Shown: piece by piece, positions 1 to 64,000 of the stretch
Position numbering within the stretch: position 1 is the stretch's first letter
Layout: each line of letters begins with the position of its first letter
Assembly (NCBI GenBank): GCA_035541755.1
Contig: DATKMQ010000066.1
Span: 1 to 64,000, forward strand
Length of the DNA stretch: 64,000 bases
Direction of reading: 5' to 3'
Origin: Syntrophorhabdaceae bacterium
Lineage (GTDB): Bacteria > Desulfobacterota > Syntrophorhabdia > Syntrophorhabdales > Syntrophorhabdaceae
Notes under the pieces: generated by a model
What the model was told of the DNA's origin: nothing
The model's input: the letters and a program-made list of their open reading frames with translations, nothing else
The model's database searches: none
Made by a program: the position numbers and the translations under genes

Positions 1-729
1 TCCTTGAAGGGCGCGGCGCTTGAGGACTACCGCAGGGGCATCCAGGCCGTTCTTCAGAACCCTTACGCTTCCTTGAACGGGCGGATGAGGATCTGGCGCA
101 TCGTGGGCGAACCGCTCATCGTACGGGGAGAGCGGCTGAGCGCGGTCAAGAAAAAGGTAGATGAACTCCTGGATCTTGTCATGCTCCCTGCCTGTGGGGA
201 CCGTTTCCCGCACGAGATGAGCGCCGGACAGAGGCAGCAGGTGGCCATAGCGCGGGCACTTTCCATCAATCCGAAATTCATTGTGCTCGACGAGCCCACA
301 TCGCTCCTCGACGTCTCAGCCCAGGCCTCGATCCTCAACATGATCGTGGCACTCCAGAAGAAATTTTTTCTCACCTACCTGTTTATTTCCCACAACCTTG
401 CGGTGGTCCGCTTTGTGAGCAATCGGGTAGGCGTCATGTACTGCGGGAAGCTCGTAGAACTGGCCGACAGCGAGGCACTTTATTCCAACCCCCTGCATCC
501 GTACACCAACGCCCTGCTTTCATCCATCCCTGATCCAGATCCCGAGTCGGACAAGAAGGAGATGGTTCTCGAAGGGGATGTGGTAAGCCCAATCGACCCG
601 CCGCCAGGCTGTCGATTCTATCTTCGCTGCAGTGAACGCATGGACCTGTGCAGGGAAGCTGAACCTACTCTGCTCCAAGCGGGACAGCGCCACCTCGTGG
701 CGTGTCACCTGCGCAAAGCTAGCCCTTAG
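1..729 (+). CDS. Peptide ABC transporter ATP-binding protein, 5' truncated by the window edge
   Basis: This is the C-terminal part of an Opp/Dpp-type ATPase that powers uptake of di- or oligopeptides from the cytoplasmic side of the membrane. The frame is open to base 1 and the Walker A motif is missing, so the true start lies upstream. Visible are the Q-loop (QNPYASLN), the ABC signature (SAGQRQQ), Walker B with its glutamate (FIVLDEP), the D-loop and the switch histidine (ISHN). The C-terminus has the oligopeptide/dipeptide transporter extension, including the motif HPYTNALLSSIP and a cysteine cluster (C-x5-C-x6-C) typical of DppF/OppF. It stops 29 nt before the dehydrogenase gene. Peptide uptake next to amino-acid catabolism fits a fermentative lifestyle. 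The substrate cannot be told from this fragment. Confidence 0.9.
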   Translation, partial: SLKGAALEDYRRGIQAVLQNPYASLNGRMRIWRIVGEPLIVRGERLSAVKKKVDELLDLVMLPACGDRFPHEMSAGQRQQVAIARALSINPKFIVLDEPTSLLDVSAQASILNMIVALQKKFFLTYLFISHNLAVVRFVSNRVGVMYCGKLVELADSEALYSNPLHPYTNALLSSIPDPDPESDKKEMVLEGDVVSPIDPPPGCRFYLRCSERMDLCREAEPTLLQAGQRHLVACHLRKASP

Positions 730-758
730 ACCTGTACCGCAAAGGGAGGAACAAGGCT

Positions 759-1997
759 ATGGAAGAGATGACGGTGAAAACGAAACTGGAGAGATACGAG
801 AAAGAACCGCCGCTTGCGGTCTTTCATTGGAACGACAGCGAAACTGAGGCACGGGGCTGGGTGGTCATCAACTCATTGAGAGGAAACTCCTGCGGCGGGG
901 GCACGAGGATGCGCAAGGGCTGTACCGAGCAGGAAGTCCTGGCACTCGCCAAAACCATGGAGATCAAGTTTACGGTCAGCGGTCCTCCCATAGGAGGAGC
1001 CAAGTCCGGCATCGATTTCGATCCCGCAGACCCTCGCAAGCGAGGCGTTCTCGAACGCTGGTATCGATGCATCAAACCGTTGTTGAAAGAGTACTATGGA
1101 ACCGGCGGCGACATGAATGTGGACTCAAACACTGAAGTCATACCTGCAACCCGCGCCTGCGGCATCCTCGACCCTCAAGAAGGGGCGATCAGAGGGCACT
1201 ACCATCCGGACGACGACCAGATGAAGGTTAAGATCGAGCAGATGGGTCGCGGGGTTCGCCTTCCTGTCACCGATGCGACTTTAGCTCCCCCCGGGAACCG
1301 GGTCTTTGAGACGGCCGACCTGGTCACAGGCTGGGGTGTTGCTGAGTCGGTGCGCCATTTCTATGATATATACGGCGGCACCATCAAAGGGAAGAGGGCC
1401 ATAATCCAGGGCTTCGGAAACGTTGCCGCCCCGGCAGCATACTATCTTGCGCAAAGCGGCGCCCGCATCGTCGGAATAATTGACAAAGTCGGCGGCATCA
1501 TTGAGCCTCAGGGCATCTCACTCGATGAGGTAGTACACCTTATGACGGCACGAACAGGTAACTTCCTTATCTCACCAGGTCTTATGAGCTATGATGAGGC
1601 AAACCAAAAGATCTGGTCCACCGGCGCCGAAATCTTCATACCCGCGGCCGCATCCCGGCTCGTAACCCAGGGCCAGGTGGACGAACTTCTGGCGCACGGT
1701 CTCGAGGTCATCTCAGCCGGAGCGAATGTGCCCTTCGCCGACCAGGCTATCTTCTACGGGTCCATCGCTCAATTTGCAGACGCTCGCGCGGCCGTCATCC
1801 CCGACTTCATCGCAAACTGCGGCATGGCAAGGACCTTCTGCTACCTCCAGGGAGACAATGTGGTGATGTCGGACCGGGCGATCTTCGATGACGTGAGCAA
1901 AACCGTGAGAATCGCCCTCGAGAAGACCTGCAAACGTAACCCCTCAAGGGTACGCCTGACCGAGACTGCGCTGGCAGTAGCTCTTGATAGAATGTGA
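759..1997 (+). CDS. Glu/Leu/Phe/Val dehydrogenase family protein (412 aa)
   Basis: An oxidative deaminase of the glutamate/leucine/phenylalanine/valine dehydrogenase family, cytoplasmic and NAD(P)-dependent. The N-terminal dimerisation and catalytic domain holds the lysine motif GGAKSGI (Lys82) and the glycine-rich GGGTRM. The Rossmann domain starts with the dinucleotide loop GFGNVA at residues 218-223. The start at 759 is set by a strong ribosome binding site (AAAGGGAGG) ten bases upstream. The insert around residues 135-180 is longer than in compact leucine dehydrogenases. It lies between a peptide transporter ATPase and tryptophanase, so a catabolic role in amino-acid fermentation is inferred. 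Which amino acid it uses cannot be decided by eye; glutamate is the default guess. Confidence 0.88.
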   Translation: MEEMTVKTKLERYEKEPPLAVFHWNDSETEARGWVVINSLRGNSCGGGTRMRKGCTEQEVLALAKTMEIKFTVSGPPIGGAKSGIDFDPADPRKRGVLERWYRCIKPLLKEYYGTGGDMNVDSNTEVIPATRACGILDPQEGAIRGHYHPDDDQMKVKIEQMGRGVRLPVTDATLAPPGNRVFETADLVTGWGVAESVRHFYDIYGGTIKGKRAIIQGFGNVAAPAAYYLAQSGARIVGIIDKVGGIIEPQGISLDEVVHLMTARTGNFLISPGLMSYDEANQKIWSTGAEIFIPAAASRLVTQGQVDELLAHGLEVISAGANVPFADQAIFYGSIAQFADARAAVIPDFIANCGMARTFCYLQGDNVVMSDRAIFDDVSKTVRIALEKTCKRNPSRVRLTETALAVALDRM

Positions 1998-2081
1998 AGA
2001 CACACAGGGATTGATACATGCAGTATACACGCATACGTGGGATTTCGTCCGGCAGAAAAGCCTGACACAGGAGGAATTGGC

Positions 2082-3464
2082 ATGGCCAGAAAGGCTGAAC
2101 CTTATCGTATCAAGATGGTTGAACCCATTCGTCTGATTTCGAAAGAGCAGAGGATTGAGGCTTTAGAGATTGCGGGGTACAACCCTTTTGCCCTCAAGTC
2201 TGAAGATGTCTACATCGACCTTTTGACGGACAGCGGCACCGGCGCTATGAGCGACCGTCAGTGGTCGGCTCTGATGCTCGCCGACGAGGCTTACGCGGGG
2301 AGCAGATCATTCTACAAAGTCAAGGACGCGGTAAAAGACATTTTCAGCTACAACTATGTAATCCCCACCCACCAGGGACGCGGCGCCGAACAGGTGCTCT
2401 TTCCGGCCCTGATCAAGAAAAAGGGCCAGTATGTACTTGGCAACATGCATTTTGACACGACCATGGCCTGGATCGAGCTTTCCGGGGGGGTACCCGTGAA
2501 TTTGGTGATTGAGGATGCCTTCAACACAGAAAAGGAACATCCTTTCAAGGGCAACTTCGACCTTAATCGTCTGGAGAGCTTTATCGTGGAAAAAGGCGCC
2601 GAGAATATCGCCTTTATTATACCCACCATCACGTGCAATTCAGCCGGGGGTCAGCCGGTCTCCATGGAGAATATACGGGGAGTCAAGAAGATCGCAGACA
2701 AATATGGGATAAGGATCAGCTTTGACTCTGCACGCTTTGCTGAAAACGCGTACTTCATCAAGAAGCGTGAGCCGGCCTTCTCAAACAAAAGCATCAAGGA
2801 GATCGTCCGTGAGATGCATGAGATGGGCGATTGTCTGACCATGAGCGCCAAGAAGGATGCTATCGTGAATATGGGAGGCCTGATCGCCATCAGGGAGGAC
2901 GCGGAACTGCTCGCTGTGGCGAGCGCCACCTGCGTACCCAGGGAAGGCTTTATCACGTATGGGGGTCTCTCCGGACGCGATATGGAATGCCTGGCCGTGG
3001 GGCTTGAGGAGGGGCTTGACAACGATTACCTGGAAAGCAGGATCGGACAGGTCGAATATCTCGGGGAGGAGCTGCGCAAGCGGGGCATCCCCATTCAATG
3101 GCCGGTAGGGGGGCATGCGGTCTTTGTCGATGCCGGCAGAATGCTCCCTCACATTCCCGCAGAGCGTTTCCCCGCCCAGGCGCTCTGCAATGAGCTCTAT
3201 ATCGAAGCAGGGGTCCGGGCCACGGAGATAGGTTCGCTCATGCTCGGCCGTGACCCCGCTACGGGTGAGCAGAAGAAATCGGGCATGGAGCTTATGCGGC
3301 TCACCATTCCCCGCCGGGTCTATACGGACCTGCACATGGATGTGGTGATAGGCGCCCTGGAGAAAATCATGGAGCGCCGTTCCCAGATCGCCGGGCTCGA
3401 TTTTGTGTACGAGCCTAAAGTGCTGCGCCATTTTCTTTGTCGGCTAAAGCCTCTTAATCGCTGA
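2082..3464 (+). CDS. tnaA: Tryptophanase (tryptophan indole-lyase), 460 aa
   Basis: A PLP enzyme of the beta-eliminating lyase family that splits L-tryptophan into indole, pyruvate and ammonia. The start at 2082 follows an AGGAGG box; an upstream in-frame start at 2037 has no such box. The PLP lysine region [13 protein letters not shown] is at about residues 255-265. The family splits into tryptophanase and tyrosine phenol-lyase. This protein has the tryptophanase version at the two positions that separate them: Asp in FDTT (about residue 125) and His in VLRHF (about residue 450), where the phenol-lyase has Thr and Phe. The FAENAYFIK and [13 protein letters not shown] segments also read like tryptophanase. 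I saw no convincing tnaC leader peptide in the 84-nt gap upstream. Confidence 0.9.
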
Positions 3465-3644
3465 TTAAGAGACCGTGGCCCCCTGACCCGCTTTTCGTAC
3501 AGAATAAGAATCGTGCCGGAATGGCCGCGTGAGCCTCATCTCGACGACCCTTAAACGGCTGACTTCAAGCCCGCTTTGATCGTTTACGCTTGAGTAAAAA
3601 CAAAAACCGTTTTATTATTGTCGGGGAAAAGGTTATCTGGCCGG

Positions 3645-4826
3645 ATGAGCACGAACATCACATTGATTGTACTGCTTGCTGTCGTAGTAATTCTACTTAT
3701 CGTCTATCGACGCGCCCGAAAGCAGAAGGTTAAGGCCCCGTCGGTTAAGACGGGAGCCGCAACTACGAGGCCGGCGCCCCCGCAGGGCGCGCAGAGAAGG
3801 GCTGAGCAAGCGTCAGTCAAGCCCGATCCTCCAAAGACGGGCGATGTTACATCCGATGGCAACCCGCAGACCACTGAAATCACCTACTCTCCCGTTCCGG
3901 AGGGGGTTTTACCCAAGCCTCTCAGTGAAATTGATAGCGGCGTAATGAGGGAGGTACAGGGAAAGATCTCGGGCGTGCAGCCCATACCCTCCAACTCGAT
4001 GAAGCTTTTGGATCTCTTAAATAATCCCTTTTCAAGTTGGAATGAGATAGTGAAGGTCGTTTCCACAAACCCCATGTTCTCTGCGAGGGCCCTTCAGGCT
4101 GTCAATTCAGTATATTTTAACCTTCCGGACAAGGTAACTTCTATAGGAAGGGCCATAACTTTGCTGGGGTATAACAGCTTACGATCGCTCGTTATGGGCG
4201 ATCTCCTCGAAGGATTGAAAGCGAGGGACAAGAACGACACGGCCGACGCATACGTTAATGCCTATACCCATTCGGCCGTTGTCTCTGCCTGTTCGGGATA
4301 TCTTGGCAGGACCGTTTTTCAGAGTTCCGAGTATGACCTTGCTACCATAGGTCTTTTTCACGACATCGGGAAATATTTCATTGCCGAGCTTGATCCTTCC
4401 TCCGGAGCCCTGCCCAAGCCGCCGCTATACTGGCTGAAGACCATGCGGCCCAGACCTCCCCTCGTGATTCAAGAACAGATAGAGTTCGGCATAGACCATT
4501 CCATGCTGGGAAGCTTACTCGCCGAGAAATGGCAGTTGTCGGAGGAGATAAGGTATGGCATCGAGTATCACCACTATCCGTCGTTTGTCCCCCCCGAAAA
4601 CATACCTGACGCCTATGTAACCAAGAGTTTTGTGGTTTGTCTGTCTGATCTTATCTGTAAAGCCCTTGGTTACTGTATGAACGATGCCGAGATACTGCCC
4701 ATACGGCCGGAGTATTACGATAAATTTGGTCTGGACCACGACCCTACCAGGCTTATCACTCCCGGCCTCACGAAAGAGATCGCGAATGCATATTTCGCGG
4801 TCAGGAACTACATCGACACCACGTAG
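3645..4826 (+). CDS. Membrane-anchored HDOD domain protein (393 aa)
   Basis: A signalling protein with one N-terminal membrane segment (about residues 5-22), then a low-complexity Pro/Lys linker to about residue 95, then an HDOD domain. HDOD is related to HD phosphohydrolases and found in bacterial regulators. The domain begins near VQPIPSNSMKLLDLLNN and carries an HD pair in LFHDIGKYF. HDOD proteins often lack phosphohydrolase activity and work by protein contacts; whether this one is catalytic is unknown. The start at 3645 is preferred because it puts the membrane segment directly at the N-terminus; an upstream TTG at 3618 is also possible. It lies between tnaA and the molybdenum hydroxylase genes on the same strand, 71 nt from the latter. 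Confidence 0.82.
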   Translation: MSTNITLIVLLAVVVILLIVYRRARKQKVKAPSVKTGAATTRPAPPQGAQRRAEQASVKPDPPKTGDVTSDGNPQTTEITYSPVPEGVLPKPLSEIDSGVMREVQGKISGVQPIPSNSMKLLDLLNNPFSSWNEIVKVVSTNPMFSARALQAVNSVYFNLPDKVTSIGRAITLLGYNSLRSLVMGDLLEGLKARDKNDTADAYVNAYTHSAVVSACSGYLGRTVFQSSEYDLATIGLFHDIGKYFIAELDPSSGALPKPPLYWLKTMRPRPPLVIQEQIEFGIDHSMLGSLLAEKWQLSEEIRYGIEYHHYPSFVPPENIPDAYVTKSFVVCLSDLICKALGYCMNDAEILPIRPEYYDKFGLDHDPTRLITPGLTKEIANAYFAVRNYIDTT

Positions 4827-4897
4827 GGCGCTCGCAAGATTTCCTGAAAGGGACTTGAACTTTTCGTTGCATCCGATATGGACAGAGAGGAAAAGGT

Positions 4898-5434
4898 ATG
4901 GCCACAACAAGAAAAGCCAGGCAGACTATACAGCATGGGGAGACCCAAAGCGTAGCACTGAAGATAAACGGTAACGATTACCAGTTTGCTGTAGGTTGCG
5001 GGTCGCTTGAGGTAGATCCCGCAGAGACGTTGTCATCTACCTTGAGAGACCGATTGGGCCTCACCGGTACCAAGGTTTCCTGCGATGAAGGGGCCTGCGG
5101 ATGCTGCACGGTCCTGATTAACGGGAAGGCGGTTAATTCATGTATGACACTCACGGCTGAGTGCGGGGGCAAGGAGATAACGACCATTGAGGGCTTAAGC
5201 GATGCTCAAACCGGCTCACTCGATCCTTTGCAGCAATCGTTTATCGAACAGACTGCATTCCAGTGTGGGTTTTGCACACCCGGCATAATCATGAGCGCAA
5301 GGGCACTCCTCAACGAAAACCCCTCCCCTACGGACGAGCAGATTCAGGAGGGCCTGTCCGGAAACTTCTGTCGCTGCATCAGTCACTACCAGGTCATAGA
5401 GGCGGTTAAGGCCGCTTTCGGGAAAGGGAGATAG
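4898..5434 (+). CDS. [2Fe-2S] small subunit of a xanthine dehydrogenase-family enzyme (178 aa)
   Basis: Electron-transfer subunit of a three-subunit molybdenum hydroxylase. The N-terminal plant-type ferredoxin cluster is bound by Cys62, Cys67, Cys70 and Cys82 (motif CDEGACGCC then C). The C-terminal four-helix domain binds the second cluster through Cys123, Cys126, Cys158 and Cys160 (CGFCTPG and CRC). The N-terminus is about 18 residues longer than usual and polar, with no signal peptide, so the enzyme is probably cytoplasmic. The start follows GAGAGGAAAAGG. It is three bases from the large subunit gene, so the subunits are co-transcribed. Relatives include HcrC of 4-hydroxybenzoyl-CoA reductase and CoxS of CO dehydrogenase. 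Confidence 0.93.
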   Translation: MATTRKARQTIQHGETQSVALKINGNDYQFAVGCGSLEVDPAETLSSTLRDRLGLTGTKVSCDEGACGCCTVLINGKAVNSCMTLTAECGGKEITTIEGLSDAQTGSLDPLQQSFIEQTAFQCGFCTPGIIMSARALLNENPSPTDEQIQEGLSGNFCRCISHYQVIEAVKAAFGKGR

Positions 5435-5437
5435 GGT

Positions 5438-7741
5438 ATGGCTGAGCAGTACCGGTTTATCGGCAAACCCATACCCCGACAGGATGCTCGGCAAATTGTG
5501 ACAGGCAAAGCCCGGTTTCTCGATGACATCACGCTCCCTGACATGCTCTATGGGGCGGTACTCCGAAGTCCACACGCCCACGCCTCGATCGTAAGCATAG
5601 ACAAGACAAAGGCGTGTGCCCTGCCTGGGGTCAAGGCCGTGCTTTCATGGCAGGACATACCTGACTGGAAAGGTGGACAGGGCAATACCACCCGCGTTCT
5701 CGACCACAAGGTTCGATTTGTCGGTGATGCCGTGGCACTCGTTGCCGCTCAAACCAAAAAGATAGCAGAGGACGCGCTCCGTCTCATAGACGTGGAGTAT
5801 GAGGTTATACCCGCAATCTTCGATCCTGAAGAGGCGGTAAAGCCCGGGGCGCCTCAACTCTACGAGACATGTCCGGGCAACATCATGCCCCCTGGTGTCC
5901 CCGCTTGGGGCGGACCGAAAAGCCTGCAGGGAATCATGATGGGAGATGTGGATCACGGGTTCGCGGAGGCGGACGTGGTCGCCGAAGGCACGTTCGTTTA
6001 CGACAATATAGCCAATCCAACGCCGCCCGAGTCTCCCGGGGCCATCGCCCTGTGGGAGGAGCCAAACCTGCTGACGGTCTGGGTATCGGACCAGTCCTTT
6101 TACAAGCATGTGTTCTATCTCAAGAGGATTGTTGGAAAGGACGTTGAGGTCAGGACCTTTGGCGGGCCCTGCGGGGGAAGTTATGGTTCGAAATCCATGT
6201 CATGGCAGGTCCAGTTGTATGCGGCGCTCTTGAGCAGGGCTACTGAGAGACCCGTAAAGGTTATTTTCAGCAAAGAAGAGCACCTTGCCGCTTTTGTGCT
6301 TCGGCCCGCTTCACGCATGTGTGCAAGAGTTGGCATGAAGAAAGATGGCACGGTCACGGCTGTCTCGGGTGAGTGGATGCTCGATACGGGTTATTACTCT
6401 CAGACGACTCAGGCACAGGTTGCGGTCGGTTGTGGTGAGGCACAGCTCGCCGTTAGGTGTGCGAACTGGAACCTCAAGACTTCCATCGTATGCACCAACA
6501 GAAGCGCATCAGGTATTGTCCGTGGATTCGGGGGGCAGGAGCTCAAATGCACGCTCATCCCTGTCTTAAGCCTGGCAATGGCAAAGGTTAATCTGGATCC
6601 TGTGGAATTCTTCAAGAAAAACTATGTGAAGCCGGGCGACGGGTATTTCTGGCGCGATGGGCTATGGTATACGTACAGGGGCATCGATTATGCGGAGGCC
6701 ATGGAAGAGGGCGCTCGCCGGTTCAAATGGAAAGAAAAATGGAAGGGCTGGCTCAAGCCGACCTTAGCCAATGGCGCGAAGAGAAGGGGTATCGGGGTGG
6801 GCATTCACGGCAATGCCGATATCGGTGAAGATGCTTCAGAGGCATATGTCCGTCTTGATGCAGACGGGAGCGCAAAGATTTTTACGTGCCTTGCAGAGCA
6901 CGGAACAGGCCAAAAAACCAACATCACCCGGATGGCGGCGGAGGTGCTTCGATTGCCGCTCGCGCGCATCTTCCAGATTCCATCAGATTCTCTGATCAGT
7001 CCGCACGAGCGTGGGCCCGGTGGAAGCCGCATGACCTATGCAGCCGGTTCTGCCGTGATAAAAGCAGCCGAGGACGCAATACGAAAGCTTCTGGACATGG
7101 CTCAACCCCTGCTTGGCGCGCCATCGCATGAGTTAGAGACTGAAGATGGCATGATTTTTTGCAAGGACAAACCCGAAAGAAAGGTACCCTGGGAGGCGGT
7201 GCTCGGTGCAAGCCACACCTGCATGGGCTATGGACGGTTCGAGCAGGACTTCACTCTTGCCAATTGCATGATCTCCTTTGTAGAGGTTGAAGTTGACGTG
7301 CAGAGCGGCAGGGCATCTCTCGTGCAAGTTCTCAACGCCACGAATGTGGGGCAGATCATCGACCCGCCCGGTCTCAGAGGACAGATGAACGGGTGTCTCG
7401 GGTCCGGAGGCATCGACAGCGCTCTTTTTGAGGAGACTGTCCTTGACCGCCGCACAGGGCACATGCTTAATTCAAACATGATCGACTACAAATGGCGGAC
7501 TTTTACGGATTTGCCCCCCATCGAGAATGTTGTGCTCGAGACGCCTATTGAAAGCCATCGGTTCCATGCGGTAGGCGTGGGTGAGGTAGCGACCGCCCCC
7601 GGGCCCGTAGCAGTCTTTATGGCGGTTTCCAACGCCATCGGGACGTGGCTGCATGAATATCCTGCTACGCCTGAGAGGGTGCTATCGGCGCTGAAGGCAG
7701 CGCCGGCCAATGTGGCAGAGAACAAGGGGGACGGCTTTTGA
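5438..7741 (+). CDS. Molybdopterin-binding large subunit of a xanthine dehydrogenase-family enzyme (767 aa)
   Basis: Catalytic subunit carrying the molybdenum cofactor. It starts with the aldehyde oxidase/xanthine dehydrogenase a/b hammerhead domain (about residues 15-130, motif GKARFLDDI). The molybdopterin-binding segments VRTFGGPCGGSYGSK and VRGFGGQE follow. The family's catalytic glutamate sits in GVGEVATAPGP near residue 715. The length is typical for separate-subunit enzymes. Substrate cannot be read directly. The gene order small-large-FAD and the cysteine-rich loop in the neighbouring FAD subunit point towards the 4-hydroxybenzoyl-CoA reductase group, but a hydroxylase acting on an aromatic or N-heterocyclic compound is equally possible. 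It overlaps the FAD subunit by 4 nt. Confidence 0.92.
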   Translation: MAEQYRFIGKPIPRQDARQIVTGKARFLDDITLPDMLYGAVLRSPHAHASIVSIDKTKACALPGVKAVLSWQDIPDWKGGQGNTTRVLDHKVRFVGDAVALVAAQTKKIAEDALRLIDVEYEVIPAIFDPEEAVKPGAPQLYETCPGNIMPPGVPAWGGPKSLQGIMMGDVDHGFAEADVVAEGTFVYDNIANPTPPESPGAIALWEEPNLLTVWVSDQSFYKHVFYLKRIVGKDVEVRTFGGPCGGSYGSKSMSWQVQLYAALLSRATERPVKVIFSKEEHLAAFVLRPASRMCARVGMKKDGTVTAVSGEWMLDTGYYSQTTQAQVAVGCGEAQLAVRCANWNLKTSIVCTNRSASGIVRGFGGQELKCTLIPVLSLAMAKVNLDPVEFFKKNYVKPGDGYFWRDGLWYTYRGIDYAEAMEEGARRFKWKEKWKGWLKPTLANGAKRRGIGVGIHGNADIGEDASEAYVRLDADGSAKIFTCLAEHGTGQKTNITRMAAEVLRLPLARIFQIPSDSLISPHERGPGGSRMTYAAGSAVIKAAEDAIRKLLDMAQPLLGAPSHELETEDGMIFCKDKPERKVPWEAVLGASHTCMGYGRFEQDFTLANCMISFVEVEVDVQSGRASLVQVLNATNVGQIIDPPGLRGQMNGCLGSGGIDSALFEETVLDRRTGHMLNSNMIDYKWRTFTDLPPIENVVLETPIESHRFHAVGVGEVATAPGPVAVFMAVSNAIGTWLHEYPATPERVLSALKAAPANVAENKGDGF

Positions 7742-8733
7742 GATCTTTCACTCACATCAGTGCGCATTCTGTGCATGAGGTCTGTTCGATTCTTGCGGCA
7801 CGTAAGGGCAGGGCCCGGATCAATGCGGGCGGGACCGATCTTCTTTCCGCCCTAAAGAAGGAGATTCTTAGGGAATACCCGGAAGTGCTCATCAATGTCA
7901 AAACCATCCCGGGCCTCGATTACGCTGAGGAACGCGGCAATCTCCTCAAGATCGGCGCGCTCGCCAGGCTCGCCGATCTCGCGACATCACCGCTAATCAT
8001 TGACAGGTTCAGTGTAATTGCTGAAGCAGCACATTCTGTGGCAACGCCGCAGACGCGCAACGTGGCCACGGTCGGTGGAAACCTCTGTCAGGATGTACGC
8101 TGCTGGTACTATCGTTACCCACGGATTATCGGAGGACCCGTCATGTGTGCCCGCAAGGGCAAAGGGCCATGCCATGCGATTCAAGGCGATAACAGATATC
8201 ATGCCCTGTTCGGGGGCAAAAAATGTTTTGCCGTATGCCCCTCCGATATGGCTACCGCCTTAGCCGCGTTAAACGGCGAACTTTCGGCGGTAAACGCGTC
8301 AGGTAACATAAGGAAGATACCCATAACCGAATTCTTCCATCCCCTTGGAAACGACCTTGCGCACGATGAAATGGTGACCGAGATAGAGATACCCGCTCTT
8401 GAGCAAACAACGACGCAGAAGTTCCTCAAATTTTCTTTGAGAAACCCCATAGATTTTGCCGTGGTAAGCGTTGCAGTGGTTTTGAGCGTGAAAAAGAAGA
8501 AATGCGCGGACGTCCGCATCGCTCTGGGCGCCCTATCCCCGGGGCCGCTACGCGCGGAAGAGGCCGAGGGCGCGCTAATCGGAGAACCCTTAACCGAACA
8601 AATGGCTGCCAAAGCGGCGGACATCGCCCTATCCCGGGTAAAACCTCTCAGTATGAATGCCTACAAGATAGACATTGCCAGGACACTGATTAAGGACGCT
8701 ATCTTGGCCTGTTCTCGAGAGGCTTGTCGGTAA
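7738..8733 (+). CDS. FAD-binding subunit with HcrB-like extra cysteine loop (331 aa)
   Basis: FAD-binding medium subunit of the molybdenum enzyme. The FAD motifs are INAGGTDLL (residues 29-36) and TVGGNLCQD (111-119). Between about residues 117 and 167 there is an insertion with six cysteines (117, 122, 137, 145, 163, 167). A comparable loop in 4-hydroxybenzoyl-CoA reductase subunit HcrB binds an extra [4Fe-4S] cluster, which in that enzyme belongs to the unusual low-potential electron path for reductive dehydroxylation; ordinary xanthine dehydrogenase FAD subunits lack it. The start is a TTG overlapping the large subunit stop, with AAGGGGG upstream. This is the last gene before the accessory island, so the operon ends here. 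Confidence 0.9.
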   Translation: MRSFTHISAHSVHEVCSILAARKGRARINAGGTDLLSALKKEILREYPEVLINVKTIPGLDYAEERGNLLKIGALARLADLATSPLIIDRFSVIAEAAHSVATPQTRNVATVGGNLCQDVRCWYYRYPRIIGGPVMCARKGKGPCHAIQGDNRYHALFGGKKCFAVCPSDMATALAALNGELSAVNASGNIRKIPITEFFHPLGNDLAHDEMVTEIEIPALEQTTTQKFLKFSLRNPIDFAVVSVAVVLSVKKKKCADVRIALGALSPGPLRAEEAEGALIGEPLTEQMAAKAADIALSRVKPLSMNAYKIDIARTLIKDAILACSREACR

Positions 8734-8884
8734 CTCACATCCGGGTCGGACTCTGTGCGAGGGCGTGGCGCTCGCCGGGACGCGCCGAGATATCATATAA
8801 CCTCCCAATGTAATTGATCCCTTTGGTTAAGTGGCTCGGCTCACGCCCTGATCGTATCGGCGGCTTTTTCGCTCATAACATATC

Positions 8885-8917
8885 GTAATCGTTATATTTG
8901 ATACAAATCACACTTTC
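8885..8917 (+). repeat. 33-bp FNR-like dispersed repeat, copy 1
   Basis: Leftmost of eight copies. It begins GTAATCGTTATATT and continues with the conserved TGATACAAATCACACTTTC. The core TTGAT-ACAA-ATCA is an FNR/CRP-type dyad. No gene starts close downstream. Confidence 0.8.
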
Positions 8918-8997
8918 TGTGGCACAGATTGGCATTTATTCCATGTTTTGGGACACTTTTTGTGCCAATATCCTGGCTTGTCGGCGTATAATCTGTT

Positions 8998-9030
8998 GTA
9001 ATTATTATAGTTGACACAAATCACACTTTT
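8998..9030 (+). repeat. 33-bp FNR-like dispersed repeat, copy 2
   Basis: Starts GTAATTATTATAGT and continues TGACACAAATCACACTTTT, with one change in the dyad core. It lies 113 bp from copy 1 and about 55 bp upstream of the promoter of the structured RNA at 9113, so it could regulate that promoter. Confidence 0.8.
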
Positions 9031-9084
9031 CTGTTTTGCATTTTCGTTCGCGATTATATATTTAAGAAACCCAAAACATATTGA

Positions 9085-9112
9085 TTGACAATATCGTGTC
9101 TCGGTCTACAAT
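9085..9112 (+). promoter_or_regulatory. Sigma-70 promoter of the structured RNA
   Basis: A TTGACA -35 element at 9085-9090 and a TACAAT -10 element at 9107-9112, spaced 16 bp. The predicted start near 9119 falls on the first base pairs of the RNA's closing stem, so the promoter fits the RNA boundary. Confidence 0.65.
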
Positions 9113-9385
9113 AATATACAGGGAGGCACCGCTTCCCCATCAACCTATTGCTGGAAACAGCAAAAAGGAGGCTGCGCAATGAGTAAGTTGATAGCTTACT
9201 TAACGATGGGTAGGCGTTCGCAAGGTTCTGCACCCTTGAGGAAACAAGTGGAGGGGTAAGTGGATTAGTCACCCGCACCCCGAAGCACTTTCTCGACAGG
9301 CCATAACCGAGTGGCATCTCGAAAGAGGTGTTACGTAAGCGGCGAGTTGACTACTCGTTGGCTGCGTAGCGCCTCCCTGTATATT
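9113..9385 (+). ncRNA. Large structured RNA of unknown family upstream of a GIY-YIG gene
   Basis: A 15-bp perfect inverted repeat (9113-9127 with 9371-9385, arm sequence AATATACAGGGAGGC) encloses 243 nt with many internal helices. Two hairpins end in GAAA tetraloops: TTGCTG-GAAA-CAGCAA at 9148-9163 and CATCTC-GAAA-GAGGTG at 9315-9330. Further helices are CCCATC 9136-9141 with GATGGG 9205-9210, AGTAAG 9182-9187 with CTTACT 9195-9200, CAAGG 9221-9225 with CCTTG 9234-9238, GGGGT 9253-9257 with ACCCC 9277-9281, and CGAGT 9343-9347 with ACTCG 9353-9357. Two hairpin loops could form pseudoknots: TTGAT 9188-9192 with ATCAA 9139-9143, and TGACT 9348-9352 with AGTCA 9267-9271. It has its own promoter and ends 45 nt before the GIY-YIG start codon. 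I found no group I R/S core and no group II domain V. It could be a ribozyme, a guide-like RNA, a leader, or a miniature element with terminal repeats. Confidence 0.65.
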
Positions 9386-9430
9386 TTGTGGTTTTACAGA
9401 ATCAAAATTCCTAATAGCAAGGGGGGCTTT

Positions 9431-9748
9431 ATGGTGTGTAATTGGCCATTGGGTAATGGAGAAACCTTGGGGTTTACTGTGTATGATCCTAACGCCAACT
9501 GGAACCGGGTCGCTGGTCTGTATGTTTTTGCCTATAGAACAGACCCAACCCATTGGAAGGCCATGTACGTTGGGCAGAGCAACGATTTTAGTTCTCGTCT
9601 TCCTGCTCATGACCGATGGGATGAGGCAGCCCGACGTGGGGCAACACACATTCATGCTCTGGTAGTTCCGCTGGCGGCCAACCGGGACAATTGGGAGGAG
9701 ATGCTAATTCAACATCTTCAACCGCCGATGAACGCTCAACTTCGTTAG
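9431..9748 (+). CDS. Small GIY-YIG endonuclease-domain protein (105 aa)
   Basis: A stand-alone GIY-YIG nuclease domain. The family's core residues are visible: GLY at about residues 34-36 (GIY position), YVG at about 52-54 (YIG position), the catalytic arginine in the segment DFSSRL, the metal-binding glutamate in NWEEMLI and the late asparagine in PPMNAQL. All catalytic positions appear intact. It has no added DNA-binding domain, so the target is not evident. The start at 9431 follows a strong GCAAGGGGGG ribosome binding site 6 nt upstream. The structured RNA lies directly upstream on the same strand, which suggests co-transcription. Homing endonucleases, UvrC-like repair enzymes and mobile-element nucleases share this fold. 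Confidence 0.75.
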   Translation: MVCNWPLGNGETLGFTVYDPNANWNRVAGLYVFAYRTDPTHWKAMYVGQSNDFSSRLPAHDRWDEAARRGATHIHALVVPLAANRDNWEEMLIQHLQPPMNAQLR

Positions 9749-9781
9749 CTGGTTGCATATAAGATCGTCTCCTTTAATATC

Positions 9782-9809
9782 ATTGTAGCACATATGTTCT
9801 AATTGTCAA
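9782..9809 (-). promoter_or_regulatory. Leftward sigma-70 promoter with SOS-box-like operator in the spacer
   Basis: On the minus strand: TTGACA (9804-9809), a 16-bp spacer, then TACAAT (9782-9787). The spacer holds AGAACATATGTGCT, a near-palindrome of GAAC-N4-GTTC type. It points towards and antisense to the GIY-YIG gene. It is nearly the mirror image of the promoter at 9882-9910. Confidence 0.5.
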
Positions 9810-9881
9810 GCACAAACTGTATAATATGACAGTACGGCCGCGCTATCTATAACATACGATAGTTTAGTTAGCGTTTTAAGA

Positions 9882-9910
9882 TTGACAAAGTAGAACATAT
9901 GTTCTATAAT
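9882..9910 (+). promoter_or_regulatory. Rightward consensus sigma-70 promoter with palindromic SOS-box-like operator
   Basis: A perfect TTGACA (9882-9887), a 17-bp spacer and a perfect TATAAT (9905-9910). The palindrome AGAACATATGTTCT (9892-9905) fills the spacer and touches the -10 box, so a bound repressor would block polymerase. It matches the GAAC-N4-GTTC form of Gram-positive LexA boxes; whether LexA or another repressor binds here is unknown. The predicted transcript runs antisense to the gene at 9967-10275. Confidence 0.6.
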
Positions 9911-9966
9911 GGGGTTATGGTTAGCGTGAGTTGTTTGACGCTGAAGCTAAAAGTTCCCGAAAATCT

Positions 9967-10275
9967 CTATTGTACGAAAGGAGGTTTTTTGGGTGGTTCC
10001 CCTCTTTTTAGTACGCCTTGCTGTTCAAGCCCTCGGATCAGATTTTCAAGAGAGTTGTATAAACCGATAAAAGCGTCTGGAGGCATCACCATGCGGCAAA
10101 CTGGGTACCTTCTCCCAGTGGGTTTTTTAGGTGTTTGTGGCATATCCATTCTGGTAACACACAGTTCAATGCGAGCAGATTGGCCATCAAATGTAACCAA
10201 ACCAACGGAGTCAGCAAATGTCTCAGAAACATCCGGTAAGTCAATGTAACGGACAGCGTCGTCGGGGAGCCTCAT
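9967..10275 (-). CDS. Small conserved-looking protein, DUF3467-like (102 aa)
   Basis: A strong start is visible: the minus strand reads CATAGGAGGAAAACC before the ATG at 10275. The protein has alternating strand segments (GLVTFDGQSARIELCVTRMDMP), then PVCRMVMPPDAFIGLYNSLENLIRGLEQQGVL. This recalls DUF3467-type small proteins, in which a strand-rich part is followed by a final helix; that assignment is tentative. No membrane segment or signal peptide. It is transcribed opposite to the consensus promoter at 9882-9910, so the two transcripts would overlap over the whole gene. Function unknown. Confidence 0.65.
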   Translation of the reverse strand: MRLPDDAVRYIDLPDVSETFADSVGLVTFDGQSARIELCVTRMDMPQTPKKPTGRRYPVCRMVMPPDAFIGLYNSLENLIRGLEQQGVLKRGEPPKKPPFVQ

Positions 10276-10553
10276 GGTTTTCCTCCTATGACAGTTATTT
10301 GATCGTTGTCTATAAAGACAACATTTATAGATCAGATAAAGGAAGATGGAAGGCCATTAAGTAATTACAGTTCTTTCGCGGCCCACTCTCGATTGCGATT
10401 TACTATGATTTTATCATTAACGGGTAAAAGATCAATCGTTTTTTGTCCCCGGATAAAGACAAACACAACATTTATAATAAAGTAATCTCCTAACTACCCG
10501 ATTTCATTACAGTCAAATAGTTTCATTGTGCCCCCAACACGGCGATACGCTTT
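10276..10553. other. AT-rich intergenic region with a near-duplicated block
   Basis: It contains the hairpin GTTGTCT-ATAA-AGACAAC at about 10295-10312. The segment ATAAAGACAACATTTATA recurs as ATAAAGACAAACACAACATTTATA at about 10454-10477, which looks like a duplicated control site. No gene seen. Confidence 0.4.
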
Positions 10554-10820
10554 ATGGCCGACACAGCCAATAGCCCCAATTGGAACAAAGCTCAAACAGT
10601 TTTCCTTGAGAATGGGAACAAGCCGCTGAAACTATCTGAGCTTGAAACTGAATTCCGCAAACGCAATTGGCCGATCAGCGAGAAGAACGCCAGGGAGGTG
10701 CTTAGGGCTACCCTAAACAGCAAGCCGTCAATATTTGTATACAACAGGGAAGATTGTACATATAGGATAAAAATAGATCGTCCCGAAACGAGAGGCGGTG
10801 TTCATGAAATAAGATCATAA
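10554..10820 (+). CDS. Hypothetical protein, possible winged-helix type (88 aa)
   Basis: I do not recognise this protein firmly. It has an acidic-basic alternating pattern with a predicted helix-turn-helix-like run (KPLKLSELETEFRKRNWPISEKNAREVLRA is split across two helices) followed by a strand pair IFVYNRE and YRIKI. That layout recalls small winged-helix domains of the HARE-HTH kind, an inference only. The upstream bases lack a clear ribosome binding site, which lowers confidence in the exact start. A 14-bp hairpin follows the stop directly. Confidence 0.5.
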   Translation: MADTANSPNWNKAQTVFLENGNKPLKLSELETEFRKRNWPISEKNAREVLRATLNSKPSIFVYNREDCTYRIKIDRPETRGGVHEIRS

Positions 10821-10822
10821 AA

Positions 10823-10856
10823 AAAGAGGCTTTGTTCTGGTAAACAAAGTCTCTTT
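10823..10856. terminator. 14-bp hairpin after the 88-aa gene
   Basis: AAAGAGGCTTTGTT pairs with AACAAAGTCTCTTT around a 6-nt loop. The U-run expected for an intrinsic terminator is on the minus strand (six A on the plus side directly before the stem), so it should stop leftward transcripts best and rightward ones weakly. Confidence 0.65.
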
Positions 10857-10982
10857 CAAACCCTATTCCCACTTGCGTCAACAAGTGGTTAATCTATGCC
10901 CCACATTCATTAGGGCGCGTTTACGTCTATTACTAGTATAGCGTGCTTCCTAACTGATGTCAAGGGCAAAAGGAGGTACGCT

Positions 10983-11075
10983 ATGAAACAGCGTCAACCA
11001 ACCCGTAAGAAACATACGGGCAGACGGTTTGTCGTAAGGCCCACAAAGCCTGTCATGGTACGGAAGCGCCTGTAA
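10983..11075 (+). CDS. 30-aa highly basic small protein
   Basis: Strong gene signals for so short a frame: AAAGGAGG six bases before the ATG and an intrinsic terminator 20 nt after the stop. The peptide is rich in Arg and Lys (about 13 of 30 residues) with the clusters TRKKHTGRR and MVRKRL, no acidic residue and no membrane stretch. Such composition suggests nucleic-acid or ribosome binding; function is unknown. It is an independent unit, with a hairpin (CCACTTG with CAAGTGG, 10869-10888) about 95 nt upstream. It lies just downstream of the IS1595-type element, on the opposite strand. Confidence 0.6.
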   Translation: MKQRQPTRKKHTGRRFVVRPTKPVMVRKRL

Positions 11076-11095
11076 GGCATTAGCACAAACCAACG

Positions 11096-11125
11096 GGGAG
11101 AGCTTCGGCTCTCCCTTTATTTTTT
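11096..11125 (+). terminator. Intrinsic terminator of the 30-aa gene
   Basis: GGGAGAGC-TTCG-GCTCTCCC (11096-11115), an 8-bp stem with the very stable UUCG loop, followed by TTTATTTTTT. Classic rho-independent form on the plus strand. Confidence 0.9.
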
Positions 11126-11264
11126 ACCTTTTTTCTTTCTCGGTTCAGGTGCTGTAGCCAAAAGTCCCTTAAGCACGGAATCGAAATCAGCTTTTAAGAT
11201 TTCTTCTTCCTGTACTTCCTTTTCGCTCCCGTCCTCGGTCTTTGTTTTCTTTTCTTCAGTCAAA
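11117..11264 (-). pseudogene. Small ORF following the transposase, frame broken in an A5 run
   Basis: Directly after the transposase stop there is AAGGA, then TTG at 11264, which opens the frame LTEEKKTKTEDGSEK. That frame is lost at a run of five A on the minus strand (11220-11224). The neighbouring frame continues as VQEEEILKADFDSVLKGLL and ends KKKGKK at the stop 11117. Together they read as one charged protein of about 49 residues with a one-base slip. Small charged ORFs coupled to IS1595-type transposases fit this position. A real frameshift, a programmed slip or a base-call error are all possible. Confidence 0.4.
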
Positions 11265-11267
11265 TAA

Positions 11268-12158
11268 TCAGTCCTTGTACGTTAACCTTCTTCCTTCAAT
11301 TCCCTTAAGAGCCGCAACCGTCCGTGTCGCATCATTCTCATGTCTGTAATTATATCTCATATCGAACTCCGCAAGGTACCTGTGAAGGTGGTTGCTATCT
11401 ACATGATGATACACCCCTATTATACCACGTTTCAGAAGGCTGAAGTATCCTTCAACCGTATTCGTATGAACATCGCCGCGAGCGTATTCTTTTGCGCTGT
11501 GACAGACAGTCTCATGAGAAGCGAACTCACAACCCAATCCATTGTAAGAGCCGAATTCATCAGTCATGATCTTAGCGGATTTGTCAACGTTCTCCCTTAT
11601 GATCTGTTTAAGGTTCACGCTGTCTACGCGCTTAACTGGCATAGACCTGACTTTACCATTTCTCTCCACAAGGGCAAAGACGGGGGTTTTGTTGTCTGTA
11701 CCGCGCCCAGTCCCCCCGCCGCGAACCTTACCCCCGACATAGGTTTCATCGGCTTCAATGATCCCCTCAAGAAGCCTTGTAGGTCTTTGTCGCATAGCGA
11801 AACGGATACGGTGAGCCATAAACCACGCTGACTTATAGGTGACACCCAATGTTCTGTGCAACTGATGAGAGGACATACCCTTCTTGGAGGAACATAGTAG
11901 ATAGGTAGCCAACAACCACTTGTGTAAGGGTATGTGGCTACGCTCAAAGACCGTACCCACAGTCACGGAGAACTGTTTTCGGCACTCTTGGCATTTCCAC
12001 AGTCCTTTCCGGTGAGCATCACCTTGTAGACGATAGTGTGCCTCCCTACTACCGCAATGAGGACACACAACAACATCAGGCCAACGAAGTTTTTCAAGAT
12101 ATTCGCGCGCTTTTTCTTCGTCCGTAAAGTATGGAGCAGAAAACCCTATCTTTTCCAT
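11268..12158 (-). CDS. IS1595-family transposase (ISXO2-like, 296 aa)
   Basis: Transposase of an IS1595-group insertion sequence. The N-terminal zinc ribbon has the pairs CPHC and CQEC (about residues 31-65), used for DNA binding in this family. The ISXO2-like DDE domain follows: ADETYVGGK holds the first Asp, DEFGSYNGL the second, and the NTVEGYFSLLKRGIIGVYHH segment the family's C-terminal motif with the third acidic residue. The start at 12158 is set by GGAGGATATGAC upstream; an earlier ATG at 12188 has no such box. The frame is intact, so the element could be active. I could not identify terminal inverted repeats or the target duplication with certainty. Confidence 0.9.
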   Translation of the reverse strand: MEKIGFSAPYFTDEEKAREYLEKLRWPDVVVCPHCGSREAHYRLQGDAHRKGLWKCQECRKQFSVTVGTVFERSHIPLHKWLLATYLLCSSKKGMSSHQLHRTLGVTYKSAWFMAHRIRFAMRQRPTRLLEGIIEADETYVGGKVRGGGTGRGTDNKTPVFALVERNGKVRSMPVKRVDSVNLKQIIRENVDKSAKIMTDEFGSYNGLGCEFASHETVCHSAKEYARGDVHTNTVEGYFSLLKRGIIGVYHHVDSNHLHRYLAEFDMRYNYRHENDATRTVAALKGIEGRRLTYKD

Positions 12159-12178
12159 GTCATATCCTCCATACAGTA

Positions 12179-12207
12179 ATGATAGCACATGGTCTTGGGT
12201 TTGTCAA
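12179..12207 (-). promoter_or_regulatory. Promoter of the IS1595-type transposase
   Basis: Minus strand: TTGACA (12202-12207), 17-bp spacer, TATCAT (12179-12184), about 20 nt before the transposase start codon. Confidence 0.6.
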
Positions 12208-12566
12208 GTATATAATTGCGTTTTCGTTTGCCTGGTGATTTACCGCGATCTGTACGACAGATCCGCGGGGGCTCGCTAGCAATTTGCGGCGGTCATGCAC
12301 GTGAGCACGCGAGTCGATTTCCGTACCGGCTTCTTCACCGCTCTGCCTACCAATTGGGATCGCGCCACTCGCCATTACCCTGTTCTATACCGGGCTCAGT
12401 CCGATCCGTGCAGAAGCTTTTTTCTATTATGGATCTTCCTCCTTCAGAGAGAGATACGGCTATCGCCACCGCTCGCGTATAATCCCAGACCTTAAGGCCT
12501 GTACCTACCCGGTCGGAACGCACACAGATCTAAATAATGGGGGTTCATTTCTAGGTGTATGATCTC

Positions 12567-12599
12567 GTAATCACAGGAAGTGATACAAATCACACTTTC
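12567..12599 (+). repeat. 33-bp FNR-like dispersed repeat, copy 3
   Basis: Starts GTAATCACAGGAAG and continues TGATACAAATCACACTTTC, identical to copy 1 across the 19-base right part. Confidence 0.8.
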
Positions 12600-12770
12600 A
12601 TGTTTATTGTTCTCGTGTATCCCCGCGGTTTGAGCGCAAACATTTACCCCCATATTCAATAAAGATTATGGGGTAACATTATGTAATTATGTATATTAGC
12701 GGCACTGGAACCTCTGATTAACCGCCGAATCGGTTCTGCGAGTGACCGTCTCATGATAGTATAAGTCTCC

Positions 12771-12803
12771 GTAATCATAAAATATGATACAAATCACACT
12801 TTG
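12771..12803 (+). repeat. 33-bp FNR-like dispersed repeat, copy 4
   Basis: Starts GTAATCATAAAATA and continues TGATACAAATCACACTTTG. Closest to the consensus over the full unit. Confidence 0.8.
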
Positions 12804-13102
12804 GTGTTTCATATTTATTCTCTATGCTTCAGAGTGCCGGTGGTTCGCCAGGGGTGCGTGAGGGCCGTCGGGTCGCACGAATGTCGGGAGCCGGTAGATG
12901 AAGGGCCACCGATATCAGCATGCCTTGACTCCAAACTATCGGAACTTGCATCCCTCACCCCATCCCTGTTCTCATGATCTTACGGCGGAGCCCGAGCTCC
13001 CATGACAAGGGGCGCAAATGTCGGTTGCGCTTCTTACTGCCACCGTGTTGCGCGGCTCGCTCCGACGAGCGTCTGTACCTGGGATTTATTTTATATTATT
13101 CT

Positions 13103-13135
13103 TTGATTTTTGGGATTGATACAAATCACAGAGCC
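13103..13135 (+). repeat. 33-bp FNR-like dispersed repeat, copy 5 (diverged ends)
   Basis: The core TTGATACAAATCACA is intact, but the left part (TTGATTTTTGGGAT) and the right end (GAGCC) have diverged. Confidence 0.6.
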
Positions 13136-13197
13136 TTTAGCAAGCGTGATTGCAGAAACCCACGGGGGAGACGTCTATCGCTCCCGCGTAACGTACT

Positions 13198-13230
13198 GTA
13201 ATCATAAAAGTTGATACAAATCACACATTG
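13198..13230 (+). repeat. 33-bp FNR-like dispersed repeat, copy 6
   Basis: Starts GTAATCATAAAAGT and continues TGATACAAATCACACATTG, 95 bp after copy 5. Confidence 0.8.
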
Positions 13231-13717
13231 ACTGCGTGGAATTGCGTTTTAGGACCCGATAGCGAGGTTTTGGGGCCGGATAACCCGTTGGAATGACGGC
13301 GTATCATTGTTTGGCAAGGACTTCTCGTCTAATCGCTTTTTTTGTTATGGTGAAGGCAAGTTTACGTGGTCTTAAGCGCCCTCGCCTTCTTGAGTTTGAG
13401 CCCTGCCTGTCAGGTCTCTTTATTCCCGCTGCGGTCCGCCGGAATCTCCCTACTTGTTATACTAGGCATTAGACGACTCTACCAGGGGTCAATGCTTTGA
13501 GGCTTTCGCTACGGTTCCTCACCCCCCGCGATGGCTCTCAAGTTTGTATTTGCGTTGCAAATCATCCGCGGCTCTCGCTGGTGACCGCATGTGTGGGCAA
13601 AATTCGGCGCCGAGATAGCTCGACCCTGTGTTTCAGGCAGGAACCTCTCTTTTGTCTACGCACGCCCATTCTGAGGTTTCCGGCTCTCTATTCAAGTCAT
13701 GGCTTTGCCGAAACTGT

Positions 13718-13746
13718 TTGACATGCGGACAAGTTGCTGCTATAAA
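13718..13746 (+). promoter_or_regulatory. Promoter of tRNA-Ala
   Basis: TTGACA (13718-13723), 17-bp spacer, TATAAA (13741-13746), ten bases before the mature tRNA 5' end. Confidence 0.8.
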
Positions 13747-13755
13747 ATACGCTAC

Positions 13756-13831
13756 GGGGCTGTAGCTCAGCTGGGAGAGTACTTGACTGGCAGTCAAGGG
13801 GTCGAGGGTTCAATCCCCTTCAGCTCCACCA
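13756..13831 (+). tRNA. tRNA-Ala, anticodon GGC
   Basis: A 76-nt cloverleaf with encoded CCA. The acceptor stem is GGGGCTG with CAGCTCC (one G-U pair), the D arm GCTC/GAGT, the anticodon stem CTTGA/TCAAG with loop CTGGCAG (anticodon GGC, reading GCC/GCU alanine codons), and the T arm GAGGG/CCCTT with loop TTCAATC. It is a single-tRNA unit with its own promoter and terminator inside an otherwise gene-poor island. Confidence 0.95.
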
Positions 13832-13848
13832 ATTATTCCAATTAGCCA

Positions 13849-13876
13849 GGCCGTCTCTCCGACGGCCTCTTTTTTA
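13849..13876 (+). terminator. Terminator after tRNA-Ala
   Basis: GGCCGTC-TCTCC-GACGGCC followed by a T-rich run (TCTTTTTT): a 7-bp GC-rich stem with U-tract, 17 nt after the CCA end. Confidence 0.88.
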
Positions 13877-14032
13877 CCCGACCTGCCAACGCCCTCCTTA
13901 CCGTGCACCCCGTTCACTTTTCGTAATGCCCTTATAGAGTTATCCAGCTCAGCGCAGATAGCGTAAGGCATCACGAAAGCCCGGCGCGTCCCATGTAAGG
14001 GGGGGGGTATCGAAAACTGTCCCTTTTTCTTG

Positions 14033-14060
14033 TTGACGAACTCGCGAGACGTGCTATAAT
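14033..14060 (+). promoter_or_regulatory. Promoter of a candidate small RNA
   Basis: TTGACG (14033-14038), 16-bp spacer, perfect TATAAT (14055-14060). The predicted start is near 14067, with no gene in frame downstream before a terminator. Confidence 0.6.
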
Positions 14061-14066
14061 TGAAAT

Positions 14067-14160
14067 TACTCTCCTCCGCGCTCGCTGGTTGCCGGAGGGG
14101 TGTCGTACTCGGCCACCGGAACTGCCGTCAACAGACAGGTCTTCCGGTGGCTTTTCTTTT
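14067..14160 (+). ncRNA. Candidate small RNA of about 90 nt
   Basis: Between a good promoter and a terminator-like hairpin. The first hairpin is CTCCTCCG (14071-14078) with CGGAGGGG (14093-14100), 8 pairs. The second is CCACCGGAA (14113-14121) with TTCCGGTGG (14142-14150), 9 pairs and a 20-nt loop, followed by CTTTTCTTTT. No open reading frame of note lies inside. The loop of the first hairpin (about 14079-14092) or the large loop of the second could serve for base pairing with targets. No known family recognised. Confidence 0.5.
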
Positions 14161-14396
14161 AAAAGTCGGCTAGTTAGCTCCCTTTTTCTGCTTACCGTCC
14201 CCGCCGTTATCAATCCCTCATGCTTTTTCCGCGTCTGCCTCGAAGCGTCTCGTGCGAACAGTACTTCTTGGTTAGCAATGTGGTAATGCGTGGAGCGTTC
14301 GTTCTTCCGGGTAACCATGAAAGAGACTCGCTCCATCTGGATACCGACGAAGACGAGTCGATTGTTCAATACACAGCGCCGCAGTAACGGAATTTG

Positions 14397-14846
14397 TCAT
14401 ATCACCTGATAGAACTCCAGGTGCACCTTGTCATCAACACCCTTCATCAGCGATCCGACAAAGATAGAATTGTTGATCCATGCGTACTTGTCATCGGCGA
14501 CCAGGAATCTCGGGCTTGTTCTCGCGTAATATGCGCCCGGATCCACTGGCGCCTGATTTGCTTGTGAGAGATTGGGTGTGTAGATGAAGCCTTCGTTTGT
14601 GACTGATATGAGGACCTCGTCGTCCGTCTTCAGTGTGTATCTGGCCCAGGCTTTTCTAATTCCATCAGACCGTTGCAAATTCCAATCGGCCCCGCCATTT
14701 ATTACGCTTCCTCTGATTCTCGGCCCCTCAAATGTTCCGCCGACGATTGGAATAATGCGTAACAACCCTTCTGGGGTGCGTCCTACTTCTATGGGGGTAG
14801 CAACATCCACAATGACCTTCATAAAATACTCTAATTGCAAAGACAT
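14397..14846 (-). CDS. DUF3237 family protein (149 aa)
   Basis: Recognised as DUF3237 by the ordered motifs IEVGRTPEGLLRIIPIVGGTFEGPRIRG, GGADWNLQRSDG, ARYTLKTDDEVLISVTNEGF, DPGAYYARTSPRF and YAWINNSIFVG, each near its usual place. The family is a single small beta-barrel-like domain of unknown function, often found near genes for aromatic or hydroxy-acid metabolism. The start follows GGGAGG eleven bases upstream. No signal peptide. It is the only gene in the right half of the island with a clear family and an intact frame. Confidence 0.85.
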   Translation of the reverse strand: MSLQLEYFMKVIVDVATPIEVGRTPEGLLRIIPIVGGTFEGPRIRGSVINGGADWNLQRSDGIRKAWARYTLKTDDEVLISVTNEGFIYTPNLSQANQAPVDPGAYYARTSPRFLVADDKYAWINNSIFVGSLMKGVDDKVHLEFYQVI

Positions 14847-14882
14847 GATTTAGCCCTCCCTTACCTATTCCGGCTGGATTTT

Positions 14883-15167
14883 CTATGATTCAGACTCCCT
14901 CGTGAGCGTCATGCCGCCTGGTTTTGGATACAGGGATCGACCGGCGATACCTTCACGATCTCTGGATTTATCGCCAGCAATTTTTACGCCCAATCCAAAA
15001 TCTATCATGCAATGGCCAGAGAAACAATCCCGGTTCGCCACAACGCCATCCGCCTCTTCTCACTCACCGCACTTACCTCGCTTGATCGTGCCTTCAGAGT
15101 CAGCCTTTCTACAGAAGGAGCCACACTCCCTTTTCCCTGTTAATCCATTTGGCGAACCCTTTTGTAT
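14883..15167 (-). pseudogene. Protein-like frame with one internal UGA, possible cysteine-rich domain
   Basis: From an ATA codon at 15167 to a TAG at 14883 there are 95 codons in one frame with a single TGA at codon 36. The first part reads GSPNGLTGKRECGSFCRK and RGKCGE; after the TGA it reads EEADGVVANRDCFSGHC and MIDFGLGVKIAGDKSRDR. The spacing of cysteines and the V-x-x-N-x-x-C ending recall small zinc-binding domains of the CxxC...GxC...C type. The start (ATA where ATG is expected, with AAAGGGA upstream) and the UGA both look like single-base lesions, so a decaying gene is the simplest reading. A UGA-encoded selenocysteine is possible but not supported by a clear SECIS hairpin. Confidence 0.35.
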
Positions 15168-15248
15168 TTAGTTCCCTTTGATCATGGGCGCTCTGTTTTC
15201 TTCAGGTTTGCGATCAACCTCTTTTTCTTTCGAGAGGTTGGCACACAA

Positions 15249-15316
15249 CTGTCATATACGACAGACAAATACCCGTTGGCTGGATAGGTGGATTCCACAA
15301 CTGACGTATATGACAG
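15249..15316. repeat. Pair of palindromic CTGTC-type sites
   Basis: CTGTCATATACGACAG (15249-15264) and CTGACGTATATGACAG (15301-15316) are inverted copies of each other, differing at one base, and each is itself a near-palindrome. Centre distance is 52 bp, about five helical turns, which suits a pair of operators. No gene start lies beside them apart from the small frames on the minus strand. Confidence 0.5.
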
Positions 15317-15345
15317 ATCTATGATTCAGATAGCCCACTACCGCC

Positions 15346-15444
15346 TTAAGGCCTGGTTACACAAGGGGAACCAGTCATCTTGGGCGTCCCGTCGGTCAAG
15401 CGAATGTACACTTCTTTATCGTTGATGAGATCCACGCGAACCAT
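15346..15444 (-). CDS. Possible 32-aa small protein
   Basis: The minus strand carries GGGGAGG nine bases before the ATG at 15444. The peptide (begins MVRVDLINDKEVYIRL, then a TDGTPK turn) has a strand-turn-strand look and stops at 15346. It could be a remnant of the N-terminus of a larger protein. No family recognised. It lies upstream of the UGA-interrupted frame and the DUF3237 gene on the same strand. Confidence 0.35.
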   Translation of the reverse strand: MVRVDLINDKEVYIRLTDGTPKMTGSPCVTRP

Positions 15445-15533
15445 ATAATGTTGCCTCCCCGTGACGCATGAAGGTAGAGCGAAAGGCTCTCGTTGCCATG
15501 AGCGGGTACGTGATTACTGCAGCAGGGGTTTTG

Positions 15534-15566
15534 GAAAGTGTGATTTGTATCACCTTTTATGATTAT
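15534..15566 (-). repeat. 33-bp FNR-like dispersed repeat, copy 7 (reversed)
   Basis: On the minus strand it reads ATAATCATAAAAGG then TGATACAAATCACACTTTC, matching copies 1 and 3 over the right part. Opposite orientation to copies 1-6. Confidence 0.8.
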
Positions 15567-15734
15567 AGTAAGTTACAATGACAGAAATGCCCCGACATCG
15601 TGACATTCGGATGGGGACAAGCGACGAAGGTGTTCGTGCATAAAAAGCTTAATCACTATGGTTTCCGCGTGTTACATACAAGTTTTTGCAGAAATGCCGG
15701 ACTAACGACAAGGCAAATTGAGTCACAGGCCAAC

Positions 15735-15767
15735 GAAAGTGTGATTTGCGTCAGGTTTAAATATTAC
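15735..15767 (-). repeat. 33-bp FNR-like dispersed repeat, copy 8 (reversed)
   Basis: On the minus strand it reads GTAATATTTAAACC then TGACGCAAATCACACTTTC, with two changes in the dyad core. It is the outermost copy on the right. Confidence 0.75.
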
Positions 15768-16127
15768 AATATGTTATGTTGGTGCATTGCGGTGTGATTC
15801 ACCTGCAATGAAAGGTGGGCGTTCTCAAACGCGGGCAGCAGGGTTAAGGTCTGGAGGAGTCATCGCGTGGCACTCTATCTGGTCCCTCTTCCCAAGGACA
15901 GATGCTCGTTTCGACCGGGTAGGGCGTCCGGCTGATAAATGGCGGGCAGCCAATGGGGGTTGATGCCCTTAAATAAATCAGCTTCGAGCGGCGGAGCCAC
16001 GTGTTCCGGCTCCGTCAGCCATCTTAGGAGGGTCACAAGCTTCCCGTTGAAAGACTATTGATCTATTGGTGAAATATGGTACCATAAGCTTTGCCGGATT
16101 GAATAAATCAGAAGGGGGTATGTGGGC

Positions 16128-16595
16128 ATGCGACTCTATCTTGTGCAACATGCAGAGGCAAAAAAGGAAGAGGAAGATCCAGAGAGGGGTCTTACCGCCC
16201 GGGGACTCACCGACATACGCAAGGTAGCTGAATACGCGGCAAGGCTTCCTGTTGCCGTGAATGCCATATACCACAGCGGAAAGAAACGGGCCGCACAGAC
16301 CGCTCAGATGCTCGCCGATTTCATACGGCCCAAGGTGCCTCTCTTCGCTGTGGAGGGGCTCTCGCCTCAGGATGATCCAGGGACCTGGTTTAGCCGCCTG
16401 AAGGCGAGCAACGAAGACATGATAATCGTCGGCCACCTTCCCCATCTCGCCAAACTCGCGGGGCTTCTGCTTGAGGGTGACAGCGAGAGAAACTGCATCG
16501 CTTTCAAAATGGGCGGCATGGTCTGTCTGAAAAGGGGCGACAATGACAGATGGACGGTTGAATGGGTCCTTGTGCCGGAGGTGGTTCGCGGATGA
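16128..16595 (+). CDS. sixA: SixA-type phosphohistidine phosphatase (155 aa)
   Basis: A small histidine phosphatase that removes phosphate from phosphohistidine, for example on HPt or phosphotransferase proteins, in the cytoplasm. The family start MRLYLVQHAEA is visible, with His8 as nucleophile, the segment DPERGLTARGLTDI next, YHSGKKRAAQTA in the middle and the second histidine in VGHLPHLAKL. The RHG motif reads QHA here, with Gln for the usual Arg. The start at 16128 follows GAAGGGGG. It overlaps rmuC by 4 nt (ATGA), so the two are co-translated. It is the first gene to the right of the accessory island. Confidence 0.88.
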   Translation: MRLYLVQHAEAKKEEEDPERGLTARGLTDIRKVAEYAARLPVAVNAIYHSGKKRAAQTAQMLADFIRPKVPLFAVEGLSPQDDPGTWFSRLKASNEDMIIVGHLPHLAKLAGLLLEGDSERNCIAFKMGGMVCLKRGDNDRWTVEWVLVPEVVRG

Positions 16596-17962
16596 CGGTC
16601 TGGTCGGTCATCTTTTTCATCCTGGGATGTGCGGCCGGTGCGGCCGTGGTCTGGTTTTTTGCGGCGTCGCGCCATCACCGGAGGACGTCCGAGCTTGAAA
16701 GTCGCCTGGCCTCCGGCGACGCAATCATCGGTGAGTTAAGAGAGCGCAGTTGCTCGCAGGACCAGGAAACCGAGAGGCTGAGAAACGAACTAAGCCTTGA
16801 GACGCAGGCCAGGGTAGAGGCGCTCACCAGGCTTGAAGCCTCCGAACAACACCTCAAAGAGGAAATGGAACGCATCGAAAAGGTGAGGGGCGAATTGAGC
16901 GATACCTTCAAGGCCCTATCTCTTGATGCACTCACCAAGAATACGGAAGAATTCAAGAAATACGCCGACGAATTCATCAAGCTCGCCGAAGAAAAGATGA
17001 AATCGCAGACCGCTGAGAACAAAAAAGAACTGGAAGGCAAAAAGGAGCTCATCGACAGGAATATCGAAACCATCGGCAAATCCCTCACTGAGGTCCAAAG
17101 AAGGGTAGAAGAGGTTGGCAAGGTGAGCGGCGAGAAGATCACCGAAGTCGCGACGCTCATCAAGAAACATGAAGAGGTGACTTCCAAACTCAAAGAGACC
17201 ACCGAGCACCTGGGCCACGCGCTTGCAAGCTCGAAAAAGAGAGGGGAATGGGGCGAAAGAATGGCGGAAGACATTATCCGCCTCATCGGCATGGTAGAAG
17301 GCGTGAACTACATCAAACAGAAGACCCTGGAGCACTCCTCAGGAAGGCCCGATTATACCTTTCTTCTGCCCAATAGCTTAAAGATTAATATGGATGTGAA
17401 ATTTCCGCTTGACAACTATGTCCACTATCTTGACGCCGAATCGGACCACGACAAGAAGCGTTTTCGCGACGAGCTCCTGAAGAACACAAAACTCATGATC
17501 AAACAGGTCACGAGCCGCGAATACATAAACCCTGCCGATAACACGGTCGATTACGTGCTCATATTCATACCAAACGAACAGGTCTACGGGTTCATCAATG
17601 AGGCAGATCCCACCATCATGGATGAGGCGCTGCGTCAGAAGGTCATTCTCTGCTCACCCTTTACCCTCTATGCAGTCCTCGCCGTGATCAGACAGTCCAT
17701 TGAGAACTTCAACCTGGAACGTACGGCCTCGGAGATCCTTACGCTCCTTATGGATTTCTCCAAACAATGGACCGCCTTCAAGGACAAATTCAGGATCATG
17801 GGTGAGAGGCTCGACGCCGCGAAGAAGGAGTACGATGCGCTCCTCACGACCCGGAGCAACGTGCTTGAGCGACCCTTGCGCAAAATCGACGAGCTGGGGA
17901 AACAGAAGGCCATCTCGCTCACCGGGGATATAGTCCTCGGCGAAACATCATCTCCCGAATAG
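16592..17962 (+). CDS. rmuC: RmuC family protein (456 aa)
   Basis: A membrane-anchored protein of the RmuC family, named for an effect on recombination at inverted repeats; its core domain is related to restriction-endonuclease folds. One N-terminal membrane segment (about residues 4-24) is followed by a long charged coiled coil to about residue 200 and the conserved RmuC domain (GEWGERMAEDIIRLIGM, then PDYTFLLP, MDVKFPLDNY and VLIFIPNEQVYGF). The start overlaps the sixA stop as ATGA; an upstream in-frame start at 16562 lies inside sixA and is less likely. A strong bidirectional terminator follows. Confidence 0.92.
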   Translation: MTVWSVIFFILGCAAGAAVVWFFAASRHHRRTSELESRLASGDAIIGELRERSCSQDQETERLRNELSLETQARVEALTRLEASEQHLKEEMERIEKVRGELSDTFKALSLDALTKNTEEFKKYADEFIKLAEEKMKSQTAENKKELEGKKELIDRNIETIGKSLTEVQRRVEEVGKVSGEKITEVATLIKKHEEVTSKLKETTEHLGHALASSKKRGEWGERMAEDIIRLIGMVEGVNYIKQKTLEHSSGRPDYTFLLPNSLKINMDVKFPLDNYVHYLDAESDHDKKRFRDELLKNTKLMIKQVTSREYINPADNTVDYVLIFIPNEQVYGFINEADPTIMDEALRQKVILCSPFTLYAVLAVIRQSIENFNLERTASEILTLLMDFSKQWTAFKDKFRIMGERLDAAKKEYDALLTTRSNVLERPLRKIDELGKQKAISLTGDIVLGETSSPE

Positions 17963-17985
17963 CACCGACAAGAGATCCTAATGAA

Positions 17986-18015
17986 AAGGGGAAACGGTGA
18001 TCACCGCTTCCCCTT
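17986..18015. terminator. Bidirectional terminator between rmuC and ppdK
   Basis: AAGGGGAAACGGTGA faces TCACCGCTTCCCCTT, a 15-bp nearly perfect stem with T-rich sequence to the right. It lies between two convergent genes and can serve both. Confidence 0.85.
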
Positions 18016-18039
18016 CTTTAATACTATTTTCCAGGCGTT

Positions 18040-20814
18040 CTACTTCTTTTTGGCCTGAGCCTTTTTAGCCGGTTTGTCTTTTATGGCCGCCCGCGCAGCC
18101 GCCAGTTTCGCAATGGTTACCCGATAAGGCGAGCAGCTCACATAATTGAGCCCGACCTTGTGGCAAAACTCAACGGAATTGGGCTCGCCACCATGTTCCC
18201 CGCAGATGCCGCACTTCAAATTCTTCCGTGTGCCTCTGCCAAGGTCAACACCCATCTTCATGAGCTTGCCTACCCCGCCCTCATCAATCCTCTGGAAGGG
18301 ATCGAATGTGTAAATCTCCTTTTCCACATAAGGAACCAGGAATTTGCCTGCGTCGTCACGACTCATGCCCAGGGTTGTCTGTGTCAGATCGTTGGTGCCG
18401 AAGGAGAAAAACTCTGCTTCTGTGGCTATTTCATCCGCGGTAATGGCCGCTCTCGGTATCTCGATCATGGTGCCCACCATGTATTCGATCTTGGTTTTGT
18501 TGATTTTAAACACCTCTTCCGCCACCTTCACCACAACTTCTTTCTGGAGCGTGAGCTCTTTCACGTTGCCCACGAGCGGTATCATCACTTCCGGTTTCAC
18601 GTTGATGCCTTTCTTCTTCACCTCACAGGCGGCCTCGAAAATCGCCCTGGCCTGCATCTCTGTGATTTCCGGAAAAACAATGCCGAGCCGGCAGCCCCGG
18701 TGTCCCAGCATGGGGTTTGCTTCGTGGAGACTATCTATCTTTAGCTGCACTTTTTCGGCAGAAATGCCCATCTTCTGCGCCAGGTCCTGCACTTCCCTGT
18801 CGGTATGGGGAAGGAATTCATGGAGCGGCGGGTCGAGTGTCCTGATTGTAACAGGGAGCCCCTTCATAACTGTAAACAGACCCACGAAGTCTTTCCGCTG
18901 CATGGGAAGCAGCTTTTTCAAGGCCTCTACCCTGCCCGCCCGGTCTTCTGCGAGAATCATCTCGCGGACCGCATCAATCCGGTCGCCCTCGAAGAACATA
19001 TGTTCGGTGCGGCACAGGCCGATACCTTCAGCGCCGAATGCCACGGCAACCGCAGCCTGATCCGGCTGGTCGGCGTTCGTCCTGATGCCGAGTTTCCTTG
19101 CCTCGTCAGCCCACTTCATAAGCAGAGCAAAATCCTGATAAATCTTCGACTGTGCCGGCTTCAGGGTCTTTTCCAGGAGCACACGGAGGATTTCGGACGG
19201 TATTGTCTTGATCTGTCCGGCAAATACCTCTCCGGTTGTCCCATCGATAGAGACAAATTCACCTTCCCTGATGGCTTTATCCTTGACGCGGATGACCTTT
19301 TTTGCATAATCGATATCGAGTGAGCCGCAGCCGGCAACGCAGACCTTACCCATCTGACGGGCAACGAGCGCAGCGTGGCTCGTCATGCCCCCTCGAGAAG
19401 TGAGAATGCCCTGGGCCGCGTTCATACCCCGGATATCCTCCGGTGAGGTGTCGATCCTGACGAGGATCACCTGTTCCTTCCTTGCCGCCCAGGCTTCCGC
19501 GTCTTCGGCGCTGAAAACAACCTTACCTGCCGCGGCGCCGGGCCCCGCATTCAACCCTTTGGCCACCATGTCGCCGGCCTTCAATGCCCTCTCTTTTTCT
19601 TTGGGGTCAAAAATGGGGCGCAAAAGCTGATTGAGCTGATCGGGCTCCACACGCATAAGCGCCTCTTCTTTGGTAATGAGCTTTTCCTTTACCATGTCCA
19701 CAGCGATCTTGAAGGCTGCAAAAGCCGTTCTCTTGCCGGTCCTCGTCTGGAGCATCCAGAGTTTTTTGTTCTGAATCGTAAATTCCACGTCCTGCATGTC
19801 GCGGTAGCTCTTCTCCAGAATGTTCCTGATCTTGATTACTTCCTTATATATCCCGGGCCAGAGTTCTTCCAGAGACTTAACCGAGGCATCCGTTTTCTGT
19901 TTCTTGTTAATGGGGAGGGGCGTCCTGATACCGGCGACTACGTCCTCGCCCTGGGCGTTCACGAGATACTCACCATAGAATTCATTTTCACCGCTCGCAG
20001 GGTTACGTGTAAATGCCACGCCCGTGCCGCTTGTCTCACCCATGTTGCCGAAAACCATGCACTGAACATTGACAGCCGTTCCCCAATCGCCTGGGATATT
20101 GTTGAGCTCACGGTAGGCGATGGCCCGATCCGTGTTCCACGAGTTAAAAACCGCGCCGATAGCCCCCCAGAGTTGTTCGAAGGGGTCTTCGGGAAAACTT
20201 ATTTTCAATCTGTCTTTGATGGCCTTCTTGAAGCTCTCCACCAGGTCCTTAAGATCTGCTACGGTCAGTTCCGTATCAAACTTTATGCCTCTCGCCTTCT
20301 TCTTCGCATCGATGATCACCTCGAAGGGGTCGTGCTCTTCCTTGCTTTGCGGCTTAAGTCCCAAAACCACATCGCCGTACATCTGGACAAAGCGGCGATA
20401 GCAGTCATAAGCGAACCGCTCATTGCCGGAAAGACGCACGAGACCTGCTACGGTCTTTTCATTGAGTCCGAGATTAAGTACCGTGTCCATCATACCGGGC
20501 ATGCTGACCCGCGCGCCCGAACGCACAGAGAACAGAAGCGGATTCTGGGAATCGCCGAATTTCGAGCCCATGATCTTCTCCGTCTTCTTGAGGTTCTCCA
20601 GGACCTGCTCTTTGAGACCCTGAGGGAGCTTCATGCCGCCTTTGTAAAAGAGCGTGCATACCTCAGTCGTAATGGTAAACCCGGGCGGTACGGGGATACC
20701 CCGGTTGACCATATCGGCGAGCCCGGCGCCCTTGCCGCCAAGCAGGTTCTTAAGACCCATATTACCCTCTGCCTTGTTGCCCCCGAAAAAATAGACATAC
20801 TTCGCTTTTCCCAT
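18040..20814 (-). CDS. ppdK: Pyruvate, phosphate dikinase (924 aa)
   Basis: Interconverts pyruvate, ATP and phosphate with phosphoenolpyruvate, AMP and pyrophosphate. In anaerobes it can run in either direction, giving PEP for gluconeogenesis or saving ATP in glycolysis. The N-terminal ATP-grasp domain starts at FFGG with [10 protein letters not shown]. The swivelling phosphohistidine domain has [16 protein letters not shown] (catalytic His near residue 455). The TIM-barrel PEP domain has [19 protein letters not shown] and CGICGEHGG. The start at 20814 is set by AGGAGGATTGTT. The last 15 residues form an unusual Lys/Ala tail ([10 protein letters not shown]). It follows glyS closely. Confidence 0.96.
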
Positions 20815-20825
20815 AACAATCCTCC

Positions 20826-22910
20826 TCATTCGACGCGGATTTTTGAAAAATCGGCAAACGTCAGAAACATATTCTTTATCTTTGCAAGTGCAGCAAGCCT
20901 GTTGTTCCTTACGGTCTCGTCCTTGTCCATGACAAAAACCTTATCGAAATAGTTGTCGATGCTCTCTTTAAAACCGACGAGCACTGACAGGGCCTTGGCA
21001 TACGCGCGCTCTTCAATGAGCTTGATGAAGACCTCGCGGCTCGCTTCGTACAAATTGAACAGGTCCCTCTCTTCATTAAGAGCAAAGATTCGAGTATCCA
21101 CAGCGGGGTCCGTCTCAATCTGCTTGGTGATATTGTACACACGTCTGAAACCAACCATGAGCCTGTCGAAATCTTCTTTGGACTTTTGCGTTTCGAGGGC
21201 GATCAGACGCTCATACCCGTCGTAGATGTCACGTGAGACAAGGTCGAGCACACTCTCCACGTAATCCTGGTCGTGGTTCTCTTCGAGCATCAAGAACTTG
21301 AAGCGTGTGACGATAAAATCGAGGATCGCTGCCCTGGTCTCTTCGAAGGGGAGCCTCTTTGGGATCTTCGATCCGCTGTCATACGCAGCTTTCAGCAGGC
21401 CCTCAAGGGAAATATGTAGTTTCTTATTAAGCACAATCCGCACGATCCCTAAAGACTGTCTGCGAAGGGCGTAGGGGTCAAGGTTACCTGTGGGCGCAAT
21501 GTTAACCGAGAAGAAAGACATGATGGAATCGGCCTTGTCGGCGATGCTTAAAATCGCCCCGGCCCACGTTGCAGGCAGCTTGCCGTCTCCGCTTGCAGGC
21601 AGATAGTGTTCTTCGATAGCTTCTGCCACGTCTCTGTCTTCGCCTTCTGCAAGCGCGTAGATCCTTCCCATGGTACCCTGTAGCTCAGGGAATTCTCCGA
21701 CCATATGCGTCGCCAGGTCGGCCTTCATGATTCGTGCTGCGTCAGCGACTTTGGCCCTAAGACCTTGATCGATCATTAAGGCAAGATAATCGCCGATTGC
21801 GATCACGCGATCGGTCTTGTCCTTCAGGGTGCCGAGCTTCACGTGAAAAACAATGGAGCTCAACCGCTCGGAGCGGTCGATGAGCCTTAACTTCTTGTCT
21901 TCCTCATAGAAGAACCGTGCATCGGCCAGGCGCGCCTTGAGCACCTTCTCGTTGCCATGCACCACGTTCTTGTCCTCTTTGGGGATCGTATTGGCGAAAA
22001 ATATAAAGCACGGTTTGAGACCGTCTTTATCGTCTTCCACGGGGATATAGCGCTGATGACTCTTCATCACGTTCACCAGAACTTCTTTCGGGAGATTCAG
22101 GTAGGCCTCTTCGAAGGTGCCAAGAAGCGGGTAGGGATACTCTGTGATATAGATGATCTCCTGGATCAATTCCTCGTCGCCCACTGCATGGCCCTTGACC
22201 TCGTCTTCAATGCGCTTGACACCGGCCTTAACCGTGGTAAGCCGCTCGGCCTCGTCGATGATGACGTAGTGCTTCCGGAGCGTATCCATATATACCGAGG
22301 CGTCGCTCACAACCACGCTTCCTGTGGACAGAAACCGGTGGCAGCGTGTGGTGTTGCCGCTTGTCACATCGGCAACCGAAAATTCCACGGGTTCGTCACC
22401 TAAAAGACAGAGAACCCATTGAATGGGCCTCGCGTATTCGAAAGTTTCGGCACCCCAGCGCATCTTTTTCTGAAAGGGAACCCGGGCAATAACATCCGGG
22501 AGAATCGCCGCGAGAATCGTTTTCGTGTCTTCGCCCTTCTCGAATTTTTCTACAGTGACAAATTCGACGCCATCCTTTACGCCCTTTTTTACGGCATCAG
22601 GCTCAACGCCCTGTGATTTTGCAAATCCGAGCGCAGCCTTGGTGGGCTTGCCTGATTCGTCGTAAGCCCGGTTCCAGGGGGGGCCGTACTTGATGATCGT
22701 GGTTTCTTCCTGTTTTTCCGCCACATCGTGCACCATGGCGGCCATGCGCCGTGGTGTGGCCTTGACCGTAATCTCGCCATGCACAATGCGCGATCGGACA
22801 AGTGCCTCTTCGAGAAGTTTCTTGAACCCTTCTTTTGCGGGCGCGAGAAACCGCGCGGGGATCTCTTCTGTGCCAATCTCAAGCAATAACGTTCTCAAGC
22901 GGGACTCCAT
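20826..22910 (-). CDS. glyS: Glycyl-tRNA synthetase beta subunit (694 aa)
   Basis: Beta subunit of the alpha2-beta2 bacterial glycyl-tRNA synthetase, involved in tRNA binding. The typical N-terminus [14 protein letters not shown] is visible, followed by [23 protein letters not shown] and the C-terminal anticodon-binding part ending [21 protein letters not shown]. Length is normal. It lies 18 nt after glyQ and 11 nt before ppdK, so the three genes form one unit on the minus strand. Two-subunit GlyRS is usual in proteobacteria. Confidence 0.97.
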
Positions 22911-22928
22911 TGTTAAGAGCTAAGCATC

Positions 22929-23804
22929 TTACTTTTTCAGAAGCGGAAAACCAAGTTCCTCTCTTTTTTGCACGTAGAGCTCGGCGCACATCTTTGCGAG
23001 ATTACGCACTCTGCCGATATAATTTGCCCGCTCTGTGACGCTGATGGCGCCCCGTGCATCGAGAAGGTTAAAGACATGGGAACATTTGAGACAGAAGTCA
23101 TAGGAGGGATAGATGAGTCCCCTTCCCCTTACCAGTTTCTCCCCTTCGCGCTCAAAGGTATCGAAGAGGCTCCGAAGCATGGCCGGATCAGATTCCTCAA
23201 AATTGTACGTGGAGAACTCCCGCTCCGGATCGAGGAATACGTCCCCGTAGAGAACATCCTTGTTCCATCTGATGCGATAGACGCTATCCACGTCCTGCAG
23301 ATACATGGCGATGCGTTCAATGCCGTAGGTGATCTCCACGGTGATGGGCGAAAGGTTGACGCCGCCTGCCTGCTGAAAGTAAGTGAACTGCGTGATTTCC
23401 ATGCCGTCGAGCCACACTTCCCATCCTAAGCCCCAGGCGCCAAGCGTGGGCGATTCCCAGTCATCTTCCACAAAACGGATATCATGATATGATGTGTCAA
23501 CGCCGAAGCTTTTCAAGCTTTCAATATAGATGTCCTGAATCTCTTTGGGCGACGGTTTCATCACAACCTGGAACTGATAGTAGTGCTGGAGTCGGTTCGG
23601 ATTTTCACCGTAGCGCCCGTCGGCTGGCCTTCGTGAGGGCTGCACGTATGCAGCGTTCCAGGGCTCGGGACCAAGGCATCGCAAAAACGTGGCGGGATGA
23701 AACGTGCCTGCCCCGACTTCCACGTCGTAGGGCTGTTGCACGATACAGCCTTTGTCCGCCCAGAACTTCTGTAATGCCAATATCAAGTCTTGAAAATACA
23801 TCAT
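22929..23804 (-). CDS. glyQ: Glycyl-tRNA synthetase alpha subunit (291 aa)
   Basis: Catalytic class II subunit that makes glycyl adenylate and charges tRNA-Gly together with glyS. The family start is visible ([34 protein letters not shown]), with [22 protein letters not shown] (motif 2), and [19 protein letters not shown]. Full length, no lesion. First gene of the glyQ-glyS-ppdK unit. The 280 nt upstream contain no T-box or other recognisable leader. Confidence 0.97.
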
Positions 23805-24084
23805 GAAAAACCCCTTTTTCTATACCACAAAAGAGACGTATTACGCCAATGATTTCGACGTACGGCTGTGCGGCTTTCATGGCCGATAATCATATTCGTC
23901 CGCTTCTTTTGTGAGAAGCTCCGGTGAGAAGAAGACGAGCTTTTATGCGTACAAGCCGGTTTGCGATTACACAAAGAAAGGAGATTGCAAATCCGTCACT
24001 CTCGTACGAAGCCGCGCGCACAGGCGAACCGGGATATCAACTGCGAGATAACGATCAGTGGACCAAAGAATCTGTATCGATGGC

Positions 24085-24597
24085 TCAGGCAGGTCTTTTG
24101 ACAACGTAGACACGCCGTGGTCCACGCTCCTCCGTCCGGATCGTCTTTAAAAGCTTCATGCCGATCTTTTCCAAAGTGCGCAAAGACGCTCTGTTTTGCG
24201 GGTGGACGAGCGCAAGCAGACGATGTACGCTCAGGGTTTCAAACCCGTAGACGATTTGAGCCCTGCCGATTTCCGTGGCATAGCCCTTTCGCCGCGCATC
24301 CTCAATCAGGGCGAAACCCAGTTCAAAATCGTCCTCATAGAGATACCGGCACGGTAAGAGTCCCGCGAAACCGACAAAGCGCTCAGGCTTTTTCTCGCAC
24401 AGCACGCCGAGTCCATAGGATAGCCTCCCAAAGGTGAAATGCTCCCTGATAAAACGTCCCGCCTCTTCTGCCGACATGGGGGTGCCTCCGAAAAGCCACT
24501 GCATGGTCGTCGGCCTGGCGAACATCTGAGCGAGCAGCGGCACGTCAGAATCGGTAAGCTCCCTCACGATAAGGCGTTCGGCCTCTATAGTATACAT
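24085..24597 (-). CDS. GNAT family N-acetyltransferase, RimJ/RimL-like (170 aa)
   Basis: An acetyl-CoA-dependent N-acetyltransferase. The fold is recognised from ERLIVRELTDSDVPLLAQMF at the N-terminus, EDDFELGFALIEDARRKGYATEIGRAQIVYGFETLSVHRLLALVHPQNRASLRTLEKIGM, with the acetyl-CoA loop around RRKGYATE and the RimL-type ending NRASLRTLEKIGMK. Substrate unknown; relatives modify ribosomal proteins, small molecules or antibiotics. GAGGG lies a few bases before the ATG. A possible small gene precedes it on the same strand. Confidence 0.85.
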   Translation of the reverse strand: MYTIEAERLIVRELTDSDVPLLAQMFARPTTMQWLFGGTPMSAEEAGRFIREHFTFGRLSYGLGVLCEKKPERFVGFAGLLPCRYLYEDDFELGFALIEDARRKGYATEIGRAQIVYGFETLSVHRLLALVHPQNRASLRTLEKIGMKLLKTIRTEERGPRRVYVVKRPA

Positions 24598-24633
24598 CTT
24601 TGACCCTCGCCGTATTGTATCGGGTTTTCCGAT

Positions 24634-24753
24634 TCACTTCAAGGCATCCAATGCGATCGAGGCAGTAACGCACGAAATCTGCGCAAACGCGTATTCGGGG
24701 TTTACGGCGGCGGCATGCAGCACATGGCCCGGCAAGAAAACCCGCAATGGCAT
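24634..24753 (-). CDS. Possible 39-aa small protein upstream of the GNAT gene
   Basis: The minus strand shows ACGGAGGAAAATCAAC before the ATG at 24753, a clear ribosome binding site. The peptide starts MPLRVFLPGHVLHAAA and ends ASIALDALK. It is moderately hydrophobic but lacks a convincing membrane segment. It stops 36 nt before the acetyltransferase start, so it could be a leader ORF or a remnant of a longer gene. No family recognised. Confidence 0.35.
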   Translation of the reverse strand: MPLRVFLPGHVLHAAAVNPEYAFAQISCVTASIALDALK

Positions 24754-25011
24754 GTTGATTTTCCTCCGTAAGCTGCGCTGTGCGCTGCGAGGCATTGTAC
24801 GGTTCAGATGCAATATCCGCGGACTATAGCAGGGTAGCTCGTGGCCGCGGGTGGAGTAGGCCACCATACAAACAAAGCGTTTCAGATTCGCAAGATTCGT
24901 GCTCGTAACAGACTGACCCGATGCCCTTTTTTTACCGGACTTGACTTTACAGGCGCAAACCATTAATGTAGTGGCTGGTCAAAGAACTCTTGAAAGTAAA
25001 GGAGGTTATCG

Positions 25012-25368
25012 ATGGTGCGTGCAAAGCTCTGGTTTCGATGCGCAGCCATGCATGACCCTGTGACCCCCATGGTCGTGCAGCCGGCGCTTGTGGGATGGGA
25101 GGCAAAAAAGCGCAGGGTGGATCTCACCATAGAGCGCGCCTTCAGCGGCGAGGAACTCGTGAAGCGGATGAAGGGATGGGTGACCACAGATCCCTACAAG
25201 GTGATTGAGGTCGTAAAGAAATATGGTAAGCTGAAAGTCCTCGATGATCGCGAACTCGTTATTGAAATAGAGAAAGAAGAAGATGCAGCGACGCTTCAAC
25301 AAGCGCTTCTTAACGATTTCGGTACGGAAGTTGATATAGAGATGGTGAAAAAGACCCCCCGCTCATGA
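25012..25368 (+). CDS. Conserved hypothetical protein upstream of lepA (118 aa)
   Basis: I do not recognise the family firmly. The start follows AAAGGAGG at an ideal distance. The protein has an alternating strand-helix pattern: a strand near [18 protein letters not shown], a helix [14 protein letters not shown], a strand [16 protein letters not shown] and a final helix [13 protein letters not shown]. This suggests a small ferredoxin-like fold. No signal peptide or membrane segment. The stop overlaps the lepA start by 4 nt (ATGA), so it is translationally coupled to lepA. Confidence 0.75.
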
Positions 25369-27161
25369 AACATATTAGAAATTTCAGCATCATCGCGCAC
25401 ATAGACCACGGCAAGTCAACGCTCGCGGACCGTCTCATCCAGTACACGCACTTGATCGATGACCGGCAGTTTCGGGACCAGATCCTGGATAACATGGACA
25501 TCGAGCGCGAGCGGGGCATCACCATAAAGAGTCAGACCGTTGATCTCCCTTATGTGGCTGACGACGGGGAGCCCTACGAATTGAATCTCATCGACACCCC
25601 GGGCCATGTGGATTTTTCGTACGAGGTGTCGCGGGCACTTGCTTCCTGCGAGGGAGTGCTTTTGCTCATCGATGCGGCCCAGGGCGTCGAAGCGCAAACG
25701 CTTGGAAATCTCTATGCCGCATTGGAGCACAATCTCGTCATCATTCCTGTTATCAATAAAATAGACCTTCCGGTTGCCGATATTGAGCGGGTGAAGCACG
25801 AGATAGACCACGAGCTCGGGCTCGACCCAGAATCGGCAATCCTCTGCTCGGCAAAAGAGGGCACCGGCATCGAAGACATCTTCAAGGCGGTCATTGAGAG
25901 AATCCCTCCGCCGAGCGGCGATTCGTCAAAACCGCTCACAGCGCTCATTTTTGACGCCCACTATGATCCATTCCGGGGTACGATCGTAAGCTGTCGCATC
26001 TTCGACGGTACGGTGAGACACGGGGATATCATCCGGCTTATGTCCAACGGCACTACATATAAGGTAGAAGAGGTGGGGGTCTTTCGGCTTGCCCGGGAGC
26101 CCCAGAAGGAGCTCACAGCCGGCATGGTGGGCTACCTGATCGCAGGGATTAAAACGGTAAGCGACACGCGTATCGGCGACACCATAACCCTGGATACACA
26201 CCCGGCAGCTCATCCCCTACCAGGTTTTGTCGAGGTAAAACCCGTTGTGTTTTCTTCGATCTATCCCATCGCCTCCGATGATTATCCCTCGCTGGTGGAT
26301 GCCCTGGAGAAATACAAATTGAACGATGCGGCGCTTGTCTACGAGAAGGATTCCTCCGCAGCCTTAGGCCAGGGCTTCCGGTGCGGCTTTCTGGGGCTTC
26401 TTCATCTCGAGATCGTTCAGGAACGGCTTGAAAGGGAATTCGATCAGTCCATCATCATGACGGCACCGTCCGTCCAGTACCGCTTCTACTTGAACGAGGG
26501 TGCCATGGTAGAGGTCGATAATCCGCTTTACTATCCCGACCCGGCCAAGATACGAAAATCGGAAGAACCGTACATACGCGCGAGTATCCTTGTGCCAGAG
26601 CGCTATGTGGGCGCGGTCATTAAGCTCTGTATGGACCGCAGAGGCGTGAACTCACACCTCAACTACCCCACGCCCGGCAGGGTTGAGATAACTTTCGACA
26701 TGCCGCTCGCCGAGGTGATATTCGATTTTTATGACAGGCTGAAGAGCATCACCCAGGGTTACGGTTCCTTTGACTATGAAATCATCGATTATCGCGAGAG
26801 CGACCTCGTAAAACTCGACATACTGGTGAACGGGGAAAAGGTCGATGCACTCTCGATCCTGGTTCATCGTGATAATGCCAGGGAACGGGCGGTCCGGGTC
26901 TGCGAAAGATTGAAGGACGAAATACCGAGACAGCAATTCAAGATCGCGATCCAGGGCGCTATCGGCGGTAAGATCATTGCACGGTCCACCATCTCAGCCT
27001 ACAGAAAAGATGTGACCGCCAAATGTTATGGCGGTGATGTGACGAGAAAGAGGAAGCTTTTGGAGAAACAAAAGAAAGGCAAGAAACGGATGCGTATGGT
27101 AGGCGATGTGGAGATACCTCAAAGCGCCTTTCTGGCGGCCTTAAAGACGGACGATGAATAG
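25365..27161 (+). CDS. lepA: Elongation factor 4 (LepA), 598 aa
   Basis: A translational GTPase that acts on the ribosome and can back-translocate or support ribosome assembly. The G1 motif [12 protein letters not shown] is at residues 9-20, G3 is DTPGHVDF and G4 NKID. The C-terminal LepA domain follows, with the family end [17 protein letters not shown]. Length is typical. It overlaps the upstream gene by 4 nt and hemW by 8 nt. Confidence 0.98.
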
Positions 27162-28275
27162 CGGGGAAGAGCCGGGACTCTATGTGCACGTACCCTTCTG
27201 CAAGACCAAGTGTGCATATTGTGATTTCTACTCCATTGCCGACGCCTCGGCTCACCGGGCATTCGTCAAGGCAGTGAGCGCTGAGGCGCTCTCATATAGA
27301 GAAATGTTCGGTCGTTTCGACTCGCTCTATTTTGGAGGGGGTACACCCTCGGTCATGACCGAAAAGGACTTCACAGACCTGGTAAACGACATCAGATCAA
27401 CGTTTAACTTTGCCCCCGATACAGAGTGCACCGTAGAGATGAACCCTGATGATGTAACCAAAAAGAAGCTCAAACTCTATAAGGACCTCGGGATAAACCG
27501 GGTGAGCCTTGGCTTGCAATCGCTCAACGACAGGGAACTTGTCTTCCTCAAGAGAAGACATACGGCGGAAGGCGCGCGAAGGGCGATCGATCTCGTTCAC
27601 GGCGCAGGATTTGTCAATTGGAGCATTGACCTCATCTATGGGCTGCCCGGCCAGACCGAGTCGGACTGGATGGCGACCCTCAACGAGGCAGCCTCACGCG
27701 GACCGGCTCATATTTCCTGCTATGAGCTCACCCTTCATCACGAAACGCCGCTCGGACGATTGGCGGCCAAAGGAGGCCTCAACTTGCCCTCTGCAAAAAA
27801 ACAGGAGAGGCTCTTTTTGGCCACCTCTCAGTTTCTGCGCGACAAGGGATTCGACCATTATGAGGTGTCCAATTTCGCGCGGGGCAAGGCGTATCGTTCC
27901 CGCCACAATCTTAAGTACTGGCGTCACGCTTTTTACCTGGGGCTCGGGCCCGCCGCCCATTCCTTCTCCAATGGCACAAGGTGGTGGAACTGCGCTTCCG
28001 TTAATGAGTATTGCACGGCGCTCAGCGAGCGCAGAAGGCCGGTGGAGGGAAGCGAGACCCTTTCTTCGGAACAGCTCGAGCTGGAGAGGCTCTTTCTCGG
28101 TTTCCGTAATCTCGAGGGGGTTGAGATAAGAGGGGCGCTCGATAATCATCAATCTTCCCGGGTCATCGAGGATTTGATTGCGCGAAACCTCGTGACTAGA
28201 GATGCCGACAGAATCGTACCTACCGTAAAAGGATATCTCCTCGCGGATAGGCTTCCGCTTCTTATCCCCGCATAA
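27154..28275 (+). CDS. hemW: HemW-type radical SAM protein (373 aa)
   Basis: A member of the HemN-like radical SAM family, today mostly seen as a heme chaperone (HemW) and not a coproporphyrinogen oxidase. The [4Fe-4S] motif is C16-x3-C20-x2-C23 (CKTKCAYC), followed directly by DFYS. The SAM segment LYFGGGTPS and the C-terminal HemN domain ([23 protein letters not shown]) follow. Lacking the extra N-terminal extension of true HemN supports HemW. The start lies inside the end of lepA; the lepA-hemW order is common in bacteria. Confidence 0.92.
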
Positions 28276-28353
28276 TCTTCTTTGGGACCCTTTAAGCTCT
28301 CAACGTTTTTTACCAAAGCATAAAGCGACCTTCATTCGAAGCCAGGGCCCGCT

Positions 28354-28791
28354 CTATCTGACCTGAGCGGCCTCGGCCTTCGCGAGCGTAATCCTGGCCT
28401 GGGCGAGCTTCTTGTATTCCTTCCTGATCTTTGCGACGTTGCCCGCGGCTACGGCCTTCAAGAGATCTCCCTCGAGCTCGGCCACGTCAAGGAGCTTGTA
28501 GTAATCGAGGGACTCCTTAAGGTGCGCCAGCACAATCATCCCGGTTATGATGGGATGGTTGTTGGTCACGTTGGCGTCTTTGAACCTGACGCCGTGTTCC
28601 AACTCCACCTCCAGGCCTTTGCGAAACTCTTCGGGGTCGATACCCATTCTGGCAGCGCTCATCTCGCGGAGGATCGTCCTTGCTTCTTTCGGCAGCACCT
28701 TCGCCTGTTTCAGCTTTGTCCAATCCCTGATCTTCAAAGTCTTGCAAATCTTACTCACTTCTTGCTTAGTAATGTATTCCGGTAACTTCAT
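28354..28791 (-). CDS. DUF5661-like protein (145 aa)
   Basis: A small, charged, mostly helical protein. The segment FRKGLEVELEHGVRFKDANVTNNHPIITG, followed by AHLKESLDYYKLL, matches my recollection of DUF5661. The ending is rich in Ala, Lys and Arg. Function unknown. No signal peptide. The gene stands alone on the minus strand between hemW and copA. Confidence 0.7.
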   Translation of the reverse strand: MKLPEYITKQEVSKICKTLKIRDWTKLKQAKVLPKEARTILREMSAARMGIDPEEFRKGLEVELEHGVRFKDANVTNNHPIITGMIVLAHLKESLDYYKLLDVAELEGDLLKAVAAGNVAKIRKEYKKLAQARITLAKAEAAQVR

Positions 28792-28853
28792 GACGTTCTC
28801 CTTTTTTTGAGGCTCTATAAACCTTATATGACCGGCCGATAGAATTCGATAGT

Positions 28854-31040
28854 TTAGTCCTTGAACAGCTTGAGCTTGAGCGAGTTGCTCACCACTGAGA
28901 TGGAGCTCACCACCATGGCAAACGCTCCGAAAATGGGCTCAAATCTGATGTGAAAGAAAGGGTAGAGCACGCCGAAGGCGATGGGTATACCGAGGACGTT
29001 GTAAATGAAGGCCCAGAAAAGGTTCTGTTTTATCACGAGCAGCGTCTTCCTTGAGAGTCTCACGAGGCTCAAAAGGCGTGAAAGCTGCCCCTTCATAAGC
29101 ACAATATCGGCGGACTCGATGGCGATGTCCGTTCCTCTGCCCATGGCAACGCCCACATCGGCTGCCGCGAGCGAAGGGGCATCGTTGATGCCGTCCCCCA
29201 CCATAACTGTCACGCCGTTCTTTCTGAAATCTTCCACGATCTCTGCTTTCTTTTCAGGCAGGACTCGAGAGAAATATCTCTTTATTCCTACCTTTTCGCT
29301 GATCGATTGGGCCCCCTCCATGCTGTCGCCCGTTATCATGACAGCCTCAATCCCCATGGCCTTGAGGCTGCTTACTACCTCACGCGATTCGTCGCGCACC
29401 TTGTCGCTGAAAGCGAGAATACCCAGTATACCCTCATCCCCCCAGACAAGCACCGGGGATGCCCCTGCTTTAGCCCTTGCTTCATATTGTTCCGCGACAG
29501 CTTGGTCGAGCGTTCCTCCACGCTCTTCATAGAGGCTCCTATTGCCGATCACATAGCGTGCATCGCCAATCTTTCCGCTCACACCCTTTCCCACAATTGC
29601 GCGGAAATCCTCTACCGGAACAGGCATGAACCTCAATTCTTCGGCTTTTTTCCGAAGGGCGTCAGAAAAGGGGTGTTCGGACTGGCGCTCAAGATTGAAT
29701 GCGACCTCCAGCAGGTCTTTTTCCGAGGCACCGCCGAGCGGCATCACATCGGAAAGAATCACCGTGCCCTCGGTCAACGTACCAGTTTTGTCGAAGAGAA
29801 CGTATCTTGTTCTGTTCGTCAGTTCCAGGGCCTCGGCGGTCTTAATAAGGATTCCTCTTTTGGCGCCCACACCGGTCGCTACCATAATAGCGGTGGGTGT
29901 GGCGAGACCGAGCGCACAGGGACAGGCGATGATAAGCACGCTCACGAAGGAGAGCAGCGCATTCGTGATCCTGGGTTCAGGACCCAAAAAGAACCAGGCC
30001 AAAAACGCGAAAATACTCACGATGATGACTATGGGCACAAAGACCCCGGCGACTTTATCGGCAAGCCTCTGAACAGGCGCTTTTGTGAACTGCGCTTCTT
30101 CGACGAGACGAATCACCTTTGCAAGGACTGTATCTTTGCCGATACGCGTAGTCCTCACCGTTATGGAACCTTTGCCGTTTATGGTACCGCCGATTACCTC
30201 ATCACCCATGCCCTTTGATACCGGGATGCTTTCCCCTGTAATCATGGATTCATCCACGTAGGTGCTACCCTGCACGACCGCGCCATCAATGGGCAGTCTT
30301 TCGCCCGGTTTCACGAGCACGAGATCACCCACCTCCAGCGTATCCGTAGGCACTCGCACCTCCCGGCCGTCTTTTATCACGGCGCATTCTTTGGGCGAGA
30401 GTTCGTAGAGCATCTTGATGGCTGTATAGGTGCGTGTTTTTGCCTTTGATTCGAAGTAGCGGCCGAGAAGGATAAGTGTAATGATCGTGGCACTCGAATC
30501 AAAATAGGTCATGGGCATAACACCGGCAGAGCTGATCGTTGATGGGAAGAATGTGACGACAACGCTGTAGAAGAAGGCCGCCGAGGTACCCACGGATATG
30601 AGCGTGTTCATGTCGGCGCTCATGTGTTTAAGACCGAGATAAGCCGCCCGATGGAACCGCATACCGAAATAAAACTGAACGGGAATCGCGAGCAGGAGCA
30701 AAACACTATTGTTATACGGAAGCGCCGCCCACAGGGACAAAATTAAAATTGGCACGCAGAGGCAGACAGCCCCGATAAAGGATTTCTTCAATTCCCTCTC
30801 TTCCTTCTGCGCCCTCACCGTTACATCGGCTTCCACGTCAACGTCGTATCCGATATCGCGAATGAGCGAAATAACCTTTTTCAGCTCAATATCGCCCCGC
30901 GGCACAATGACCGCTTTCTTGAGGGGAAAATTTACGTGGGCTTCTTTAATCTCATCCATCTTGTTGAGCTCCCTTTCAATGCGGGCAGAGCATGCGGCAC
31001 AGCTCATGCCGGTGATGGGAAGCTCAATCTTTTCCGACAT
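28854..31040 (-). CDS. copA: Copper-translocating P1B-type ATPase (728 aa)
   Basis: Exports Cu(I) from the cytoplasm using ATP. One N-terminal heavy-metal domain carries the GMSCAACS motif (Cys14, Cys17). Eight membrane helices are expected; the sixth holds CPC at residues 373-375 in IIACPCALG. The actuator has TGES at 268-271, the phosphorylation site is Asp417 in DKTGT, and the hinge is GDGINDAP. The late MxxSS motif in the last helix (AMVVSSISVVSNS) fits the copper subgroup. The gene stands alone with a good promoter; no CueR-like or CopZ gene is beside it. Confidence 0.93.
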   Translation of the reverse strand: MSEKIELPITGMSCAACSARIERELNKMDEIKEAHVNFPLKKAVIVPRGDIELKKVISLIRDIGYDVDVEADVTVRAQKEERELKKSFIGAVCLCVPILILSLWAALPYNNSVLLLLAIPVQFYFGMRFHRAAYLGLKHMSADMNTLISVGTSAAFFYSVVVTFFPSTISSAGVMPMTYFDSSATIITLILLGRYFESKAKTRTYTAIKMLYELSPKECAVIKDGREVRVPTDTLEVGDLVLVKPGERLPIDGAVVQGSTYVDESMITGESIPVSKGMGDEVIGGTINGKGSITVRTTRIGKDTVLAKVIRLVEEAQFTKAPVQRLADKVAGVFVPIVIIVSIFAFLAWFFLGPEPRITNALLSFVSVLIIACPCALGLATPTAIMVATGVGAKRGILIKTAEALELTNRTRYVLFDKTGTLTEGTVILSDVMPLGGASEKDLLEVAFNLERQSEHPFSDALRKKAEELRFMPVPVEDFRAIVGKGVSGKIGDARYVIGNRSLYEERGGTLDQAVAEQYEARAKAGASPVLVWGDEGILGILAFSDKVRDESREVVSSLKAMGIEAVMITGDSMEGAQSISEKVGIKRYFSRVLPEKKAEIVEDFRKNGVTVMVGDGINDAPSLAAADVGVAMGRGTDIAIESADIVLMKGQLSRLLSLVRLSRKTLLVIKQNLFWAFIYNVLGIPIAFGVLYPFFHIRFEPIFGAFAMVVSSISVVSNSLKLKLFKD

Positions 31041-31083
31041 GTAGGTCCTCCTCGCTATTACCTTGAATCTAAATAGGAACTAC

Positions 31084-31112
31084 ATTATAGGACAGAAGGG
31101 CTTAAATAACAA
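31084..31112 (-). promoter_or_regulatory. Promoter of copA
   Basis: Minus strand: TTGTTA (31107-31112), 17-bp spacer, perfect TATAAT (31084-31089). The spacer is of normal length, so a CueR/MerR-type 19-20-bp promoter is not indicated. Confidence 0.65.
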
Positions 31113-31195
31113 CGAGCCTGACAGGGGGGAGAGAATTCGTGTTCTGTCACAGAGCACAACGGAAGAGGGTGGCGCGCGCGTGCGCTTTTTTATGT

Positions 31196-31222
31196 TTAAT
31201 ATTTTCTGAAAAAGGTCGATAA
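31196..31222 (+). promoter_or_regulatory. Sigma-28-like promoter upstream of the chemoreceptor gene
   Basis: TTAA (31196-31199), 15-bp spacer, GTCGATAA (31215-31222). It compares with the FliA form TAAA-N15-GCCGATAA with two mismatches and exact spacing. It sits 50 nt before the start codon of a methyl-accepting chemotaxis gene, where such a promoter is expected. Confidence 0.5.
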
Positions 31223-31271
31223 TAAACACAGGGGGCAGATGTGAGGTTACTCTGGTGATTGGCGGGCGAGC

Positions 31272-32813
31272 TTGATGATTGGAAGCACAAAGATATCAAA
31301 ACGCATACTCAGTATACCGACTGTAGCATCAGGGTTTTTCGCGTTCGTCCTGGTGGCCGTGATCCTCGATTGGAAGTACGTTTCCCTGGGGATTGCAATC
31401 GCCGGCATTATCGTCTGTTTTCTCGTAGCAATCTTCGTATCAAAGAGCATACTCACGCCGATCAGAAAGATGAACGACGCCGTAGGGGCTGTGGCAGGAG
31501 GAGATCTCACCAGGCGCGTCCCCACCGGCGAGCGGGATGAATTAGGCCAGGTGGCGCTCAATTTCAACGCCTCCTTAGAGAAGCTGCATGGCATATTAAC
31601 GCACTTCGCAAAAGACAGCTACGTTGTATCGAGCACCGCTTATACCCTGGACAAAGCATATAAGCTCATGATAGCCGGGATGAATGACGCCGTGGCTCAG
31701 GTCAACTCCGTGGCGACCGCCGGCGAGGAGATGTCCACCACATCTGCCGAAATAGCCGAGAATTGCGTGTCTGCGGCCAAAAGCTCGGAAAAGGCAAATC
31801 AATCAGCGCTCACCGGTCAGTCTGTGGCAGACGGGACTCTCGAGGTCATGAGCCGCGTACACACTATAGTGAACTCCTCTGCGCAGATCATAGAGGGCTT
31901 GGGTAGAAGGTCCGATGAAATAGGGGGCGTCATCAATCTCATTAATGATATTGCGGACCAGACTAACCTGCTCGCCCTGAATGCGGCCATTGAAGCGGCC
32001 AGGGCGGGTGAACACGGCAGGGGTTTCGCGGTGGTGGCAGACGAGGTCCGCAAGCTAGCGGAAAAAACAACTCAGGCCACCAAACATATAGGCGAAACGA
32101 TCAAGGCCATGCAGTCCGAGACGCAACAGGCGGTGACCTCCATGGAAGAGGGGGTCAGAACCGTGGAGACGGGGACCCAGGAAGCCAAAAAGTCCGACGG
32201 TGCGCTCAAGGACATTTTGAAACAGGTCGGCACGGTTGCCGCCGAGATAAACCAGATTGCCGTAGCATCTGAGCAACAAACCGCCACGACAAATGAATTA
32301 GCCCAGAATATCCAGCGTATATCCGAGGCAATAAAACAGACGGCCGAGAACTTAAACCAGAACGCCGGTTCCATCTCCCAAATGGCCGAACTTTCTCTGG
32401 ATATACAGAAAGTCGTGACGCAGTTCAAAATGGCTACCGAGGAAGACGGAAAAAGGATGGTCGAAAAAGCAGCCGCTTACATTAAGGCCCACGGAAGAGA
32501 GAAAGCATTTGAAGAGTTCAGCAATCCGAGGGGCGAATTTGTAAAGAACGGCCTGTACATCATAGCGCAGGATTTCAACGGAACCATACTGCTCAACGGC
32601 TCTGATCGTTCCAGGCTGGGGAAGAACTTGATCGACATGCAGGACCCCAACGGAAAATACTTCGTGAGAGAAACAATCCACGTGGCAAAAACCAAAGGTA
32701 GCGGCATGGTCGAATGCGTTTATCTTAATGCGGCCACCAAGACCCTCCACCCGAAGGTCTATTACGTGCAGGCAATGGAAGACTACGTCATCAGTTGCGG
32801 CGTATACAAATAA
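31272..32813 (+). CDS. Methyl-accepting chemotaxis protein with C-terminal Cache domain (513 aa)
   Basis: A chemoreceptor. Two membrane segments (about residues 12-32 and 37-57) are separated by only a few residues, so there is no periplasmic sensor. A HAMP domain follows (to about 110), then the signalling coiled coil with its conserved tip near residues 227-265 ([19 protein letters not shown] and [13 protein letters not shown]). After the signalling part, residues about 395-513 form a single Cache domain with the segments [30 protein letters not shown] and [11 protein letters not shown]. The sensor is thus at the C-terminus and should face the cytoplasm. Ligand unknown. Confidence 0.9.
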
Positions 32814-32972
32814 GCCTTCTTGCCGTCTCGTTTCCACCATCTTGTCTCACGATATAATATCCAAACAGTTTGAGCATAACCACGGGTCATCCGGCCAATT
32901 TCATTGACCGCCTCTCTATATCAGTGTACTATAGTAACATTTTTTCCTTAAGCGTCTTTACTGAGGTGAGAC

Positions 32973-33617
32973 ATGGGACTCATTAATATGGCGATCGATT
33001 TCGTCCTCCACATCGATGTGCATATGGGGGAGATAATCCGGTCATACGGCGTATGGACGTATCTCTTACTCTTTCTCATAATCTTTTGCGAAACAGGACT
33101 CGTAGTAACGCCCTTTTTGCCAGGGGATTCGCTCCTGTTCGCCGCTGGGGCCTTTGCCACGCGGGGCGATTTGAACGTGCTCGCGCTTTTCGGTCTGCTC
33201 GCCTCTGCTGCAATCCTCGGAAACAGCACAAATTACACAATAGGTCATTTCGTGGGGCCGAAAATCTTCCACAAGGAACGGGTTCCTTTTTTGAACAAAG
33301 AATATCTGAACAGGACCCATGAGTTCTATGAAAAGTACGGGGGCAAGACCATTATCATCGCCCGATTCATCCCCATTATCAGGACCTTCGCCCCTTTTGT
33401 GGCGGGCATCGGAAGAATGACCTACAGGCGGTTCATTAGCCGCGATCTGGTGGGCGGCATCTCCTGGATAGGCTCTTTTACCTTTGGCGGCTACTTCTTC
33501 GGCAATATTCCTATGATAAAACGGAACTTTACCATTGTCATCTTCGCTATCATTATTATCTCAGTCATGCCCGCGGTCATCGAATTCATCCGCCAGCACA
33601 CGCTCAGGAAGGGATGA
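32973..33617 (+). CDS. DedA family membrane protein (214 aa)
   Basis: An inner-membrane protein of the DedA/Tvp38 superfamily, linked to phospholipid carrier recycling and membrane homeostasis. Several hydrophobic helices are visible; the family motifs are [32 protein letters not shown] and the reentrant segment [18 protein letters not shown]. Full length. The start follows TGAGGTGAG. A separate gene with no operon partner nearby. Confidence 0.9.
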
Positions 33618-33671
33618 TCCGTAAGGATGGCGGCTCCCGGATAGCGGGGGTGAGCCCGGGTCAAGCACCGG

Positions 33672-34436
33672 TCAGAGGAAGACCGAAACCGTCTCGCCCT
33701 TTTTTATATTCTTGATCGCCGCGAAGCTCCCCTTGAAATATCCGAATTCGATATAGCCCGAGCTGCCTGCGAGACAGGTAAATTGGCTTTCGTAGTAACT
33801 CCTGTTCAAAGTCGTGAACTTGAGATCGGCGATGGTCACAGAAAAAGGGCGGCCATTTGCGAAGTCTTTCAAAAATTCGCCTTTAATGTTGGTGATGGCA
33901 TTGCCGAACCGGTCGATCCGGACGACCTGCCCCTTGAGGGCATTATTCTCCACCCGGGGTGTAAGGTCAAGGCGGACGGGATCATGCACGACTTCTCCCG
34001 CAGACGAAGGTGCAATTCCCTGGGCGAGATGCGCGGCTGCCGGTGCGAAGACATCCCTGCCATGAAAAGTCCCGCTTACCTTCTTGAGCATGAACTCGTT
34101 CTTTTCAATAGCATAAACCTCTGACGCGCCATCCATGATGAGGGTGAAGATGCCGTTGTCCGGGCCAACGAAACAATGGGTATCCCTGCGTACCACGATG
34201 GGTCTTCGTTCGCTTCCGACCGTAGGGTCGACAATAGCCACATGCACCGAGTCAGAAGGGAAGAATCGCCAGTAATCGTCTACGACAAAGGCCGCCTCGC
34301 GTATATCCCCAGGCTCTATCTCATGGGTAATATCGACCACGGTCACGTGAACATTGATGGAGAGAATCACGCCCTTCATGATGCCCACGTATGGGTCGTG
34401 TAAGCCAAAATCGGATAAAAGGGTAATCGTGCTCAA
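33672..34436 (-). CDS. SAM hydrolase / SAM hydroxide adenosyltransferase (DUF62, 254 aa)
   Basis: A member of the S-adenosyl-L-methionine hydroxide adenosyltransferase family that cleaves SAM to adenosine and methionine, related to fluorinase. The family N-terminus ITLLSDFGLHDPYVGIMKGVI is visible, with VDITHEIEPGDIREAAF, VDPTVGSERRPI, FVGPDNGIF and TFHGRDVFAPAAAHLA, followed by the C-terminal barrel (IDRFGNAITNI). Length is typical. It lies 7 nt from mtnA on the same strand, so it may share a role in clearing SAM-derived by-products with the methionine salvage enzyme. Confidence 0.9.
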   Translation of the reverse strand: MSTITLLSDFGLHDPYVGIMKGVILSINVHVTVVDITHEIEPGDIREAAFVVDDYWRFFPSDSVHVAIVDPTVGSERRPIVVRRDTHCFVGPDNGIFTLIMDGASEVYAIEKNEFMLKKVSGTFHGRDVFAPAAAHLAQGIAPSSAGEVVHDPVRLDLTPRVENNALKGQVVRIDRFGNAITNIKGEFLKDFANGRPFSVTIADLKFTTLNRSYYESQFTCLAGSSGYIEFGYFKGSFAAIKNIKKGETVSVFL

Positions 34437-34442
34437 CGTTCT

Positions 34443-35471
34443 TTACCGAAAGAGCATGGGGATGTACTTCTTGAAGGGCTTTGCGATAATTCCTTTTTCG
34501 GTAATAAAATTCGAGATGAGCTTGTGCGGTGTTACGTCGAAACCGAAGTAGCGAGCCTTGGCGTCCTTTACCGTAAGCAATGCGCCCTTAAGGTATTTTA
34601 CTTCATTGCCATCCCTTTCCTCGATATCGATGTACGTTCCGTTCTGTGTGCGCGGGTCGAAGGTAGAAACCGGTGCGGCAACAAAAAAAGGAATCTCAAA
34701 CTGGTGTGCACAAAGGGCCAGCATAAATGTCCCGATCTTATTTGCTGTGTCGCCATTTTTGGCGATACGGTCTGCGCCCACGATCACCTTATCGATGCCT
34801 TTCCTCATGGCCATGAGTCCCACGTGGTTCTCAGGGATAAGCTCAACAGGGATCTTTTCCTGCATGAGCTCCCAGACGGTGAGTCGTGCGCCCTGCATGT
34901 AAGGGCGCGTCTCCGTGGCGATGACCTTGATCTTCTTTCCCGATTCGTGGGCCGCCCTGACCACTCCCAGCGCCGTGCCATACCCTCCGGTCGCCAAGGC
35001 CCCGGCGTTGCAGTGCGTAAGGATCGTGTCGCCGTCATCGATTAGTTCAGCACCATACAGGGAGAGCATGCGGTTGTTTTCGATGTCATCGACGTGGATT
35101 GCGATTGCCTCTTCAAGCATGGCTTGAAAAAGATCGTCGCCCCCTTTGTAGTTCTCATAGGCCCGGGCCATCTTCTGCAGGGCCCAGAAGAGGTTCACCG
35201 CCGTGGGCCGCGTATGGCCGAGCTTGTTCAGGATTGTCTGTATGTTGCTTTCCGTGACAGGCTTTTTCATCCTCATGACTTCTTTAATGCCGAGCACAAC
35301 CCCGTAGGCGGCCACGATGCCGATGAGCGGAGCACCGCGGACGGTCATATTGCTGATGGCTAAAGCCACGTCTTTTAAGTCTTTACATTTTACGTAGGTC
35401 ACCTTGAAAGGCAGAAGCCTTTGATCAAGGAGGTATAACACCCCGTCTTTCCAGTAGATGTGATCGGTCAT
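34443..35471 (-). CDS. mtnA: S-methyl-5-thioribose-1-phosphate isomerase (342 aa)
   Basis: Isomerises 5-methylthioribose 1-phosphate to the ribulose form in salvage of methylthioadenosine. Family motifs seen: MTVRGAPLIGIVAAYG, HCNAGALATGGYGTALG with the catalytic cysteine, ETRPYMQGARLT, and VGADRIAKNGDTANKIGT with the catalytic aspartate. Length is normal. It is 11 nt downstream of gatB and 7 nt upstream of the SAM hydrolase gene, all on the minus strand, so the three are probably co-transcribed. Other mtn genes are absent from the window. Confidence 0.95.
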   Translation of the reverse strand: MTDHIYWKDGVLYLLDQRLLPFKVTYVKCKDLKDVALAISNMTVRGAPLIGIVAAYGVVLGIKEVMRMKKPVTESNIQTILNKLGHTRPTAVNLFWALQKMARAYENYKGGDDLFQAMLEEAIAIHVDDIENNRMLSLYGAELIDDGDTILTHCNAGALATGGYGTALGVVRAAHESGKKIKVIATETRPYMQGARLTVWELMQEKIPVELIPENHVGLMAMRKGIDKVIVGADRIAKNGDTANKIGTFMLALCAHQFEIPFFVAAPVSTFDPRTQNGTYIDIEERDGNEVKYLKGALLTVKDAKARYFGFDVTPHKLISNFITEKGIIAKPFKKYIPMLFR

Positions 35472-35481
35472 GCTTATAACC

Positions 35482-36933
35482 TCACTCGCCCTTCAAGCGT
35501 CTTAAGAGCAGTTCGTTGAGTAACTTGGGGTTTGCTTTTCCCTTGGTCTCTTTCATGACCTGGCCCACAAAGAAGCCGATGAGCTTATCTTTGCCCGCTC
35601 GATAGTCGGCCAGCTCTTTGGGAGAGCGGGCGATGATCTGATCAATCGTGGCTTGAAGGGCGTTCTCATCGGATATCTGAATGAGGCCCTTTTCCCTAAC
35701 GATCGTCTTGGGAGAGGTGCCGGTTTTGAAGGCTTCGGGAAATATATCCTTTGCTATTTTGTTACTGATCGTACCATCTCTCACGAGCATAAGCAGTTCT
35801 GCAAGATGCTCTGGCGCAAGCGGCGAATCTTTGGGTGATATGTTCGACTCCTTGAACTCTCTTAATAGTTCCGTCATAATCCAGTTGCTCACGGTCTTCG
35901 GTTCAGAAAAGAGCTTTGTGGCTGCCTCAAAATAATCGGCGAGGTCTTTATCCGATACGAGGATCTCCACGTCATATCGCGGAAGGCCGTAGTCGTTCAT
36001 GAACCGTTCTATCTTCTCGAGCGGCAATTCCGGCAGGGTTTTTCTCACCTCTTCAACCCATTCGTCACTGACAATAAGGGGCAACAGATCGGGTTCCGGG
36101 AAATACCGATAGTCATGGGCTTCCTCTTTTCCTCGCATGGAATAGGTGACGCCCTCATCAACGTTATAGAGTCGCGTCTCCTGAACAACCGTACCCCCTC
36201 TCTTGATGAGCTCTATCTGGCGGGCGATCTCGTAATCGAGAGATCTCTCTATGTATCTGAAAGAGTTGAGATTTTTCATCTCCGTGCGCGTACCGAGTCC
36301 GCTTGTCCCCTTCTTGCGTACCGATACGTTCGCATCACATCGGAAGCTGCCTTCTTCCATATTGCCGTCGCAGATCTCGAGATAGATGAGGATGTCACGG
36401 AGCGCCTTCAGGTAGGTCGAGGCCTCCTCCGGTGTGGATATATCGGGCTCAGTGACGATCTCAAGCAGGGGCGTGCTCGACCGGTTGTAGTCTACCATGC
36501 TGTAGGAGCTCGTCTCGATGGTATTTTCGTGGACGAGCTTTCCGGCATCCTCTTCCATGTGGATGCGGTTGATCCTGACCCGCTTCTTCTCTCCGTTCAT
36601 ATGGATGTCCAGCCATCCATTGGTGCAGATGGGCTCTTCGTACTGAGAAATCTGATACCCCTTGGGAAGATCGGGGTAGTAATAGTTCTTTCGTGCAAAG
36701 ATACTTTTGTTGCTGATACCGCAATGTAGTGCAAGGCCAAGCCTGATGGCAAAGTCCACGACCTTCTTGTTGAGCACCGGCAAGGCCCCGGGTAGTCCCA
36801 TGCACGTGGGACAGGTGTGGCTGTTCGGTTGAGCGCCGAATTCCGTGGAACAGCCGCAGAATATTTTGCTCTTGGTCAAAAGATGGGCATGTACCTCAAG
36901 CCCCATCACGCCTTCATAATCACCATAATCCAC
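35482..36933 (-). CDS. gatB: Aspartyl/glutamyl-tRNA amidotransferase subunit B (483 aa)
   Basis: Subunit B of GatCAB, which converts Glu-tRNA-Gln (and Asp-tRNA-Asn) to the amidated form. The N-terminal signature [23 protein letters not shown] is clear, with the zinc cysteines C-x-C and [12 protein letters not shown]. The kinase-like core includes [15 protein letters not shown] and RCDANVSVR, and the C-terminal YqeY-like tail ends [13 protein letters not shown]. Length is typical. gatA and gatC are not next to it. Confidence 0.96.
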
Positions 36934-37309
36934 AATGCACCCCGAAAATGTATTGACGGTTGTTCTATAAGACTCTGAAAATATACACCAGTTTTGGTTG
37001 TTCTTTCAAAAAAATTATGAAGAGGGCCATGGCACGAGTTGTCTTTTTCCGGCAATTCAATTATGTTAATAGATAAAATCCATGGGCAGGGCGCAAAAAA
37101 GAGGACAACAAAACGGGCGAGACGCGTGGTAAACATGGTTAAGGCTGAGGGACAAAAAAGGCAGATTCCCACCAGGAAGATCGCCCATGAAGGAAATAGA
37201 AAAATGCGGCGGCCGTCTGCCCCATGTGACTTCGCGCGCGGGGCCGTTCGTTGATGTTAAGAGATTTGAAAACCAAAAGTGACCCTCGCCGGTCTGAGGA
37301 TTGCCTTTA
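36934..37309. other. Intergenic region between gatB and mtgA
   Basis: No supported gene. A 71-codon frame at 37039-37254 starts with TTG, lacks a ribosome binding site and has no family features. A weak promoter candidate (TTGTCT 37039-37044, 17-bp spacer, TATGTT 37062-37067) could serve mtgA. Confidence 0.4.
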
Positions 37310-38137
37310 ATGGCAAAAAGGGGCAGGTCCACGCCAGGGCGTTTTGGCTTCATCAGGCTTTTTATCGTCCTTGTCCTTGTCTTTGCCGTATGCTTTGCCG
37401 GGTTTTATTGTATGTATCCCGACGTATCGCGACTGAAGAAACAAAACCCGAACAAGACCTCCTTTATGGAATACCGCGAAAAGGAGTGGAAAGCCAAGGG
37501 CAAGCGCACAAAGATACAAAGGAAATGGGTTTCGCTCCCGAATATCTCACCTTATCTGATCAAGGCCGTGATCATTGCCGAAGACGACAAATTCTGGTCT
37601 CACCACGGGTTTGATCTCGATGCCATTGAAAAGGCGTTGGAAAAGAATATCGAGAAGGGAAAGTTCACCTTTGGCGGAAGCACCATCAGCCAGCAGCTCG
37701 TGAAGAACCTCTACCTAACCCCCGCAAAAAACCCCGTAAGGAAATTGAAAGAAGCGATTATCACCTGGCGGGTCGAACGAACACTTTCAAAACGGAGGAT
37801 CTTGGAAATCTATCTCAATGTTGTCGAATGGGGCGAGGGAATATTCGGCGCCGAGGCCGCTTCCATGCACTATTTCGGGAAACCGGCGAGCGGCCTGTCT
37901 GCCGAGGAGGCCTCGCAATTGGCAGCCATACTTCCGAATCCCATTCGCTACCGGATTGACGGAAAATCAAAATACGCCGAACGACGCGGGAAAATCATTT
38001 ACGATATTATGGTGAGACGCGGTATCGTGATCCCCGAATACGACGAAGTTATCAAAACCCCGCAGGTAGACACCTGGGACAACGAGAGCCCTCGACAAGA
38101 ACAGCCTGGGCCGGACGGCAGGCTGAACCGCCAATAA
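37310..38137 (+). CDS. mtgA: Monofunctional peptidoglycan glycosyltransferase (275 aa)
   Basis: Polymerises lipid II into glycan strands at the outer face of the inner membrane. One N-terminal membrane helix (about residues 14-35) is followed by a GT51 domain: AEDDKFWSHHGFD (catalytic Glu), GGSTISQQLVKNLYL, KRRILEIYLNVVEWG and ASQLAAILPNP. No transpeptidase domain, so it is the monofunctional form. The start at 37310 is preferred over an upstream TTG at 37301. The C-terminal 25 residues are polar and variable. Confidence 0.92.
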   Translation: MAKRGRSTPGRFGFIRLFIVLVLVFAVCFAGFYCMYPDVSRLKKQNPNKTSFMEYREKEWKAKGKRTKIQRKWVSLPNISPYLIKAVIIAEDDKFWSHHGFDLDAIEKALEKNIEKGKFTFGGSTISQQLVKNLYLTPAKNPVRKLKEAIITWRVERTLSKRRILEIYLNVVEWGEGIFGAEAASMHYFGKPASGLSAEEASQLAAILPNPIRYRIDGKSKYAERRGKIIYDIMVRRGIVIPEYDEVIKTPQVDTWDNESPRQEQPGPDGRLNRQ

Positions 38138-38186
38138 TTCGGTTGAGCCGTAGAGCAAAAGACGCAACTTTATCAAGGAGGTTAAG

Positions 38187-38462
38187 ATGGCGAGAGATCC
38201 TGAGATCGGTTACAAGGTTGTAGGTACGGTGACAGGCGTCAAAGCAAAGTGTAACGCGGGTCATAGCGTCGGAGAAACGTTTGAGATTAGCTGTCACAAT
38301 CCGGCGGGGCTATGCGGTTTCTTCTATCATGACCTCTTTCCAACGCTCAGCACCTTTCAGTTCGGAGGTGCAATGCCCTGGTGGAGCTCAGATACTATCG
38401 AGGTGCAGTGCCCCGACAGTTATAACCTCGTGACCATGAAACTCACGCGAACCAAACGATAG
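38187..38462 (+). CDS. TIGR04076 family protein (91 aa)
   Basis: A small conserved protein recognised by VKAKCNAGHSVGETFEISCHNPAGLCGFFYHDLF and the ending GAMPWWSSDTIEVQCPDSYNLVTMKL, which I associate with TIGR04076. Four conserved cysteines (in KCN, SCH, LCG and QCP) suggest metal binding. Function unknown; common in anaerobes. The ribosome binding site AAGGAGG lies directly upstream. Confidence 0.88.
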   Translation: MARDPEIGYKVVGTVTGVKAKCNAGHSVGETFEISCHNPAGLCGFFYHDLFPTLSTFQFGGAMPWWSSDTIEVQCPDSYNLVTMKLTRTKR

Positions 38463-38680
38463 GACGCGCATATCCGGGGCTTTCCCGCAGCTCTTTGTGT
38501 TGATTTGAGTAGGAACGCTATACCGGTCGGCGCATCTTGTTGGCGTGAAGAGTCTTATTGTCCACCTGTCGCTCTCCGTGAGATAACCTGACCGGAAAGG
38601 CGCGAGACGACCGGCGCGGGGCGCTAAACCATGCGAGTTTCTCTCCGGGTTAGGCTCCCTCTCCTGCCGTAAGGTCTTCG

Positions 38681-39106
38681 TTATAGAGGCACATCATCTT
38701 CTTCAATTTCAGGCACAAATTCGTCGTCACTATTGTGGTTCGCATAGGGTTTTCGTTCTTCGCCCTGAGGGGCGCCGCCACCACCTATCATCTTCATTTC
38801 CGAAGCGATGATTTCGAAGGTTTTTCGTTTCACGCCGTCTTTTCCCTCATACTCCCGTGACTGAATTTTGCCCTCGATGTAGACGAGTCTCCCCTTCTTC
38901 AGATACTCGCCGGCTATCTCCCCGAGTTTCCGCCATGCCACTACCCGGTGCCATTCGGTTTTTTCCTGTCTCGTGCCGCTCTTGTCCTTGCGTGATTCCG
39001 ATGTGGCAACGTTGAAGGTCGCCACGGGCACGCCGTCGGCCGTATAGCGAAGTTCCGGGTCTGCACCCAGCCTTCCGATAAGCAACACTTTGTTTAGGTT
39101 GGACAT
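38681..39106 (-). CDS. ssb: Single-stranded DNA-binding protein (141 aa)
   Basis: Binds single-stranded DNA during replication and repair. The OB fold starts [21 protein letters not shown], with [20 protein letters not shown] and [16 protein letters not shown]. The linker is short, and the acidic tail ends EIEEDDVPL, a variant of the usual DDDIPF tip used for protein contacts (final Leu in place of Phe). It stands alone on the minus strand. Confidence 0.95.
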
Positions 39107-39338
39107 CTCTACCCCCTTAAGGAACCCTTTCCGTTATTTTTGATAGGTAAACATTATAGGAAGGGAGCATAAATGTCAATGCACATGTTCCGGGGTCGTT
39201 GGACACTGCACACACCAGATCCGGCCGTTCTAAAGCGGAAAATCGAGAGAAAACCTGCTGTAAGATAGCCAAATTTGCAAGGGCGGGCTTGCCTCAACCA
39301 AAGCGGATCGAACTAAAGGGCACGCGAGAACGAGAGAT

Positions 39339-40958
39339 CTACGCAAGCGCGGCCACGAGTCGCTGCCAGAGTTGTTTCTTTGACGCGTCTGTTGTGATGA
39401 AGTCCCAGGGAAAGACCTCTTTTTCGCTTCTTTGGCGGAGGGCATAAAAATTGAGATTAACCGGGCTATCGGTCAGAACCCTGGAAAACGTCTCTCCTGC
39501 TGCCAGGCGCGAAATCACGTCCCCTACCTTTCTGTCGCCCCGCGATAGGACCGCCTGGAGAAAGCTAAACTTTACCGATTCGTGCGTAAAATATGTGTTA
39601 TCTATGGCCCCGAATGCCTTTTTGAGCCAGCCAATCTTCTTTTTCAGACTTTCCATGTGGTCCATGGGAAGCCACTGGAATGGCGTCGCGGGCTTGGGCA
39701 CAAACGGGCTTACATGAACCGTTATGGCGCCGACAAAGCCTTTTTTCGCGCCGCCTTTGACCATTATGTGTTTGATCTTCTTTGTAAGCTCGGCGATCCG
39801 TTCGATATCTTCCCCGGTCTCCCCGTACAAACCAACCATGAAGTAGAGCTTGAGATGAAACGGTTTTATGTCTAAGATCGTATTGACCCTTTCGTAGATT
39901 GCTTCATCGGTCAGTGGCTTTCCAATGAAACGCCTCAGCCTCTCGGTTGCGGCCTCTATACCAAAGGTGAGCGTCTTTATCTCATCTTGCATGAGCCGTA
40001 TAAGCTCCAGGGGAACCTTGTCGATCCTCATGGAGGGAAGGTGGATCTTTATTCCGCCTTCTCTGGCTTTTTTCACTATTTCCTCAATGCCGGGATAGAA
40101 AGAGACCCCTCCCCCGAGAATGCCCATATTGGGTACGTCAGGCGTGGTGCAAATTGTGTTATCGTAAATAAAATCATAGACGTTACCGATGAGGCAGAAA
40201 GGGCATCGCGAAGGGCACCCACGCGTTCCTTCCACGAGGAACATGCGGGAGAACTCGGTTTTGTCCGTAACGATAGCTGATGCGCCAAGCGTCTTTCCCC
40301 GATAGTGCGACATTTTCACATGGAACGCTTCGGGGACAAAGCTCCTCACGGTGCCATCTTCGTTATACGTGACGTCAAGGCGCGTCGGGTTGTAGGCCCA
40401 CTCAAACGCGCTCAGCTCATCGAGGATCGCCTGCCGGTCGGCGCCGCGTAAATCAGCATACGTTTCCATAAACGGCTCCACGGTTGTTTCAATGTCGCCC
40501 ATGATGAACAGATCGAAGAGATTGTGCAGGGGCTCCGGATTTGACATGACGCAGATACCGCCTCCCACGAGGATCGGTTCTTTGTCGGTCCGTTCTCGGG
40601 CATTGAGGCGTATCGACGAGGTCGCGAGCATTTTCGGGATGTTTATATAGTCAAGCTCAAAGGAGAGGGTGAAGAATATGATATCGAATGACGAAAGTGG
40701 ACGTGCGCTTTCAAGAGAGAGAGGCTTCGTTGCCCCATCGTAGAAACACCGCTCGCACACCACGTTATCCATCTGGTTGAGTTTCTTGTAGAGCATGTGC
40801 ACGGCAAGATTGGACATACCCATGTAATAGGTATTGGGGAAAACCACGCAAACCGGGATTTTGCCGGTCCATTTCTTTTGAATGGCGCCTGCTTCGGAGC
40901 CAGAAAGATCTCCCTGGCTCGCTCGCTTTCCCTTGGGCGGTCTTTTTAGAGTAGCCAT
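39339..40958 (-). CDS. Radical SAM protein with B12-binding-like N-terminus (539 aa)
   Basis: A radical SAM enzyme of unknown substrate. The N-terminal 190 residues resemble a cobalamin-binding domain without the usual DxHxxG (VCVVFPNTYYMGMSNLAVHMLYKKLN and PILVGGGICVMSNPEP). The cluster-binding motif is C248-x3-C252-x2-C255 (GCPSRCPFC), followed by the TIM-barrel core (LTFGIEAATERLRRFIGKPLTDE). It resembles the N-terminal part of the TIGR03960-type fused radical SAM proteins, but without the C-terminal DUF2344 part. Position among unrelated genes gives no hint of the role. Confidence 0.82.
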   Translation of the reverse strand: MATLKRPPKGKRASQGDLSGSEAGAIQKKWTGKIPVCVVFPNTYYMGMSNLAVHMLYKKLNQMDNVVCERCFYDGATKPLSLESARPLSSFDIIFFTLSFELDYINIPKMLATSSIRLNARERTDKEPILVGGGICVMSNPEPLHNLFDLFIMGDIETTVEPFMETYADLRGADRQAILDELSAFEWAYNPTRLDVTYNEDGTVRSFVPEAFHVKMSHYRGKTLGASAIVTDKTEFSRMFLVEGTRGCPSRCPFCLIGNVYDFIYDNTICTTPDVPNMGILGGGVSFYPGIEEIVKKAREGGIKIHLPSMRIDKVPLELIRLMQDEIKTLTFGIEAATERLRRFIGKPLTDEAIYERVNTILDIKPFHLKLYFMVGLYGETGEDIERIAELTKKIKHIMVKGGAKKGFVGAITVHVSPFVPKPATPFQWLPMDHMESLKKKIGWLKKAFGAIDNTYFTHESVKFSFLQAVLSRGDRKVGDVISRLAAGETFSRVLTDSPVNLNFYALRQRSEKEVFPWDFITTDASKKQLWQRLVAALA

Positions 40959-41095
40959 GTAATTACATTACCACAGATCGGATTCTCGATCATTCGGTAA
41001 AGGTTTTGAGCCCTGCGGAGCCGTTTGGGATAGCGGCGAGCAGCCTCCTCAAGGGGCTTAAAGAGGGTGGTTCCGGCGGCGGTCTTTGGCGCTCG

Positions 41096-42640
41096 TCACC
41101 TTGGTGTTTTCCGCGGTCGACCGAAAGGGATGCCGAGCTTGCGCATTCTGTGACGCAGCGTCCCGGGGTTCATGCCGAGCGCCAGCGCTGCGCCCTGCTC
41201 CCCCTCCACCTTGCCCCCTGTCTGTTCCATAATACGCCTGATGTGTCTCGCTTCGACTTGATCGAGCGTGAGACTGTCGGCCACATCATTGGAGACACTC
41301 CGGACGCTGGCCGGTTTAAGGTTCGGGATACTGTCCAGGCTGATGGTTCCACCCCCCGATTGGATCAAAGCCCTTTCTACCACATTGCCGACTTCCCGCA
41401 CGTTGCCCGGCCAGTCGTAATCCATGAGCAGATCAATGGTTCCGGGCGCAAGGGTGGGAAGCGATGTGAGACCCATCTCTTTGGTCTTTTCCCTGATGAA
41501 GTGTTCCACAAGCGCGGGGATGTCGGCCTTCCTGTCTCTCAACGATGGTATGTGGATCGGATAAACACCGAGCCTATAGTACAGGTCTTCCCGAAAGGAG
41601 CCGGCCTTAACGAGCTCAGTAATGTCCCTGTGGGTCGCGGAGATGATACGTATGTCGACTTTGATGGGTTCGGTTCCGCCCACACGCTCGATCTCCTTTT
41701 CCTGTATCACCCTTAGGAGTCTCACCTGGGCCTGCGGCGGCAATTCTGCTACCTCATCAAGAAAGACTGTGCCGCCCTGGGCTCGCTCGAATCTCCCTCT
41801 CTTCTGAGAAAAGGCGCCCGTAAAGGCCCCCTTCTCATGGCCAAAGAGTTCGCTGTCCATAAGGGATTCCGGTATGGCCCCGCAATTCACCTTGATGAGG
41901 GGGCCGCGAGAGCGTGAGGACAGGTTGTGGATCGCGTTGGCGATGACCTCCTTGCCTGTTCCTGTTTCCCCCAAAAGGAGCACGGGGCTCGATAACGCGG
42001 CAACGCGCAATACCTGGTCCATAACACCCTTCAGACCGAAATTCGCCCCCACGATCTCATCACCGAAGTTTTTTCTCAGTTCGTCCTGGAAATACCTGCT
42101 ATCATCAGCCAGGAGGTCTTTGAGTCTTAAAAGTTCCCGATAGCGACGGCTATTGGTGAGCGCGATGGCTGCCGGCTCGTTGACGAGTGTCCAGAGCCTT
42201 TCGTGCTCTCCCGTGTACCGGCCTTTCCCGTCTGCCCTTATTATAAGGGAGCCTATGAACTGATCCTCTATAATGAGCCGGGCGACAATAATAGATGACG
42301 CGGGCCAGTCGAAGTGCTTGGCCACGAGCGCGATGATGGGGTCCTGCAGCACGTCATCGGACCTTCTGACTCGCGGATAACGAGCTACGTCCTCCAATTC
42401 TCTTCTCAAATGTGGCGGCATAGGGGTTTTCCCTGATCTCAGCACGCCTCCTGCCGCATCGGCCGTTGCAACGACCTCAAGAACCCCAAGCCCCAGGTCA
42501 TAGACGGTGAGGATAAGCTCATCGGCAGGCATGATCTCTTCTACATAGAGAAAACTGAACCACAGGGCCTTTTCGAGTTCAAGGCTGCCGCAGAGGCGCA
42601 ACGTAAACTCTCTGAAGAACTCGTTTTCATCTGTTTTCAT
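41096..42640 (-). CDS. Sigma-54-dependent transcriptional activator with GAF-like sensor (514 aa)
   Basis: An enhancer-binding protein for sigma-54 RNA polymerase. The N-terminal 190 residues look like a GAF domain that could sense a small molecule. The AAA+ domain has Walker A GETGTGKE (224-231), the sigma-54 contact loop GAFTGA (271-276), Walker B GTVFLDEV and the arginine finger region FREDLYYRL. The C-terminal Fis-type helix-turn-helix includes [30 protein letters not shown]. It is divergent from the CoA ligase gene with a sigma-54 promoter and paired sites between them, so it very likely controls that gene. This resembles regulators of aromatic degradation. Confidence 0.93.
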
Positions 42641-42665
42641 AGGGCATCCTCGGGCTTAAGATTAT

Positions 42666-42681
42666 CTATCACATATAACAG
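42666..42681. promoter_or_regulatory. Probable activator-binding site 1
   Basis: CTATCACATATAACAG. It is matched by an inverted, similar site 51 bp to the right. It lies about 102 bp upstream of the sigma-54 -12/-24 element, a normal distance for an upstream activating sequence. Confidence 0.45.
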
Positions 42682-42716
42682 TTTAACACACATCTGACAA
42701 ATATGTGAGTATATTT

Positions 42717-42732
42717 CTGTCTTATATGATAG
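42717..42732. promoter_or_regulatory. Probable activator-binding site 2
   Basis: CTGTCTTATATGATAG, itself nearly palindromic; its complement agrees with site 1 at 12 of 16 positions. The 51-bp spacing is close to five helical turns. Confidence 0.45.
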
Positions 42733-42782
42733 TTTAATTTCGGATCATTCTGGAACATGTTGTAATTGTTCAATTTTACTTT

Positions 42783-42798
42783 TGGCATTCTTTGTGCA
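42783..42798 (+). promoter_or_regulatory. Sigma-54 promoter of the CoA ligase gene
   Basis: TGGCATTCTTTGTGCA: GG at -24 and GC at -12 with exactly 10 bases between, as in the sigma-54 consensus. It is 76 nt before the ligase start codon and faces it. Confidence 0.75.
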
Positions 42799-42873
42799 AT
42801 GTAGTCGCAATGTGGAAACACGACATGATTGTTCCCCGATGCGAAACGAGCGCACACAAAGGTTGAGGACGTG

Positions 42874-44430
42874 ATGGAAACAAGGTACAGATACCAAGAT
42901 CATATCCCCCAATACTATAATATTACGAGCAAGCTGGTTGACGAGAACGTGGCCAAAGGTTTAGGCGATAAGATCGCCATTTACTATCGAGACAAGACAT
43001 ACACCTACAGCAAGATCCAACAACTGATAAATAAGGTGGGAAACGCGCTGCTCCTTCTTGGTACACATATGGAGGATCGGGTGGTACTCGCTATGAACGA
43101 TTCACCTGAGGCCATCGCGAGCTTCTATGGCGCAATCAAGATCGGGGCAGTGCCTGTTCCTTTGAATCCTCTCTATACGGCCGATGAATACCGGCTTCTT
43201 CTGAATAACAGCAGGGCTCGGTGCATGATCATACACGAGGAGTATCTCGAGGAAGTCAAAGTCTGGAAGGAAAAGCTCCTCTATTTGCGCAATATAGTTG
43301 TGGTTTCCCAAAAAAGAAACGGCCACATATCCTTCTGGGACTTAGTCGACCACTGCTCTGACGAACTGGACGTGGCCTACACGACCATGGATGATCAGGC
43401 CTTTTGGAATTACACATCGGGGAGCTTAGGCGTACCCAAGGCTGCGGTCCACCTCCAGCACGATGTCTTCTCCTGTATCAACAACTACGCCCGGGCAGTC
43501 TTAGGACTCAGATCGGAGGACATACTGTTGTCGGGATCAAAGTTTTTCTTCACGTACGGGCTCGGAAACAGCGTGTTCTATCCTTTTGGCCTCGGAGCCT
43601 CGGTGGTCCTCCTTCCCGACCGTTTAACCCCCGATACCCTGCTATCTGCCATAGATACGTACCGGCCAACCGTGTTCTTCGGTGTCCCCTCCCTTTACGC
43701 GAGCATGCTCCAATTCGAAAACCTTGACAAATACGATTTATCTTCCTTGAGGATATGCACATCCGCTGGTGAGGCCCTGCCCAAAGACCTGTTTGGCAGA
43801 TGGAAGGAGCGTTTCGGTACGGAAATCCTCGACGGCGTTGGTTCCACCGAACTTTTGCACATATTTATTTCCAATCGCCCCGGTGATGTAAAGCCGGGAA
43901 GCTCGGGCAAGCTCGTTCCGGGATATTCCGCAAGGATTGTGGACGAACAGGGAAAAAATGTGGCCGACGGCCAGGCCGGAACCCTATTTGTAGAGGGCGA
44001 GTCCACCGCTGCCTATTACTGGCGCCATCACGAGAAGACAAAGAAGTCGATGCTCGGCGAATGGTTCAATACAGGGGATAAGTATTGCCGTGATAAAGAC
44101 GGCTATTTCACCTATCGCGGTCGGGATGATGATATGCTCAAGGTTTCCGGCGTTTGGGTCTCTCCCGTAGAGGTCGAAGATGCCCTTCTCGCCCACCCCG
44201 CCGTTCTTCGGGCGGCCGTGGTACCATTTCGCGACAAAAGCGACCTCGTCAAACCCAAAGCCTACATCGTGCCCAAACCGGGATACAAACCCGGCGAAGA
44301 ACTGGCAAAGGATATCCAGGGCTTTGTAAAACAGACCGTTGCGCCCTTCAAGTATCCACGTAAAGTTGAGTTCATCAAAGAAATGCCCGTGACCTCAACC
44401 GGAAAAATACAGAGATACAAGCTTCGCTGA
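42874..44430 (+). CDS. Benzoate-CoA ligase family enzyme (518 aa)
   Basis: An AMP-forming acyl-CoA synthetase that activates an aromatic acid as its CoA thioester. The AMP-binding P-loop region reads NYTSGSLGVPKAAVHLQHD, typical of the benzoate/4-hydroxybenzoate ligase branch, as is DGVGSTELLHIFISNRPGDVKPGSSGK. The hinge GEWFNTGDK and the catalytic lysine in TSTGKIQRYKLR are present. The start at 42874 follows TTGAGGA; an in-frame upstream start at 42829 has no box. Substrate could be benzoate, 4-hydroxybenzoate or a related acid. The sigma-54 promoter and divergent regulator indicate substrate-induced expression. Confidence 0.9.
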   Translation: METRYRYQDHIPQYYNITSKLVDENVAKGLGDKIAIYYRDKTYTYSKIQQLINKVGNALLLLGTHMEDRVVLAMNDSPEAIASFYGAIKIGAVPVPLNPLYTADEYRLLLNNSRARCMIIHEEYLEEVKVWKEKLLYLRNIVVVSQKRNGHISFWDLVDHCSDELDVAYTTMDDQAFWNYTSGSLGVPKAAVHLQHDVFSCINNYARAVLGLRSEDILLSGSKFFFTYGLGNSVFYPFGLGASVVLLPDRLTPDTLLSAIDTYRPTVFFGVPSLYASMLQFENLDKYDLSSLRICTSAGEALPKDLFGRWKERFGTEILDGVGSTELLHIFISNRPGDVKPGSSGKLVPGYSARIVDEQGKNVADGQAGTLFVEGESTAAYYWRHHEKTKKSMLGEWFNTGDKYCRDKDGYFTYRGRDDDMLKVSGVWVSPVEVEDALLAHPAVLRAAVVPFRDKSDLVKPKAYIVPKPGYKPGEELAKDIQGFVKQTVAPFKYPRKVEFIKEMPVTSTGKIQRYKLR

Positions 44431-44454
44431 CTTAGGGGACGTACTATATTGGCT

Positions 44455-44766
44455 ATGCGCTGGTTGGAAATGATAAGGCTACGTACCACACAGGATAAAG
44501 TGGAAGGTTTGAATAACTTTCTGTTTGAATCGTTACGGCAGATTGGTACCGAGAACGGGCTCGTAGAGGCTCGCGTACTGGCGAACATCACCTTTCAGGG
44601 CGATCTGGCCATGAATATCCTGTGGAACACCCCGCTCGCGGACCACCGCGGAAGCAGGGCTGGCCTCGGCATAGCCCAGGCGTTACGAACCTTTGGCCTT
44701 GTCGAGCATTCTATTTGGATGGAAAATGGCGCCCACTCCGAGTGCGCGCCGGTCGCGAGAGCTTGA
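44455..44766 (+). CDS. Hypothetical protein downstream of the CoA ligase (103 aa)
   Basis: I do not recognise a family with confidence. The protein starts MRWLEMIRLRTTQDKVEGLNNF and has a strand-helix-strand layout (ARVLANITFQGDLAMNILW) recalling a dimeric alpha-beta barrel like antibiotic-biosynthesis-type monooxygenases. It begins 25 nt after the ligase stop on the same strand, so it is probably in the same sigma-54-driven transcript. The ribosome binding site is weak; a TTG at 44449 is an alternative start. A terminator follows about 100 nt later. Confidence 0.6.
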   Translation: MRWLEMIRLRTTQDKVEGLNNFLFESLRQIGTENGLVEARVLANITFQGDLAMNILWNTPLADHRGSRAGLGIAQALRTFGLVEHSIWMENGAHSECAPVARA

Positions 44767-44864
44767 AAAACCCTTCGGGCTCTCCGTAGGTAAAGGATTC
44801 TTCTGGCCTTCAGTGCCATATCCCTAAGAGCTCCGAACCATGGAGCTTTCATAACCCCCCTCAT

Positions 44865-44898
44865 ACACCGGATGACGCCCCTCATCCGGTGTTTCTTT
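44865..44898 (+). terminator. Intrinsic terminator after the CoA ligase unit
   Basis: ACACCGGATGA (44865-44875) pairs with TCATCCGGTGT (44882-44892) around a 6-nt loop, followed by TTCTTTTTT. It closes the ligase transcript. Confidence 0.88.
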
Positions 44899-44957
44899 TT
44901 TGTTACCTTGCCCATGTTCAAGTATCCCTTCGCGTTGCCCTGAGGCTCACCGGAAAT

Positions 44958-44987
44958 TTGACTTTCTTCGCGGCTATAACGTATAAT
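44958..44987 (+). promoter_or_regulatory. Promoter with start point at the lipoprotein ATG
   Basis: TTGACT (44958-44963), 18-bp spacer, perfect TATAAT (44982-44987). The predicted transcription start, 6-8 bases further, falls on the ATG at 44994, so the mRNA may have no leader. Confidence 0.55.
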
Positions 44988-44993
44988 CACTGG

Positions 44994-46217
44994 ATGCGAA
45001 AGATTATCATTATTTTATTGGCGTCGGCCGTCGTATGCTCGTGCAGCTACATGCCTTTTGGCAAGAAAAAGGATGAGGCCGCCACGAAGAACGATCAGAA
45101 GAAAGCGGTGAATATAGAGGATGTGAAGACTCCTAATCCTGGTGACATCAAGGTAGTCGACGGCGTGGAGTACATTTATGCCCGCAATAGAAGATACCAC
45201 TATAACGAACAGGAACCGGAATATATATGGATAAGGAAAGACCAATTCTCGCCCGGTCTCCTTGAATCCATTGCTCAAAGGGCCACCGCCGGCACCAAGA
45301 AAGAAAGAGATGCAATGGAGCAGAGGATAGCAAAGCTCGAGGATGAACTGAAAAAGAAGAACACGCCTCAGGCGGCCGCCTATCCTTCCGGCACAAGCGC
45401 GCTTCCGGGTACCATAGGTTTTCTTACGGGGACCTCCCCCGTTATGTTCGACTATCCGTCGCCAAGGATGAAGAGGCGTGTAGTGGTCCTGCCCACTGAT
45501 GACCAGACCAATTACAAGAGTGAGTACCTCGGGGATCTGGCCACAAAGCGGCTCATTTCTAGGCTCGAAAGCACGGGAACGATCATTTGCGTTGACCCGA
45601 GCACGACCGGCATAAAAGGCTCTCTTACGGATCCCGCCAATATGAAGGCCCTCAATGAAGTGTTCGGCATACAGGCCGTCATAAAAAGCGGTCTCGCCGA
45701 CGTTTACACCACGACTTCCAAAATTGAGAACTCGAACGCAAAGGAAGCCTCTTTCGCCCTGGCCAAACTCAATGTGGAAATCTACAATACAGACACAGGC
45801 CTTCTGCTCAAGCAGCTCTCCGGAAGAAACCCCGTATCCTTCTCCAAGGAGCAGGGGGATTTGAGCGCTGAAAAGGCAAAAAACAAGTCCATCGATCTCG
45901 CGATAGAGATAATCGCCGATGATATGCTGAAGGCTATCCTCTACATTGACTGGCACACACGGATCGCGTCGATTGACGAAGGAAAAATCTTTATAAACGC
46001 AGGACGACTTTCCGGACTCGAAAAAGGAAAGATCCTCGAAGTGTACGGCCCGGGGCAAAAAGTGGTCGATCCGAAAACAAAGGCCCCGCTCGGCACCACC
46101 AAAGGAGTCTTCAAGGGAGAACTTGAAGTAGTCGAGCTCTTCGGGGTCGACGCAAGCTGGACCACGCCAAAGAGGGGTACCGGTTTCTCGCCCACCGACC
46201 TGGTGTACGTCAAATAG
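44994..46217 (+). CDS. CsgG/FlgT-like outer lipoprotein (407 aa)
   Basis: A secreted lipoprotein: the signal peptide MRKIIIILLASAVVCSC ends in a lipobox with the modified cysteine at residue 17. A charged linker and a short coiled coil (about residues 95-120) follow. The middle domain (RRVVVLPTDDQTNYKSEYLGDLATKRLISRLESTG to about 300) resembles the CsgG-like fold of surface-assembly lipoproteins. The C-terminal 90 residues resemble an SH3-like barrel of the flagellar FlgT type (GRLSGLEKGKILEVYGPG and GELEVVELFG). Role is inferred only as envelope assembly or transport. No ribosome binding site is visible before the ATG. Confidence 0.72.
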   Translation: MRKIIIILLASAVVCSCSYMPFGKKKDEAATKNDQKKAVNIEDVKTPNPGDIKVVDGVEYIYARNRRYHYNEQEPEYIWIRKDQFSPGLLESIAQRATAGTKKERDAMEQRIAKLEDELKKKNTPQAAAYPSGTSALPGTIGFLTGTSPVMFDYPSPRMKRRVVVLPTDDQTNYKSEYLGDLATKRLISRLESTGTIICVDPSTTGIKGSLTDPANMKALNEVFGIQAVIKSGLADVYTTTSKIENSNAKEASFALAKLNVEIYNTDTGLLLKQLSGRNPVSFSKEQGDLSAEKAKNKSIDLAIEIIADDMLKAILYIDWHTRIASIDEGKIFINAGRLSGLEKGKILEVYGPGQKVVDPKTKAPLGTTKGVFKGELEVVELFGVDASWTTPKRGTGFSPTDLVYVK

Positions 46218-46242
46218 TAAGACCTGGGTGTCACGTTCAAAA

Positions 46243-47400
46243 TCATCTGAAAAACAGTACGGACAAGAACGCTCCGCCAAGAACGACATAGAGGATGTCG
46301 ATCTTCTTAATGAGCGCCAGGTAAGATGCGCAAAACAAGAGTCCGCTCAAGGCCGTTAAAGGAACGGAAAGCGCAAATTTTACGGCCACATACAGAAGAA
46401 GCCCCACGAATGTAGCGAGTATTCCCCGCACGGCCCGTAGGAAAAATCGAGAGGCTTTAAGTCTCTGAAAGAACGGCGCGGTCAAAAGCACCATAAGAAA
46501 AGAAGGGGTAAAGATAGCGATAGCGGACACAAGGGCACCCAAAGAACCGTGGAGCACGTAACCCACAAAGGTCGCGGTTATGATGATGGGTCCGGGCGTT
46601 ACCTGTCCCAACGCCACCCCGTCCATAAAAGTCTTGCCGTCGATCAGGCCGCCCGCTTCCACGACCTGGTGGAGCATGAGGGGAAGAGAGGCAAAGCCGC
46701 CGCCGAAGGCGAAAAGGTCGATTTTCAGCATCACCGCGGCAAGTCGCAATAGCCCGTAGTCCGTATAATAGAGCAGGACCATTAAGAGTAAGACAAGCGT
46801 ACCGATCAACGCTATTGCTCTTATATCCGGTGATCCGTTGCGCACCCCCGCGCTGCCCGACGGCCTTATCGCACGAAACAACAGGCATCCCGCGCAGGCT
46901 GCCGCTGCGATCACAACGAAGGGGCTCGCGCCCTGCCAGAAAAGGATTGCCGAACAGAGCGCCATGAGAAGGTCCCGATAATCCTTGACTGCGCCTTTGG
47001 CGAAGGCGGAAGCCGCATTCACGATGATGGCCACAATGATTACCTTAAGCCCGGAAAAGAGCGCCGCCACCTCGGGTATCGCGTGAAACCTGACGTAGAG
47101 ACCGGAAAGAACTGTCATGAAAACGAAAGCGGGCAGTCCGAAGCCAATAAACGCGACAAGTGCCCCCGGAGTCCCTCTTACCGTGAGGCCAACAAAGGCG
47201 GCCACCTGCATGGCTATTGCCCCGGGGATTGATTGACACAGGGCCACACCGTCAGCGAAGGTATCCTCATCAAGCCAGCGTCTTCGTCTCACCACAAGTT
47301 CCCGGATGTAGACAACCATGGCCGGTCCACCAAAGGCATAGGACCCAAGTGCAAGAAAGGAAAGGAATATTCTGGCAAGGGGGGGCCGCTGCATGCTCAC
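46243..47400 (-). CDS. chrA: Chromate transporter family protein, two-domain (385 aa)
   Basis: A membrane protein of the CHR family with two homologous halves, the long form. The first half starts FLSFLALGSYAFGGPAMVVYIRE, with LCQSIPGAIAMQVAAFVG; the second half has KIDLFAFGGGFASLPLMLHQVV and GVALGQVTPGPIIITATFVGY. Both halves carry the G-G-P/PGP-type motifs. Some members confer chromate resistance by export; in an anaerobe the true substrate could be another oxyanion such as sulfate. Its start overlaps the end of the hydrolase gene by 4 nt. Confidence 0.88.
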   Translation of the reverse strand: MSMQRPPLARIFLSFLALGSYAFGGPAMVVYIRELVVRRRRWLDEDTFADGVALCQSIPGAIAMQVAAFVGLTVRGTPGALVAFIGFGLPAFVFMTVLSGLYVRFHAIPEVAALFSGLKVIIVAIIVNAASAFAKGAVKDYRDLLMALCSAILFWQGASPFVVIAAAACAGCLLFRAIRPSGSAGVRNGSPDIRAIALIGTLVLLLMVLLYYTDYGLLRLAAVMLKIDLFAFGGGFASLPLMLHQVVEAGGLIDGKTFMDGVALGQVTPGPIIITATFVGYVLHGSLGALVSAIAIFTPSFLMVLLTAPFFQRLKASRFFLRAVRGILATFVGLLLYVAVKFALSVPLTALSGLLFCASYLALIKKIDILYVVLGGAFLSVLFFR

Positions 47401-47957
47401 TTTACAAGCGGGAGAGCTGCCTTGAATTCGTCAGTACCTGCTTTTCGTAGGATCTCATATATAAACATTTCTGTGGAGGTTACCGTTACGCCCGCACCAC
47501 GCAGACGCTCAAGGGCAACATCGCGGTTATCGCGCGTCCGCGATGAGATCGCATCGCTCACGACCTGCACGCGATAGGAGGGTAATGCGTTGAGCGCGGT
47601 TTGTGCGACGCAGATATGGGCTTCGACACCCGCGAGGATCAGCGTTTTTCTTCGGAGCTTTTTGATTCGGTGGGCAAACTCTTCACAGGAAAAGGAATCA
47701 AAGTGAACTTTGGGAACAATCGAGTGCGGCGGCAACCCCTGTCTGATTTCCTGAACCGTGTCCCCGAGTTTTTCCTGCTCGGTCGTAATCACGGGAATGC
47801 CCGTGAGAAGGCAGAATTTGAGAAGGCGGCTAATATTCGATATTACCTTGCTATTTTCTGTAATGACCGGCATGAGCCTCTCCTGTACATCGATAATAAC
47901 CAAAACAGGATCTTGCCGCGTTATGAGGTGGGATACAATTTTCTTACGGTTTGCCAT
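47397..47957 (-). CDS. Isochorismatase-family cysteine hydrolase (186 aa)
   Basis: A small hydrolase with the catalytic triad Asp-Lys-Cys: Asp in LVIIDVQERLMP, Lys in VPKVHFDSFSC and Cys in LAGVEAHICVAQTAL. Relatives cleave isochorismate, nicotinamide or other amides; the substrate here is unknown. It overlaps chrA by 4 nt, so the two are co-expressed. The short distance to hpt (50 nt) leaves room for a shared transcript. Confidence 0.85.
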   Translation of the reverse strand: MANRKKIVSHLITRQDPVLVIIDVQERLMPVITENSKVISNISRLLKFCLLTGIPVITTEQEKLGDTVQEIRQGLPPHSIVPKVHFDSFSCEEFAHRIKKLRRKTLILAGVEAHICVAQTALNALPSYRVQVVSDAISSRTRDNRDVALERLRGAGVTVTSTEMFIYEILRKAGTDEFKAALPLVK

Positions 47958-48007
47958 GATAACCCTTGTTTCAACGAGAGCTCGCCGCGTCCTTTCCCGG
48001 GCATAGC

Positions 48008-48541
48008 TTATGGTTCAACCACATATATATCCGGATAGTTTCTGTATTGCTCGGCGTGGTCGATGCCATAGCCCACGACAAAGCCATCCTCTATGGTAAA
48101 GCCCACGTAATCGGCCTTAATGCTGACCGTTCTGCGGACCTTCTTATCGATGAGGGCGCAGATCTTCAGGCTTTTGGGGTTCCTCATCATGAGCATGTCA
48201 CGTATCGCTTTTAACGTAAGGCCTGAATCGATGATATCCTCGACGATGACCACGTTGCGTCCCACAATATCTTCCTCGAGGTCTTTGGTAACGGCTATTT
48301 CTCCTCGCGACTGCATTTCGTTCCCATAAGATGAAACCCTCATGAAATCGACCTTGGAGGGATTCTTAACCTGTCTCACAAGATCCGAAGTGAACATGAA
48401 AGACCCCTTGAGGAGGCAGACGAACAGGATCTCCTCTCCCCGAAAGTCCTCTGCTATTAATTGACCGAGACGTTTTACGGCACGCCCGATCTGTCTTTTT
48501 GAGAACAGTCTTCTCAGCATTCGATGTCCAATGCGGGTCAA
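48008..48541 (-). CDS. hpt: Hypoxanthine phosphoribosyltransferase (177 aa)
   Basis: Salvages hypoxanthine and guanine to nucleotides using PRPP. The PRPP motif VVIVEDIIDSGLTL is clear, along with the ending of the active site DYVGFTIEDGFVVGYGIDH. Length is normal. The gene starts 2 nt after the stop of the UPF0173 gene on the same strand, so they are coupled. Confidence 0.95.
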   Translation of the reverse strand: MTRIGHRMLRRLFSKRQIGRAVKRLGQLIAEDFRGEEILFVCLLKGSFMFTSDLVRQVKNPSKVDFMRVSSYGNEMQSRGEIAVTKDLEEDIVGRNVVIVEDIIDSGLTLKAIRDMLMMRNPKSLKICALIDKKVRRTVSIKADYVGFTIEDGFVVGYGIDHAEQYRNYPDIYVVEP

Positions 48542-48543
48542 AC

Positions 48544-49200
48544 CTAAAGGGCGTGTTGCAAAACAACGATCTCTCCCGTTTCCGGAAGGGTTGACGTACT
48601 GATCACGATCTCTGAGGAATTGGGCCGTTTCACATTCTTTTTGTCTCCGGTAAATTCATCGAGTGGGGCAATGGGCAGGTTGCTCCCTGCGGTTTTATAG
48701 TGCATGGGTATGGTAATGGGGGCCTTTATGTCGTTCATGATCATCGTGGCATCTTTCGCGTCAATGGTAAAGAAGCCTCCCACAGGCAGAAGCAGAACAT
48801 CCACCTTGCCTATCTTCTCAAGCGTCTTTTGATCGAGCGTATGCCCCAGGTCCCCGAGATGCGCTATGCTTATCCCATCGGCGCTTATCACGAAAACAAG
48901 ATTCTTGCCTCGTTCGTTTCCCTTCGAGGTATCGTGATAGGTTGGCACGGCCTTTATCTTAACCCCCTTCTCCTCATGCTCCCCTGCCTCTCTTAGTCGA
49001 GTGAATTTACCTTTAATATCATTAACATAGTTGTGGTCACTGTGGTCGTGAGTCGTGAGAACAATATCGGCCTGGTCGGTTATTTTCCCGTAGGAAATAG
49101 CCCCTCCGAAGGCGCCCGATTCGTACGGATCGATAATAATTCTGGTTCCATTATCGGTCACTATGTAAAAGGCCGAATGCCCATACCATTTTATCTTCAT
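48544..49200 (-). CDS. UPF0173 metal-dependent hydrolase (218 aa)
   Basis: A metallo-beta-lactamase-fold hydrolase of the UPF0173 group. The N-terminus MKIKWYGHSAFYI is characteristic, followed by the metal motif TTHDHSDHN and later HLGDLGHTLD and MHYKT. The start at 49200 is set by AGGAGGACCGAT; a longer frame upstream has no such signal. Substrate unknown. It is the first gene of a minus-strand unit that includes hpt, with a good promoter. Confidence 0.93.
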   Translation of the reverse strand: MKIKWYGHSAFYIVTDNGTRIIIDPYESGAFGGAISYGKITDQADIVLTTHDHSDHNYVNDIKGKFTRLREAGEHEEKGVKIKAVPTYHDTSKGNERGKNLVFVISADGISIAHLGDLGHTLDQKTLEKIGKVDVLLLPVGGFFTIDAKDATMIMNDIKAPITIPMHYKTAGSNLPIAPLDEFTGDKKNVKRPNSSEIVISTSTLPETGEIVVLQHAL

Positions 49201-49222
49201 ATCGGTCCTCCTCTTTTCCTTG

Positions 49223-49251
49223 ATAATACAACGCGATATTGCCCAAGTCAA
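49223..49251 (-). promoter_or_regulatory. Promoter of the UPF0173-hpt unit
   Basis: Minus strand: TTGACT (49246-49251), 17-bp spacer, TATTAT (49223-49228), 22 nt before the start codon. Confidence 0.65.
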
Positions 49252-49291
49252 GCCTGTGGCCCGCTTAACTGCATGAGGGTGCTGAAAGTGC

Positions 49292-49320
49292 TTGATAAAA
49301 TCCATTGGACGCTCTACAAT
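49292..49320 (+). promoter_or_regulatory. Promoter of the frameshifted hydrolase gene
   Basis: TTGATA (49292-49297), 17-bp spacer, TACAAT (49315-49320), 45 nt before the ATG at 49366. Divergent from the promoter at 49223-49251. Confidence 0.6.
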
Positions 49321-49365
49321 CTTACGCGGCTCTTGCTCTCCGGGCTCGTCTCTCAAGAGGATTTT

Positions 49366-50045
49366 ATGGATCCCGTAAAAATTACAAAGAACATCTATCT
49401 CATAGGGAACTCGGATATGACGGACGGTAAGGATTGTTCCATATATCTCATAGACTTGGGCGAGATCGTACTTGTGGACGCCGGAGCGGGGGCAAGTGTG
49501 GACGCTCTTACAAGAAACATCGAACGGATAGGCCTTGATCCCGGGCTATTTCCTCGGTGATCCTTACGCATTGTCATATCGATCACGTCGGGGGCGCTGC
49601 TGAATTGAGGAGGCGTTTCGGTGTACGTCTTATCATGCACGAGCTCGATGCCCCTGCGGTGGAGGTTGCAGACGCAAAAAAGACCGGTGCTTCGTGGTAT
49701 GGGATCGCATTTGCGCCGCTGCCCATAGATGTGCATTTGACCGGGGAAGAGAAAGTCTTACGCTTTGGCGATCACGACGTAGTCTGTCTTCATACGCCCG
49801 GCCACACCCCCGGCTCAATCTCGGTTTATCTCAACATAGACGGAAAAAGGGTACTCTTCGGCCAGGATATTCACGGCCCCTTTCTCAAGGAGTTTGGCGC
49901 TGACATGACTGAGTGGAGCGCATCGATGCAAAAGCTGCTCGCGCTCAAGGCCGACATACTGTGCGAGGGTCATTTCGGCGTGTATCAACCGGCGCATTCA
50001 GTTACCGATTACATTGAGCGCTACCTCGACGAATACGGTGAGTAG
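49366..50045 (+). pseudogene. Metallo-beta-lactamase-fold hydrolase broken by a one-base frameshift
   Basis: Frame 1 (49366-49560) reads a normal N-terminus, MDPVKITKNIYLIGNSDMTD to NIERIGLDPGL, then stops. The neighbouring frame continues from about 49548 with ISSVILTHCHIDHVGG, holding the metal motif HCHIDH, then GHTPGSISVYL, FGQDIHGPF and GHFGVY to the stop at 50043-50045. Joining them needs one extra base near 49547-49549 (as if CTA ATT had lost an A), giving a continuous protein of about 226 residues of the glyoxalase-II/MBL group. The start has AGAGGA upstream and a promoter. The later frame shows no other damage, so this is either a recent lesion or a base-call error. Confidence 0.8.
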
Positions 50046-50104
50046 CGCGCTCGCACCGTTTGATCCCGGTACCATTCGATGCTCATACGGCTACCCGTGC
50101 GCAC

Positions 50105-50133
50105 TTGACAATATCTCTCCGGCGTGATACATA
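50105..50133 (+). promoter_or_regulatory. Promoter of the cobalamin operon
   Basis: A perfect TTGACA (50105-50110), then a 17-bp spacer and a poor -10 match (TACATA, 50128-50133), just before the riboswitch. Confidence 0.5.
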
Positions 50134-50300
50134 GTGAGCTGTGATGTAAGTCCGATCTTCAAGGGAAGTGAAGTGGAAGACTTCTGCTGTCCCGCAACTG
50201 TGATGGGTTCACGGTTTCCCATGGTGAAAACCAGCCACTGTTCCGAAGTACGCTGAACGGGAAGGCTCGAACCGGAAGGCCCTCAGCCAGGAAACCTTGG
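50134..50300 (+). promoter_or_regulatory. Cobalamin riboswitch
   Basis: An adenosylcobalamin-type sensing leader. The conserved blocks occur in order: AAGGGAAG near 50160, CTGTCCCGCAACTGT near 50190, AGCCACTG near 50231, CGGGAAGGC near 50259, and the B12 box AGCCAGGAAACC at 50285-50296. It precedes the cobalt uptake and cobamide synthesis genes, the expected target. No U-run terminator follows, so control is probably at translation or by a long-range helix, an inference. Confidence 0.92.
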
Positions 50301-50338
50301 GTTGGATTCTCAACAACACTACCTTACGAGGTATAAGG

Positions 50339-50473
50339 ATGTTGCGCGAGGCAAGAAAATACCCCCATTATTACGTCTTTCCTGCATATAACAGGTTTGG
50401 TGGCGCTCAGCGCGCCCGTTTTCCCCATGCACTCGTGGCAGGCCGTGAAGCCTTCAAGGTGGCCCGTGGCTAA
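50339..50473 (+). CDS. Possible 44-aa leader ORF between riboswitch and cbiP
   Basis: An ATG at 50339 with GAGG seven bases upstream opens a 44-codon frame, MLREARKYPHYYVFPAYNRF and a basic remainder ending EAFKVARG. It overlaps the likely cbiP start by 8 nt in another frame. Its translation could couple riboswitch control to cbiP. It is rich in Arg and aromatic residues, and I know no family. It may be chance. Confidence 0.35.
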   Translation: MLREARKYPHYYVFPAYNRFGGAQRARFPHALVAGREAFKVARG

Positions 50474-52004
50474 AGCGCTCATGATACAGGGCACAGGGTC
50501 CGGCGCCGGAAAAAGCGTTATCGTGGCCGCACTCTGCAGGATCTTTAGGGACCAGGGCTTATCCGTCGCCCCTTTTAAGGCCCAGAACATGGCGCTCAAT
50601 TCCTTTATTACGGCCGAAGGAGGAGAGATAGGCCGGGCGCAGGCGCTCCAGGCACAAGCGGCGCGCATTGAGCCCACGGTCCATATGAACCCTGTCCTGC
50701 TCAAAGCCTCCGGTCAGATGTGCTCGCAGGTAATCATACAGGGGGTGGCCCGGGCAACCATGCAGGCCAGGGAATATTACGGGTACAAGAAAGAGGCGTG
50801 GAAAGCAGTAAAATCGTCCTATAGAAGGCTCTCAGACACCCACGATCTTATCATCCTGGAAGGCGCCGGTAGCCCCGCGGAAATTAACCTTGTCGAGAAC
50901 GACATTGTTAACATGGCGGCGGCCAGGCACGCGAAAGCCCCGGTAGTGCTCGTCGGCGATATCGACAGAGGTGGTGTCTTTGCTTCGCTGTACGGAACCG
51001 TTAAACTCACCGGCAGGGACGCAAAACGCATAAAAGCATTTATTATCAATAAATTCCGGGGGGATGTGGATATATTGAGGCCCGGACTCAAAATGATCCA
51101 AGACAAAACCGGAAGGCCCGTCATAGGGGTTCTGCCTTACGTGACAGACATGAATCTCCCTGAAGAGGATGGCCTTGCGCTGACTCACAAGCATGCGGCG
51201 AAAGGTGCAGGAGATATCCGGGTGGTAGTCGTGAGGCTCCCATTTATCTCCAATTTCACGGACTTCGACCCCCTGTCTCAGGAGCCGGACGTGGAACTCG
51301 TCTACTCCTTCAATCCGGTCGACGTGGAAAATGCTCATATCGTGATCGTGCCCGGGACCAAGAACACGGTTCAGGACCTGCTCTACATGAGGCGAACGGG
51401 CCTTGAACAGAGCATCAAGAGGGCCTATTCAAAGGGCATCCAGATTATCGGCGTCTGCGGCGGATATCAGATGCTCGGCACCAAGATTTCTGACCTTCTC
51501 GGCGTGGAGAGCGGCCATAAGGAGATCGCAGGCATGGGTCTTTTGAACATCGAAACCTCGTTTGCCGCGCTTAAAACAACCTGTCAGGTTCGAGGCTCCC
51601 TGATTAAGGAGAGCTGGCGGATAGGCGCTTACGGCACCTATTTTACCGAGTCGGAACTTCTGCTTCAGGCAGAGCAAACCCTCACGGGCTACGAAATCCA
51701 CATGGGCTCAAGCACGGGAGACATTAACCTCTTCTTATTGCAAAGACTCGCCCGCGGAGCATGCGCGACCGTGCTCGATGGATCGAGAAACGGCAACTGT
51801 TGGGGTACATATATTCACGGTCTCTTCGACAACGACGCCTTCCGGAGGGGTGTACTCAACCACGCAAGAAGGCAATACAACTTGCCGGCCCTTGAGTCCC
51901 AGGTGAACTACGCTCTTATTCACGACCAGGCGATAGATAACCTGACGAGGATGCTCCGCGAGAATGTTGACATGAATTTTCTCTTGAGAATGGCAGGCCT
52001 ATGA
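50466..52004 (+). CDS. cbiP: Cobyric acid synthase (512 aa)
   Basis: Amidates four side chains of adenosylcobyrinic acid a,c-diamide to give cobyric acid, using glutamine and ATP. The N-terminal dethiobiotin-synthetase-like part has MIQGTGSGAGKS and PFKAQNMALNS; the C-terminal glutaminase domain has VIVPGTKNTVQDLLYM, with the cysteine in GVCGGYQMLG and the histidine in YIHGLFDN. The start is uncertain; GTG at 50466 with AAGG six bases upstream is chosen since it brings the P-loop to the usual distance from the N-terminus. It overlaps cbiA by 4 nt. Confidence 0.93.
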   Translation: MAKALMIQGTGSGAGKSVIVAALCRIFRDQGLSVAPFKAQNMALNSFITAEGGEIGRAQALQAQAARIEPTVHMNPVLLKASGQMCSQVIIQGVARATMQAREYYGYKKEAWKAVKSSYRRLSDTHDLIILEGAGSPAEINLVENDIVNMAAARHAKAPVVLVGDIDRGGVFASLYGTVKLTGRDAKRIKAFIINKFRGDVDILRPGLKMIQDKTGRPVIGVLPYVTDMNLPEEDGLALTHKHAAKGAGDIRVVVVRLPFISNFTDFDPLSQEPDVELVYSFNPVDVENAHIVIVPGTKNTVQDLLYMRRTGLEQSIKRAYSKGIQIIGVCGGYQMLGTKISDLLGVESGHKEIAGMGLLNIETSFAALKTTCQVRGSLIKESWRIGAYGTYFTESELLLQAEQTLTGYEIHMGSSTGDINLFLLQRLARGACATVLDGSRNGNCWGTYIHGLFDNDAFRRGVLNHARRQYNLPALESQVNYALIHDQAIDNLTRMLRENVDMNFLLRMAGL

Positions 52005-53416
52005 GCGAATTTTGCGCACGCGTTTGTAACGGCCAAAATCAACAAAATCAAAGGAATAGGCGTTGCGGTGGTGTGGTCATGGCCGGTACCCACAGCGGCT
52101 CTGGCAAGACCACGCTCACGCTGGGGCTTCTTGCCGCGTTGAAAGAGAGAGGTTTTGCGGTACAGCCCTTCAAGGCGGGCCCCGATTTCATCGATACAGG
52201 TCTTCACGGGGCCATTGTGGGAAGGCCTTCGAGAAATCTTGACCTCTGGATGTGCGGCGAGCAGTACGTGAGAGAGACCTTCGTGAAGCATACAGTTGAC
52301 GCTGACATAGCCGTGGTGGAAGGTGTCATGGGCCTCTACGACGGCCCCTTGAGTACGGCCTCGCTTTCACGCGTATTGCACCTTCCCGTAATTCTCGTTA
52401 TCGACGCTTATGGGCTTGCTGAGAGCGCCGGTGCCATCGCTCACGGGTTTAAGGACATGGGAGAGCGTGACCGCCAATGCAATATCGCGGGCGTGCTTTT
52501 CAACCGGGTGGCCTCGCCCGAGCATTACCGGCGGTTAAGAGGGAGCGTGAGCGGCCTCAAGGTTTTCGGGTATGTCCCGAGAGACCCCGATTTCGAGATC
52601 CCCGAGAGGCACCTGGGGCTCACGGTCGCCGAAGAGCGCCCCTTGAGCCTTCAAAGACAAGCAAAACTCGCAGGCACGGTTCTCGAACATGTGGATATCG
52701 ATGCCATTGTAAACGTCGCGCGACTCCAAGCCCCTGTGAGACCGGCCCATACCCACGCGGATAGAAAGATAGCGCCTCCCGTCGGCCGTATCGCCTTTGC
52801 CTACGACAGGGCCTTCTGCTTCTATTATCAAGACAACCTTGATCTTCTTCGGGAGGCAGGGGCAGAAATGGTAGCCTTTAGCCCGCTTGATGATGCGCAG
52901 GTCCCTCAGGGCTCACAGGCTATCTACATAGGGGGCGGCTATCCGGAGCTTTATGCGGAGGCGCTCTCACGGAATAAGGCTATGCGAAGCTTCATTCTGG
53001 AATGGGCAGCGGGCGGAAAGCCGCTTTACGCCGAATGTGGCGGGTTGATGTACCTGTCGCAGGGTATCCACTGCGATAGAGGTTTCGTGCCCATGGTCGG
53101 CGTATTCCCCTTTGAAACAGAGATGAAAAGCCGCAGATCCCGCCTCGGTTATCGGGAGATTACGCTAAAACAAGATTCACTTCTTGGCCAAACCGCCTCG
53201 CGCTTGCGTGGCCATGAGTTTCATTACTCGGAAATACGGGCCGCCGACAAGCTTGATCGGGCCCTGGCATACGAGGTAAAAGACGGCTCCGGACGCCCTA
53301 TGGTCGGTGAGGGCTACCGCTTCAAGAACACCCTTGCGAGTTACATTCACGTCCATTTCGGTAGTAATCGCGGCGCAGCCGGGCATTTCGCACACTTCAG
53401 GGAGGATAAGGGATAG
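52001..53416 (+). CDS. cbiA: Cobyrinic acid a,c-diamide synthase (471 aa)
   Basis: Amidates the a and c side chains of (cob)yrinic acid. The N-terminal ATP domain has MAGTHSGSGKTTLTLGLLAAL and PFKAGPDFIDTGLH, followed by VEGVMGLYDG. The glutaminase domain has GGGYPELYAEALS and the cysteine in YAECGGLMYLSQ. The first 25 residues before the P-loop are polar and rich in Gln/Asn, longer than usual; an internal start is possible. The ATG overlaps the cbiP stop (ATGA). The stop is 14 nt before the next gene. Confidence 0.94.
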   Translation: MSEFCARVCNGQNQQNQRNRRCGGVVMAGTHSGSGKTTLTLGLLAALKERGFAVQPFKAGPDFIDTGLHGAIVGRPSRNLDLWMCGEQYVRETFVKHTVDADIAVVEGVMGLYDGPLSTASLSRVLHLPVILVIDAYGLAESAGAIAHGFKDMGERDRQCNIAGVLFNRVASPEHYRRLRGSVSGLKVFGYVPRDPDFEIPERHLGLTVAEERPLSLQRQAKLAGTVLEHVDIDAIVNVARLQAPVRPAHTHADRKIAPPVGRIAFAYDRAFCFYYQDNLDLLREAGAEMVAFSPLDDAQVPQGSQAIYIGGGYPELYAEALSRNKAMRSFILEWAAGGKPLYAECGGLMYLSQGIHCDRGFVPMVGVFPFETEMKSRRSRLGYREITLKQDSLLGQTASRLRGHEFHYSEIRAADKLDRALAYEVKDGSGRPMVGEGYRFKNTLASYIHVHFGSNRGAAGHFAHFREDKG

Positions 53417-53430
53417 CATTCCCATTACGC

Positions 53431-54426
53431 ATGGAAAAGATCATACTCGTCGGGCATGGCAGTCCACGAAAGGACGCAAACAACATGGAGCTTGTGGGCC
53501 GGCTTCTCCATCAGGCTATTCATCCGGGTTGCAGTAACAACTGTGTAGGGGCTGCATACCTCCAGTTCGCCAAGCCTGACATTCCTCAAGTCATAGAGGA
53601 GGCCGTCTTCAGCGGGGCCCAAAAGATCGTCATACACCCCTATTTTCTGACGAGCGGCATGCACGTCACCAAAGACATACCGGCCATCGTAGCGGAAGCG
53701 AGACAGATGTATCCTGACCGAGAATTCATCTTAACGGAGCCACTCGGCATCCACGACAAGCTCGTTAAGCTCGTGGTGGAAAGAATATCGGCGGCAAAAG
53801 GTCTCTCTCCCGCGGAAATTGAAAAGCATAGTTTCGAAATCATCTCGGAGGAGACAGACCTGAGTGGTCTCCCCTTGGAGCATAAACCGATCGTGGAGCG
53901 TGTGATCCACGCCACGGCCGATTTTGAATTCAAAACGTCGCTTATGTTTCACGCTCAGGCGATAGCTGCAGGGATAGCGGCCATACGGGCAGGCAAGGAT
54001 ATTCTCACCGATGTGGAAATGGTAAAGACCGGGATCAACAAGAAGCTTTTGGCGCCATGGGGTGGAAAAGTAATATGTAACATCGGTTCGCAACCGAACC
54101 CGGCGCATGAGGCGGCGCTCACCAGGGCACAGATGGGCATTGAGGCGGCGCTCACCCAAATGAACAATATTGGCGTTGTTGCCATCGGCAACGCGCCAAC
54201 GGCCCTCATCAAAGTCATCGAGTTAGTCAATAAGGGCGGGGCGGGCAGCGACCGTCCTGCGCTCGTAATCGGCGTGCCTGTGGGTTTCGTAAAGGCCCTG
54301 GAAGCAAAAACGCTCCTTTCTGCGCAACAGTTTCCTTTCATCACGAACATAAGTAGAAAAGGCGGCACGGCTGTGGCTGTGGCGATTGTGAACGCCCTCT
54401 TAAGAATGGCCGGAGAAAACGAGTGA
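53431..54426 (+). CDS. cbiXC: CbiX-CbiC fusion: sirohydrochlorin cobaltochelatase and precorrin-8X methylmutase (331 aa)
   Basis: Two enzymes in one chain. Residues 1 to about 120 form a short-type CbiX chelatase that inserts cobalt into sirohydrochlorin; its start MEKIILVGHGSPRKDANN holds the metal histidine (His9), and HPYFLTSGMHVTKDIP the second site. Residues from about 130 form CbiC, which moves the C11 methyl to C12 on cobalt-precorrin-8: SFEIISEETDL, RVIHATADFEF, then DVEMVKTGI and IGNAPTALIKVIEL. The first and a late step of ring synthesis are thus joined. It overlaps cbiM by 3 nt. Confidence 0.9.
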   Translation: MEKIILVGHGSPRKDANNMELVGRLLHQAIHPGCSNNCVGAAYLQFAKPDIPQVIEEAVFSGAQKIVIHPYFLTSGMHVTKDIPAIVAEARQMYPDREFILTEPLGIHDKLVKLVVERISAAKGLSPAEIEKHSFEIISEETDLSGLPLEHKPIVERVIHATADFEFKTSLMFHAQAIAAGIAAIRAGKDILTDVEMVKTGINKKLLAPWGGKVICNIGSQPNPAHEAALTRAQMGIEAALTQMNNIGVVAIGNAPTALIKVIELVNKGGAGSDRPALVIGVPVGFVKALEAKTLLSAQQFPFITNISRKGGTAVAVAIVNALLRMAGENE

Positions 54427-55175
54427 AGGTTTCGAGAACGTTTTGTTATACCCTGCTCATTGCCGCGGGTTGCCTTATACCCGCGAGAGCCTATGCCATG
54501 CATATCTCCGAGGGCATACTCCCCATGAACTGGGCCGCCCTCTGGTCGATCATTGCCCTTCCCTTTGTGGCCTGGGGTCTTTATGACCTAAAGAGACGCT
54601 CAAGCTCCGATATCTCCTTCAAACCTCTGGTCGGCCTCATGGCAGCCGTGGTCTTCATCATCTCCTGTATGCCTGTGCCTGTGCCTGTGGCGGGGACGTG
54701 CTCCCACCCCTGCGGCACCGGATGTGCTGCCATTCTCCTTGGACCGCCCTTGAGCATTCTTGTAGCAACGGTGGCACTTCTCATTCAGGCCCTTTTTCTG
54801 GCCCATGGGGGATTGAGCACGCTCGGGGCAAATGTCGTGTCCATGGGGATCATGGGCTCTCTGACGGGTTATGCTTGCTTCAAGGCTCTTAAATTATTAA
54901 GAATAAATATCATCGTCGCCGGTTTTGTGGCAGGCGTTCTTGCAGACTGGGCCACATACCTTACGACGTCTTTCGAGCTCGCTTCAGGCATCCGGGGCAG
55001 CTCCGCGCTCACCCCCCTTCTCTTGAAGATCGCCCTCGCCTTCGTTCCCACCCAGCTTCCCCTGGGCATGCTTGAGGGGGCCATTACTGCGGGCATGGTC
55101 GGCCTTCTCTATAAGAAACGGCCTGATCTTTTGGTCAGGATGAGGGTCTTGAGGGCCGAGGAGGTGGATCCATGA
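54423..55175 (+). CDS. cbiM: Cobalt ECF transporter substrate-binding subunit CbiM (250 aa)
   Basis: Membrane component that captures Co(II) for uptake. A cleavable signal peptide (about residues 1-25, ending ARAYA) precedes MHISEGILP; in this family the freed Met-His N-terminus helps bind the metal. Several membrane helices follow, with CMPVPVPVAGTCSHPCGTGCAAILLGP and MGIMGSLTGYA. The start is GTG, overlapping the cbiXC stop. It belongs with cbiN-like, cbiQ and cbiO directly downstream. Confidence 0.93.
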   Translation: MKVSRTFCYTLLIAAGCLIPARAYAMHISEGILPMNWAALWSIIALPFVAWGLYDLKRRSSSDISFKPLVGLMAAVVFIISCMPVPVPVAGTCSHPCGTGCAAILLGPPLSILVATVALLIQALFLAHGGLSTLGANVVSMGIMGSLTGYACFKALKLLRINIIVAGFVAGVLADWATYLTTSFELASGIRGSSALTPLLLKIALAFVPTQLPLGMLEGAITAGMVGLLYKKRPDLLVRMRVLRAEEVDP

Positions 55176-55495
55176 GGCGTTTCACCCTTGGCTCTTTCGA
55201 ACTGATTTTGGGCGTTTCTTTCCTCTTGTTCCTATCTTTTTGGCCTTTTTCGGGTGGGCCGTGCCTCGCACATAGTGGAAACTGGGCGGGCGTAGACGAG
55301 TCGGTAGTGGAGAAATTTGCCAAAGAACAAGGTCATGAAGCGCGTGCCCCGTTTATCAACACCGAGGGTGACCTGTTACCTTTTCTTTTTCTTCTCGCCG
55401 GGGCGGTAGGCGGCTTTGCTGCCGGCTATTACTGGCGCGCGCTTTTTGATCAAAAGGGAAAGGGCTCCACGCTTAAGACCGGGGGCGCACCATGA
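55172..55495 (+). CDS. cbiN: CbiN-like auxiliary cobalt transport protein (107 aa)
   Basis: A small two-helix membrane protein between cbiM and cbiQ. Helix one is at about residues 10-30, then an extracytoplasmic segment NWAGVDESVVEKFAKEQGHEARAPFINTEGDL, then helix two (FLFLLAGAVGGFAAGYYW). The position and two-helix shape match CbiN, which assists CbiM, but the loop sequence is the variant I associate with deltaproteobacteria, so naming by similarity is less sure than by position. It overlaps both neighbours by 4 nt. Confidence 0.72.
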   Translation: MRRFTLGSFELILGVSFLLFLSFWPFSGGPCLAHSGNWAGVDESVVEKFAKEQGHEARAPFINTEGDLLPFLFLLAGAVGGFAAGYYWRALFDQKGKGSTLKTGGAP

Positions 55496-56247
55496 GACCT
55501 CTTTCCGTTAAGGTAAACCAGGATCATCCCCTTTGCAGGATGGATGTGCGGGTAAAGATGATCGCTGCGCTCATTCTTCTTGCCATGGTCTTAAGTTATA
55601 AAGGGTTTTTCTTTCCGATTATGGTTTCTATAACGGGCGCCGGCGTGTGCATAGCAATGGGCGTACGCATTAAGCCAATGCTAGTGAGGTTCTCCGAGCC
55701 GTTCTTCATCGTTCTCGTAATCCTCGTGCTGAAGGTCTTCTTCGCAGGAAACAAAATGTTCTTTTGTTTCGGCATCTTCGGTTGTACCTTCACGGCCCAC
55801 CTCGACGGTCTCATGGAAGGACTGGCCATCGGTTCAAGGATCGTTGGTGCGCTCGCCGTGGTTGCGGTCTTGAGTTTCTCCACGCCGTTTAACCGGTTCA
55901 TGGCCGGTCTTTCGTGGATGCGGGTTCCTCGTGGTTTCATCGAGGTCTCTCTTTTTGCCTACCGTTATATCTTTATGCTCCTGGATGACGCGTACGTCAT
56001 CTACAACGCCCAGAAGAACAGGCTCGGCTACGCCACCATACGGCGGGGGCTCGATTCCTTCGGGATTTTATCGGGATCACTCGTGCTTAAGGCCTTCGAT
56101 CACAGCCAAAATATAGCGGTCTCCATGGCACAGCGGGGATATGACGGTAACATACCGGCTTTGAGACAGAAGCCTTTCAGCATCGGAGAGGTACTTATCG
56201 CTTTGTTCGTGATCACGGTTATGGGGTATGTATGGAAGACGCTCTAA
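55492..56247 (+). CDS. cbiQ: Cobalt ECF transporter transmembrane subunit CbiQ (251 aa)
   Basis: The T component linking the ATPase to CbiM. It starts with the coupling region HPLCRMDVRVKMIAALILL, has about five membrane helices, then the conserved helix FIEVSLFAYRYIFMLLDDAYVIYNAQKNRLGY and the A-R-G motif region SMAQRGYDG that contacts the ATPase. Length typical. It overlaps cbiO by 16 nt. Confidence 0.93.
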   Translation: MRPLSVKVNQDHPLCRMDVRVKMIAALILLAMVLSYKGFFFPIMVSITGAGVCIAMGVRIKPMLVRFSEPFFIVLVILVLKVFFAGNKMFFCFGIFGCTFTAHLDGLMEGLAIGSRIVGALAVVAVLSFSTPFNRFMAGLSWMRVPRGFIEVSLFAYRYIFMLLDDAYVIYNAQKNRLGYATIRRGLDSFGILSGSLVLKAFDHSQNIAVSMAQRGYDGNIPALRQKPFSIGEVLIALFVITVMGYVWKTL

Positions 56248-57071
56248 CACTCAGCGCAAAGGTAGATTCCTTCGCATACCCTGACGGCACGTTAGCCCTT
56301 TTTGGAATCAATCTGACGGTGAAAAGAGGCGAGTTCGTGGCAATCCTCGGTTCCAACGGCTCCGGAAAGACCACCTTGCTCAAGGTGCTCGATGGCCTTT
56401 TCAAAGATTTCCAGGGCACGGTGCTTCTTGAAGGGGCGAATATGAAAAAGCTCTCGCCAAGGCAGATCTACAGGATCATGGGCCTCGTATTTCAGAGCCC
56501 GGACGAACAGCTCTTCGCCGCCACGGTCTTTGAAGACACCGCTTTCGGCCCCACAAATATGGGCTATTCTGAAGAGGAGATCGCTCTCCGCGTGAAAGGG
56601 GCCCTCGCAGCCGTTGACATGGAGTCCTATGCAAACAAGTCCATCCACGCGTTAAGTTTCGGACAGAAAAAACGGGTTTGTATCGCCGGACTTCTCGCAA
56701 TGGGGCACAGGGTGTTACTCCTCGATGAACCTACGGCCGGATTAGACCCCATGGGGGAGTACACCATGATGAAGCTTTTGACAAAACTCAACAGAGAGCA
56801 GGGGGTAACTGTGGTCATGGCCACCCACAATGTTGATTTTATTCCCCTGTTTCTCGACAGACTTTATATTCTAAGCAGGGGACGACTGGTCAGGGGCGGG
56901 ACCCCGGAAGAGGTGTTTACCGCACCTGAGGACATGGCAGAGGTGAAGCTCAGGCTTCCTCAGATTGCAGAATTGATCTACCGGCTGAAACACGAGGACA
57001 AAATGCCATTTGAAAGGCTGCCGCTCACCATCGGGGAGGCGCGGCGTCAGATTGTGAGGTTATATGCGTAA
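56232..57071 (+). CDS. cbiO: Cobalt ECF transporter ATPase CbiO (279 aa)
   Basis: ABC ATPase that drives cobalt uptake through CbiMNQ. Walker A is GSNGSGKTTLL (about residues 39-49), the Q-loop GLVFQSPDEQLF is typical of CbiO/EcfA, the signature is LSFGQKKR and Walker B VLLLDEPTAGLD, followed by the switch histidine in ATHNVDF. The C-terminal extension is normal for the family. It overlaps cobO by 8 nt. Confidence 0.95.
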   Translation: MEDALTLSAKVDSFAYPDGTLALFGINLTVKRGEFVAILGSNGSGKTTLLKVLDGLFKDFQGTVLLEGANMKKLSPRQIYRIMGLVFQSPDEQLFAATVFEDTAFGPTNMGYSEEEIALRVKGALAAVDMESYANKSIHALSFGQKKRVCIAGLLAMGHRVLLLDEPTAGLDPMGEYTMMKLLTKLNREQGVTVVMATHNVDFIPLFLDRLYILSRGRLVRGGTPEEVFTAPEDMAEVKLRLPQIAELIYRLKHEDKMPFERLPLTIGEARRQIVRLYA

Positions 57072-57582
57072 AGGCTACATACAGGTGTATACGGGGAACG
57101 GTAAAGGAAAAACCACGGCGGCCCTGGGACTGGCTTTTCGGGCGGCAGGCGCCGGGCTTAAGGTCTTCATCGGCCAGTTTGTAAAAAAGAAAGTCTGCAG
57201 CGAACATCGCGCGCTTGCACGTTTTGCCGACCTTATTACCGTCAAGCAATACGGCACCGGATTCTTGAGCGGGGAAAGCCCGCCAGAGGCCGCTGTCAGG
57301 GCCGCTATGAGGGGGATTCGGGAGGTACGCGACCTTATGGTAAAGGGAGGGCACGATGTGATAATTCTTGACGAATTATCGGTGGCGCTCCACTATAAAC
57401 TCCTCACGCTCGACTCTGTAATCGGTATAATAGATGCCAAACCGCCTCATGTGGAACTCGTGATCACGGGTCGATATGCCAACGACGAGGTCATCAAAAG
57501 AGCGGACCTCGTCACGGAGATGAGTCAGATAAAGCACTATTACCAGGCAAACGTCAAAGCACGTAAGGGCATAGAGTATTGA
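57064..57582 (+). CDS. cobO: Cob(I)yrinic acid a,c-diamide adenosyltransferase (172 aa)
   Basis: CobA/BtuR-type enzyme that attaches the adenosyl group of ATP to Co(I) corrinoids. The P-loop GNGKGKTTAALGLAFRAAG and the motif IILDELSVALHYKL are visible, along with LVITGRYAND and LVTEMSQIKHYY. It is of normal length, and overlaps cbiD by 4 nt. Confidence 0.95.
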   Translation: MRKGYIQVYTGNGKGKTTAALGLAFRAAGAGLKVFIGQFVKKKVCSEHRALARFADLITVKQYGTGFLSGESPPEAAVRAAMRGIREVRDLMVKGGHDVIILDELSVALHYKLLTLDSVIGIIDAKPPHVELVITGRYANDEVIKRADLVTEMSQIKHYYQANVKARKGIEY

Positions 57583-58673
57583 AGAAAGATCTGCGCTTCG
57601 GATACACTACGGGTACTTGTGCGGCTGCGGCTGCGGCTGCGGCCTTAATCGCGCTTTTCACAAGAAGATGCCCTGAGGAGGTTGAGATAGGACTACCCGA
57701 CGGGAGAAGGGTCGCCCTACCGCTCGCCACATGCGCTTATAGAGAACGCGGTCCTCAGGGCTACGCGTCGGTCATAAAGGACGCAGGGGACGACCCGGAT
57801 ATCACGAACGGCGCAGAAATCGCCGCAACCGCGGCGTTCTCTCTTTTAACCCCCGGCGACGATCCGGTCGGGCCTACGATCAGGGGCGGCCCGGGCATAG
57901 GCTTAGTCACAAAGCCAGGTCTTTGCGTCAGCGTGGGCGAGCCGGCCATTAATCCCGTGCCCCGGCAGATGATTGAAAGGGCTGTTCGCGAAGTTTGTGC
58001 AAAGCATAACGACGCTCACGCATCCTCCCTAGAAATCACCATTTCGGCCCCGCGCGGTGAAGAACTGGCCGCGAGGACCCTGAACAGACGTCTCGGCATA
58101 TTGGGAGGAATATCCATTCTCGGTACCACGGGCATTGTCACCCCTGTTTCCTCGCTCGCCTGGAAGGCAACCATCTCTTCGTCCTTGAGCGTAGCGCATG
58201 CCGTGGGCGTCAGACAAATAGTTTTGTCTACGGGTCGGGCCTCGGAAAAAGCCCATATGAGGCAATTTAACCTCCCGGAGGAATCGTACGTAATGATGGG
58301 CGACTACCTCGAATTTGCCCTCCTCAATGCAGCCAGGGTACCTTTTCATACCATCCATCTCTGCGCGCAGTGGGCAAAAATGCTCAAAATTGCCCAGGCG
58401 ACCCCCAATACCCATGTACAACATGGTGCCATAGATCTCAAGGGAACGCTTGATTTTTTGAGAGGTCTTGGCATTGCGGTAGGCGGCCCAGCGGAATTCA
58501 ATACCGCCAGGGAGATCTTCCACGCGATTGCCGCCTCGTTAAGCGCCCCTCAGGGCGCCTTTTCAAGGGTTTGCCAGGCTGCCCAGGAATACGCCCGATC
58601 CTTGACTTCAGGGGTGCCCGTTGTGGTCCATCTCGTCTCATATGAAGGGGAGGTGATCACGAGCCGTGAATAG
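57579..58673 (+). CDS. cbiD: Cobalt-precorrin-5B C1-methyltransferase (364 aa)
   Basis: Methylates C1 of cobalt-precorrin-5B in the anaerobic pathway. The N-terminus LRFGYTTGTCAAAAAAAAL is the family hallmark, followed by IKDAGDDPDITNG, GPGIGLVTKPGL and GGISILGTTGIVTPVSSLAW. The start codon is TTG, overlapping cobO (TTGA). The presence of CbiD, absent from the aerobic pathway, supports early cobalt insertion. Confidence 0.96.
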   Translation: MKKDLRFGYTTGTCAAAAAAAALIALFTRRCPEEVEIGLPDGRRVALPLATCAYRERGPQGYASVIKDAGDDPDITNGAEIAATAAFSLLTPGDDPVGPTIRGGPGIGLVTKPGLCVSVGEPAINPVPRQMIERAVREVCAKHNDAHASSLEITISAPRGEELAARTLNRRLGILGGISILGTTGIVTPVSSLAWKATISSSLSVAHAVGVRQIVLSTGRASEKAHMRQFNLPEESYVMMGDYLEFALLNAARVPFHTIHLCAQWAKMLKIAQATPNTHVQHGAIDLKGTLDFLRGLGIAVGGPAEFNTAREIFHAIAASLSAPQGAFSRVCQAAQEYARSLTSGVPVVVHLVSYEGEVITSRE

Positions 58674-59913
58674 GATTACAGTGATCGGCATCGGCTACAA
58701 GCCTCTCAACAAAAGGACTCAGGAGATTATGGAGGGTGCCCGGGTTATCCTTGCGACGACCAGGCTTCTTACGGTTTTCCAAGGGTATGACCTGTTTGAC
58801 AGGGTAAAAGAAAAGGTCCTCGTGATTGACAGCGTGGAGCGAACCATGGAGTATCTGAAAACGGCCCTCTCTCAGGAATCACTTTTGCCCGTTGTGGTTC
58901 TCGCCTCAGGAGATCCCATGTTTTCGGGTATCGGTAGCAGGATAGTCAGGGAATTGGGTAAGGAGCCTGTTGAAGTCATACCGGATTTGTCGAGCATTCA
59001 GGTTGCGTTCTCCCGGATAAAGGAGCCCTGGGAGGAGGCCTTTCTTGTGAGCCTGCACGGAGGGCCGGACCCTAAAAAGAGGCGCCGCCTGCCCTACGAG
59101 ATAGGTCACATACCGCGCCTTATCCGCCACCATCAAAGGATAGCGATCCTCACCGACAGGGAAAATAACCCTCAAGCCATCGCGGCTACGCTACCCCCGG
59201 ATGTGCTCGTCTATGTATTTGAAAAGCTCGGCTATGACGATGAAAGGATTACCCAAGGAACTCCTCGCGAGATTGCAGCCAGGATCTTCGCGGATCCCAA
59301 TCTCGTGATTATAAAGAGGATCGGGGATAGCGATTCCGATCAAAGGATACCATTCGGATTGACAGAAACAGAAATTTCGCACTCGCGCGGACTCATCACC
59401 AAGGATGAAGTGCGTGCAATAACGCTTCACGCGTTGCGGCTTCCGGCAAGGGGTATATTCTGGGACATAGGAGCGGGCTCGGGATCCATATCAATAGAGG
59501 CGGCCCGACTCTGTCCGGAGCTCACCGTATATGCGATTGAAAACGAAAAAGAACAGGCTGACCATATTGAGGCAAACAAGATGCGCTTCGATGCGGCAAA
59601 TGTGAACGTGGTCCGGGGCCTGGCGCCTCGCGCGCTTATCACGCTACCCCGACCTGACAGGGTTTTTATCGGAGGCAATAGGGGCAAACTCAACGATATC
59701 ATTGATGTTGTCGCCGACACGCCGGCAAAGATCGTGGTCGCAAACGCGGTAACGTTGAAAACGCTCAGCGCGGTTCTAGAAGGACTTGAAAAAAAGAGCT
59801 TCCTTACCACAGTGACGGGTGTTTCTGTCTGGAGAACCAGGGTGCTTGCAGGCGCTAAGCAGGCGCGGGCGCTCAACCCGGTATTCATCGTCAAAGGGGA
59901 AAAGCCTGTATGA
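58666..59913 (+). CDS. cbiET: CbiE-CbiT fusion: precorrin-6Y C5,15-methyltransferase (decarboxylating), 415 aa
   Basis: Adds methyl groups at C5 and C15 and removes the C12 acetate carboxyl. Residues 1 to about 210 form the CbiE tetrapyrrole methylase domain (VIGIGYKPLNKR, VVLASGDPMFSGIGSR). From about 230 the CbiT domain follows, with LITKDEVRAITLHALRL and the SAM motif FWDIGAGSGSISIEAARL. The fused order is like CobL of the aerobic pathway. The start is GTG, overlapping cbiD by 8 nt. Confidence 0.95.
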   Translation: MNRITVIGIGYKPLNKRTQEIMEGARVILATTRLLTVFQGYDLFDRVKEKVLVIDSVERTMEYLKTALSQESLLPVVVLASGDPMFSGIGSRIVRELGKEPVEVIPDLSSIQVAFSRIKEPWEEAFLVSLHGGPDPKKRRRLPYEIGHIPRLIRHHQRIAILTDRENNPQAIAATLPPDVLVYVFEKLGYDDERITQGTPREIAARIFADPNLVIIKRIGDSDSDQRIPFGLTETEISHSRGLITKDEVRAITLHALRLPARGIFWDIGAGSGSISIEAARLCPELTVYAIENEKEQADHIEANKMRFDAANVNVVRGLAPRALITLPRPDRVFIGGNRGKLNDIIDVVADTPAKIVVANAVTLKTLSAVLEGLEKKSFLTTVTGVSVWRTRVLAGAKQARALNPVFIVKGEKPV

Positions 59914-60638
59914 ACGCTAGGTTATACGCTATCGGCGTCGGCCCCGGTGACCCCGAGCTTCTCACTTTGAAGGCCCTGCGCATCCTTACGGCCGTGCCAT
60001 GCATTTGCGTGCCTCAGAGCAGGGCGGAAGGAGATAGCTATGCCCTCTCTATCGTGGAACGGGTCGTTGATCTTAACACGAAGCAGGTGATTACGGCCCA
60101 CTTCCCCATGATCAAGACGACCGGGCTTGGGGTAAAAAGTGAGGGTAAGCGGCAACTCAAAGACAGGTGGCAAAGCGCGGTCAGGACCATCGCGGATATG
60201 CTTGATCGCGGGGTCGATGTAGCCTTTATCACGATCGGCGATCCTACTATCTACAGCACGTTCTTCTACCTCTACCGGGGCCTTATTGAGGTCAATCCCT
60301 CGCTCGCCGTGGAGATTGTCCCGGGCGTATCCTCTATAAATGCCGCCGCATCAAGAGCGGCGACACCGCTGTGCCTTGGGGACGAGCGCCTTGCCATACT
60401 TCCCGCAACCTACACGAAGAATATTCAAGAAACCCTTGAAAAATTCGATACGATCGTTCTCATGAAGGTAAACACGGTTTTCGCTCGCGTAGTTCGCGCC
60501 CTTGACCGGGCAGGGCTCGCCGACAAGTCCTTCTTCATCTCAAGGGCGGGCATGGAAGACGAAAAGATAATAAGGCGCCTGTACGATGTGAAAAAAGAGG
60601 ATCTCAGTTATTTCAGTCTGGTGGTGGTAAAGAAATGA
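59910..60638 (+). CDS. cbiL: Precorrin-2/cobalt-factor II C20-methyltransferase (242 aa)
   Basis: Methylates C20 of cobalt-sirohydrochlorin. A tetrapyrrole methylase: the N-terminal YAIGVGPGDPELLTLKALRIL, the segment VAFITIGDPTIYSTFFYLYRGL and EIVPGVSSINAAASRAATPLC are all present. It overlaps both neighbours by 4 nt. Length normal. Confidence 0.95.
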   Translation: MNARLYAIGVGPGDPELLTLKALRILTAVPCICVPQSRAEGDSYALSIVERVVDLNTKQVITAHFPMIKTTGLGVKSEGKRQLKDRWQSAVRTIADMLDRGVDVAFITIGDPTIYSTFFYLYRGLIEVNPSLAVEIVPGVSSINAAASRAATPLCLGDERLAILPATYTKNIQETLEKFDTIVLMKVNTVFARVVRALDRAGLADKSFFISRAGMEDEKIIRRLYDVKKEDLSYFSLVVVKK

Positions 60639-61393
60639 GTCAGGTCTATTTCATTGGCGCGGGACCCGGCGATCCCGAGCTCATGACCATCAAGGGAAAG
60701 AAACTCCTCTCTCTGGCCGACGTGGTGATCTATACGGGAAGCCTCGTGAATCCAGAGGTTGTGCGTGGCCTTTCGGCTGAGATCTTCGACTCATCTAAAC
60801 TTACGCTCAACCAGATAGTGGCCATTATCAAGGATTCCGTGAGCAAGAACAAGGTGGTGGTGCGGCTGCATACCGGCGACACCTCCTTTTACAGCGCGAT
60901 CTCGGAACAGATAGAGAGGCTTTCCGAGCTCAATATAGCCTATGAGGTGATCCCCGGGGTATCGTCAGCAGCGGCCGGGGCTGCAACCCTCGGACAAGAA
61001 CTCACCATACCCGAGATAACTCAGACGGTCATCATCACCCGGCTTGAGGGAAGAACGCCCGTGCCCCAATTAGAGAAACTTTCCGAACTCGCCCGTCACA
61101 GGGCAACGCTCGTCATATTCTTAAGTGCCGGCATGATTGATGCGGTCGTCAAGGAACTGCGTGAGGGGGGCTATCCGGAGGACGTGCCCGTGGTGGTCAT
61201 CGAGAAGGCGTCGTGGCCGGAAGAGCGAATCATACGGGGCGAACTAAACAACATAGCCGACAAGGTCGGGCAATCGGGAATCACAAAGACAGCCCTGATA
61301 TACGTAGGCTACGCCCTTGCCGCCTCAGATAGATCTCTCGGAAAGGTATCGCGCCTCTATGACAAAGACTTTACCCATGGACACAGAAAGTAA
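60635..61393 (+). CDS. cbiF: Cobalt-precorrin-4 C11-methyltransferase (252 aa)
   Basis: Methylates C11 in the ring-contraction phase. Motifs: VYFIGAGPGDPELMTIKGKKLL, YTGSLVNPEVV, RLHTGDTSFYSAISEQIERL and EVIPGVSSAAAGAATLGQELTIPEITQTVIITR, the last typical of CbiF/CobM. The end overlaps the next gene by 17 nt or more, depending on its start. Confidence 0.96.
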   Translation: MSQVYFIGAGPGDPELMTIKGKKLLSLADVVIYTGSLVNPEVVRGLSAEIFDSSKLTLNQIVAIIKDSVSKNKVVVRLHTGDTSFYSAISEQIERLSELNIAYEVIPGVSSAAAGAATLGQELTIPEITQTVIITRLEGRTPVPQLEKLSELARHRATLVIFLSAGMIDAVVKELREGGYPEDVPVVVIEKASWPEERIIRGELNNIADKVGQSGITKTALIYVGYALAASDRSLGKVSRLYDKDFTHGHRK

Positions 61394-63137
61394 GGTCGTC
61401 ATCTTCTACATCACAGAGCCGGCTTTGCACTTGGCACGGAGGCTTACCCGTTTGTATCCGGACGCTCAAATAAAGAAATTCAATACAGGACGGGTTCGTG
61501 AGTCATGGGACACCGGGCGGGTGCTTATCTTTATCACGGCTTGCGGTATCGTCGTGAGGGCCATAGCGCCCCTCATTAAAGACAAGAAGAAAGATCCCGC
61601 GGTGCTCGTGCTCGACGAAAAAGGTGATTTTGTCATAAGCCTTTTGAGCGGCCATCTTGGTGGCGCCAACGAGAACACGGCAAAAATAGCAACCTTTCTC
61701 GGGGCAAGACCCGTAATAACCACCTCCACCGACTTAAACGGCATGACCTCCCTGGATGTGTGGGCCAAGAAGAGTAACCTGACCGTGGACGACTGGTCCC
61801 TGGTTCCAAGGGCCGCGACCAGGTTCATCAACACCGGGGTGTTGAAAGTATACGCTGACATCCCCCTCGATCTCCCTCTCGATTTTACTGTGGTATCGGC
61901 GCCCTCCTCGGCTGACGTCCTGATCACGAACAAAAACAGGCTCCGGGAGGCGAGCGGCGTCTATTTGAGACCCAAAAACCTTTTTGTCGGTATCGGGTGC
62001 AACAGAGGCACGTCCCATGAAGAGATGGAAGAGGCTTTGAGACAAACCCTGAGAAGACACAACCTATCGTTCTTCTCTATTGCTTCTCTTGCTACCGTGG
62101 ACAGAAAAGCCGACGAGGCAGGCCTCATCAGCCTTTCGCGTGCCCATGGTTTTCCCGTCCGCACCTTTACCCCCGACGAGCTAAACTCGGTCAAGGGGCT
62201 TACGCGATCTCAGGCCGCGTTCAACGCAACGGGGGCGCAGGCCGTGGCTGAACCCGCGGCCATTCTCGCCTCGGCAGACGGAAGGCTCATTGTGCCAAAA
62301 CAAAGAGCAGGCAGTGTCACGGTGGCGGTTGCCGAGGGGGGGGTGGCAGGGGGCGCTCACCAATCCGGAGGGCCGAAAGGCGGTCTTCGAGGTGCCCTCC
62401 ACATTGTGGGTACGGGACCGGGAGGACTCGAGCATCTGACCCCGTATGCGCGCAACGCGATTCTTGCCTCGGAGACGATTGTGGGCTATCACGTGTATTT
62501 AGACCTCATCAGGGATTTGATCAAAGAGAAGGATACCATATCCACGGGGATGACGCGGGAGATCGAAAGGTGTGAGGCCGCCCTGAAAGAGGCCCTTGCG
62601 GGAAAACGGGTCTGCCTTGTGAGTGGCGGGGACCCTGGCATCTACGCTATGGCGGGACTTATCTACGAGCTGCTCGAGAAGAACCGTTCGCGCGAGGCCG
62701 CAGAGCTTTCGGTTGAGGTTGTTCCCGGCGTATCGGCGCTCAATGCATGCGCGGCTCGACTCGGGGCCCCTCTTATGCATGATTTTGCCGCAATCAGTCT
62801 CTCTGACAGGCTTACGGACTGGGAATTAATTGCTGAGAGGCTTGAGGCGGCTGCCCGCTCTGATTTCGTGCTCGTGCTCTACAATCCCAAAAGCAAGGGC
62901 AGGCCGGATCACATTGGCAGGGCTCGGGGGATCATCCTCCGACACAGACGCTCCGACACACCTGTGGGGATAGTTAAGGACGCCACGCGCAGTACAGAAG
63001 AAATAGTAATAACAAACCTCAAAGACATGCTCAACCATACAATTGATATGCATACCACCGTAATCATAGGCAATTCTCAAAGCTTCGTTTGGAACGATCG
63101 GATGGTTACCCGCCGAGGATACGGCCGCGTCCGATAA
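61377..63137 (+). CDS. cbiGH: CbiG-CbiH fusion: cobalt-precorrin-5A hydrolase and precorrin-3B C17-methyltransferase (586 aa)
   Basis: Two enzymes in one chain. The N-terminal CbiG part removes acetaldehyde (C2 fragment) from cobalt-precorrin-5A: ACGIVVRAIAPLIKDKKKDPAVLVLDEKGDFVISLLSGHLGGAN, then PRNL-like KNLFVGIGCNRGTS and the C-terminal G domain. After a Gly/Ala-rich linker (about residues 320-335) the CbiH domain begins at GALHIVGTGPGGLEHLTPYA and continues with LVSGGDPGIYAMAGL and VVPGVSALNACAARLGAPLMHDF. CbiH methylates C17 and contracts the ring. The start at 61377 is a choice among several in-frame starts within cbiF. Last gene of the operon. Confidence 0.93.
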   Translation: MDTESKVVIFYITEPALHLARRLTRLYPDAQIKKFNTGRVRESWDTGRVLIFITACGIVVRAIAPLIKDKKKDPAVLVLDEKGDFVISLLSGHLGGANENTAKIATFLGARPVITTSTDLNGMTSLDVWAKKSNLTVDDWSLVPRAATRFINTGVLKVYADIPLDLPLDFTVVSAPSSADVLITNKNRLREASGVYLRPKNLFVGIGCNRGTSHEEMEEALRQTLRRHNLSFFSIASLATVDRKADEAGLISLSRAHGFPVRTFTPDELNSVKGLTRSQAAFNATGAQAVAEPAAILASADGRLIVPKQRAGSVTVAVAEGGVAGGAHQSGGPKGGLRGALHIVGTGPGGLEHLTPYARNAILASETIVGYHVYLDLIRDLIKEKDTISTGMTREIERCEAALKEALAGKRVCLVSGGDPGIYAMAGLIYELLEKNRSREAAELSVEVVPGVSALNACAARLGAPLMHDFAAISLSDRLTDWELIAERLEAAARSDFVLVLYNPKSKGRPDHIGRARGIILRHRRSDTPVGIVKDATRSTEEIVITNLKDMLNHTIDMHTTVIIGNSQSFVWNDRMVTRRGYGRVR

Positions 63138-63232
63138 TTGTACTCGGCCTGCCCCATTATGGCGCTTCAACCGAAAACGGCCACGTGCGTGACTGCATCA
63201 CCACACGCGTTTCACGTGAAACATTTCTGGGG

Positions 63233-63916
63233 TTACGAAAGCCTTCGGTCAACTTCCTTTTGACGAAGTTCTCTTTCGACGTCCCGTATCTTTCTCCCCA
63301 GTTCGTTCTTAATGTGACCATTGAGATTGATAAACTCGATAGACACAAACTCAAGGCTTGTCTTCATGCGTTCGTCTTCCGGCTCGGCGATACGCACTAC
63401 CCTTGATTCCGTCTGATAAGCCCTCTCCCCAACCACGAGGATGATCTTAACCTCCTCGTCGACCTTGAAGTGATGTGTCTTGTTGTGGCTTAAGCTCGCG
63501 CCCCCTATGGAAATGTCCAGGATATTCATCTTCTGTCCGTTTACGAAAATGTCTATGCCGCAATTATCCGGTGGTTCAAGCCTGAAGAACATTCTGAGAT
63601 TGTACGGCTCCAGGGCCGATTCTCTCGCAAGCGCCACCGCCTGCACCCTTTGCCCGGACGCAAGTTCATAATCCTTTATGAAATCGGCTATTTTCGCGCG
63701 AAATCCGTACCGAGCGGGTCTGCCCTCCTGCCTGTCCAGATAGGTCACAAAGACCTCTTTGTTCATGTGTGTCCTCGATATAGGCGGGTCTGTCTGCGCT
63801 ATGATCACCTTCTTCCCGAGCACGTCGTGAACGATCGAGTTCTTGGTCTCCACGACTTCCTTTCGATAGTCGATGCTCACGATGATATTCACGCTCAGTC
63901 CTGGTTTTATTTCCAT
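63233..63916 (-). CDS. PilZ domain protein, YcgR-like (227 aa)
   Basis: A cyclic-di-GMP receptor protein. The N-terminal 100 residues resemble the YcgR flagellar-brake type domain (EIKPGLSVNIIVSIDYRKEVVETKNSIVHDV). The PilZ domain has the binding motif R-x3-R in NLRMFFRLEPP and the D/N-x-S-x-x-G motif as DISIGGASL. The C-terminal 30 residues form a charged helix. The start at 63916 is preferred because it opens directly with the domain. A role in motility or surface behaviour is inferred. It is convergent with the cobalamin operon. Confidence 0.85.
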   Translation of the reverse strand: MEIKPGLSVNIIVSIDYRKEVVETKNSIVHDVLGKKVIIAQTDPPISRTHMNKEVFVTYLDRQEGRPARYGFRAKIADFIKDYELASGQRVQAVALARESALEPYNLRMFFRLEPPDNCGIDIFVNGQKMNILDISIGGASLSHNKTHHFKVDEEVKIILVVGERAYQTESRVVRIAEPEDERMKTSLEFVSIEFINLNGHIKNELGRKIRDVERELRQKEVDRRLS

Positions 63917-64000
63917 CGTTTGCTCACGTTCGCTAGACCGGCAGGAGAAACCGGTTTTCACCCATGTATATTTTCGTCTTTATAGCTCATCTCTTAATCC
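63917..64000. other. Upstream region of the PilZ gene to the window edge
   Basis: 84 nt with no recognised gene or signal; any promoter of the PilZ gene would lie here or beyond the edge. Confidence 0.4.

Follow-up and report, generated by a model that had tools for sequence, protein, structure and literature searches.

Eight copies of a short asymmetric DNA module built around a dyad lie between 8.87 and 15.78 kb of a 64,000-nt stretch of a Syntrophorhabdaceae genome (hereafter, the window), and we tentatively suggest, as the best explanation among those considered, that they may form a locus-specific array of promoter/operator modules. Read on the strand opposite to the consensus of the original prediction, each module takes the form AAAGTGTGATTTGTATCA-N20-TA; a CRP/FNR-superfamily dimer would bind the dyad and position RNA polymerase at the −10-like element that follows, and the modules would thereby drive short untranslated transcripts. 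All eight would first have fired the same way, until inversion of a tRNA segment turned the two rightmost copies round. Eight conserved modules of predicted protein-binding type in otherwise gene-free DNA of one species are unusual for a regulon or a mobile repeat; as promoters, they would point to a group of untranslated transcripts controlled by a single regulator.

The repeat copies, eight of which had been reported for this region, proved real on direct scanning. Six lie on the + strand at the left: c1 (8873..8917; scan start 8885, core 8899-8912), c2 (8986..9030; scan start 8998, core 9012-9025), c3 (12555..12599; scan start 12567, core 12581-12594), c4 (12759..12803; scan start 12771, core 12785-12798), which matches the earlier consensus exactly, c5 (13091..13135; scan start 13103), where only the core at 13117-13130 is recognizable and TTGATACAAATCACA (13116-13130) and the upstream TA are left, and c6 (13186..13230; scan start 13198, core 13212-13225). 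Two lie on the − strand at the right, c7 (15534..15578; scan 15535-15566, core 15539-15552) and c8 (15734..15779; scan 15736-15767, core 15740-15753). Six copies share the 14-base core TGATACAAATCACA unchanged; it departs by one base in c2 (at 9012) and by two in c8 (at 15740), just as had been claimed. No chance match to the pattern at ≤3 mismatches arose in 100 shuffles, and the remark that none was noticed outside 8.8-15.8 kb agreed with our scan of the window, where the remaining sites all carried at least 12 mismatches in 30. The description of a 33-bp unit of constant length fared less well: the pattern as written spans 32 nt, the conserved module is wider, and the GTAATCATAAAA and CTTT parts are missing from c5, which means that there is more than one kind of unit. 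The most alike pairs are c6/c7, the closest (90% over 42 nt, inverted), and c1/c8 (80% inverted match over 50 nt).

Alignment of the copies with their flanks revealed a conserved block of about 40 bp, which opens with an invariant TA lying 22-23 bases ahead of the core, closes with CTTT and is bounded at both sides, the DNA beyond it differing completely among copies. Invariant columns comprise the TA at −23/−22, T.AT, and the TGA and CAAATCACA of the dyad; the FNR-like dyad noted originally is thus present as TGA-N6-TCA in 8/8 copies. Conservation is as strong in the central N4 spacer (ACAA) and in the flank CACTTT as in the half-sites. The module is asymmetric, not palindromic, and its predicted contacts recur at intervals of about 11 bp (−22.5, −11.5, 1 and 11). 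Such contacts, the layout of six + copies at the left and two − copies at the right, and the likeness within c1/c8 and c6/c7 would also suit sites bound by a protein of a mobile element or replicon (a Tn7/Mu-like multi-site transposase end, iterons or partition sites) left by a vanished element. We consider this rather improbable: a native tRNA-Ala gene lies between the two sets of copies, there is no rep or par gene and no transposase besides that of an IS1595-family element whose own ends differ from the repeat module, the outer ends lack TG...CA or a target duplication, and a spacing of 95-389 bp is wide for iterons. For the same region as a whole, 8.87-15.78 kb is not one transposon, because the native tRNA-Ala with its sixA/rmuC neighbourhood lies inside it, and a MITE or the terminal repeats of one transposon were rejected for want of facing pairs at short distance. 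Stoperators of cluster A mycobacteriophages, which occupy intergenic positions throughout the phage genome and are targets of its repressor, resemble the array as short asymmetric protein-binding sites present in many copies and in one orientation relative to transcription, whereas the array locus holds no phage genes.

Class II activator sites are centred near −41.5 from the transcription start, roughly 29 bp upstream of the −10 hexamer. In the reverse complement of the array, a TANNNN hexamer starts 28.5 bp from the dyad centre in 8/8 copies, and the dyad centre falls at −40.5 if the TA begins a −10 element; on paper, this dyad–TA spacing resembles that of a class-II CRP/FNR promoter. The mean −10 score at the 28.5-bp offset was 3.4, versus about −3.3 averaged over offsets, and offset 12 scored slightly above the TA offset as a by-product of the conserved spacer. 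The −10 hexamers are good in c4, c5, c7 and c8 and poor in c3 and c6. The promoter reading gains from the DNA downstream of most copies, which is purine-rich on the predicted transcript strand, and from c5, the most decayed copy, which retains the dyad and TATAAA and little else. Against it count position 6 of the hexamer, a T in only 3/8 copies, the conservation of ACAA and CACTTT, which a CRP/FNR site does not require, and the lack of convincing terminators in a search behind the copies. The putative transcripts fold no better than shuffles, with c6 a marginal exception (z −2.1). As in known CRP/FNR class II promoters, a TGA-N6-TCA dyad stands about −40.5 upstream of a −10-like TA in a genome that encodes an ExxSR-type regulator; unlike them, the array has no genes behind its copies, an invariant N4 spacer and flanks, and no regulon elsewhere.

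The original observation that the copies do not precede conventional genes holds, as no such gene was found behind them. With the IS1595-family element removed, the spacings from c1 to c6 are 113, 389, 204, 332 and 95 bp, and the segments between copies are unrelated, ORF-poor and of mixed GC. These inter-copy units share 13 11-mers, a modest excess over the 2.1 expected and the 8 reached at most in 100 shuffles; gapped alignment did not extend the shared 11-mers, and no convincing homology between the units was found. The possibility of a coding repeat was dismissed on inspection: several copies translate on the reverse strand as (S)VICI-x-FYDY, yet the variation is not third-position-biased and in several of them the frames soon stop. 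A T7-type phage promoter, with which 12/18 letters agree by eye, was set aside as there is no conserved start region; a search run without a positive control found no single-subunit RNA polymerase.

FNR itself, which the original prediction had invoked, is not supported as the cognate protein. The genome contains six perfect TTGAT-N4-ATCAA sites, all inside long reading frames, and because this regulon test failed we do not file the module as an FNR site. Compared with TTGAT-N4-ATCAA, the half-sites keep TGA/TCA invariant, but only 4/8 copies have the first T, and C replaces A as the last base; an FNR dimer, moreover, does not need an ACAA centre or a CACTTT flank. One-mismatch relatives of the repeat box elsewhere in the genome, mostly inside or overlapping reading frames, look like chance matches. 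The genome does encode a regulator of the FNR family, as had been proposed for checking: among nine proteins with a cNMP-binding domain (L041-L049), one (L042) has the FNR-like E-x-x-S-R recognition helix (...TIPETLSRILNKM...).

To see how far the repeat extends, the whole 3.85-Mb genome was scanned with an 18-mer at ≤2 mismatches, which gave 7 matches, all at the array locus, and with a 47-column profile, which recovered all eight (E 1e-11 to 1e-7), the next best match standing at E 0.35. Copies spread genome-wide before ordinary genes, the mark of a normal regulon site, were thus not seen, and no further credible copy exists in the 3.85-Mb genome. Nor did the profile give a convincing match among 99 relatives or 297 genomes sampled across the phylum, two sets that overlap and together make about 400 genome searches. 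At the tRNA locus of five relatives no similar array was found, and the tandem repeats present at L056 in that comparison are unrelated to the array module. In 257 Gb of public genomes the exact 18-mer has 12 matches, one per contig and about the number expected by chance; the single match in G056 is isolated. The exact 18-mer is absent from the viral contigs searched, no homologues of the repeat were found in plasmids or phages, and literature searches returned nothing on point. As far as these sequence searches can tell, the repeat belongs to one locus of one species.

This restriction bears on two further explanations. If a 40-bp sequence had multiplied locally, without function, in neutral DNA between genes, this would explain why no gene, terminator or stable RNA is tied to the copies and why the array is absent from all relatives searched; we judge such amplification improbable, since across the eight copies the dyad core has hardly mutated and the flanks have fully diverged, a pattern that needs selection or very recent spread. 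Alternatively, the array might act as a decoy, titrating a CRP/FNR-family regulator without driving transcription. Eight near-identical dyads in gene-free DNA with no other copy in the genome would fit, and datA-type titration loci, with their DnaA boxes in non-coding DNA, are likewise clusters of binding sites in a gene-free locus, although the array boxes are not DnaA boxes and the array module is longer. Titration would not, however, need the conserved TA, T.AT columns and CACTTT, and no target regulon with the repeat box was found in the genome, which makes a decoy very unlikely.

The promoter/operator reading supposes that the copies were once co-oriented, and the surrounding genes bear on this. 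The native tRNA-Ala(GGC) gene (13756..13831, + strand) has rmuC and a sixA-like histidine phosphatase gene (16122..16595, + strand), its native neighbour in relatives, to its right. In G001, G016, G005, G021 and G018 the tRNA gene adjoins sixA and/or rmuC and is divergent from them (5/5 informative relatives); here it is co-directional with them, and the tRNA segment is therefore inverted in the window. Should that segment take in c7 and c8, the copies all pointed the same way at first; if crossing-over at c6/c7 caused the inversion, the mutual orientation of that pair is uninformative. The sequence fits c7 and c8 inside the inverted segment and crossing-over at c6 and c7 alike.

The second of these histories would suit att-like sites, a 40-bp module recognized by a tyrosine or serine recombinase, with non-coding segments piled up by integration and excision and the tRNA segment flipped by c6 × c7 recombination. 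Agreeing with this are the confinement to one locus, the unrelated segments of mixed GC between copies, the common orientation that all copies regain when the inversion is reversed, the position of c6/c7, the most similar pair, on either side of the inverted segment, and 24 tyrosine-recombinase matches in the genome. We nonetheless regard recombination sites as unlikely, although they are the strongest rival: neither a recombinase nor a recognizable remnant was found in the locus, a profile search placed no related site beside any recombinase of the genome, duplication also accounts for the similarity of c6 and c7, and the non-palindromic module shows no integron attC-like fold and, by inspection, no GTTRRRY/RYYYAAC ends. 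Integron attC arrays consist of imperfect palindromes with RYYYAAC/GTTRRRY ends. Arrays of this type, including CALINs, share with the present one co-oriented sites and unrelated, often non-coding segments between them; they differ from it in that its module is not an imperfect palindrome, lacks R′/R″ ends and has no adjacent integron integrase. The attC assignment was accordingly rejected, the required ends and palindrome being missing and single-strand folds being weak for c1, c4 and c6, with a short hairpin for c7. Were the copies recombination sites, the locus would be a cassette array of a new sort; that a non-integron recombinase uses the 40-bp module at this single locus, collects non-coding segments and inverts the DNA between opposed copies, including the tRNA gene, seems to us a long shot. 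A supposed integrase remnant before c8 (15582-15794) was also rejected, as a visual likeness only, with no Pfam match and weak PHROGs matches of unknown function. Elsewhere in the genome, contigs C29, C95 and C157 carry tandem tyrosine recombinase pairs at near-identical spacing (~868 bp in C29 and C95; 838 bp by match starts in C157), which suggests a multi-copy element with several recombinases.

The array is interrupted between c2 and c3 by a mobile element and its passengers. At 9049-12220 we found the features of the IS1595 family, namely a transposase gene (11268..12188, − strand; Pfam PF12762, 5e-40; NCBIfam NF033547, 2e-65), terminal inverted repeats with matching ends (CGCGATTATATATTTAAGAAACCCAA / CGCAATTATATACTTGACAAACCCAA) and the 8-bp target duplication TTTTCGTT at 9041-9048 and 12221-12228; judged by these boundaries, the element split the array by inserting inside it. 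The original view of the region as an accessory island therefore stands in part: the IS1595 element with its passengers is the most clearly foreign piece, but the tRNA-Ala-sixA-rmuC part is native, and the whole is not one island.

Passengers of the element include a structured RNA candidate and a GIY-YIG-like reading frame. The RNA candidate (9108-9392, + strand) has very strong predicted structure (z −6.8) with a perfect 15-bp closing stem (9113-9127/9371-9385), sits behind a predicted TTGACA-16-TACAAT promoter, and lacks an Rfam match; at the DNA level nothing similar turned up in phages, plasmids or 40 relatives. The small GIY-YIG-like protein (9431-9748, + strand; weak Pfam match, E 0.07) has a 42% relative in a viral contig (L126:3001-3312), beside type I restriction genes by eye and with no such structured RNA upstream. 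A 29-bp promoter at 9882-9910 with the palindrome TAGAACATATGTTCTA is identical on contig C88 (L050:2751-2779), beside a lexA-like gene; it is probably a LexA operator that travels with IS1595-family elements.

Several minor features lie to the right of the tRNA gene. Between it and a DUF3237 gene (14397..14846, − strand; Pfam PF11578, 3.5e-38) we noted a small, strongly structured RNA candidate (14066-14165, + strand; z −4.4) with a terminator-like end, a predicted TTGACG-16-TATAAT promoter at 14033-14060 and no Rfam match. Two CTGT-N8-ACAG-like palindromes, 51 bp apart, occupy 15250-15265 and 15301-15316, and a 32-codon reading frame, MVRVDLINDKEVYIRLTDGTPKMTGSPCVTRP (15349-15447, − strand), follows a GGGGAGG ribosome-binding-type site and has no Pfam match. 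Farther along the window, a cobalamin riboswitch (50162-50297, + strand) precedes a cobyric acid synthase gene.

Follow-up and report, generated by a model that had tools for sequence, protein, structure and literature searches.

The locus considered here raises the question of why a large folded RNA should lie directly in front of a gene for a GIY-YIG nuclease, and whether the two belong together. The locus was found in a contig of a Syntrophorhabdaceae bacterium, of which a stretch of 64,000 nucleotides, hereafter the window, was analysed. A sequence-only reading of positions 9085 to 9748 had suspected an RNA-associated mobile or defence module and had left three options for the RNA, namely a divergent ribozyme, a partner of the nuclease or a regulatory leader. 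The elements of this segment are the following:

9085 to 9112, + strand: sigma-70-like promoter TTGACA-16-TACAAT with 11/12 consensus bases, just inside a transposon end
9113 to 9385, + strand: structured RNA region closed by a 15-bp inverted repeat, delimited by fold statistics and the repeat
9166 to 9259, + strand: AGGAGG ribosome site (9166-9171) and 26-codon ORF (9179-9259; MSKLIAYLTMGRRSQGSAPLRKQVEG), a candidate leader peptide
9431 to 9748, + strand: apparently intact gene for a single-domain GIY-YIG nuclease, P0001 (105 aa), assigned from its residues and an AlphaFold2 model

The consensus-like promoter that had been read in the sequence is present, and the region behind it is strongly folded, as had been proposed. 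The closing inverted repeat (arms 9113-9127 and 9371-9385) is perfect over 15 bp and is the only perfect inverted repeat of at least 15 bp with a loop of 100-400 nt in the window, whereas Markov sequences of the same size contained a mean of 0.07. By single-sequence statistics, the fold of positions 9119-9386 reached -113.4 kcal/mol (z -6.06), none of 200 shuffles was equally good and the region was the most extreme among 236 windows of 273 nt. The interior without its closing stem (9128-9370) gave a z of -3.99 on the + strand against -1.66 on the - strand, and values of -1.83 and -2.19 were obtained with DNA parameters; since the - strand and DNA-parameter folds are much weaker, the signal belongs to the + strand RNA. 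The predicted structure contains six or more internal helices, two hairpins carry GAAA loops (UUGCUG-GAAA-CAGCAA and CUC-GAAA-GAG), and two folds of almost equal energy compete in the centre of the RNA (9217-9313). The perfect closing stem of the sequence-only reading exists as a DNA repeat, but should be shorter in the transcript. The start of transcription is predicted at about 9118-9120, within the repeat, which extends 6 bp further upstream (AATATA/TATATT), so that an RNA made from the 9085-9112 promoter would retain only some 9-10 of the 15 bp. The closing stem is directly followed by the U-rich stretch UAUAUUUU. Inside the RNA, the ribosome site and start codon of the short ORF are spaced as AGGAGG-N7-ATG. 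On the + strand of the window, AGGAGG-N5-9-ATG was seen 7 times for 1.6 expected, and most of these sites are therefore probably real starts.

The nuclease gene begins 45 nt past the closing repeat, behind the Shine-Dalgarno-like AAGGGGGG, and the earlier description of an apparently intact gene is borne out by the residues that its product has kept: G29-L-Y31, Y46-V-G48, R56, H60, E89 and N101. Among these, G29, Y31, Y46-V47-G48, R56, E89 and N101 are invariant in four homologues. P0001 scored 13.8 bits with PF01541, under the cut-off of 22.6, and was likewise under the NCBIfam cut-off. The nine best PDB matches of its AlphaFold2 model (pLDDT 81) were UvrC GIY-YIG domains (TM 0.55-0.58), found by Foldseek with a probability of 0.99-1.00 and an E value of only 0.02-0.05. 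Judged from this model, P0001 has the GIY-YIG fold.

RNA region and gene together occupy the left end of an IS1595-family transposon that is complete and 3.17 kb long (9049-12220); it is bounded and mobilized by the following elements:

9041 to 9048 (strand not applicable): left copy of the target-site duplication, TTTTCGTT, identical to 12221-12228
9049 to 9078, + strand: left terminal inverted repeat, 24/30 against the reverse complement of 12191-12220
11268 to 12188, - strand: intact IS1595-family transposase, above the curated cut-offs of Pfam and NCBIfam
12191 to 12220, - strand: right terminal inverted repeat, overlapping the transposase promoter
12221 to 12228 (strand not applicable): right copy of TTTTCGTT, completing a perfect 8-bp duplication

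The transposase is an IS1595 (ISXO2-like) DDE enzyme with an N-terminal zinc ribbon, and scored 137.4 bits with PF12762 (cut-off 27), 60.4 with PF12760 (25.4) and 220.6 with NF033547 (75). A target duplication of 8 bp is the length generated by the IS1595 family. The 25-nt core pattern of the ends occurs in exactly two places in the window, in inverted orientation, at 9053 and 12216 (0 expected), from which the ends were extended to their true positions at 9049 and 12220. In the same genome, a second element with the same ends (G000:C88, 2719-4101) is flanked by TTCGGTTA; its transposase is truncated and 73% identical, its cargo is a HEPN-like gene (weak HEPN match), and a search with a covariance model of the RNA (R1) showed that the RNA region is absent from it. 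The same model did not find the RNA at 12 further loci around IS1595 transposases, and the relatives of the transposase in the phylum adjoin varied cargo, in no case with this RNA. The transposon ends, together with the differing and RNA-free cargo of the second element and of the relatives, establish that the RNA region and the GIY-YIG gene are cargo of one IS1595-family transposon. The suspected module is thus mobile, as cargo, but in a vehicle that the sequence-only reading had not seen, and this mobile element accounts for the adjacency of RNA and nuclease. The transposon shares with the IS1595 insertion sequences that carry passenger genes its transposase family, terminal repeats, 8-bp duplication and cargo beside the transposase, and differs from the relatives examined by a long structured RNA with a GIY-YIG gene, which was not seen in them.

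The fate of the RNA at homologous nuclease genes was analysed at 12 loci, five of them with close homologues of P0001 (L002, L003, L004, L005 and L044; 42-66% identical) and the others with more distant ones (L045-L051); homologues are rare, and none was found in the other 38 genomes of the host's family. The homologue of a Syntrophaceae genome (L002) lies near an IS1-type transposase and that of Iodobacter (L003, 66% identity) between attC-like sites, which points to an integron-type cassette. A GIY-YIG cassette has also been reported from an Aeromonas chromosomal integron (PMC10609294). These settings indicate that the GIY-YIG gene is cargo in several kinds of mobile context. The Iodobacter cassette contains a homologous stand-alone gene without a structured leader, whereas here the gene is transposon cargo behind one. 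In the viral contig L044, a second and different GIY-YIG-like ORF was noticed by eye directly downstream of the homologue (~940-1200). With R1, the RNA was absent from all 12 homologue loci. The upstream fold had a z of -5.8 at the P0001 locus and of -3.7 to +1.1 at the homologues, of which the two lowest correspond to a terminator-like stem (L002) and an attC-like stem (L003). The 14-bp palindromic stem upstream of the L002 gene (z -3.4) reads as an intrinsic terminator and is not matched by R1, and was thus rejected as the same RNA. Since homologous nuclease loci lack the RNA, an obligate RNA-nuclease partnership is not supported. The idea of an RNA partner or of a conserved RNA-nuclease module finds no support on this point, such RNA-free homologues having been named beforehand as evidence against it.

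Relatives of the RNA itself were searched more widely. Rfam, as had been suggested, was searched with the RNA up to E<=10 and returned no known RNA or intron family, apart from one weak match to sroE, which was discarded because it is antisense and sub-threshold (15.7 bits for 51 required). The earlier statement that no group I intron is recognisable is in agreement with this result. No riboswitch, leader RNA or aptamer of Rfam matched either, relaxed thresholds included. On 395 genomes of the phylum, R1 recovered the sequence itself and one 69-base match (G245, E 0.0036), which falls in an apparent alpha/beta-hydrolase coding gene and was not accepted as a relative. The model did not detect the RNA in 46 genomes of the class or in the order of G245, nor in the genomes of the five closest GIY-YIG homologues or in GIY-YIG loci. 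Comparison with phages, plasmids and E. coli by blastn gave matches of chance length only, and a 23-nt match in a genome of the same family (L008) lies within an open frame resembling an NtrC-type regulator and was rejected. Pattern scans of viral contigs that targeted the ends or internal segments, as well as a scan based on the antisense frame, yielded nothing or unrelated matches that R1 did not recognise. Neither the genomes nor the phage, plasmid, E. coli and viral-contig sequences searched provided an RNA homologue from which covarying pairs could be read. R1 was built from one sequence and used with strict filters, which makes it insensitive; the absence of relatives is for this reason weak evidence, and remote ones may be missed. 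As far as its sequence allows one to judge, the folded region is a real, strong and orphan structure within a known kind of mobile element.

The best explanation, to which we attach roughly even confidence, is that the RNA is a structured 5' leader which is transcribed from the transposon-end promoter and controls the GIY-YIG cargo gene in cis; the regulatory leader thereby remains the best of the three options of the sequence-only reading. The leftmost cargo would then form one transcription unit made of the end promoter, a structured 5' leader of ~310 nt and the GIY-YIG gene. The leader would fold, the AGGAGG site within it would allow translation of the 26-codon ORF, and either folding or leader translation would determine the accessibility of the nuclease ribosome site. 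GCCUCCC, the 3' strand of the closing stem, could pair with the 5' end of the leader or with the nuclease ribosome site (GGGGGGC). The argument is mainly positional: the RNA follows the end promoter and precedes the first cargo gene, whose start codon is 45 nt away, and neither a terminator nor a strong promoter intervenes. From the RNA to the gene, neither a promoter of at least 10/12 nor any site resembling a terminator was listed; a single promoter-like match of 9/12 has its end at 9385. The interior fold, being limited to the + strand RNA, fits a transcript rather than a DNA hairpin. Furthermore, the second element of the genome has a promoter at the same place just inside its left end, which drives its first cargo gene through a short leader, and we count this layout in favour of a leader here.

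The switch is offered as a proposal. Ensemble folding shows the closing stem and the pairing of its 3' strand with the ribosome site to be mutually exclusive and to replace each other with transcript length: in a transcript to 9450 their probabilities are 0.96 and 0.01, respectively, and in a transcript to 9500 they become 0.00 and 0.91. In its complementarity to the ribosome-site region the leader does not surpass shuffled leaders, 57% of which equalled it (24% when only the ORF part is considered), and the switch is consequently without statistical support. Simulated occupancy of the leader ORF by a ribosome did not open the ribosome site. Translational attenuators and riboswitch-type leaders show the same succession of promoter, folded leader and short ORF with a strong ribosome site, and the same potential to pair alternatively with the ribosome site downstream; here, in contrast, there is no known aptamer, the switch is putative and the complementarity does not exceed chance. 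We infer co-transcription, translation of the leader peptide, the switch and the role of the nuclease. Against a leader, the fold is more elaborate than a simple one needs.

Such a compact closed fold with paired ends and its own promoter could also belong to an independent small-RNA gene among the cargo, which would act in trans and be no more than a neighbour of the GIY-YIG gene. The U-rich UAUAUUUU after the closing stem, the strongest fold signal of the 64-kb window and the occurrence of the GIY-YIG gene elsewhere without the RNA are compatible with this possibility. We consider it unlikely, as the 3' end of the RNA has no intrinsic terminator, no copy was found in the genomes or collections sampled, and read-through is favoured by the short distance and by the GIY-YIG gene having no strong promoter of its own.

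Rather improbable, in our estimation, is the insertion of a MITE-like element into the leader. The 261-bp element would have 9-bp ends (CAGGGAGGC...GCCTCCCTG) and would have entered at the TA of a palindromic target, AATATATATT, in the manner of IS630/Tc1. TA dinucleotides indeed flank the segment, the closing repeat runs on for 6 bp upstream of the predicted start, where RNA pairing could not select it, and removal of the segment restores a normal short leader between promoter and gene, like that of the G000:C88 element. Against this, whole-segment searches gave no further copy in the genome itself or in 99 relatives, no element with the same ends was present in the viral contigs, and the interior folds strongly as + strand RNA and not as DNA, a property that MITE ends leave unexplained.

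It is doubtful that the RNA is the first seen member of an undescribed class of large structured RNAs on IS1595-type transposons, acting in trans or as a catalyst; such a class might, for example, control transposition or work with cargo proteins.

Very little credit is left for the idea that the RNA guides or otherwise partners the GIY-YIG protein, or that this protein mobilises it as a divergent ribozyme capable of self-splicing or self-cleavage. Adjacency and the multi-branched fold with tetraloops had suggested such roles, and GIY-YIG enzymes do travel with group I introns, in which a structured RNA likewise lies beside the GIY-YIG gene. At the present locus, however, no intron or ribozyme model of Rfam matched at E<=10, the RNA has a promoter on one side and the first cargo ORF on the other and is not inside a host gene, it is not kept with the GIY-YIG homologues, and the IS1595 transposase and ends already account for mobility. 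P0001 consists of a single catalytic domain (105 aa), and an additional RNA-binding domain is not obvious in it. HEARO/OMEGA RNAs with IscB or TnpB are also transposon-borne, with paired ends and an adjoining nuclease gene, but here Rfam gave no match, the nuclease is a single GIY-YIG domain and the element contains no RuvC-like nuclease. The locus is not a demonstrated RNA-guided or defence system.

A type III-like toxin-antitoxin pair, in which the RNA would neutralise a toxic GIY-YIG protein, shares the order of RNA and protein gene behind one promoter and is most improbable, in view of the absence of listed tandem repeats in the RNA, of a ToxN-like protein and of a terminator between RNA and gene, and of the homologous genes without RNA.

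Provided that the RNA is real, the cargo of IS1595 transposons can include elaborate structured leaders or RNAs in addition to proteins, and single-copy RNAs of such a kind would be invisible to family-based searches. Nor does strong folding next to a nuclease gene by itself imply an RNA-guided system.

To the right of the nuclease gene, the transposon contains further promoters and cargo:

9782 to 9809, - strand: promoter TTGACA-16-TACAAT overlapping a LexA-like box (9787-9800), directed so as to read the GIY-YIG gene and the RNA in antisense
9882 to 9910, + strand: promoter TTGACA-17-TATAAT (12/12 consensus) with the LexA-like box AGAACATATGTTCT (9892-9905)
9967 to 10275, - strand: 102-aa cargo ORF with no family match
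10554 to 10820, + strand: 88-aa cargo ORF, winged-helix-like by eye, with no family above cut-off
10983 to 11075, + strand: very basic 30-aa cargo ORF, MKQRQPTRKKHTGRRFVVRPTKPVMVRKRL, with an AGGAGG ribosome site and a strong terminator downstream (11095-11116)

The basic 30-aa ORF has a weak match (53% over 17 aa) near the GIY-YIG homologue of L005. A promoter nearly identical to that at 9882-9910 is present at the left end of the G000:C88 element. LexA-like boxes (AGAACATATGTTCT and variants) are situated between the -35 and -10 hexamers of several promoters of both transposons (9785-9911; L016, ~604-1985), that of the G000:C88 transposase also having one, and the G000:C88 element is inserted just upstream of lexA (Pfam LexA_DNA_bind and Peptidase_S24). 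Judging from these boxes, the SOS response may induce both cargo and transposase. On the strand opposite the GIY-YIG gene, a 56-codon ORF (9588-9758, - strand) has a good promoter with a LexA-like box and an AAAGGAG ribosome site, and DNA damage could conceivably lead to antisense transcription across both the nuclease gene and the RNA. A LexA-like box, CGAACATATGTTCT, is also found at 18993-19006, inside a pyruvate phosphate dikinase-like ORF.

On both sides of the transposon, in a gene-poor stretch, GATACAAATCACA occurs seven times for 0.06 expected (8900, 9013, 12582, 12786, 13118 and 13213 on the + strand, 15539 on the - strand). The copies lie within repeats of ~55 nt whose TTGAT-ACAA-ATCAC resembles a CRP/FNR-type site, and these are possibly a repeated regulatory or REP-like element. 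Elsewhere in the window, a cobalamin riboswitch (Rfam RF00174, 60.7 bits) was identified at 50162-50297 on the + strand.
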